Under the pieces are notes generated by a model that worked only from the letters and a program-made list of their open reading frames with translations, was not told where the DNA came from and made no database searches. The translations under genes were made by a program, and so were the position numbers. DNA of 25,875 bases from a virus. This document shows positions 1-25,875 of this stretch, piece after piece. The stretch spans positions 1 to 25,875 of the IMG/VR virus record IMGVR_UViG_3300014320_000001. One strand, given 5' to 3'. Position 1 is the stretch's first letter, and each line of letters opens with the position of its first letter.

Positions 1-34
1 AGAAGCTACTTATGGGAGGGAGGGGGGTCCGGGA

Positions 35-121
35 AAGACTAAAAGACTGTGTAAGACTAAATAACACTGACACAACACTGATCCAACACTAATGCCCCCA
101 AAACAACACTGGTGCAACAAT
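35..121. repeat. Helically phased AARACT box array
   Basis: Eight close copies of a hexamer lie on the + strand of non-coding DNA. AAGACT starts at 35, 43 and 53; AACACT starts at 63, 74, 85 and 105; AACAAT starts at 116. Start-to-start spacing is 8, 10, 10, 11, 11, 20 and 11 bp, so most copies are about one helical turn apart and one position near 95 is skipped. The later copies share a longer CAACACTG core. Such phased boxes are typical of sites bound by several copies of one protein, for example a replication initiator, a repressor or a small terminase. Which applies here cannot be read from the sequence. Confidence 0.6.
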
Positions 122-148
122 GAAGCGCCGGTCCTAGGCTGGGGATAT

Positions 149-171
149 AAAAAAAGGGGGCTTTCGCCCCC
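149..171 (-). terminator. Rho-independent terminator of the leftward gene
   Basis: Read on the minus strand, GGGGGC, loop GAAA and GCCCCC form a perfect 6-bp stem with a tetraloop, followed directly by seven T. The stem starts 7 bp after the stop codon of the leftward gene at 179-631. There is no T tract on the + strand side, so it works in one direction only. Confidence 0.9.
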
Positions 172-178
172 TGCTCGA

Positions 179-631
179 TTAGAATTCGAATTTCGTCCCT
201 TGTGCCGCGTCTTGCGCGCGCTTCGCTTCGTACGCGGTCATCTTCGCCGCGATCTGGGGATTCGATGCCCATTCTTTCAACTTGTCATCCCCAGCTTCGT
301 TGACCTTCGTCTTGACATCATCCGCCTTGATCCCGGTTACCTCGGCGATCGCGCGAATCAGATCTTCCGTATTCACGCCTGCCATGCCCCAGATCCCGCG
401 TCGCAAGCCATCCGCCACGCGGGCGATCCCGGCATACGCTTTCGCGACATCCCCTTTCGCGGATGCGGCTGCATCGGACACCTTCTGCTTCACGCCATGC
501 ATCAACGCCTTTTCTCGTTGCGAGGGCGCGAATGTCGAAGTATCGACATCAACTGTTTGTCCACCCTTGAACGTCCAGCGCATGACCGTGCCGTGCTGCG
601 TTACTTCATACAACGCATCTTTCCTTGCCAT
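179..631 (-). CDS. Conserved phage protein of unknown function, 150 aa, leftward
   Basis: I chose the ATG at 631 over one 12 codons upstream because GGAG lies 7 nt before it and the upstream ATG would sit on the predicted transcription start. The N-terminus looks like a short beta-rich segment (residues 1-30, with HGTVMRWTF). Next come the segment MHGVKQKVSDAAA (about 43-55) and a helical, Ala/Lys-rich C-terminus ending KFEF. The HGxKQKxxDAA pattern followed by a W-containing helical region recalls a protein family common in phage genomes and without known function. No enzyme motif or helix-turn-helix is evident. It is the only leftward gene in the window and has its own promoter and terminator, so it is expressed independently of the late operon. 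It could be a moron-like cargo gene or the edge of an early module. Coding is very likely; function is unknown. Confidence 0.85.
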   Translation of the reverse strand: MARKDALYEVTQHGTVMRWTFKGGQTVDVDTSTFAPSQREKALMHGVKQKVSDAAASAKGDVAKAYAGIARVADGLRRGIWGMAGVNTEDLIRAIAEVTGIKADDVKTKVNEAGDDKLKEWASNPQIAAKMTAYEAKRAQDAAQGTKFEF

Positions 632-649
632 GATCCATCTCCATTTGTA

Positions 650-666
650 TGTACCCCATCGGTACA
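650..666. promoter_or_regulatory. Candidate operator dyad over the leftward transcription start
   Basis: TGTACC, five bases (CCATC) and GGTACA form a perfect 6-bp inverted repeat. It covers the predicted start point of the minus-strand promoter (around 665) and lies just upstream of the ribosome site for the leftward gene. A repressor bound here would block transcription; in RNA the arms would form a 5' hairpin. The site is inferred from symmetry and position only. Confidence 0.4.
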
Positions 667-671
667 CTTAC

Positions 672-699
672 ATTATGGTATCATTTGGGCCAAAATCAA
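672..699 (-). promoter_or_regulatory. Sigma70-type promoter for the leftward gene
   Basis: On the minus strand, TTGATT (699-694; 4 of 6 consensus bases) is followed after 16 bp by CATAAT (677-672; 5 of 6). Transcription would start near 665, leaving a leader of about 34 nt that contains the GGAG ribosome site of the 150-aa gene. Confidence 0.6.
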
Positions 700-810
700 G
701 GGTACCGAAATCCCCAATCGGATCAACGCCTTACCGGCACCGGCCCGACCCCCCTAGCGTGGGGCCTAGGCCGTCCTAGGATGGCGACTCGGGGCGCTAA
801 GAGAATTTTG

Positions 811-826
811 AATTCATGAGTGAATT
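811..826. promoter_or_regulatory. AT-rich dyad AATTCA-TGAG-TGAATT
   Basis: A perfect 6-bp inverted repeat with a 4-bp centre lies in the AT-rich island of an otherwise GC-rich spacer between diverging genes. The size and symmetry suit a dimeric regulator site. No promoter of good quality overlaps it, so the role is uncertain. Confidence 0.3.
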
Positions 827-865
827 AACAGCTCTATTAATGATGGGATTGTTACGCGGGCCGTG

Positions 866-941
866 GGGCCGTTCGGCCCGGTAGGGATGCCCGGATACCT
901 ACCCGCGCCCGCCGGCGGCGTGGCGGGCCGGTTCCGGCCCG
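866..941. repeat. Cluster of three GC-rich inverted repeats
   Basis: GGGCC-GTTC-GGCCC lies at 866-879. GGTAGG and CCTACC lie at 880-885 and 898-903 with a 12-base loop. CGGGCCG-GTTC-CGGCCCG lies at 924-941. The first and last share the GTTC loop. None is followed by a T tract, so they are not simple terminators. They may be packaging-site structure or a folded leader RNA upstream of the terminase genes. Confidence 0.5.
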
Positions 942-1026
942 ATGGGGCCATTCCCGCGCGCGATCCTCCCCGCCCGTCCCCCTAGCCACCCGCGCACCCG
1001 CGCCCGTGCGCGGAACGCCCGTGGCC

Positions 1027-1052
1027 TTGCCTTCCTTCCATCTTCGTATAAT
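1027..1052 (+). promoter_or_regulatory. Possible late promoter with perfect TATAAT
   Basis: A perfect TATAAT lies at 1047-1052. The best -35 match, TTGCCT (1027-1032; 4 of 6), is only 14 bp away, which is shorter than normal. Transcription starting about 7 bp downstream would begin almost at the terminase ATG (1061) and give a nearly leaderless message. A phage activator could replace the -35. The box may also be chance. Confidence 0.3.
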
Positions 1053-1060
1053 GTATCCTC

Positions 1061-1630
1061 ATGGACAAGACTCTTGTCATCTTCAAGGACATGGCGGGCA
1101 AACGGGGTCGCCCGTCTAACTACGTCTCGGGCCAGAAGGGGATGCAGCGCCTCGCGCCGACCCACGAGGCCATTATGGACTGGATTCTCCTCAACCCCGG
1201 TAAAGGTCTTCGTGAATGCGCGGCGTTCTTCGGCTATTCCGTCGGTGGCATCGGATGGATCGTAAACAGCGATCTCTTTCAAGCCAAACTCGCCGAACGG
1301 CGGAGGGAGATCGAGACCGTGCTCGCGGCCGATATCCCGGCGAAGCTGACGATCCTCGGTTCCGTAGCGATCGATCGAACTCTCGAAGTGATCGAGAAAA
1401 CGACTGATCCTGACGTGATCGTGGATATCTTCGACAAGACGCTCCACCGGCTCGGCTACGCCCCGTCCAAGCAAACCGGTCCTGCGATTCAGTTCAATAC
1501 GCAGAACAACTCCTTCACGGTCTCCCCGGAGGAGCTCAGGCAGGCTAAGGCCGTAATGCTCCAGGCCGCGAACGGCGTTCCCGTTCTCGCCCCGGCGGCT
1601 GCCTTCGAACAGAGGCCGAATGACGAATGA
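1061..1630 (+). CDS. Terminase small subunit (putative)
   Basis: This 189-aa protein is taken as the DNA-recognition subunit of the packaging motor, because it lies directly before the large terminase and overlaps it by 11 bp. The N-terminus is basic (MAGKRGRPSNY, from residue 12). Residues about 45-90 look like a helix-turn-helix: LRECAAFFGYSVGGIGWI followed by a long charged helix (LAERRREIE). This is the usual plan of small terminases. The middle is predicted helical (oligomerisation), and the C-terminus (SPEELRQAK) is probably the contact to the large subunit. The ATG at 1061 lacks a ribosome site. The next ATG, at 1094, has AAGGA only 1 nt away, so the start is uncertain by 11 codons. 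The family is inferred from position and architecture. Confidence 0.75.
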   Translation: MDKTLVIFKDMAGKRGRPSNYVSGQKGMQRLAPTHEAIMDWILLNPGKGLRECAAFFGYSVGGIGWIVNSDLFQAKLAERRREIETVLAADIPAKLTILGSVAIDRTLEVIEKTTDPDVIVDIFDKTLHRLGYAPSKQTGPAIQFNTQNNSFTVSPEELRQAKAVMLQAANGVPVLAPAAAFEQRPNDE

Positions 1631-3080
1631 AGTTAACTCCGCTGAAGCAGTCCAGCTCGGGGCAACGTCGCTTATCCTATTCGGCAAGCTCTTCTTCCCA
1701 AGAACCTTCCGCCAGGACAGCCCAGACTTCCACCGCGAGATCGGCCTCCATCTATACGGCCCCGCTCGATATAATGCATTTAAGATTTTTAGAGACGGAG
1801 CTAAAACGACACTCCTCCGTGTCTATATCGCCCAGCGGATCGCTTACGACATATCTCGAACTATAATGTGCGTTTCCGTCTCCCAACCGCATTCGATCAT
1901 GACCCTTCGATGGCTGAAAAAGCAGATCGAGAGGAATCAGACCTTCGCTGGGACATTCGGCCTGAAGCCCGGAGCTAAATGGACTGACGAATGGTTAGAG
2001 GTCAAACACACGGTCACGAACGACATAACGACTGTCCTCGCCGCCGGTATCACGGGCCAAATTCGCGGCTATAACATCGACGACTACCGGCCCGATCTTA
2101 TCATCGGAGACGATCTCTGCAATGAGGAAAACACCGCAACTCCGGAACAGCGATCGAAAACCGCTAACCTTTGGTTTGGTGCGCTCTATAACTCACTCGC
2201 GCCCACCTCGGAAGCTCCTCTTGCAAAGATGGCGCTCCTCCAGACGCCCCTTAACCGCGAGGACCTTATCGAAACTTGTTCTAAGTCGCCTCATTGGAAT
2301 ACACTCACCTATGGCGTGTTTGATGAGGAAGGTCACTCTCGCTGGCCTTCGCGCTGGACAACCGACGTACTGGTGGCAGAGAAGAATGCGTCCACGGCCC
2401 AAGGTAATCTCCATATCTGGATGCGAGAAAAGGAATGCAGACTCGTCTCCTCCGACATCATGCCGTTCGACGTCACGAATATTCAGTACTATGAAACGCC
2501 GCCGGCCGAAGGTTTCACGATCATCTCCGTCGATCCGGCCTCGTCCGAATCTAAAACTGCCGACGATACGGCCATTCTTGCAGTCCGACTGGTGGGCCAG
2601 AAGGTATACCTTTTAGACGCTTTCGCCGAGAAAGGCGTCATGCCGGACGCAGCCGCGGCGAAGTTCTTCGAATTCGTCTGGAAATACAACCCCATCAAGG
2701 GTGTGATCGAGACCATTTCCTACCAACGAATCCTCAAATGGTTCTTCGAGCAGGAAATGATGCGTCGTCGGCTCTTCATTCCTCTTGACGAAGTTAAGGA
2801 CAAACGGAAGAAACACGACAGGATTATGCAGGCTCTTTCCGAACCTCTCCGCTTCCGCAACGTCTATGTCCGAAAGAATGATGACAGTCCTGGCGTTATC
2901 AAGTTCCTCCAGCAACTTACTGATTTCAGCCCTGGCATCGAAATGCACGATGACGTCCTCGACGCCCTGGCTATGGCTATCACCTCCGTCAATCCCGCTC
3001 AACGCTACGCCGCCGACGTACAGGATATGTACTCGCTGCCTGCGCCGGTTAAAGAGCTCGAACTGTTCGATGCACCATGA
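1620..3080 (+). CDS. Terminase large subunit
   Basis: This is a 486-aa packaging motor: an N-terminal ATPase drives DNA into the procapsid and a C-terminal RNase H-like nuclease cuts it. The ATPase has a variant Walker A (FRDGAKTT, residues 57-64, Lys62) and Walker B (DLIIGDD, 159-165). The nuclease has SVDPAS (Asp305), the acidic residue in VIETISYQ (Glu364) and HDDVLDAL (Asp444/445), in the order expected for the metal-binding triad. The length is normal for the family. The start at 1620 overlaps the small-subunit stop by 11 bp, with AGAGG a few bases upstream. The stop overlaps the portal start by 4 bp (ATGA). The Walker A carries GAKTT instead of the textbook GKT/S, a variation often seen in terminases. 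Confidence 0.95.
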   Translation: MTNEVNSAEAVQLGATSLILFGKLFFPRTFRQDSPDFHREIGLHLYGPARYNAFKIFRDGAKTTLLRVYIAQRIAYDISRTIMCVSVSQPHSIMTLRWLKKQIERNQTFAGTFGLKPGAKWTDEWLEVKHTVTNDITTVLAAGITGQIRGYNIDDYRPDLIIGDDLCNEENTATPEQRSKTANLWFGALYNSLAPTSEAPLAKMALLQTPLNREDLIETCSKSPHWNTLTYGVFDEEGHSRWPSRWTTDVLVAEKNASTAQGNLHIWMREKECRLVSSDIMPFDVTNIQYYETPPAEGFTIISVDPASSESKTADDTAILAVRLVGQKVYLLDAFAEKGVMPDAAAAKFFEFVWKYNPIKGVIETISYQRILKWFFEQEMMRRRLFIPLDEVKDKRKKHDRIMQALSEPLRFRNVYVRKNDDSPGVIKFLQQLTDFSPGIEMHDDVLDALAMAITSVNPAQRYAADVQDMYSLPAPVKELELFDAP

Positions 3081-5029
3081 TTAAAGTCGAGGACCTCCGT
3101 TTCGGCTCGAAGGCGCATCGCAAGATCAGCGAGGCCGTGTGGGCTCGCCTACGTCTATCCGAACAAACGATGTCCAAGCGGTACGCCCGCTGGGCCGAGA
3201 ACGAAGAACTCTTCTCCGCGTACATGCCCGCCCGCGAAGTCGATGAACTCCGCAAGCAAAAGAAGAAATCTTCCGGCATAGTCGATTACGTGACGATCGA
3301 AGTTCCGTATATCTACGCAATCGCCCTTACGGCTCATACCTATTACACGTCCGTATTCTTAGGCCGGAATCCTGCCTTCCAATTCGAAGGCAGGCACGGC
3401 GAACCCGAGACCAAGAAACTCGCCGTCGAGGCAATTATCGACTATCAAATGCAAGTCGGGGCGAACCTTCTCCCGCTTTACATTTGGCTGCTCGACCCTC
3501 TCAAATATGGACTAGGCTTCGTCGGCCATTATTGGGACGAAGAACGCATCGCGCTCACGAAGAAAGTCGACGTCCAACCGACTTTCGGCGGGGTGCCAAT
3601 CCCGTTCTCGACCCCGAAGACCGAATACGTCACAGAAACCACTATTGGCTACGCCGGCAATAAACTCTACAACGTCCGTCCACAGGACGCCTTTCCCGAT
3701 CCCCGAGTCCCGATGTGGAATTTCCAAGCTGGTGAGTTTTTCGCCCGCTATGTTGAAATTCCGATCGCCGAACTCCGAAACGGCGAAGCCAATGGGAAGT
3801 ATTTCAACGTCAAAGCCGCCCTCGACGTTCAAAAGAACGGCGGCAGCTACGCTGGAATGGAGATCAACCGCGATGAGGGTTCCTCGCGCGTTACTGAACT
3901 CCCCGAGACAAACGACGAATTCACCATTCCGTCAACGCCAGACGATCAACCAATCGGCGTCTTGAAGGGTTACGAATTCTATTGGCGAATTGTCCCCTCC
4001 CAGTGGGGTGTTTCCGAGTCCAGAGAACAAGAAATCTGGGTCGTCACTCAATCCAAGGAACGAATTGTAATCGGCTTCGAGCCTCTCGGCGACGCCTCCA
4101 ACCGTTTTCCCTTCGACATCATCGAACACGAACCGAACGGCTACGCCTTTTCCTCCCGTTCGATGATGGAAATTGGCAAGCCGCTCAACGACATCATGTC
4201 CTGGCTCTTCAACAGCCATTTCTATAACGTTCGAGCCGCCCTGAACAATATGTTCGTCGTCGACCCATCGCTCCTGCACATGACCGACCTCGAACGCCCT
4301 GGACCGGGAAAGATGATGCGCCTTACTCCTGCTGGCTACGGCCGTGGGGTCGAGACTGTCATCAAACAGTTCCCCGTCGCCGATGTAACTCGCTCCAACG
4401 TCCAGGACATCCAAGGCGTTTCCGAGCTCATCCAGCGAATCTTCGGCGTCACCGACAACGTTATGGGCCTCGTCAATCCCGGAGGCCGGAAGACCGCAAC
4501 GGAAGTTCGCACTTCGACATCGCTGGCAGCCAATAGGCTGAAAACACAATGCGAAATCATGTCCGCGATGGGCTTCAGCCCAATGGCCCAGAAACTCGTT
4601 CAACGAACCCAAAGCCGTCTAACGATCGACCGAAAGTACAGAATCGTCGGCGACCTTATGAACTTTGGCGACCCGTTTATCCAAGCGGACGCGGCCAGCA
4701 TTGCGGGCTTTTTCGACTACGTTCCAGTCGATGGGACTATGCCGATCGATCGGTACGCGCAGGCGGCCCTCTGGCAGGGGATTATGACGCAAGCGGCTCA
4801 GGTCCCCCAGATCGGAATGCAGTATGACTTCGGCAAGATATTCGCTTGGGTAGCAACTCTAGCCGGCGCGAAGAACATCCAACAGTTCCGCCTCAACATT
4901 CAAGTCTCCGACGCGGATAAGCTCATGGCCGGTGCTCAGTCCGGCAACGTAATCCCCCTCCGAGACGCCCCGGTCGAAGGCGCCACGCCGCAACCCGCTC
5001 AACACATGGGAATGGGACAGCCAGGATGA
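3077..5029 (+). CDS. Portal (head-tail connector) protein
   Basis: This 650-aa protein should form the dodecameric ring at one capsid vertex through which DNA enters and leaves. It directly follows the large terminase. It has the usual portal plan: an N-terminal helical region, a mixed wing/stem, and a late helical crown segment with NPGGRKTATEV (about residues 466-476) followed by long Arg/Gln-rich helices. The TATEV motif before a helix that samples Ser/Ala/Gln is typical of portal C-terminal domains. The C-terminus is Met/Gly/Gln-rich and probably flexible. The start overlaps the terminase stop as ATGA with no clear ribosome site, so translation is probably coupled. The next gene starts in the last four bases. 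Confidence 0.9.
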   Translation: MIKVEDLRFGSKAHRKISEAVWARLRLSEQTMSKRYARWAENEELFSAYMPAREVDELRKQKKKSSGIVDYVTIEVPYIYAIALTAHTYYTSVFLGRNPAFQFEGRHGEPETKKLAVEAIIDYQMQVGANLLPLYIWLLDPLKYGLGFVGHYWDEERIALTKKVDVQPTFGGVPIPFSTPKTEYVTETTIGYAGNKLYNVRPQDAFPDPRVPMWNFQAGEFFARYVEIPIAELRNGEANGKYFNVKAALDVQKNGGSYAGMEINRDEGSSRVTELPETNDEFTIPSTPDDQPIGVLKGYEFYWRIVPSQWGVSESREQEIWVVTQSKERIVIGFEPLGDASNRFPFDIIEHEPNGYAFSSRSMMEIGKPLNDIMSWLFNSHFYNVRAALNNMFVVDPSLLHMTDLERPGPGKMMRLTPAGYGRGVETVIKQFPVADVTRSNVQDIQGVSELIQRIFGVTDNVMGLVNPGGRKTATEVRTSTSLAANRLKTQCEIMSAMGFSPMAQKLVQRTQSRLTIDRKYRIVGDLMNFGDPFIQADAASIAGFFDYVPVDGTMPIDRYAQAALWQGIMTQAAQVPQIGMQYDFGKIFAWVATLAGAKNIQQFRLNIQVSDADKLMAGAQSGNVIPLRDAPVEGATPQPAQHMGMGQPG

Positions 5030-5310
5030 GCTCCTCCGACACAGTTCAGGCTTATCGAGATTGGAAAGAACTCATCGAGTCCGATGGTTGGAAACGACTC
5101 GTCGAAATCGCCGACGAACAGATCGCCGGTCGAGTTAACGAAATCGTCCTCAAACCTATGACGGACCTCGCGCATCAAGAATTCGCTAAGGGCGAAGTCG
5201 CCGGAATCAAACTATTCATAGCGATCCCCGAAACGCAGAAGACTATGTTCGAGGCCCAATTCGACCGCGAAACCGACGAGGAAGAGGAAAATGAACGCGC
5301 CGACAGTTGA
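5026..5310 (+). CDS. Small acidic protein between portal and scaffold
   Basis: This 94-aa protein is predicted almost fully helical, with RDWKELIESDGWKRL near the N-terminus and a very acidic tail (DEEEENE). It starts in an ATGA overlap with the portal gene, with GGGA about 8 nt upstream, and overlaps the scaffold gene by 20 bp. Small genes at this position are common in phage head operons and usually unnamed. Possible roles are a scaffold accessory or a portal-binding chaperone. I do not recognise a family. Confidence 0.8.
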   Translation: MSSSDTVQAYRDWKELIESDGWKRLVEIADEQIAGRVNEIVLKPMTDLAHQEFAKGEVAGIKLFIAIPETQKTMFEAQFDRETDEEEENERADS

Positions 5311-6187
5311 AGCAATCGAACGCAATCTTCCGGATGACATGGATGACGTCTCCGATGTAGATGAACTTTTCGCCGTGCTGGCGGAAAAACCCGAAGAGCC
5401 CGAGATTCCAGCGGAAACGCCGGAGCCTCAAACTGCGGCCCCTGAGGCTTCTCCTCCTCCTGCCGAACCGGCCCAGCCTGCTCCAGAGGCTCCGTCCAGC
5501 ACGGCCCCGACTCCAGAACAGCCCCCCGCACAACCGGCGGCTGCTCAACAAGTTCCCGCCGCACCCGTTGCGGCTCCTACGCCTCCGCCAGAGGCACCCG
5601 CGCCGGCGGCTCCGGCCCCAGTGCAGCCCGAGATGCCCAAGCCTCCTTCGGAGGCCGAGCTTAAAGCTGCATTCGATAAGCAACGTGACGAACTCGTCAA
5701 GGTCTATGCCCTGACTGAAGAAGACGCTCGCGCCGTCGTCACCGAGCCCGAGACTGTCCTCCCGAAGCTCGCCGCGAATCTGCATCAAGCAATCTTCTCG
5801 CAGATTCAACGTTCACTGGCCGAATACCTCCCGGCCGTGATCCAGCAAGCGACGGAAGCTCGTGCCCGGCAAGCCGACGCCGATAACCGCTTCTACGGTA
5901 GATGGCCTAGTCTCAGAGGTCACGAACAGACCGTCCTTCAAGTCGGTCAAATGTATCGACAAGCTAACCCAACCGCTCCGCCCGAGAAAGCGATAGAGCA
6001 GATCGGCCAGATCGTCTCGCTGTCCCTTGGACTGCCTATGGCAACCCCGACAGCGCCCGTTCAGCCACCTGCTGCGCCCCCGGCGCATCGTCCAGCGGCG
6101 GCAACTGGAGTTCCGGCTTCTCCGGTCCCAGCTGCGCCTAATGAATGGACGGCATTCGCTGACGACGACATAGCGGACCGTTATTAG
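5291..6187 (+). CDS. Scaffolding protein (putative)
   Basis: This 298-aa protein lies between the portal and the major capsid protein, the standard place for the internal scaffold that guides capsid assembly and is later removed. The N-terminus is acidic (DDMDDVSDVDELF). Residues about 30-118 are a Pro/Ala/Glu low-complexity linker. Residues about 120-240 look helical (AELKAAFDKQRDEL, ALTEEDARAVV). A second Pro/Ala stretch leads to an acidic end (FADDDIADRY). Disorder around a helical core and many charges fit scaffold proteins. No protease motif is seen. The start overlaps the preceding gene, with GAGGAAA directly upstream. The stop codon TAG is part of the TAGGAG ribosome site of the capsid gene. 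Confidence 0.8.
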   Translation: MNAPTVEAIERNLPDDMDDVSDVDELFAVLAEKPEEPEIPAETPEPQTAAPEASPPPAEPAQPAPEAPSSTAPTPEQPPAQPAAAQQVPAAPVAAPTPPPEAPAPAAPAPVQPEMPKPPSEAELKAAFDKQRDELVKVYALTEEDARAVVTEPETVLPKLAANLHQAIFSQIQRSLAEYLPAVIQQATEARARQADADNRFYGRWPSLRGHEQTVLQVGQMYRQANPTAPPEKAIEQIGQIVSLSLGLPMATPTAPVQPPAAPPAHRPAAATGVPASPVPAAPNEWTAFADDDIADRY

Positions 6188-6200
6188 GAGTTAATCAAAA

Positions 6201-7400
6201 ATGGCAATCGCAGGCCTTCGCGGGACTGGTCAGTGGGTAACTGACGAGCGCCCCAAAAACTTTCGTGAATATATCCTCTGGCGGAACCCGAACGGCTCGG
6301 CGCCTTTGACAGCTCTCCTGTCCAAGATGGCGTCAGAGAAATCGGACGATCCAGAATTCGCATGGTGGGAAGAAGAGCTGACCGTTCTCCGGGCTGCCCT
6401 TGCGGCTCAAGTCGGCAACACGACCACTGCCAACACGCTTTCAGTCGCAACCGTCACTGCCGGAGTCGACGCTTACGCCTTCGTCCCCGGTGATATTCTC
6501 ACCGCCGAAGCGAATGCCGACAACGACCCGTACACGACTTGGGAATACATGATCGTCAGCGCGGCGGCGACAACCTCAACGATCATCAACGTGACACGGG
6601 CTGCGTTCGGAACGACAGTTTCGACTATCACTACCAGCACGTACATCGCGAAGATCGGCAATGCGTACTCGGAAGGCTCGACCTCGCCGAACGCAGTTGG
6701 CCGGAGCCCGGCGAAGCTCTTCAACTACACTCAGATTTTCAAAACGTCATACGAGCTCACCCGGACCACGAAGCAAACTCGCCTCCGCACGGGCGACCCG
6801 CTGAAGAACGCCAAGAAGCGCCGGATGTTCGATCATTCCGTCGCAATGGAACTGGCGTTCCTCTTCGGCCGTCGTGCAGAGTCGACTGGTTCTAACAGCC
6901 AGCCTCTCCGGTACACCGGCGGCCTTCGATCGTTCCTTTCAACCAACGTCACTCGCTTCACGACAACGGCCACGGAGGCAACGTTTCTCACCGCCGTCCA
7001 GTCCGTGTTCGATTTCGACGCCGGTTCTGGCAACGAAAGGCTGATGCTCTGCGGCAACTCCTTCCTCACGAGCCTCAACAAGCTCGCCAAGGCGGGAATG
7101 CAGGTCCGAACGGATGAAGTCGTCAGGCTCTACGGTATGCAGTTGCAGAGATGGATTATCCCACAAGGAACGTTCTATCTCCGCACTCACCCGCTGATGA
7201 ACGTCATGCCAGGCTATACGAAGTGCGCCTTCATCATTGATCCCTCGGCGCTGAAGTATCGTTACCTCCAGGACACGATCTCGCAAGATCAAATTCAGGC
7301 GAACGATGCTGACGAACACAAGGGGCAGTGGTTGACGGAATGCGGTCTCGAGGTTAGGCACGAGAAGACCCTCGGGTTCCTGTCGAACTTCTTCGCATAG
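6201..7400 (+). CDS. Major capsid protein
   Basis: This 399-aa shell protein is expected to have the HK97 fold. The position after the scaffold supports this. Supporting segments are NPNGSAPLTALLSKM near residue 30, the FNYTQIFKTSYELT segment after a beta-rich insert (about 65-165), LMLCGNSFLTSLNKLA (about 275-290) and an aromatic C-terminal part (LRTHPLMNVMPGY, LKYRYLQDT). It ends with GLEVRHEKTLGFLSNFFA. The pattern is closest to the SU10-like/DUF5309 capsid family, from memory of its motifs and not from a search. A TAGGAGTTAA ribosome box ends 6 nt upstream. The Thr/Ala-rich insert at about 65-165 could be a surface domain. Confidence 0.9.
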   Translation: MAIAGLRGTGQWVTDERPKNFREYILWRNPNGSAPLTALLSKMASEKSDDPEFAWWEEELTVLRAALAAQVGNTTTANTLSVATVTAGVDAYAFVPGDILTAEANADNDPYTTWEYMIVSAAATTSTIINVTRAAFGTTVSTITTSTYIAKIGNAYSEGSTSPNAVGRSPAKLFNYTQIFKTSYELTRTTKQTRLRTGDPLKNAKKRRMFDHSVAMELAFLFGRRAESTGSNSQPLRYTGGLRSFLSTNVTRFTTTATEATFLTAVQSVFDFDAGSGNERLMLCGNSFLTSLNKLAKAGMQVRTDEVVRLYGMQLQRWIIPQGTFYLRTHPLMNVMPGYTKCAFIIDPSALKYRYLQDTISQDQIQANDADEHKGQWLTECGLEVRHEKTLGFLSNFFA

Positions 7401-7408
7401 GAGCCACC

Positions 7409-7570
7409 ATGCCTAAGAAGCTCGAGCGCGAGCTCAAGCGGAAGGCAAAGGCTAAAGGCCTGTCTGGCGACCGTGCTGACGCTTACGTCTACGGCACGAT
7501 GCGTGAGACAGGCTGGAAGCCTTCCCGCGAGCGTAAAGCAAAGCGGAAATCTTCCGGTGCAGCCCCGTGA
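7409..7570 (+). CDS. Small basic protein, 53 aa
   Basis: This short gene begins MPKKLERELKRKAKAKG and ends in KAKRKSSGAAP. The middle reads DAYVYGTMRETGWKPSRE. Nearly half of the residues are basic or acidic, with a strong net positive charge. A similar tiny protein with a YVYGTxRxTGWKP-like core occurs next to capsid or portal genes in many phages; its role is not established. It has an excellent ribosome site, TAGGAG with 5-nt spacing, in which the TAG is the stop codon of the capsid gene. It may bind DNA or the shell. Its end overlaps the likely start of the glycosyltransferase gene. Confidence 0.85.
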   Translation: MPKKLERELKRKAKAKGLSGDRADAYVYGTMRETGWKPSRERKAKRKSSGAAP

Positions 7571-8342
7571 GTTAGAGAACGACGGTTCTGGAACAACCCT
7601 GGCCGATTTGGCCAGGGTCCTCAACCGTCTCCACCAGACGGACACGTTCGCCCTCGCGATCTGTGTTCCTTCTGGCATTATGCTCCACGCGGCGTTCGCC
7701 GTCGATCTGTTCGCTGTTGGCGTGAAGATGGGATTGGAGAAGGTTCCTCTCAAGCGTTATCGCAAGACGAGGGCTCCGATGTTGCTCAATAAGCAGTCAT
7801 CCCTGATTCACAGCTCGCGGCAGCAGCTCGTCGTTGACGCTATCCTGCAAGGTGCGACTCACATCCTCTTCGTAGATTCGGATCAAGCCTTTCCCCCCGA
7901 TACAGTTCATAGATTGGTGCGGCATGATAAGCTCATCGTCGGGGCCAACATCGTAACGAAGGAAATTCCGGCCCGGCCTTGCGCCGTGGGCCTTGACGGA
8001 AAGTACGTCTACACGGATCCTCAGTCGTCCGGCCTCGAACAGGTCGCCGTATTGGGTACAGGGTTGATGCTCATTAACACTCGCGTTTTCGGGATGATCG
8101 AGCCTCCTCTCTTCCTCATGCCCTATCTGCCAGAGACTAAGACATATCTAGGTGAAGACGTATACTTCTCTCGAAAGGCCCGCGAAGCTGGCATTCCGAT
8201 CTTCGTCGATCACGACCTCTCGAAGCTCGTCGGCCACATCGGCCAGTTCCAGTATTTTCACGATCACGTCGGGGAGAAGATTTCGGAGGCGGTCGAAGAG
8301 CTTGAAGCCGCCGTCAACCTTCGCCCGGTTACGATGGAATAG
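7557..8342 (+). CDS. GT-A-type glycosyltransferase-like protein
   Basis: The reading frame is open from 7473, but a GTG at 7557 (261 aa) is the better start: GGAAA lies about 8 nt upstream and the overlap with the small basic gene drops to 14 bp. The fold marker is the first strand FALAICVPSG, then LIHSSRQQLVVDAILQG and the metal site FVDSDQAFPP with Asp107-Ser-Asp109 (the DXD role). Later come GTGLMLINTRVF, GEDVYFSRKAREAG and the HDLSKLVGHIGQ end. This order matches phage-encoded nucleotide-sugar transferases of the GT-A fold. The sugar and the acceptor are unknown. The place between capsid and fibre genes suggests glycosylation of a virion protein or of host surface polysaccharide. Its stop TAG forms part of the next ribosome site. 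Confidence 0.8.
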   Translation: MQPRELENDGSGTTLADLARVLNRLHQTDTFALAICVPSGIMLHAAFAVDLFAVGVKMGLEKVPLKRYRKTRAPMLLNKQSSLIHSSRQQLVVDAILQGATHILFVDSDQAFPPDTVHRLVRHDKLIVGANIVTKEIPARPCAVGLDGKYVYTDPQSSGLEQVAVLGTGLMLINTRVFGMIEPPLFLMPYLPETKTYLGEDVYFSRKAREAGIPIFVDHDLSKLVGHIGQFQYFHDHVGEKISEAVEELEAAVNLRPVTME

Positions 8343-8352
8343 GAGTTAAAAA

Positions 8353-8799
8353 ATGGCAGCGCTGTCAGATTATCTCGAAAACAAACTCATTGATTTTACC
8401 CTGAGGGGGCAGGCTTTCGCTCAGCCTACTAGTGTCTATTTCGGTCTACTGACTTCGGCGCCAAGCGATGCCGGGGGCGGCACAGAAGTATCGCTCACCG
8501 GCACAGCCTACGCTAGAGTTCAGGTAAACTGCACTCTGGCGAATTTCGCCGGTACGCAGTCAGCCGGCTCAACCGCAGCCTCGACAGGGACATCGGGCCA
8601 GACTAGTAATAACGGGCCAGTTACGTTTGGGGTTCCTACCGCGAACTGGGGTACGATTACCCACATAGGTATCTATGACTCGGTTACGGGCGGAAACCTT
8701 CTGGTTTGGGGCGCCCTGGCTCAGTCAAAAACCGTGAACAACGGTGATGCCGCTCCATCCTTCGCGGCGGGTTCTTTCGTTTTCCAGATTGACAACTAA
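8353..8799 (+). CDS. Small phage structural protein (fibre-associated)
   Basis: This 148-aa protein begins MAALSDYLENKLIDFTLRG and then VYFGLLTSAPSD. That start matches a widespread phage structural protein in which a short N-terminal helix is followed by a beta-sandwich (here Gly/Thr/Ser-rich, with ITHIGIYDS and GNLLVWGAL). It is often found with fibre genes. The TAGGAGTTAA box upstream is identical to that of the capsid gene, which suggests high translation. It may decorate the capsid or trimerise on the fibre. The precise role is not known. Confidence 0.75.
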   Translation: MAALSDYLENKLIDFTLRGQAFAQPTSVYFGLLTSAPSDAGGGTEVSLTGTAYARVQVNCTLANFAGTQSAGSTAASTGTSGQTSNNGPVTFGVPTANWGTITHIGIYDSVTGGNLLVWGALAQSKTVNNGDAAPSFAAGSFVFQIDN

Positions 8800-8801
8800 T
8801 C

Positions 8802-9047
8802 ATGGCAGAGACAACTGTAACAATTCGAATCATAGCGACCGAATCTATTGTAGTCAGCCCCGACTTTCCATCTGAAATTCAAATGGCCGTCGGCAGTACT
8901 TACAACATCGGTCAATTTTTCTCACATTCGAGCCCTCTTCACTACAGTCTCGTTGAGCCGTCTACGCTCATCTCCGTAGCTGACGACGGAATTATCACGG
9001 CGCTTGCTGTTGGAGATGGTACAAGCCAACTTCGAGTATTTACTTAA
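8802..9047 (+). CDS. Ig-like (BIG2-type) small virion protein
   Basis: This 81-aa protein is made of beta strands. The pattern PSEIQMAVGSTYNI, then VEPSTLISVADDGIITALAVGDG, is the signature of a bacterial Ig-like domain: a sequence like vsVddnGvVtAlavGtatI. Only one domain is present. It has no ribosome site and starts 2 nt after the previous stop. Its own stop overlaps the next ATG (TAATG), so it looks like a translationally coupled accessory to the propeller protein. It is probably a surface-decoration or attachment domain encoded separately. Confidence 0.75.
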   Translation: MAETTVTIRIIATESIVVSPDFPSEIQMAVGSTYNIGQFFSHSSPLHYSLVEPSTLISVADDGIITALAVGDGTSQLRVFT

Positions 9048-11392
9048 TGGCGATCGCAGTTTCAGCGCCGTTTACGATTCAGGTATCGGACGCTGCTCCG
9101 GGTCCTGCTCCAGCAGGATGGGAGGAGCTTCCAGGCACGAGTCTGTCTAGTGCCTGGGCGACGCTGTGCGCTAGCTATGGTCTTCCTACTACCATCACCG
9201 GAGTTGGTGGTGATATGCAGAGGGGATTTGCCGCCTGGAATTCCGGGTGCGTAGACACGGCGCGCAATAAGTTCGTTGCACCGCGTTGGGGAGGACATGC
9301 GGATTGGGCTGGAAATCAGGTCTTAACTTTCGATCTCACAACCCATCAGTGGGAGATGCCGCAGCCGTTCGTCAATAACTACCCCACCGCTCCGATCAAG
9401 ATTGGAGGTTTGCAAGTTGGCGAGCAGGTCAGCCCGGTGTACTTGGATGGTTCTCCATCCTCGATGCATACCTATAACTCCGTTGAATACATCCCGACGA
9501 TGGATCGGGTTATCTCTCTTGGTGGGAGTTGGTGGTCTGGCGCCGGGGAGAGTATTCCACGAGTAATGGAGTGGAACGGTACAAACGTTGTAGCTACCAG
9601 CACACCAGCAACGCTTGCGTTTTTCTGGAATCCTGGCGCAGCGCCAGGCCCAAGCGCATGGGAAGCGAAGACCCCTGTTCCCTATCCTAGTGACCTCCAA
9701 GGATCTGCAAGACAGGTTGTGTGGGACCCTGTTCTAGAACGTGTGTGGTATCGCAGGACCTCGTCTTGGTATCTATACGATCCAGCAACCGATACCTACG
9801 TGAATCCTACAGGGCGTTCGGCGGTCAATGTACCAATTCCTGGGGGGAACTATCTCTGTGCGACGGTATGCTTGGACAACGTGAACCGAAGGCTATTCAC
9901 GCTCTGGTTCCAAGACATCACCACGGTTGGGATTCAGATGATGGATCTCAACATTCCTGATGCTAACGAGGTTTCCTTAGGTGTTGCGACCGCCGACGTT
10001 TCCTACGGGCATCCTGTCGTTTCCTATGAGGGATTGGGTGCTTTCTACGACGAAGATAGCGATAAGATCGTCCTCTACGGCAGAAACCCAACTACCGGCA
10101 AGGGCGTGCTCTATCAAGCAACGCCAGAGGTAGGGTTTACTTGGGAGATGGTTGCCCCAGCGACTAGCCCGGAGCCTCCAGCTCCTGCTCAACAAGGAGT
10201 TTGGAAACGCTTCTTCAAGCACGGTAGTTATTATTATCTTATCCATCCGAGCTGGACGCAGAACGTCTGGAGGTTTAACCCAAGCATTTCCTCTGGGGTG
10301 GGAAGTTGGAATACGTTTGCAGCGCCGGCATTGATGATTAACGCGGGCGTCACGTCGCTCAAGCAAGCATCGTGGGAATACTGTACCTGGGACAACAGGA
10401 TCTATCAGGCTGGCGGAGACCTCATCTCTACCGAGGACGGCGGGCGCATGATCTTCGCGCTCGACCCAGTAGACCATTCGTGGGAGATGATTCAGGATCG
10501 CGATGATTACGCTGGAGTTCCGTTCTCTGAGCTGCCGCCAACGGGCGACTGCTACACTTGGGTATGGAACGAAGCCACTAATAGGTTTTGCTTCGCCTTT
10601 GGCTTCAACTTTTCATACAGCGCGACGACTAACCCGGACGTGCGCTATCAAGCGCAATTTGATCCGGTAACTCGTACTTGGGGAAACAAGTGGACGCCTT
10701 ATCTTATGGGCGGCGGCGAGCCGAGCGGTCACGGCGACTACGACTCAGGCACGCAGCGCGTCATCAAGTGGGCTAATGGTTCTGATCCTACGATGTGGCA
10801 CATGGACTTCGATGCGCAGACGGTTGACAGATACAACCAGAGCGGTCAAGGGCCAGGAACTGGACTCCAGACGGAGCCCTATGGGAGCACGGATTTCGGC
10901 ACCTTTGGACGCAGGGTCGAGTACCGCGTTGATGCTGCCAGCAGACGGATGTGGTGGCATTGCCCGTGGAACGGGAAGCTGCATTACTGGCATCTCGATA
11001 ACCATCAGTGGATATTTGTCGACCAGAACCCAGTCACGCCTTCGTCGCTCTACACGATGCCGAGTTACACCTCTGCTACGCAGCAATATCAACTAGGTTA
11101 TGCCGCGCTTAATCAATCCGGGTACACGGTTGGCGCGCTATGCTGGACCGGGACTAGGCTTTTGATCCCGATTATCCTGTCGTATTCCGGTGCGCGGGTT
11201 TTCCAGCTTGTAGCCTACACGCCGAGCACGGCAACCTGGGATCTGCTCTGGGAGGATCTGACTCCTGAGTACCCAACGCATCAGCCGCAAATTCCGCACG
11301 GCGAGCGGACGGTATGGGACCCTGTTAACCGGCGTATGTATATGTTTGGCCGGACGTTCTCAACCAATTTCTGGTACTGGCAGGAGCCGTAA
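9047..11392 (+). CDS. Kelch/galactose-oxidase-like beta-propeller tail protein
   Basis: This 781-aa protein carries repeated blade-like units. One reads PRWGGHADWAGNQVLTFD followed by THQWE; others include VISLGGSWWSG, LYDPATDTYV, YEGLGAFYDEDSDKIVLYG, VWNEATNRFCFAFG and WDPVNRRMYMFG. Gly-Gly near the start of a blade and a Trp after the last strand are kelch/galactose-oxidase features. Residues 1-22 are a short linker (PGPAPAGWEELPGT). There is no signal peptide, so the protein probably stays cytoplasmic until it joins the virion. Likely roles are receptor or glycan binding on the tail. Copper-binding residues of true galactose oxidase cannot be assigned. It starts in a TAATG overlap with the Ig-like gene. 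Confidence 0.8.
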   Translation: MAIAVSAPFTIQVSDAAPGPAPAGWEELPGTSLSSAWATLCASYGLPTTITGVGGDMQRGFAAWNSGCVDTARNKFVAPRWGGHADWAGNQVLTFDLTTHQWEMPQPFVNNYPTAPIKIGGLQVGEQVSPVYLDGSPSSMHTYNSVEYIPTMDRVISLGGSWWSGAGESIPRVMEWNGTNVVATSTPATLAFFWNPGAAPGPSAWEAKTPVPYPSDLQGSARQVVWDPVLERVWYRRTSSWYLYDPATDTYVNPTGRSAVNVPIPGGNYLCATVCLDNVNRRLFTLWFQDITTVGIQMMDLNIPDANEVSLGVATADVSYGHPVVSYEGLGAFYDEDSDKIVLYGRNPTTGKGVLYQATPEVGFTWEMVAPATSPEPPAPAQQGVWKRFFKHGSYYYLIHPSWTQNVWRFNPSISSGVGSWNTFAAPALMINAGVTSLKQASWEYCTWDNRIYQAGGDLISTEDGGRMIFALDPVDHSWEMIQDRDDYAGVPFSELPPTGDCYTWVWNEATNRFCFAFGFNFSYSATTNPDVRYQAQFDPVTRTWGNKWTPYLMGGGEPSGHGDYDSGTQRVIKWANGSDPTMWHMDFDAQTVDRYNQSGQGPGTGLQTEPYGSTDFGTFGRRVEYRVDAASRRMWWHCPWNGKLHYWHLDNHQWIFVDQNPVTPSSLYTMPSYTSATQQYQLGYAALNQSGYTVGALCWTGTRLLIPIILSYSGARVFQLVAYTPSTATWDLLWEDLTPEYPTHQPQIPHGERTVWDPVNRRMYMFGRTFSTNFWYWQEP

Positions 11393-12061
11393 ATGCCTAC
11401 ATTCGTTTCAGCGAATGCTGCAGGCGGCATTCCCGGAAGCAGCAGGACACTTTCCTTCACTGTCAGCGGTGGTACGGACCGTTTACTTGCTATTTTCGCC
11501 ACTCAAACGGGCGCGTTAGAGAGTATCACAGGCGCAACCTATAATGGCATAGCGATGACGGCCAACGCACAGGCTGTTGTTGGAGGAATTCGAAACTATA
11601 GACTGTTTCATCTCGCGGCTCCTACCACTGGCACGCATGATGCAGTTGTTACGTATGCTGGATCTTGCACGCCGGTATTTCTAATAGCGGAATGGACGGG
11701 CGTCCATCAAACTGTGCCTGTTTCTAACGTCATCAACGCTGATAACGCTGCCAACCAGTTTCTCCTTTCCTGGCCTGGCAGCAGCAGTGCTGGTTATTTA
11801 GCCGCGATGGCGACTACTGGTGGTGGATCAGAAGATTTTGTAGCGTGGACCTCTCCAGCGAGTGAACTCCTCCACCAAAAAACTAACATAGACGGGGCAA
11901 TCGGCGCGATTACAGTTGCTGGAGAAACTTCAATCTCCGTATCCGTTACAGGCACTACTACTGGAACCTGCCGAGGGACAGCCTTTAACATTAATTCTCC
12001 CGGAACAGTGGCCCCGAAGGCCCTAATTCTCCGCATGATGATGGAGAGGAACAACGCATGA
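11393..12061 (+). CDS. Beta-sandwich tail-fibre protein, paralogous to N-terminus of the 912-aa protein
   Basis: This 222-aa protein has the order LSFTVSGGTDRLLAIFATQTG, then ITGATYNGIAMT, YRLFHLAAPTTGTHDAVVTY and FLIAEWTGVHQ, ending in a Thr-rich strand region and a short basic tail. The same order (long Ser/Thr strand, LMLVGVAWG, VVWYRLDNPSTGTHDITFDY, VVTFTDAN) occurs in residues 1-215 of the 912-aa protein downstream. The two are therefore copies of one domain. The motif YRLxxPxTGTHDxxxxY is common in phage and environmental surface proteins. A carbohydrate- or receptor-binding beta-sandwich is likely. AGGAG lies 7 nt upstream of the start. Confidence 0.75.
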   Translation: MPTFVSANAAGGIPGSSRTLSFTVSGGTDRLLAIFATQTGALESITGATYNGIAMTANAQAVVGGIRNYRLFHLAAPTTGTHDAVVTYAGSCTPVFLIAEWTGVHQTVPVSNVINADNAANQFLLSWPGSSSAGYLAAMATTGGGSEDFVAWTSPASELLHQKTNIDGAIGAITVAGETSISVSVTGTTTGTCRGTAFNINSPGTVAPKALILRMMMERNNA

Positions 12062-12630
12062 AAATCCTGAAACAAAGTACTGCGAAGAGCATTCTTGTCG
12101 GGCCATTTCTCGACAGTACGACTCTCGCACCAATGACTTCTATTACGGTGACAGGTATAGATTTAGATATCTATAAGAATTCAGTCACTGCAACGAACCT
12201 AACCATCACGGCCAGCGGTGGTGTTAACGACATGGCTCATGTCGTTAATGGCTATTACAGTCTTGAACTAACGACAGGCAACGTTGATACGTTGGGAGAG
12301 TTTATCGTAACGGCGAACGTTTCGGGAGCTCTGCCGCTTCGGCAGGATTATACAGTTCTCCCTGCTAACGTCGCGGATTCGTTAATCAGTACGGATAAGC
12401 TTCAAGTCGATCTTGTTGAAACTACCCTTACAGTTTCTGAACCCGGCGGTCCTCCGAACTGGTCATCGACTGTTATTCAAGCTCTCAGCTGGATGCTAGC
12501 AAAGAGCCTTAACAAGATGACCTCAACCGGAACGACCGAGACGTTACGCAATTCTGCTGACGATGCAACAATTGCTACGGCGTCCCATTCAGATGATGGG
12601 ACTACTTTCACCCGTAATATTTGGAGTTAA
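12058..12630 (+). CDS. Phage tail-fibre-associated structural protein
   Basis: This 190-aa protein starts KILKQSTAKSILVGPFLDS, continues with a beta-rich part (VTGIDLDIYKNSVTA, HVVNGYYSLELTTGNVDTLGEF) and has LPANVADSLISTDKLQVDLVE at about residues 102-122. The xxVxDSLxxxTDxLQVDxVE block recurs in many phage virion proteins and usually follows an Ig-like N-terminal domain. It overlaps the preceding gene as ATGA and has a strong GGAGAGGAA ribosome site. I infer a receptor-binding or baseplate accessory role. The C-terminus (MLAKSLNKM) is helical and may mediate trimerisation. Confidence 0.7.
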   Translation: MKILKQSTAKSILVGPFLDSTTLAPMTSITVTGIDLDIYKNSVTATNLTITASGGVNDMAHVVNGYYSLELTTGNVDTLGEFIVTANVSGALPLRQDYTVLPANVADSLISTDKLQVDLVETTLTVSEPGGPPNWSSTVIQALSWMLAKSLNKMTSTGTTETLRNSADDATIATASHSDDGTTFTRNIWS

Positions 12631-12632
12631 GA

Positions 12633-13055
12633 ATGGCAACGTTTAATAAATTCGAAGTGCTTAGTGAGCATCTTGCCGAGGGCGTGCATCAGCTTCAGGC
12701 AGCCGGCCACACGCTGGAATGCTATCTGTCGAATACAGTCCCGTCAGCGGCGGGCGACTCGGTAAAGGCCGATCTGGCCGAGATTACCAATCAAAACGGC
12801 TACGCGGCACCAGCCGATACGCAGAACGATACGTCGAGGGCAGGCGCAGTGACCTCTGTCGTCGGGACGGATATCGTGCTGACCTCGACCGGGGCCGGTT
12901 TCGGGCCTTTTCAGTATGTCGTCCTCCAGAACACTACGCCGACATCCCCACTTGATCCGCTGATCGGCTGGTGGAACTACGGTTCTGCCATTACCCCTGC
13001 TGGGGGTGAGACATTCACGATCAACTTCGGCACGAGTATGTTTACAGTAACATGA
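12633..13055 (+). CDS. Small phage structural protein
   Basis: This 140-aa protein starts MATFNKFEVLSEHLAEGVH, followed by LECYLSNTVPSAAGDSVKADLAEI and NGYAAPAD. That plan (short helix, strand, then the NGY turn) belongs to a family common in phage virion operons. It differs from the 148-aa protein at 8353 but has a similar role in the operon. The reading frame extends four codons upstream to a TTG, but GGAG lies 6 nt before the ATG at 12633, so that start is preferred. The leader TTGGAGTTAAGA resembles those of the capsid gene and the 8353 gene. Confidence 0.75.
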   Translation: MATFNKFEVLSEHLAEGVHQLQAAGHTLECYLSNTVPSAAGDSVKADLAEITNQNGYAAPADTQNDTSRAGAVTSVVGTDIVLTSTGAGFGPFQYVVLQNTTPTSPLDPLIGWWNYGSAITPAGGETFTINFGTSMFTVT

Positions 13056-13312
13056 TTGTCCTTCTTACCGGTCAGGATTTGAGAGAGCGCTTCGCACATC
13101 TGCGTCATCGCGCAGATGTGCTGAAGTGCTGTGGGATCGTCGATAACCTTCGAATTATAGAATACGACAACCATAATCTGCGGGCGATATGCATTAAATG
13201 CTATCGTAAGCATAGAATCCTGACTGCTGAACCTGGTCATGTTGGGGCGCAAAAGGTGGAGTCGGAACTTCCTACCCTCCTTACGAAAGATAAGAAATGG
13301 TCATCGAGCTGA
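13052..13312 (+). CDS. Small Cys-containing protein, 86 aa
   Basis: This gene overlaps both neighbours (ATGA at its start, 16 bp at its end), which favours it being real. The protein begins MIVLLTGQDLRERFAHLRHRA and has Cys26-Cys27 and a C-x-x-C pair (CIKC, about 47-50). That could form a small zinc site, although two Cys pairs with one adjacent pair is not a standard ribbon. A 15-bp hairpin (13090-13126) lies inside its reading frame. I do not recognise a family. It lies between two structural proteins and is probably a small virion or assembly factor. Confidence 0.6.
   Translation: MIVLLTGQDLRERFAHLRHRADVLKCCGIVDNLRIIEYDNHNLRAICIKCYRKHRILTAEPGHVGAQKVESELPTLLTKDKKWSSS
13090..13126. repeat. 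Long perfect hairpin inside the 86-aa gene
   Basis: GCACATCTGCG (13094-13104), a 6-base loop (TCATCG) and CGCAGATGTGC (13111-13121) form a perfect 11-bp stem. CTTC (13090-13093) also pairs with GAAG (13123-13126) across a single bulged T, giving about 15 pairs. No T tract follows, so it is not a simple terminator. It would fold in the message just after the start of the gene. Confidence 0.75.
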
Positions 13313-13644
13313 GATACGGTATTAAAGCTGCGTATGTGCTGGATGCCCAATCTGGAACTTTGGCCCTCACGGGCCAGGCTGCTACGCTGGAACATGGTGG
13401 ATCTAGTGGCGGCGAGCACATCATCAGCGATTCGACGCTATCAGGAGCTGACCAAGGGGTCTATCAGGAACTCTATCTCGATGGAACGTCGGATACCGAG
13501 GTTGTGACCGATCTAGTGAATGATCAGCTCTTCATCGACACGTCGGGATTTTCTGTCGGGACTCATTACCTGAATATCTGGTTCCGCGAAAGCGTATCAG
13601 GCGATGAGTCAGAAAAGGTGCCATATACCTATGTCAAGAGCTAG
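13297..13644 (+). CDS. Small beta-rich structural protein, 115 aa
   Basis: This 115-aa protein has the strands IELRYGIKAAYVLD, GTLALTGQAATLEHGG and QLFIDTSGFSVGTHYLNIWFRES. The last part resembles the closing strands of an Ig-like or fibronectin-like domain (GTHYLNIWF). It overlaps the 86-aa gene by 16 bp and the beta-helix gene by 14 bp. I infer an accessory surface domain of the fibre cassette. Family not recognised. Confidence 0.6.
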   Translation: MVIELRYGIKAAYVLDAQSGTLALTGQAATLEHGGSSGGEHIISDSTLSGADQGVYQELYLDGTSDTEVVTDLVNDQLFIDTSGFSVGTHYLNIWFRESVSGDESEKVPYTYVKS

Positions 13645-15568
13645 CCTTCTCCTTCTCATGCTCGTTCCATCTCTGGCATTCGGTCAGTTGTGGAGCGGGA
13701 TTATTGATCCCCCGAGGGCAACGGACTGGACCGCGGCGGGTGTTAGCGGCGGAATCCCGAAGCGCGAGACGATCTGCTCTTCACTCACGTCTAGCGCAAG
13801 CGCATCAACCATCAACAGCGCCATAGCGGGATGCCCGTCGGGACAAGTCGTCTTCCTGGCCGCAGGAACTTACACGCTTTCAGCGGGCATCACTCTCAAC
13901 AAATCCAACGTAACGCTACGTGGTGCAGGTGCCGATAAGACCATTCTCAACATTTCGGGGAACGTTGGGCAGGGGTGTCACATCGGTGATGGTCGCGTCT
14001 TTAATATTTGTCAAGGGTCTTCTAACATCGGGGTTGATAGCCCAGATAATACTGCGGTTTGGAGCGCGGGCTATTCGCAGGGTACGACTAACATTACCCT
14101 CAATGTCCACACAAACTTGACCGTTGGCAGCACAATCTGGCTCGATCAGCTCGACGACACAGCTGACGGGTATCCGGCTGCGGGCGATGTTTACATCTGC
14201 GACACAGCAGCTACGACTTGTTCCAATCAAGCTGGTGCTGCGGCGTATGCGCGGAGCGGACGGTCGCTAGTCGAAGGCCATGTGGTCACTGCTTGCGGAA
14301 CCTCTACACCGGGGGCGGCTTGTACTAGCAACAACGTGACTATCACACCTGGAATTATTAACCCGGTATTCCGTTCCGGTAGGTCCCCCGGGGCTTGGTG
14401 GGGTAACACAAGTAACGTCATCAATAATTCTGGGGTCGAGGATCTCACCATCAACATGACCCCCTGCTCTGGGTGCAGTGGTCTCTACATCATTAACGGG
14501 ACGAATGTGTGGGTGAAAGGCGTGCGTCTTATCAAGACCGATGCGAGTGGGTCTGAATGGCGCGGGTTCTTTACGGTTAACGCGGTTCGTGCTTCTGTCG
14601 TGGACAGTTACATCTACGGGGGTTCTTCCACCGAGATCATCTCATACTACAGCGCGTCTACGCACGTTACGACTGGACTGCTTTTCCAGAATAACATTCT
14701 GCACAACTGTCCAATTGGACTCGTGCCTAACAGCACGACACATGGGAGCGTGTTTGCCTATAACTATTCGGATAACGTAAGGACGGCCACCGTAGTTGAG
14801 CACGGCTTGACGACTTTCAATCTGTACGAGGGCAACGACTTCTCGAATTTCGTTAGCGACATCATCCATGCGCCTCACTTCTTCCTGACTCTCTTTCGCA
14901 ACCTATCCGATGGCACGCTGAACAATCCGGCCGTGGCGAACTGGCAGGACCAAGCGCCTTTTGCATTGCACTCGCTCGCGCGTTTCTACAACGTCATTGG
15001 GAACGTGAGCGACACCGGGCACACGACCAGCTATCAGGTCAATGAGCAGATTGGGCAGAACACCATCTTTGAGCTTGGTTGGAGGGGGACCGGATCAGGT
15101 GTAACGGTGAACAATGACCCGAACGTAGAGCGCACCTTGTACCGCTGGGGGAACTGGGACGACGTGACGAATGCGGTGCGGTGGTGCGGTAATTCAGGCA
15201 ACACCGGATGGAGCACGACCTGCTCGAGCACGAGCGAAGTGCCAACCGGGATCACGAACTACCCGCAATCCGTTCCGAGTACCGAGACGCTGCCGGCGAG
15301 CTTCTATCTTGGCAGCACGAGGCCAGCGTGGTTTGGATCGATCGCCTATCCACCCATCGGGCCTGATGTGTCGGGCGGCAACATCAGCGGATTCGGTGGG
15401 CACGCAAACAAGATCCCAGCAAAGGCGTGCTTCGACCTGATGAGTCAGGACAGCACCAACTTCAGCGGCACGAACGTGATTCATTTCCTTCCGCAACTGT
15501 GCTACGGCACGGGAAGCGGAGTGGCTCCGGGGGCACTGCCGTTCCCGGAGAACATCAGGACGCAATAA
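13631..15568 (+). CDS. Signal-peptide-bearing beta-helix protein (pectate-lyase-like)
   Basis: Of two possible ATGs (13604 and 13631), the second gives MSRASLLLLMLVPSLAFG followed by Gln, a clear Sec signal peptide with a charged start, hydrophobic core and Ala-Phe-Gly cleavage site. The mature protein is about 627 aa. It begins with a segment typical of pectin-lyase-like folds: STINSAIAGCPSGQVVFLAAGTYTL, given here as parts, then TLRGAGADKTIL. Many beta-helix turns follow (VWVKGVRLIK, LLFQNNILHN, YNVIGNVSD). Several Cys pairs (for example near residues 185, 220, 275 and 520) suit disulfides outside the cytoplasm. The fold suggests polysaccharide binding or degradation; catalytic residues cannot be assigned. 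It overlaps the preceding gene by 14 bp. Confidence 0.8.
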   Translation: MSRASLLLLMLVPSLAFGQLWSGIIDPPRATDWTAAGVSGGIPKRETICSSLTSSASASTINSAIAGCPSGQVVFLAAGTYTLSAGITLNKSNVTLRGAGADKTILNISGNVGQGCHIGDGRVFNICQGSSNIGVDSPDNTAVWSAGYSQGTTNITLNVHTNLTVGSTIWLDQLDDTADGYPAAGDVYICDTAATTCSNQAGAAAYARSGRSLVEGHVVTACGTSTPGAACTSNNVTITPGIINPVFRSGRSPGAWWGNTSNVINNSGVEDLTINMTPCSGCSGLYIINGTNVWVKGVRLIKTDASGSEWRGFFTVNAVRASVVDSYIYGGSSTEIISYYSASTHVTTGLLFQNNILHNCPIGLVPNSTTHGSVFAYNYSDNVRTATVVEHGLTTFNLYEGNDFSNFVSDIIHAPHFFLTLFRNLSDGTLNNPAVANWQDQAPFALHSLARFYNVIGNVSDTGHTTSYQVNEQIGQNTIFELGWRGTGSGVTVNNDPNVERTLYRWGNWDDVTNAVRWCGNSGNTGWSTTCSSTSEVPTGITNYPQSVPSTETLPASFYLGSTRPAWFGSIAYPPIGPDVSGGNISGFGGHANKIPAKACFDLMSQDSTNFSGTNVIHFLPQLCYGTGSGVAPGALPFPENIRTQ

Positions 15569-18306
15569 TGGCCTTCGCGCCAGAAGCTGTTAGCGGCACG
15601 AGTGGTGTAAGCCAAACGTCGTTGACCGTTAGCAGCTTCACGGTCACGTCGGCCAATTTGATGCTGGTAGGTGTCGCTTGGGGTGCTGCTTCACCTGTCG
15701 ATAGTGTCGTTGACCCGCCTACATGGAATACGACCGAGAGTTTCACAAAGGTCGCGAGCAGCGGAATTGATGATGGCGGAATCTGGGCGTCCGTGGTCTG
15801 GTATCGCCTGGATAATCCTAGCACCGGCACACACGACATCACGTTCGATTACGGCGGGTACTCGCCCGTCCAAAGCTCGCTCCATGTAGTTACTTTCACA
15901 GACGCCAACCTTACGCTTGGTGCGGCGTCTACTGCGACCAATACAACTTCTGATCCTTCGCTCACCGTCGCTGCTTCTGCGTCGGGTAACATCGTTGTGT
16001 CGCTATGCAGCAACGACAACAGCGCCAACCCAACGACGCAAGCAGGCACGCTGATCTACGAAGCCGAGAATATCGGCAGTGACCTCGATACGAGCGCGCA
16101 GTACCAGACAGCGACCGGAGCGAATACCGTTTGCTCGTGGACGCAAAATGCTAGCGGCGACGGGTGGGTAGCGTCTGGCTTTGCAGTATCTGCTGCCGCC
16201 GGGGGTAATCCTGAGCTCGACGCGGAAGCCGGTTCCATTACGATTACAGGAACCGATGCAGGAGTAGAGTACGGCCGCGCAGTAGTTGCCGAAAGTGGCG
16301 CAGTTGCTATATCAGGCACAGATGTTACTTTGCTACGCGGGTTAGTAATGGACGCGGAAGCCGGCGCTGTATCTATCAGCGGCACAGACGCCGCGCTTCA
16401 TTACAGCGATATTCTAGATGCTGAAGCTGGTTCCGTCGCCATTACTGGAACGCCGGCCAACCTTTATCTCGGACGGGTGATTGAGGCTGATCCTGGTTCA
16501 GTTATCGTTACCGGGACGGCGGCCGATCTTTGGGCAAATAAACAGCTCAATGCCGATCCGGGTAGCATTATTGTCTCGGGCTCGGATTCAACCTCCTACG
16601 TAGATAGGACACTAGATGCCTCTGCTGGCGCGGTAACGATTACAGGGACTGCCGCAACACTAACAAGCAATCGTATCCTGACTGCTGAAAGCGGCTCCGT
16701 CACCATTACAGGGACGGACGCTGCGCTCGAGGCTGGGCCCGATTACGCAATCGCGGCGGAGAGCGGTTCCGTAATCGTCTCTGGAACTGATGCAAGTCTT
16801 GCTTATGGCTATTTGATTGGAGCAGAAGCAGGTTCCGTAACCATAACTGGCACCGACGTAGGACTAGAGTATGGCGGAGCTTTTACTGCAGATCCGGGTG
16901 CTGTTACTATTACCGGCACAGACGCAACGTTTGGCTATAGTAGGATTATTCAAGCCGATCCTGGCAGTGTTGTAATTTCAGCCGAAGAAACAGTACTATT
17001 CTACGAGCGGCTAGAGCTCACTTCAAGAGAAGAACGGGCAGCCGCTCTTTCCTTCGGTGAAGATTTTATACCGTGCTTCCCCCTTGCGGATTCTAGTATA
17101 ACGCTGGAAGATCAATCACAAGCAATTAACTCCTTCCCGCTTTATATCTACAATACAACCCTCTCTACGAGGGCACAACGAATTTCAGCACTGAATATAG
17201 CAAGCCTCTGGCCGAGCGTATGGCCCGAGGTTTCTGGGATATCAATTCCAGAGCGGCGATGGGCTATTGCTTCGTACACCCAGGTCGCTCCGATGACCGT
17301 GATGGCGCAGGCAACTGCGTCTGTCACTGCGAATCTTTCTATAGCCGCTCGACTTTCCGCGCTGCTCGTTGCGCAGAGTACAGCTACTCTAAGTGAAAAT
17401 ACCCTAATTACTGCTGGACTGTCGGCGGCCGCGAGCGCATCTTTTGCGTTGACTACCGGAATTAGGCTCAGCGCGAACCTCAGCGGTCAAGCTTCCATTA
17501 CTGCCTCAGGTCCGAATAGAGCTCCTATAGTATCTACTATTCCAACTCAAACTTTCTTCGATGGCTCCGTCGAGGGTAAGGATCTTTCTTCTTTCGTTGC
17601 TGATCTAGACGGTGACATCCTTATAGCTCGATTCTATCCCGATCCAGGAACTCCGACACCGACATTTACAGTCAATGCAAATACAAGCGTGTTGCAGTAT
17701 TCTGGATCGGTTGTTGGGGCTCCTAAGATCTATCCCGGCAACGTGGTCGTCTGGGATGATGGCTTTGGTCTCGGTGCGTATCTTCCAGCCAGAGCGACAG
17801 TTACAGCTGCGTTAGGAACGAGCATTCCCCTTGCCGCCGGATTAGACGGTATGGCAAGTGTGCTGAATACTTTCTTAACCGATGAAGTTTCGTTTGCTAC
17901 TCAGCTATTCAGCTCAGCCACGATCGCTGCTGATCTAACTACTGGGGTTGTTCTACAATCTCAACTCTTTGGCGAAGCCTCTATAGATGCTACGTTAGGG
18001 TCAGTAAGTTCTCTTTCTGCGACTGTTCTTGGAAATGCTTCAATCAATGCCGATATTTATGCTGAAGTTATAGCTCTGGATGCTGCCTGTGTAGCTGAAG
18101 CCTCTGTAGTCCCCAATCTTACAACTGGTATAAAGATGAGCGCCAGTCTGGCAGGACTTTCCAGTTTCTTCGATCGGAGTATTAATCTCGAAGCTACCCT
18201 GCTCGCGTCTGCCAGTATATCTGGGCTGTTGCGGGATTATCCTGGGCAATGGAGGAAAGAAATTCCAGTAACTACTGTCTGGGAAGAGGAGTCTAAACCG
18301 CTATGA
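15568..18306 (+). CDS. Large multidomain repeat tail-fibre protein
   Basis: This 912-aa protein starts at the ATG overlapping the previous stop (TAATG); the frame is open further upstream, but only inside the beta-helix gene. Residues 1-215 are a beta-sandwich paralogous to the 222-aa protein at 11393. Residues 218-483 are twelve 22-residue repeats of the form (D/E)AEAGSVTITGTDAxLxYG, one with a 2-residue insert. Residues about 484-570 form a charged module (LTSREERAAALSF, STRAQRISALNIASLWP). The rest has a second repeat style (ASVTANL, LTTGIRLSANLSGQASI) that flanks a cadherin/Ig-like domain (APIVSTIPTQTFFDG, VADLDGDIL). This is a stalk-and-domain plan for a long fibre or spike. It overlaps the adaptor gene as ATGA. 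Confidence 0.8.
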   Translation: MAFAPEAVSGTSGVSQTSLTVSSFTVTSANLMLVGVAWGAASPVDSVVDPPTWNTTESFTKVASSGIDDGGIWASVVWYRLDNPSTGTHDITFDYGGYSPVQSSLHVVTFTDANLTLGAASTATNTTSDPSLTVAASASGNIVVSLCSNDNSANPTTQAGTLIYEAENIGSDLDTSAQYQTATGANTVCSWTQNASGDGWVASGFAVSAAAGGNPELDAEAGSITITGTDAGVEYGRAVVAESGAVAISGTDVTLLRGLVMDAEAGAVSISGTDAALHYSDILDAEAGSVAITGTPANLYLGRVIEADPGSVIVTGTAADLWANKQLNADPGSIIVSGSDSTSYVDRTLDASAGAVTITGTAATLTSNRILTAESGSVTITGTDAALEAGPDYAIAAESGSVIVSGTDASLAYGYLIGAEAGSVTITGTDVGLEYGGAFTADPGAVTITGTDATFGYSRIIQADPGSVVISAEETVLFYERLELTSREERAAALSFGEDFIPCFPLADSSITLEDQSQAINSFPLYIYNTTLSTRAQRISALNIASLWPSVWPEVSGISIPERRWAIASYTQVAPMTVMAQATASVTANLSIAARLSALLVAQSTATLSENTLITAGLSAAASASFALTTGIRLSANLSGQASITASGPNRAPIVSTIPTQTFFDGSVEGKDLSSFVADLDGDILIARFYPDPGTPTPTFTVNANTSVLQYSGSVVGAPKIYPGNVVVWDDGFGLGAYLPARATVTAALGTSIPLAAGLDGMASVLNTFLTDEVSFATQLFSSATIAADLTTGVVLQSQLFGEASIDATLGSVSSLSATVLGNASINADIYAEVIALDAACVAEASVVPNLTTGIKMSASLAGLSSFFDRSINLEATLLASASISGLLRDYPGQWRKEIPVTTVWEEESKPL
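16219..17016 (+). repeat. Tandem array of twelve 66-bp units (22-aa repeats)
   Basis: Eleven units of 66 bp and one of 72 bp (16681-16752) follow one another without gaps. Each encodes a repeat of the form xAExGSVTITGTDAxLxYxxxI. The conserved core is Gly-(Ser/Ala)-(Val/Ile) then Ile/Val-(Thr/Ser)-Gly-Thr. The DNA copies differ widely at third positions, so the duplications are old or have been remodelled. Confidence 0.9.
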
Positions 18307-18950
18307 AGAAACAGGACGTAGTGACTTTGCTGGCAAATAGGCTAGGCAAACGGACTGATATGCTGGATACGATCCGACTAGAGCTCCAACTCGCGCAGGA
18401 GAACGATCTCGAGCTTAATGGACGGTTTCGCCCTTGGTTCTTGCTGTCGGAATTTGCTTACGTCACGGTTATAGTTGACGAACAGCGGCTTCCACTCCCG
18501 ACCGATTTTCTCCAGGAGTATGATGACGGAACGCTCTGGATTTGGAATGAAGCCTCCGGAGACTGGGACAGGATGGAGAAGAAATCGTTTGAAGTTCTGG
18601 AAGATTTATACGGCACGGATAAGGGCGTTCCGGCCTATTACAGTCTTGATAATCAGTACTTCAATCTCTGGCCGATCCCTTCAGATGAGTACAGACTGCG
18701 GATGCGTTATTATCAAAGGGATGATAGCTTTCTTGAACTTCCCGATGTTCAAGAGAATCGTTGGTTGAAGAATATACCGAATCTGCTAATGGCCCAGGCG
18801 GGAGTTAGACTTGCCGGCCAGCATTTACAGGATACCGAACTCGCCTCGAAATTTCAAGCCGAGATCGGCCCACAATGGGATAATCTGTTTACGACTCACG
18901 AGGCCCAGAAACATATCAATCGTGAGTACGTGATGGGTGGAGAGAACTAA
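18303..18950 (+). CDS. Neck adaptor (head-completion) protein
   Basis: This 215-aa protein starts with a helix (KKQDVVTLLANRLGKR), continues to LPLPTDFLQEYDDGTLWIW and has GVPAYYSLDNQYFNLWPIP followed by RLRMRYYQRDDSF (about residues 105-145). It ends with a helical segment rich in Gln and His (AQAGVRLAGQHLQD). This order, especially Pro-x-Tyr-Tyr followed by LWPIP and RMRYYQR, is typical of phage adaptor proteins that bind under the portal and connect it to the tail. It overlaps the repeat fibre gene as ATGA. It lies about 13 kb from the portal, with the fibre cassette in between. Confidence 0.85.
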   Translation: MKKQDVVTLLANRLGKRTDMLDTIRLELQLAQENDLELNGRFRPWFLLSEFAYVTVIVDEQRLPLPTDFLQEYDDGTLWIWNEASGDWDRMEKKSFEVLEDLYGTDKGVPAYYSLDNQYFNLWPIPSDEYRLRMRYYQRDDSFLELPDVQENRWLKNIPNLLMAQAGVRLAGQHLQDTELASKFQAEIGPQWDNLFTTHEAQKHINREYVMGGEN

Positions 18951-19951
18951 TGGCAGTCGAATCTACGACGAATATAGCCGGGCTGAACGCAGCCTCTCCT
19001 AGTGGATCTTTGGATCAAAAGGCCGAGGGAGATGATCAGCTTCGACTATTGAAAACCGTGCTGCAGGCTACGTGGCCCGGCCTCGACGGGCGAGATGGTC
19101 GTTGCAAGACGAAGAGCTTGAGCGCCGCCCTCACTGCTACGGATAATGGAACCGTTCAACTCTGTACTACTACCGTAACGCTGACGCCCGATTCCGCCGC
19201 TACACTTGGAAACGGTTGGCATTGCTGGATCGATCCCCAAGCAGGAAATACGGCTGTTTCGTCAGGAAATCTCGTTAACGGTTCTGCAAGTATCGTTTTG
19301 CTTCAAGGAACGCCGGCTTTCCTCTTCTGCACAGGGACGACATTTAGGCTCTTGCGCCTTCACGAAGGGACGACTTCGAATACAGTTGTTACTACAACCG
19401 GAACGCAGACGTTATCTAATAAGACGCTCGCGGCCCATTCTGTAACTGGGGATTCTAGTCTTACCTCTGGCGCTCGCCATTTATATCAGGCGTCCGGAGG
19501 AACGTGGGTTGTGGGGACCCAAGGAGGGGCTAATTATCAAGTAACCTTCTCCGGGAATTCTTACGACTGGCTAGTTGACCCTTCTGGTAATATGTACACA
19601 AGAGGAAATGTAATAGCTTTCTACTCAGACGAGAGACTAAAGGACAATGTTAAACTTCTTGAAGGGGGTTTGGAAGCGATTTGTGAGCTTATTCGCCCGG
19701 TCCGATTCACCTGGAACAGCCACCCTCTCGCAGACCATCCTGGAGAAGATTCGATTGGCGTCATCGCTCAAGACGTACAGCGCATTTATCCAGAAGCTGT
19801 TCAAGAAATAGCTGATCCTAAAGGGCAAGTGGACGATAAGATGCTTTGGGTTGATTATCAGAAGCTCGTGCCAGTTCTGATCTCGGCTATTCGAGAACTT
19901 GCAGAGAAGGTAGAAGGTCTGAGGAAACAAGTCAATGACCTTACCAGTTAA
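18950..19951 (+). CDS. Tail fibre with C-terminal S74 self-cleaving chaperone
   Basis: In this 333-aa protein, residues 1-45 contain GLNAASPSGSLDQKAEGDDQL and LLKTVLQATWPG, a start common to phage fibre proteins. A beta-rich central part carries Thr repeats (TTGTQTLSNKTL). The end is a peptidase S74 intramolecular chaperone: SDERLKDNV (Ser226, Lys231), IGVIAQDVQRIYPEAV and VDYQKLVPVLISAIRELAEKV. In this family the domain helps the fibre trimerise and then cuts itself off before the Ser of SDERLK, using a Ser-Lys dyad. Here it would release the last 108 residues. It starts in a TAATG overlap, with GGAGAG nearby, and overlaps the glycine-rich adhesin gene by 17 bp. Confidence 0.92.
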   Translation: MAVESTTNIAGLNAASPSGSLDQKAEGDDQLRLLKTVLQATWPGLDGRDGRCKTKSLSAALTATDNGTVQLCTTTVTLTPDSAATLGNGWHCWIDPQAGNTAVSSGNLVNGSASIVLLQGTPAFLFCTGTTFRLLRLHEGTTSNTVVTTTGTQTLSNKTLAAHSVTGDSSLTSGARHLYQASGGTWVVGTQGGANYQVTFSGNSYDWLVDPSGNMYTRGNVIAFYSDERLKDNVKLLEGGLEAICELIRPVRFTWNSHPLADHPGEDSIGVIAQDVQRIYPEAVQEIADPKGQVDDKMLWVDYQKLVPVLISAIRELAEKVEGLRKQVNDLTS

Positions 19952-20666
19952 TAGCGTCATTTCGATGGTGGATCTCCACAACGAGTTCGGCCTCGGATTT
20001 TCGCTCGATGCTTACAGACACGGAGCTAATGAAGGTCTATGGGGAGCTGCTGACTTTGGGGGAAGCGGATCAGCGATTTCGTTTAAGTCGCTGATGGGCA
20101 GACAGAATGGCGGGTTTCTGAATATGACAGCTTCAGGATTCTTGGTCATTCCTCCTTTAGTTGGAGCGGTTTCGAATATTCGTCTGGTTGGTGGGGGTGG
20201 TGGTGGAGGAGGAATGTGGCTTTGTGACAATCTAGGGTGGGCCGGAGGTGGAGGCGGTTCCGGGGGCGTGAATGATATTCCTGCGATAGGCGTTGGTGCT
20301 GGTTCTTTTATCAGTTGGACTGTCGGGGGCGGTGCTGCAGGTGGAATATACCTAGGACACTGTGCTGGAGCTACGTCTGGAGCTCTTGGAGGCACTACAT
20401 CCATTAATTTTCCAGGCTTTCCTCAACAGGCGGCGACCGGAGGCGGCGGGGGCTTCGGAGGAGTTGGAGGTGCCGGAGGTGCCGGAGGTTCTCCTAACGG
20501 CGCTGTGGGTGCAGGGGGAGCGCTCATCATCGCGACCAATCCAGGAGGAAACAACGGATCGGGCTTCGGAACAGGAGGCAACGGGGGATTCCTCTCTGGA
20601 AGTTTCAACGGGCTTCAAGGACAAGTAGGAGCGGTTAGTTTAAGGTGGCAGTCGGGACCATTTTAA
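19935..20666 (+). CDS. Glycine-rich adhesin-like tail protein
   Basis: Residues 1-60 of this 243-aa protein contain ISMVDLHNEFGLG, SLDAYRHGANEGLWG and AISFKSLMGR, a pattern found at the start of many phage tail proteins, probably the attachment part. Residues 75-235 are dominated by Gly runs (GGGGGGGG, GGGGGSGG, GGAGGAGG) alternating with short hydrophobic strands. This resembles the polyglycine sandwich of T-even-type gp38 adhesins, which sit at the tip of long fibres. It follows directly after the S74-terminated fibre, like the fibre-adhesin order in T-even phages. It ends VSLRWQSGPF. GAGGAAA lies upstream of the start. Confidence 0.75.
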   Translation: MTLPVNSVISMVDLHNEFGLGFSLDAYRHGANEGLWGAADFGGSGSAISFKSLMGRQNGGFLNMTASGFLVIPPLVGAVSNIRLVGGGGGGGGMWLCDNLGWAGGGGGSGGVNDIPAIGVGAGSFISWTVGGGAAGGIYLGHCAGATSGALGGTTSINFPGFPQQAATGGGGGFGGVGGAGGAGGSPNGAVGAGGALIIATNPGGNNGSGFGTGGNGGFLSGSFNGLQGQVGAVSLRWQSGPF

Positions 20667-20821
20667 TGGGTGAAAGAACACACAAATTAATAACATGGTT
20701 AAAAAATGAAACCAGAGGGCGATTCTGTAAGCAACGGAAGGTTCGTTACTTGGATAACTGTCGTAAGCGCGCTGTTGACTATATCTGGTGGTTTGTCAAT
20801 TTGGGTATGGAATTTGACTAG
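20666..20821 (+). CDS. Possible overlapping small basic ORF, 51 aa
   Basis: This ORF starts at an ATG whose A is the last base of the adhesin stop (TAATG, as in three other genes here), with GGGA about 9 nt upstream. The peptide is basic with WLKNETRGRFCKQRK, then YLDNCRKRAVDYIWWF, and ends at a TAG. It overlaps the start of the 90-aa membrane gene in another frame, so at most one of the two needs to be real unless this is a genuine overlap. Evidence for coding is weak. Confidence 0.3.
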   Translation: MGERTHKLITWLKNETRGRFCKQRKVRYLDNCRKRAVDYIWWFVNLGMEFD

Positions 20822-20978
20822 GGATCTTAATACGAGTCAAGGTCTGCAGATTAGGCAGAATGCTGAGCTGCTGGCTCAACGAGGTGAACGGATAGCTGTA
20901 ATGGAAGGGCGAATGCAGATTTTGGAGTTTAGAGTGCTAAATGTCGAGAAACGCTGCGCGCCCGCGGGAGTGCCATGA
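20706..20978 (+). CDS. TM plus coiled-coil protein of the lysis block
   Basis: This 90-aa protein has one hydrophobic segment at about residues 11-37 (FVTWITVVSALLTISGGL, SIWVW) followed by a predicted coiled coil (NAELLAQRGERIAVMEGRMQ). A TM helix plus coiled coil resembles XhlA-type hemolysin-like lysis proteins and some accessory holins. No clear ribosome site precedes the ATG at 20706. It overlaps the holin-like gene as ATGA and is placed with the lysis genes. It may regulate holin timing. Confidence in coding is good; in role, moderate. Confidence 0.65.
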   Translation: MKPEGDSVSNGRFVTWITVVSALLTISGGLSIWVWNLTRDLNTSQGLQIRQNAELLAQRGERIAVMEGRMQILEFRVLNVEKRCAPAGVP

Positions 20979-21217
20979 CTATCGTAGAAGCATTTCAGAA
21001 GCACAAAGTCGTCCGCCGGGCATTGATGCTCTGGATGATGGCCCTGACAACTCATGTATTTATCTGGGCTATGGGATTTAGCGATTCGGCGCTGACGACG
21101 CAGCGAACGGGGATTGACCTCGCGGCGATGATTGGGGCGATTACAGGTCCGTTGGCCCTCTTGCAAGGATACGTGTTCAAACTGTATAACGAAGCTCGCC
21201 AGGAGGATTCAGCATGA
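20975..21217 (+). CDS. Holin-like protein (two TM segments)
   Basis: This 80-aa protein has a basic N-terminus (KHKVVRRA), a first hydrophobic segment (LMLWMMALTTHVFIWAMG) and a second (LAAMIGAITGPLALLQGYVF), then a polar tail (LYNEARQEDSA). Two TM helices, small size and an ATGA overlap with the endolysin gene are the classic holin setting. The holin forms holes in the inner membrane at a set time so that the endolysin can reach the cell wall. GGGAG lies 5 nt upstream. No family match is claimed. Confidence 0.75.
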   Translation: MTIVEAFQKHKVVRRALMLWMMALTTHVFIWAMGFSDSALTTQRTGIDLAAMIGAITGPLALLQGYVFKLYNEARQEDSA

Positions 21218-21753
21218 GCTGCTTCGACGACGCCTTCGAACGGTTGATCCTTGTCGAGGGAGGGTATTCGAATAACCCTTACGATAGAGGAGGAAAGACG
21301 GCTTACGGCATCACGGAACGAGTTGCTCGGGCGAACGGCTATACGGAAGCTATGGAGAATCTTCCTCTTGACAAAGCGAAAGAGATCTATAAAGAACAGT
21401 ATTGGGATCTTTTGAAGCTCACGCCCGTTTCCGTTCTGAGCTGCCCGCTGGCCGAGGAGATGTTCGAGATCGGCGTCAACATGGGCGTCGGGCGAGCCAC
21501 GACGTTCCTCCAACGTGTTCTGAATGCGACTAACAAATCCGGGCAGGATTGGATGGATATTTCAGTCGATGGCGCGATGGGGCCGATGACTCTAGACGCT
21601 CTAGGAATGCTGTATAAACGGAGGGGCGATGAAGGATTGGAAGTAGTAAAAAAGGCCATCAATTGCTTGCAAGGGGCGCGATATGTCGAACTGGCGGAAG
21701 CCGATGTTTCACAAGAAGCGTTTGTCTACGGGTGGCTACGAGCTAGAGTGTAA
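21214..21753 (+). CDS. GH108-type endolysin
   Basis: This 179-aa lysozyme-like protein cuts the peptidoglycan sugar backbone. The hallmark is VEGGYSNNPYDRGG followed by TAYGIT, in which Glu15 is the expected catalytic acid. The second half (LAEEMFEIGVNMG, VDGAMGPMTLDAL) matches the C-terminal peptidoglycan-binding part that usually goes with GH108 enzymes. There is no signal peptide, so it depends on the holin for export. A very strong AGGAGG site precedes the start, 7 nt away. It overlaps the holin gene as ATGA. The length is normal for the family. Confidence 0.9.
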   Translation: MSCFDDAFERLILVEGGYSNNPYDRGGKTAYGITERVARANGYTEAMENLPLDKAKEIYKEQYWDLLKLTPVSVLSCPLAEEMFEIGVNMGVGRATTFLQRVLNATNKSGQDWMDISVDGAMGPMTLDALGMLYKRRGDEGLEVVKKAINCLQGARYVELAEADVSQEAFVYGWLRARV

Positions 21754-22261
21754 CCACTCGCCCTCTGCTGTCGCCCCTTTTACGAGGGACCAGTTGTTAA
21801 ATGACATCATCAGAAAGTGTCCTGCTTGTTTGAAGTTAGTTAGAAGTTCTATTTTAGGAGATTATCATGGCTCTGGACAAAGAGACGACCCAGCAAATCG
21901 TGAACGAGCTCTACGAGAAGCAGAAAGCCGAAATGAAGGCGGCATATGCCCGGTGGGGAAAACATACTGTATTTGGAGTACTGGGTCTGATAATTGGTGC
22001 TGTCGCGGGTTACTTGTTCGCCCTGGCGACGGTGGGAGTGTGAATGAGCGAGCGCGGCGCGATCAGCTTAATGCTGATTGGCGGATTGGGGATTCTGCTA
22101 GTGATAGTGGGTCTGGTCACGAGTCTGAAAGTGCAATCCACGCGGCTGGCTCACTCGAAGGCAGAGACGAAGCAATGCAAGCTGGACTACGAGAACTTCC
22201 GGGACGAATCGGCTGCTCTCGGCGCCAAGGCCCAAAGGGAGACGGAGGCGAGGAATCGTGA
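21683..22261 (+). CDS. Possible overlapping zinc-ribbon-like ORF
   Basis: This frame is open from an ATG at 21683 (or 21704, with GGAAG 4-5 nt upstream) to a stop at 22259-22261. It covers the 113-bp gap after the endolysin and reads YELECNHS then CPACLKLV, spaced like a small zinc ribbon. Its stop TGA overlaps the GTG of the outer spanin (GTGA). After about residue 65 it overlaps two better-supported genes and its composition (Arg, Gly, Ser, Asp) looks like a shadow. The zinc-ribbon part alone may be real. Weak overall. Confidence 0.3.
   Translation: MSNWRKPMFHKKRLSTGGYELECNHSPSAVAPFTRDQLLNDIIRKCPACLKLVRSSILGDYHGSGQRDDPANRERALREAESRNEGGICPVGKTYCIWSTGSDNWCCRGLLVRPGDGGSVNERARRDQLNADWRIGDSASDSGSGHESESAIHAAGSLEGRDEAMQAGLRELPGRIGCSRRQGPKGDGGEES
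21867..22043 (+). CDS. Small single-TM protein, 58 aa
   Basis: This protein starts MALDKETTQQIVNELYEKQ, has a soluble helix to about residue 31, then one TM helix (VFGVLGLIIGAVAGYLFAL), and ends shortly after in ATVGV. TAGGAG lies 6 nt before the ATG, one of the best ribosome sites in the lysis block. Its stop is directly followed by the inner spanin ATG. It could be an antiholin, a second holin-like protein or a spanin partner. No family recognised. Confidence 0.75.
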   Translation: MALDKETTQQIVNELYEKQKAEMKAAYARWGKHTVFGVLGLIIGAVAGYLFALATVGV

Positions 22262-22550
22262 TAATCAGATTATTCTCGCCAAGCAGCTTCGTGAGACGAA
22301 ACAGTTGCTTAATCGCGCTGTGTTTGCTGAGCGCAAGCTGCGCCAGCGAGCCCCGGAGCGTCCCGATAGCAGTCTCGTGCCCATCACCACCTGTAATAGC
22401 GAAGGAGCTGCTAGAACCCCTGGAGAATTCGTATCTCTTGAAGAATTTCGACAGTTGGAGGGACGAGCGCTTAGAGATACGCAGCGATGCGCTTTACTTC
22501 AACGAACGATCCTCGAGCTTCATGAAAAAGGACTCGTCGAAGTCAAATGA
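22044..22550 (+). CDS. Inner-membrane spanin (Rz-like)
   Basis: This 168-aa protein has an N-terminal TM helix (ISLMLIGGLGILLVIVGLV, about 7-25) and a long charged coiled coil (DYENFRDESAALGAKAQRETEAR in parts, then KQLRETKQLLNRAVFAERKLRQR). This is the plan of inner spanins, which span the periplasm and join the outer spanin to fuse the membranes at lysis. The outer spanin gene lies inside it in another frame, the lambda-type nested order. GGGAG lies 6 nt upstream. The assignment rests on topology and context; sequence similarity was not checked. Confidence 0.8.
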   Translation: MSERGAISLMLIGGLGILLVIVGLVTSLKVQSTRLAHSKAETKQCKLDYENFRDESAALGAKAQRETEARNRDNQIILAKQLRETKQLLNRAVFAERKLRQRAPERPDSSLVPITTCNSEGAARTPGEFVSLEEFRQLEGRALRDTQRCALLQRTILELHEKGLVEVK

Positions 22551-22563
22551 GATTTCCTGTTAA
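22258..22563 (+). CDS. Outer-membrane lipoprotein spanin (Rz1-like), nested
   Basis: This 101-aa frame starts at GTG 22258 (after GGAGGCGAGG); a GTG at 22291 is another possible start. The N-terminus has charged residues, a hydrophobic stretch (CLIALCLLSAS) and Cys28 as the likely lipidated residue in SASC. The lipobox is weak because a Ser stands at -3 where Leu is usual. A Pro-rich part follows (SEPRSVPIAVSCPSPP), as in known Rz1 proteins. It lies almost wholly inside the inner spanin gene in another frame and ends just after it. This fits a two-part spanin of a Gram-negative phage. Confidence 0.75.
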   Translation: MIIRLFSPSSFVRRNSCLIALCLLSASCASEPRSVPIAVSCPSPPVIAKELLEPLENSYLLKNFDSWRDERLEIRSDALYFNERSSSFMKKDSSKSNEISC

Positions 22564-24130
22564 TACAGTCGGGCAAATCGGGATCATCTACGATCGGCCT
22601 CCGCACGAGTTGCCGCCGAACGCTTGGACGCATGGAGTAAACGTGCGGTTTAGGGATGCTTATGTGGAGAAGACTCCGGGAGATACTGGAGTATTTGGAA
22701 CTCCTGGAAATGGGGCGTATTGGCTGCTGCCGATCGTAGTCGGCCCGAGTCTGTTCTGGCTTCAGGCGGGGGCGACTTCTGTCTATGCTTGGGACGGAAC
22801 GAGTCATACGGATATTACAAGGACGAGTGGAGCGTACACGGCCGCGCTTAATGTACTGTGGACAGGCGGCAATCTTGGGGGTATTCCGGTCTTGACGAAC
22901 GGGCGAGACATTCCACAGTACTGGAGCCCGGTCAGTGCCGCGCAGGCACTTCAGGACTTTCCGACTGGAGTTAATCAGTGGAATGCTGGCTGGGTTTGCC
23001 AGGCTATTCGCCCGTGGAAGCAAGTTCTCGTAGCGATGAATATTACGAAGAGTTCCACGGTCTTTCCTCAAATGGTGAAAGTAAGTCATCCCGCTTCGGC
23101 CGGATCTTTGGCAAGCTTGTGGAACGAGGCCGAGCCTACGTTGGATGCTGTTGAGTTTGAACTGTCGGATACTGACGGGGCCGTGGTTGACGGCTTGCCG
23201 ATGGGCGACGCTTTTATGATGTATAAGACGGACCAAGTCTGGGGAATGCAGTTTATTCCCGGAGGACGGGTGGTTCGTTATTATAAGGTTCTGGATGGAT
23301 ACGGCGCGCTGTCGTCTCGTTGTATTGCCGATTTCCAGAATGGTAGACATGCCGTGCTCGGCTTCGGCGATTTCTACGTCCATGACGGGACACAAGTAGC
23401 CTCTCCGCTCGAATCCCGTTTACGGGATTGGTTGTTTAGACATATCGATTCGACTAATTATCAGAGAAGTTTCGTCTGGCATAATTTTAATAGGAAAGAG
23501 ATCTGGATCTGCTTTCCCAGTACCGGGGCTTCGCTGCCGAATACGGCGGTGATTTGGAGATATCTGGATAACACGACAGCGGTGAGAGAGCTAGACGATT
23601 TCTCCTTCATCGCGGCGGGGATAGTGGATGACGCTGCACAACCAGGAACCTGGAACAGCGACACGGCCGTCTGGAATACGGATACGAGCGTGTGGGATGA
23701 GGAGACCTTCTCGTTGGTGAAGAGGGGAGGCTTAGCCGCGATGCCGGGATCGCCGGGGCTTAGAGCTGTCGACAACGGCGCGACGTTCGCGGGAGCGAGT
23801 TATAGCGCCTTCGTCGAACGAGTAGGAATTGGTATTCCATTGACGAGAGAAGGGCCTCCGGATTTAGTGACTGTTAAGCAAGTTAGCGGGATTTATCCCA
23901 GGATTGAAGGCACGCTTGGTGGAGTTGTTAAGGTAGAAATCGGTACGCAGTTTGATAAGAATCAGGCTATTAACTGGGAACCCGCGGCTGACTTTGTGAT
24001 TGGAACGACTGAGTTTATTCCAGTCATAGCAACAGGGCGGTTGCATTCCCTTCGCTTCTCCAGCACGACCTCGATCGACTGGCGTATGGAAGGGTATGAT
24101 CTTGACATCCGGCCAAGGGGGCGGTTCTAG
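22547..24130 (+). CDS. Tail nozzle / tubular-B-like protein
   Basis: The N-terminus of this 527-aa protein is marked by IGIIYDRPPHELPPNAWTHG then NVRFRDAYVEKTPG. This PxxxWxxGxNVRFRxGxxEK pattern is typical of podovirus nozzle or tail-tube proteins that form the distal channel. Beta-propeller-like repeats follow (VLTNGRDIPQYW, AVLGFGDFYVHDG, IWICFPSTG). A Trp-Asn-Asp-Thr segment (WNSDTAVWNTDTSVWDEE) carries short internal repeats. It overlaps the inner spanin stop as ATGA. The role is inferred from motif and context. The alternative is a hub-like tail protein. Confidence 0.75.
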   Translation: MRFPVNTVGQIGIIYDRPPHELPPNAWTHGVNVRFRDAYVEKTPGDTGVFGTPGNGAYWLLPIVVGPSLFWLQAGATSVYAWDGTSHTDITRTSGAYTAALNVLWTGGNLGGIPVLTNGRDIPQYWSPVSAAQALQDFPTGVNQWNAGWVCQAIRPWKQVLVAMNITKSSTVFPQMVKVSHPASAGSLASLWNEAEPTLDAVEFELSDTDGAVVDGLPMGDAFMMYKTDQVWGMQFIPGGRVVRYYKVLDGYGALSSRCIADFQNGRHAVLGFGDFYVHDGTQVASPLESRLRDWLFRHIDSTNYQRSFVWHNFNRKEIWICFPSTGASLPNTAVIWRYLDNTTAVRELDDFSFIAAGIVDDAAQPGTWNSDTAVWNTDTSVWDEETFSLVKRGGLAAMPGSPGLRAVDNGATFAGASYSAFVERVGIGIPLTREGPPDLVTVKQVSGIYPRIEGTLGGVVKVEIGTQFDKNQAINWEPAADFVIGTTEFIPVIATGRLHSLRFSSTTSIDWRMEGYDLDIRPRGRF

Positions 24131-24396
24131 TGGCTAAGCTCTCCCCCGGTGGCGTTTACGTTCCAGAGCCGTTTTCGGGAGATAGTCCAGAGGCACTTCG
24201 GGCCTATGTGTATAAGGAATTGTTGAGGATATCGATTGCCTTTGAAACGGGAACGGCCCGCGAGTTCGAGGAACTGCATGAAGCCCCGGCGAAGCCGAGA
24301 GAATGGATGGTTGTCGGGGCGGACGGAACGGACTGGAACCCCGGTTCCGGCCGAGGTGTTTATGTCTACTTAGGTGGGAGCTGGACGAAGCTATGA
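24130..24396 (+). CDS. Small tail-associated protein, 88 aa
   Basis: This gene begins with GTG in a TAGTG overlap with the preceding stop. The protein starts MAKLSPGGVYVPEPF, has a helix (ALRAYVYKELLRIS) and ends with ADGTDWNPGSGRGVYVYLGG then SWTKL. The DGTxWNPGxGxGxYxYxxGxWxxL ending recurs in small phage virion proteins. Function is not known. It is translationally coupled on both sides. Confidence 0.75.
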   Translation: MAKLSPGGVYVPEPFSGDSPEALRAYVYKELLRISIAFETGTAREFEELHEAPAKPREWMVVGADGTDWNPGSGRGVYVYLGGSWTKL

Positions 24397-24842
24397 GCAC
24401 TGTGCTGCTAGAAAATGGAAACGAAGGCTGGCTCGCTGCCTCGAACCGAATTGATGCTATTTGGGATAGCGTCAGGCCGCTGCTCGCGAAGGCGATTGAG
24501 TTTAATCGAGGCGAGTTTGGGTTGGAGGAGATTAAATTCAACTTGGAATTCAATAAGAATAATTTATGGTGCGTCAGTAAAGGTGATAAAATTCGCGCCG
24601 CGCTTGTGACGGAGATCTGTTCGTATCCGAGGTTTAATAGCCTTAACATCCTATTGATGGGAGGAGAGGCTACGAAAGAATGGTCAGCCCTCTTTCCGAT
24701 GTTAGAGCATTTTGCGAGGTTGTATAATTGTCAGTTTATCGAAGGTCTGACTCGGCCCGGAATGGCGCGATTGCTGAATCTTGGTTTCAAAGAACAGTAT
24801 AGACTGATTTCGTATCGTGTAAGCGATACGATGACTCAATAA
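24393..24842 (+). CDS. GNAT-fold phage protein (T7 gp13-like)
   Basis: I chose the ATG at 24393 (149 aa), which overlaps the preceding stop as ATGA; the open frame extends 30 codons further up only inside the previous gene. The order LWCVSKGDKIRAALVTEICSYP (in parts), SLNILLMGGEATKEW, LEHFARLYNCQFIEGLTRPGMARLL and LGFKEQYRL matches a compact acetyltransferase-like fold. This fold is found in phage proteins related to T7 gp13, which are virion-associated. The usual acetyl-CoA loop (Q/RxxGxG/A) is not evident, so it may be a structural member with no enzyme activity. Confidence 0.75.
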   Translation: MSTVLLENGNEGWLAASNRIDAIWDSVRPLLAKAIEFNRGEFGLEEIKFNLEFNKNNLWCVSKGDKIRAALVTEICSYPRFNSLNILLMGGEATKEWSALFPMLEHFARLYNCQFIEGLTRPGMARLLNLGFKEQYRLISYRVSDTMTQ

Positions 24843-24851
24843 GGAACGGCT

Positions 24852-25748
24852 ATGAGCGGTGGTGGAAAGTCTACTACTCAGACAGTTCAGAACTATTCGC
24901 CGGAAGAAGCGGCGCTGCGTTCGCAGGTAATGAACTTGGGCCTTAGTACGTATGGTCAAACGGCGGGTAAGCTATCGACGAGTGGGTATCCCGGAGCTCA
25001 GCCGGTTCCGTTTAATCCGTTGCAGCAGGCTGGGCAAACAGCGGCTGTTGGAGCTGCGGCTGGAGCAGTACCGACTATCAATGCGGCGAATCAGGCGACG
25101 CAGTTCGGTCTCGGCCCTGTGCTGTATCCGCAGTCGAATCCGGCGCTGCAGGCAACGATCGACGCTGCGACGCGGCCGATCATTCAGCAGTATACTGATC
25201 CAGGCGGAGCGTTCTCGCAGTTGAGGACGGATAGCCTTCTGTCCGGGCCGTCGAGTAGGGATCAGATTCTCGGCGGCGTACTCGGCGGGCGATTGGCGAC
25301 TGCGATTGGCGACACGTCTGCGAACGTAGCGACGGCTGGATATAATCAGGGTCTCGATACGTTCGCCCGAACGTTGGCACTCACGCCGCAGACGCTTCAG
25401 TCGATGCTCTTCCCGGCGCAGACGCTATCGGCCGTCGGAGATGCGCAGCAGGGGCAGGCGCAGGCGCAAGAGAACTACGCGGCGGAAGGCCGGATTTGGG
25501 ATTTGAATAAGGATTGGCTGGCGCTGCAGAATTTGGCTAATATTATCTACGGGGCGGGATCGTCGACGAGTACGAGTACGGCGCAACTGCCTGGGACGAG
25601 TCCGCTGCTTGGTGCTGCAGGAGGAGCTCTGGGAGGTGCCGGAGCTGGCGCCGCGGCAGGTGCGCAGATAGGGAGTGGCTACCCTGGAGTCGGAACCGCG
25701 ATTGGGGCCGTCCTCGGCGGCTTGCTGGGTTATTTCGGGAGTCGATAA
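24852..25748 (+). CDS. Internal virion / DNA-ejection protein with glycine zipper
   Basis: This 298-aa protein starts with SGGGKSTTQTVQNY, is Gln/Ala-rich through the middle (LNKDWLALQNLANIIYG) and has a C-terminal Gly/Ala-rich helix pair (GAAGGALGGAGAG, GTAIGAVLGGLLGYFGS). Glycine zippers of this kind insert into membranes and are seen in ejection proteins that form the DNA channel across the cell envelope. Its place after the GNAT-like protein and before another predicted virion gene suits this. AAGGAA lies about 6-7 nt upstream. Alternative: a tail-tip or membrane-anchoring virion protein. Confidence 0.7.
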   Translation: MSGGGKSTTQTVQNYSPEEAALRSQVMNLGLSTYGQTAGKLSTSGYPGAQPVPFNPLQQAGQTAAVGAAAGAVPTINAANQATQFGLGPVLYPQSNPALQATIDAATRPIIQQYTDPGGAFSQLRTDSLLSGPSSRDQILGGVLGGRLATAIGDTSANVATAGYNQGLDTFARTLALTPQTLQSMLFPAQTLSAVGDAQQGQAQAQENYAAEGRIWDLNKDWLALQNLANIIYGAGSSTSTSTAQLPGTSPLLGAAGGALGGAGAGAAAGAQIGSGYPGVGTAIGAVLGGLLGYFGSR

Positions 25749-25875
25749 ATGGCACAAGGGTTTAATCTTGATCAGTTGCTCCGAGCCTTCTCTCAGCCCG
25801 GTGGTCCGTCTCCGGATACGATTGATATGCTGGCAGGGATCATGGCTGCGCAGATTCCTCCTCCTTCTCCTATGG
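25749..25875 (+). CDS. Start of a further virion gene (partial)
   Basis: The ATG at 25749 follows the previous stop directly (TAAATG), with GGGAG about 8 nt upstream. The first 42 codons read MAQGFNLDQLLRAFSQPGG, then PDTIDMLAGIMAAQIPPP, and run off the right edge. The Pro-rich, helical start is suggestive of another internal virion protein, but the part seen is too short to name. Confidence 0.65.
   Translation, partial: MAQGFNLDQLLRAFSQPGGPSPDTIDMLAGIMAAQIPPPSPM

Follow-up and report, generated by a model that had tools for sequence, protein, structure and literature searches.

The question raised by this locus is why one small phage gene reads leftward in surroundings that otherwise read rightward, and what such a gene might do. 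The window, by which we mean the whole stretch of DNA that was analysed, is a complete IMG/VR record of 25,875 bases, and this record covers part of a phage genome. It carries the late genes of a tailed phage, from the terminase subunits (small and large) through portal and capsid onwards, all of them rightward, and this divergent module is opened by the gene for the terminase small subunit. A preliminary description had singled out a gene that reads against all others, and this holds: the gene, here called F1, is on the minus strand and all other plausible genes of the window are rightward. The genes at this border are the following.

179-631, minus strand: F1 gene, with its ATG at 631, its stop codon at 179-181, a product of 150 aa, and homologs in relatives
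1061-1630, plus strand: terminase small subunit (TerS), assigned from its position before TerL and its homology to the gene at the same position in relatives
1620-3080, plus strand: terminase large subunit (TerL), the anchor for finding relatives

The explanation that we favour, with a probability of roughly 0.6, is that F1 is the terminase-proximal member of a two-gene early family and a single-gene unit whose mRNA is capped by a hairpin. It is comparison between sequences that establishes the family, its pairing and position, the ancient duplication behind it and the pattern of promoters, terminators and hairpins.

Some features of the rightward genes may be recorded here. A TATAAT at 1047-1061 stands only 8 nt 5' of the TerS ATG, which could mean a leaderless terminase message or could be chance. 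The region 15427-18306 encodes a long protein in which degenerate repeats of the AEAGSVxITGTDAxL type are numerous, probably a tail or adhesin protein, and the overlapping reading frames at 22044-22563, which follow a lysozyme-like gene (21214-21753), resemble a nested Rz/Rz1 spanin pair.

The F1 protein had been described as belonging to no family with a known job, and it indeed has no above-cut-off match in Pfam or PHROGs. As the sole query it gave no match in phages or viral contigs, and its relatives could be reached only through the terminase neighbourhood. A search with TerL led to six viral contigs. Five of these six loci, found by TerL alone, carry the family, and in most of them an F1 homolog lies at the same place and against the terminase. 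An alignment of seven such homologs then gave 113 relatives in viral contigs, via the motif HG[LV]xQKxxD, and the majority of loci proved to have two copies. Exactly two copies, F1 and F2, are present in 39 of the 41 whole records searched and a single copy in the two others, most of the 41 having been picked because they carry the family. The window protein has the same motif and matches the two-domain profile with an E-value of 8e-39 in the window record. This profile search found one F gene in the record, which ends 178 bases past F1, and the F2 partner would lie beyond the left edge of the window.

Only two deposited relatives were found, Microcystis phage Mel-JY34 (XAI96502 and XAI96444) and the spring-water phage Bacteriophage sp. 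ctMlz233 (MW202489; UOF77868 and UOF77862), and all four proteins are annotated as hypothetical. Both phages resemble the rest of the family in having two members per genome, on the early side and adjoining the terminase genes. XAI96502 is 23% identical to the window protein, and the proteins of both phages are missed when the window protein itself is the query. No member of the family has a meaningful match in Pfam, PHROG, NCBIfam or PADLOC, the unnamed PHROG 28928 matching nine members weakly. A search of 84,980 bacterial and archaeal genomes gave matches in no more than three short MAG contigs; this near-absence suggests that the phages are lytic, and the F genes are thus apparently not prophage cargo. 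Judged from these searches, F1 and F2 are an undescribed paired family of predicted early genes, absent from the protein-family libraries searched.

The map around the pair recurs, with portal, TerL, (VRR nuclease) and TerS on one strand and F1 and F2 on the other. Among the 42 two-copy loci, F1 is opposite the terminase in 37 and F2 in 40, counts that include near-identical contigs and are not independent. The window agrees, since F1 adjoins the terminase genes on the opposite strand. A few genomes have one copy inverted, as expected if each copy is a self-contained unit. In a maximum-likelihood tree the F1 and F2 labels change 4 times, compared with 23 times when the labels are shuffled, which argues for an ancient duplication with both copies retained. 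The window protein falls with F1, as sister (support 98/90) to the F1 of its nearest relative, a complete IMG/VR contig of 47.3 kb (locus L004, genome G001); no further close F1 relative of that locus turned up. In G001 the two genes head a leftward module that contains a Cas4-like nuclease, a Sak4-like ATPase, ParB-like/methylase genes, a DNA polymerase (PolA) and a primase-like gene. By gene order, then, F1 is the first gene on the early side and the head of the putative early/replication module of tailed phages that are probably lytic.

This bears on two points of the preliminary description. A control gene at a module border had been suggested; the position is borne out, at the border of early and late genes, and the control role is conjectural. 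Membership of a longer leftward operon in relatives had been named as what would speak against an independent unit, and here the outcome is divided: F1 heads a long leftward module, and its own terminator is kept in the nearest relative. A conserved 66-aa protein is also encoded near F2 (35130-35330 in L093, with homologs in 34 loci); it looks ribbon-helix-helix-like by eye and has no match in Pfam.

The signals for expression of F1, with a set of repeats next to them, are listed here.

694-699, minus strand: -35 element TTGATT, with TTGACT at the matching spacing in the nearest relative
672-677, minus strand: -10 element CATAAT after a 16-bp spacer, identical in the nearest relative
649-667, minus strand: 7-bp stem with 5-nt loop at the predicted mRNA 5' end, containing the dyad TGTACC-N5-GGTACA
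639-642, minus strand: Shine-Dalgarno GGAG, 7 nt before the ATG, read directly from the sequence
148-172, minus strand: intrinsic terminator, with stem-loop AGGGGGCGAAAGCCCCCT-TTTTTT at 172-155 and then a T-tract
61-129, plus strand: iteron-like direct repeats AACACT(G/A) with a period of about 11 bp

Taken alone, the sigma70-like promoter that had been proposed for the gene is weak, as TTGATT-16-CATAAT (699-672) scores 9/12 and some 1.6 sites this good would be expected in every 3 kb. It gains support from TTGACT-16-CATAAT at the same place in the nearest relative, where GTACCC-ACAT-GGGTAC, a ribosome site and a terminator past the stop codon follow; the F2 gene of that genome has its own TTGACA-16-TATAAT and its own terminator. 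The terminator had been called clean, and it is a clear intrinsic one, also seen with the homolog. Given that promoter spacing, dyad arms and terminator are all repeated in the nearest relative, chance is an unlikely source. In the family at large, strict terminators lie 3' of 36 of 115 genes, compared with 6 of 539 controls, and promoters with a score of 10/12 or more lie upstream of 25 of 120 genes, compared with 42 of 539 controls, where the controls are genes from the same loci and the family rows are related, so that the counts are not independent. A promoter scoring at least 9 is present in only 40 of 120 family genes. Set against the controls, these terminators and promoters support the self-contained unit and extend it to a trait of the whole family.

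Other short sequences lie close to the gene. The AACACT(G/A) repeats lie close to the F1 terminator on its left, the side expected to hold F2; no such cluster was seen in G001. CCTAGG boxes, rare elsewhere, cluster round F1 both in the window, with three of its four copies (131-138, 753-780), and in G001, with two of its three copies (near 6389-6406).

The dyad is where our reading departs most from the preliminary description, which had placed it over the predicted start and called it operator-like. TGTACC-N5-GGTACA is exact at 650-666, but it leaves the start codon uncovered and lies upstream of the Shine-Dalgarno sequence, at the predicted transcription start. One could suppose that F1 or another phage protein binds it at +1, so that the gene represses itself at the early/late border. 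The perfect 6-bp arms, their conservation at the matching position in L004 with a different spacer, and the location of F1 on a divergent border would all suit such an operator. A 6-bp dyad with a spacer of 3-8 nt is found by chance in about 4% of 60-nt upstream stretches. Several sites would be looked for, whereas the dyad is single-copy in the window (a partial genome), where looser copies (up to 3 mismatches) are no commoner than chance predicts, and its counterpart is single-copy in G001. A scan of viral contigs with the pattern CCATAATGNAANTGTACC gave 38 stretches; the one in G001 alone is at an F gene and has its dyad completed. Nor is the dyad common to F1 and F2 of one genome, and no confident match to a recognised DNA-binding domain was obtained for F1 with Pfam, PHROGs or the structure searches.

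Much more regular is the predicted folding of the RNA. The leader hairpin of the window gene (-9.4 kcal/mol, z -1.6) is only moderately unusual, and its stem begins 4-6 nt past the -10 element, that is, where the transcript is predicted to begin. When folding was scored at fixed offsets from the -10 element in the 27 family genes whose promoter lies 30-90 nt upstream, most family leaders falling outside this test since a recognisable promoter is present in a minority only, a hairpin was found at +6 in 20 of 27 genes and in 9 of 42 controls (Fisher p 2e-5), with z below -1.5 there in 74% and 21%. The peak of stability is sharp, from +4 to +8 (median z about -2), and returns to baseline by +12; in the whole set a positional hairpin peak lies 36-64 nt upstream of the start codons. 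The control promoters are mostly probably spurious, and three of the 12 controls scoring at least 11 also carry a 5' hairpin, which may mark early promoters generally. A sense/antisense folding test, in which GU pairs would favour RNA over a DNA dyad, gave no clear difference (p 0.06), and Rfam gave no match. From phage to phage the hairpins mostly show no sequence relationship, nor do those of F1 and F2 within one genome (L004, L007, L083). A protein-bound operator is expected to keep its sequence, while a 5'-terminal stem-loop needs pairing only. The family keeps structure and not sequence, and a stabilising stem-loop at the 5' end therefore fits better than an operator, which we regard as unlikely, if conceivable as a peculiarity of the small subclade of the window gene; a family-wide hairpin at the mRNA 5' end takes its place.

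Looking at the protein itself can help to narrow what the unit expresses. An AlphaFold2 model built from 89 sequences, with the Mel-JY34 row left out, has a pLDDT of 91.6 and a pTM of 0.58, and predicts three beta strands and two helices (residues 8-77) followed by a four-helix C-terminal domain (residues 88-144). The near-invariant H45, G46, Q49, K50 and D53 share one predicted helix; G79 and W81 come after it, W81 being near-invariant as well. Searches of the PDB with the whole model or the C-terminal domain gave no match with E <= 0.001, and BFVD returned three unnamed viral proteins that are probably members of the family. Weak similarities to HU, DNA ligase and DNA_ligase_A_N all fell on a single helix-turn-helix segment, and we take them for noise. 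The majority of members are acidic (median pI 5.6) and many of these end in a DxDxLL tail.

Such acidic tails are one reason to consider that F1 is the single-stranded DNA-binding protein (SSB) of the phage, made in bulk as partner of the Sak4 annealase. Sak4 of phage HK620 works with SSB and needs the acidic tip on it (PMC5928155). Sak4-like genes occur in 26 of 26 genomes, although the profile used (phrog_124) also matches most cellular control genomes and is better taken as a marker of RecA-like ATPases than strictly of Sak4. No SSB of PF00436 or PF10991 was found, the PF10991 search showing little as it had no positive control. The predicted fold of beta strands and helices is not an OB fold, however, and the window protein is basic (pI 9.1) and lacks the acidic tail. 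A conserved 153-aa DUF669-like gene near sak4 in all three complete genomes fits better, and makes it very improbable that F1 fills this place. These small DUF669-like proteins, near or beside sak4 (26731-27192 in L093, 11030-11494 in L094, 43773-44123 in G001), are likely the SSB of these phages.

The stand-alone signals of the first genes of an early module, and a small product without a known fold, would also suit a protein for early host takeover or anti-defence, aimed at RNA polymerase, the nucleoid or restriction, with F2 aimed at a second target. Genes of this kind usually vary between phages. F1 and F2 are instead kept across a very diverse group with near-invariant polar residues, and PADLOC gave no match of note, so we hold this role to be improbable in its specific form. 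Less narrowly, F1 and F2 might together bind nucleic acid or serve in host takeover, by means of the conserved HGxxQKxxD helix; of the roles considered we rate this one highest, though it is a doubtful guess. Hardly credible, by comparison, is the moron that had been put forward, a cargo gene taken up for the benefit of the host and expressed on its own. F1 does have its own promoter and terminator on the opposite strand. Morons are sporadic extras expressed from prophages, and here the homologs are core genes, paired, fixed in place, carried by almost every record searched across a broad phage group, and derived from an ancient duplication. The few MAG matches do not speak for expression from prophages either, and the GC and GC3 of the window gene are ordinary. 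What remains is that F1 is an early, probably abundant protein that acts with its paralog.

For the favoured reading, a hairpin-capped single-gene early unit, we infer mRNA stabilisation, early timing and high output. Host sigma70 polymerase would start transcription just before the short hairpin, the F1 mRNA would open with a stem-loop, and RppH and RNase E should be denied access to its 5' terminus. Next would come a good ribosome site, and the intrinsic terminator would close the message. One would expect a small two-domain protein to be produced abundantly, in an early burst that does not depend on the operons next to it. That F1 and F2 form an obligatory early pair acting together, each from a long-lived hairpin-capped single-gene mRNA, throughout a large and mostly uncultured lytic group, is a more tentative proposal. 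If it is true, they could for example be a hetero-oligomeric machine that binds nucleic acid or polymerase, and the phages would have a dedicated format for high-output early expression. The family is present twice in nearly all members searched, with near-invariant residues and dedicated signals, and yet is missing from the libraries searched. Its fixed place would make F1 and F2 usable as a marker of the early/late border in these phages. A testable rule for the stability of their early messages is offered by the constant placement of the 5' hairpin.

Known systems offer parallels for both the message and the gene. In E. coli it is established that 5'-terminal stem-loops hinder RppH and 5'-end-dependent RNase E (reviewed in PMC3997798), and the ompA and papA leaders are described there as examples of mRNAs stabilised by a stem-loop (Emory, Bouvet and Belasco 1992, via PMC3997798). 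These leaders and the predicted F1 leader are alike in having a stem-loop at the very 5' end with an unstructured ribosome site next to it; the F1 hairpin differs in standing on phage early genes and in being predicted from sequence only. The morons of lambdoid phages share with F1 the possession of their own promoter and terminator, whereas F1 belongs to a pair of core genes in phages that are apparently lytic.
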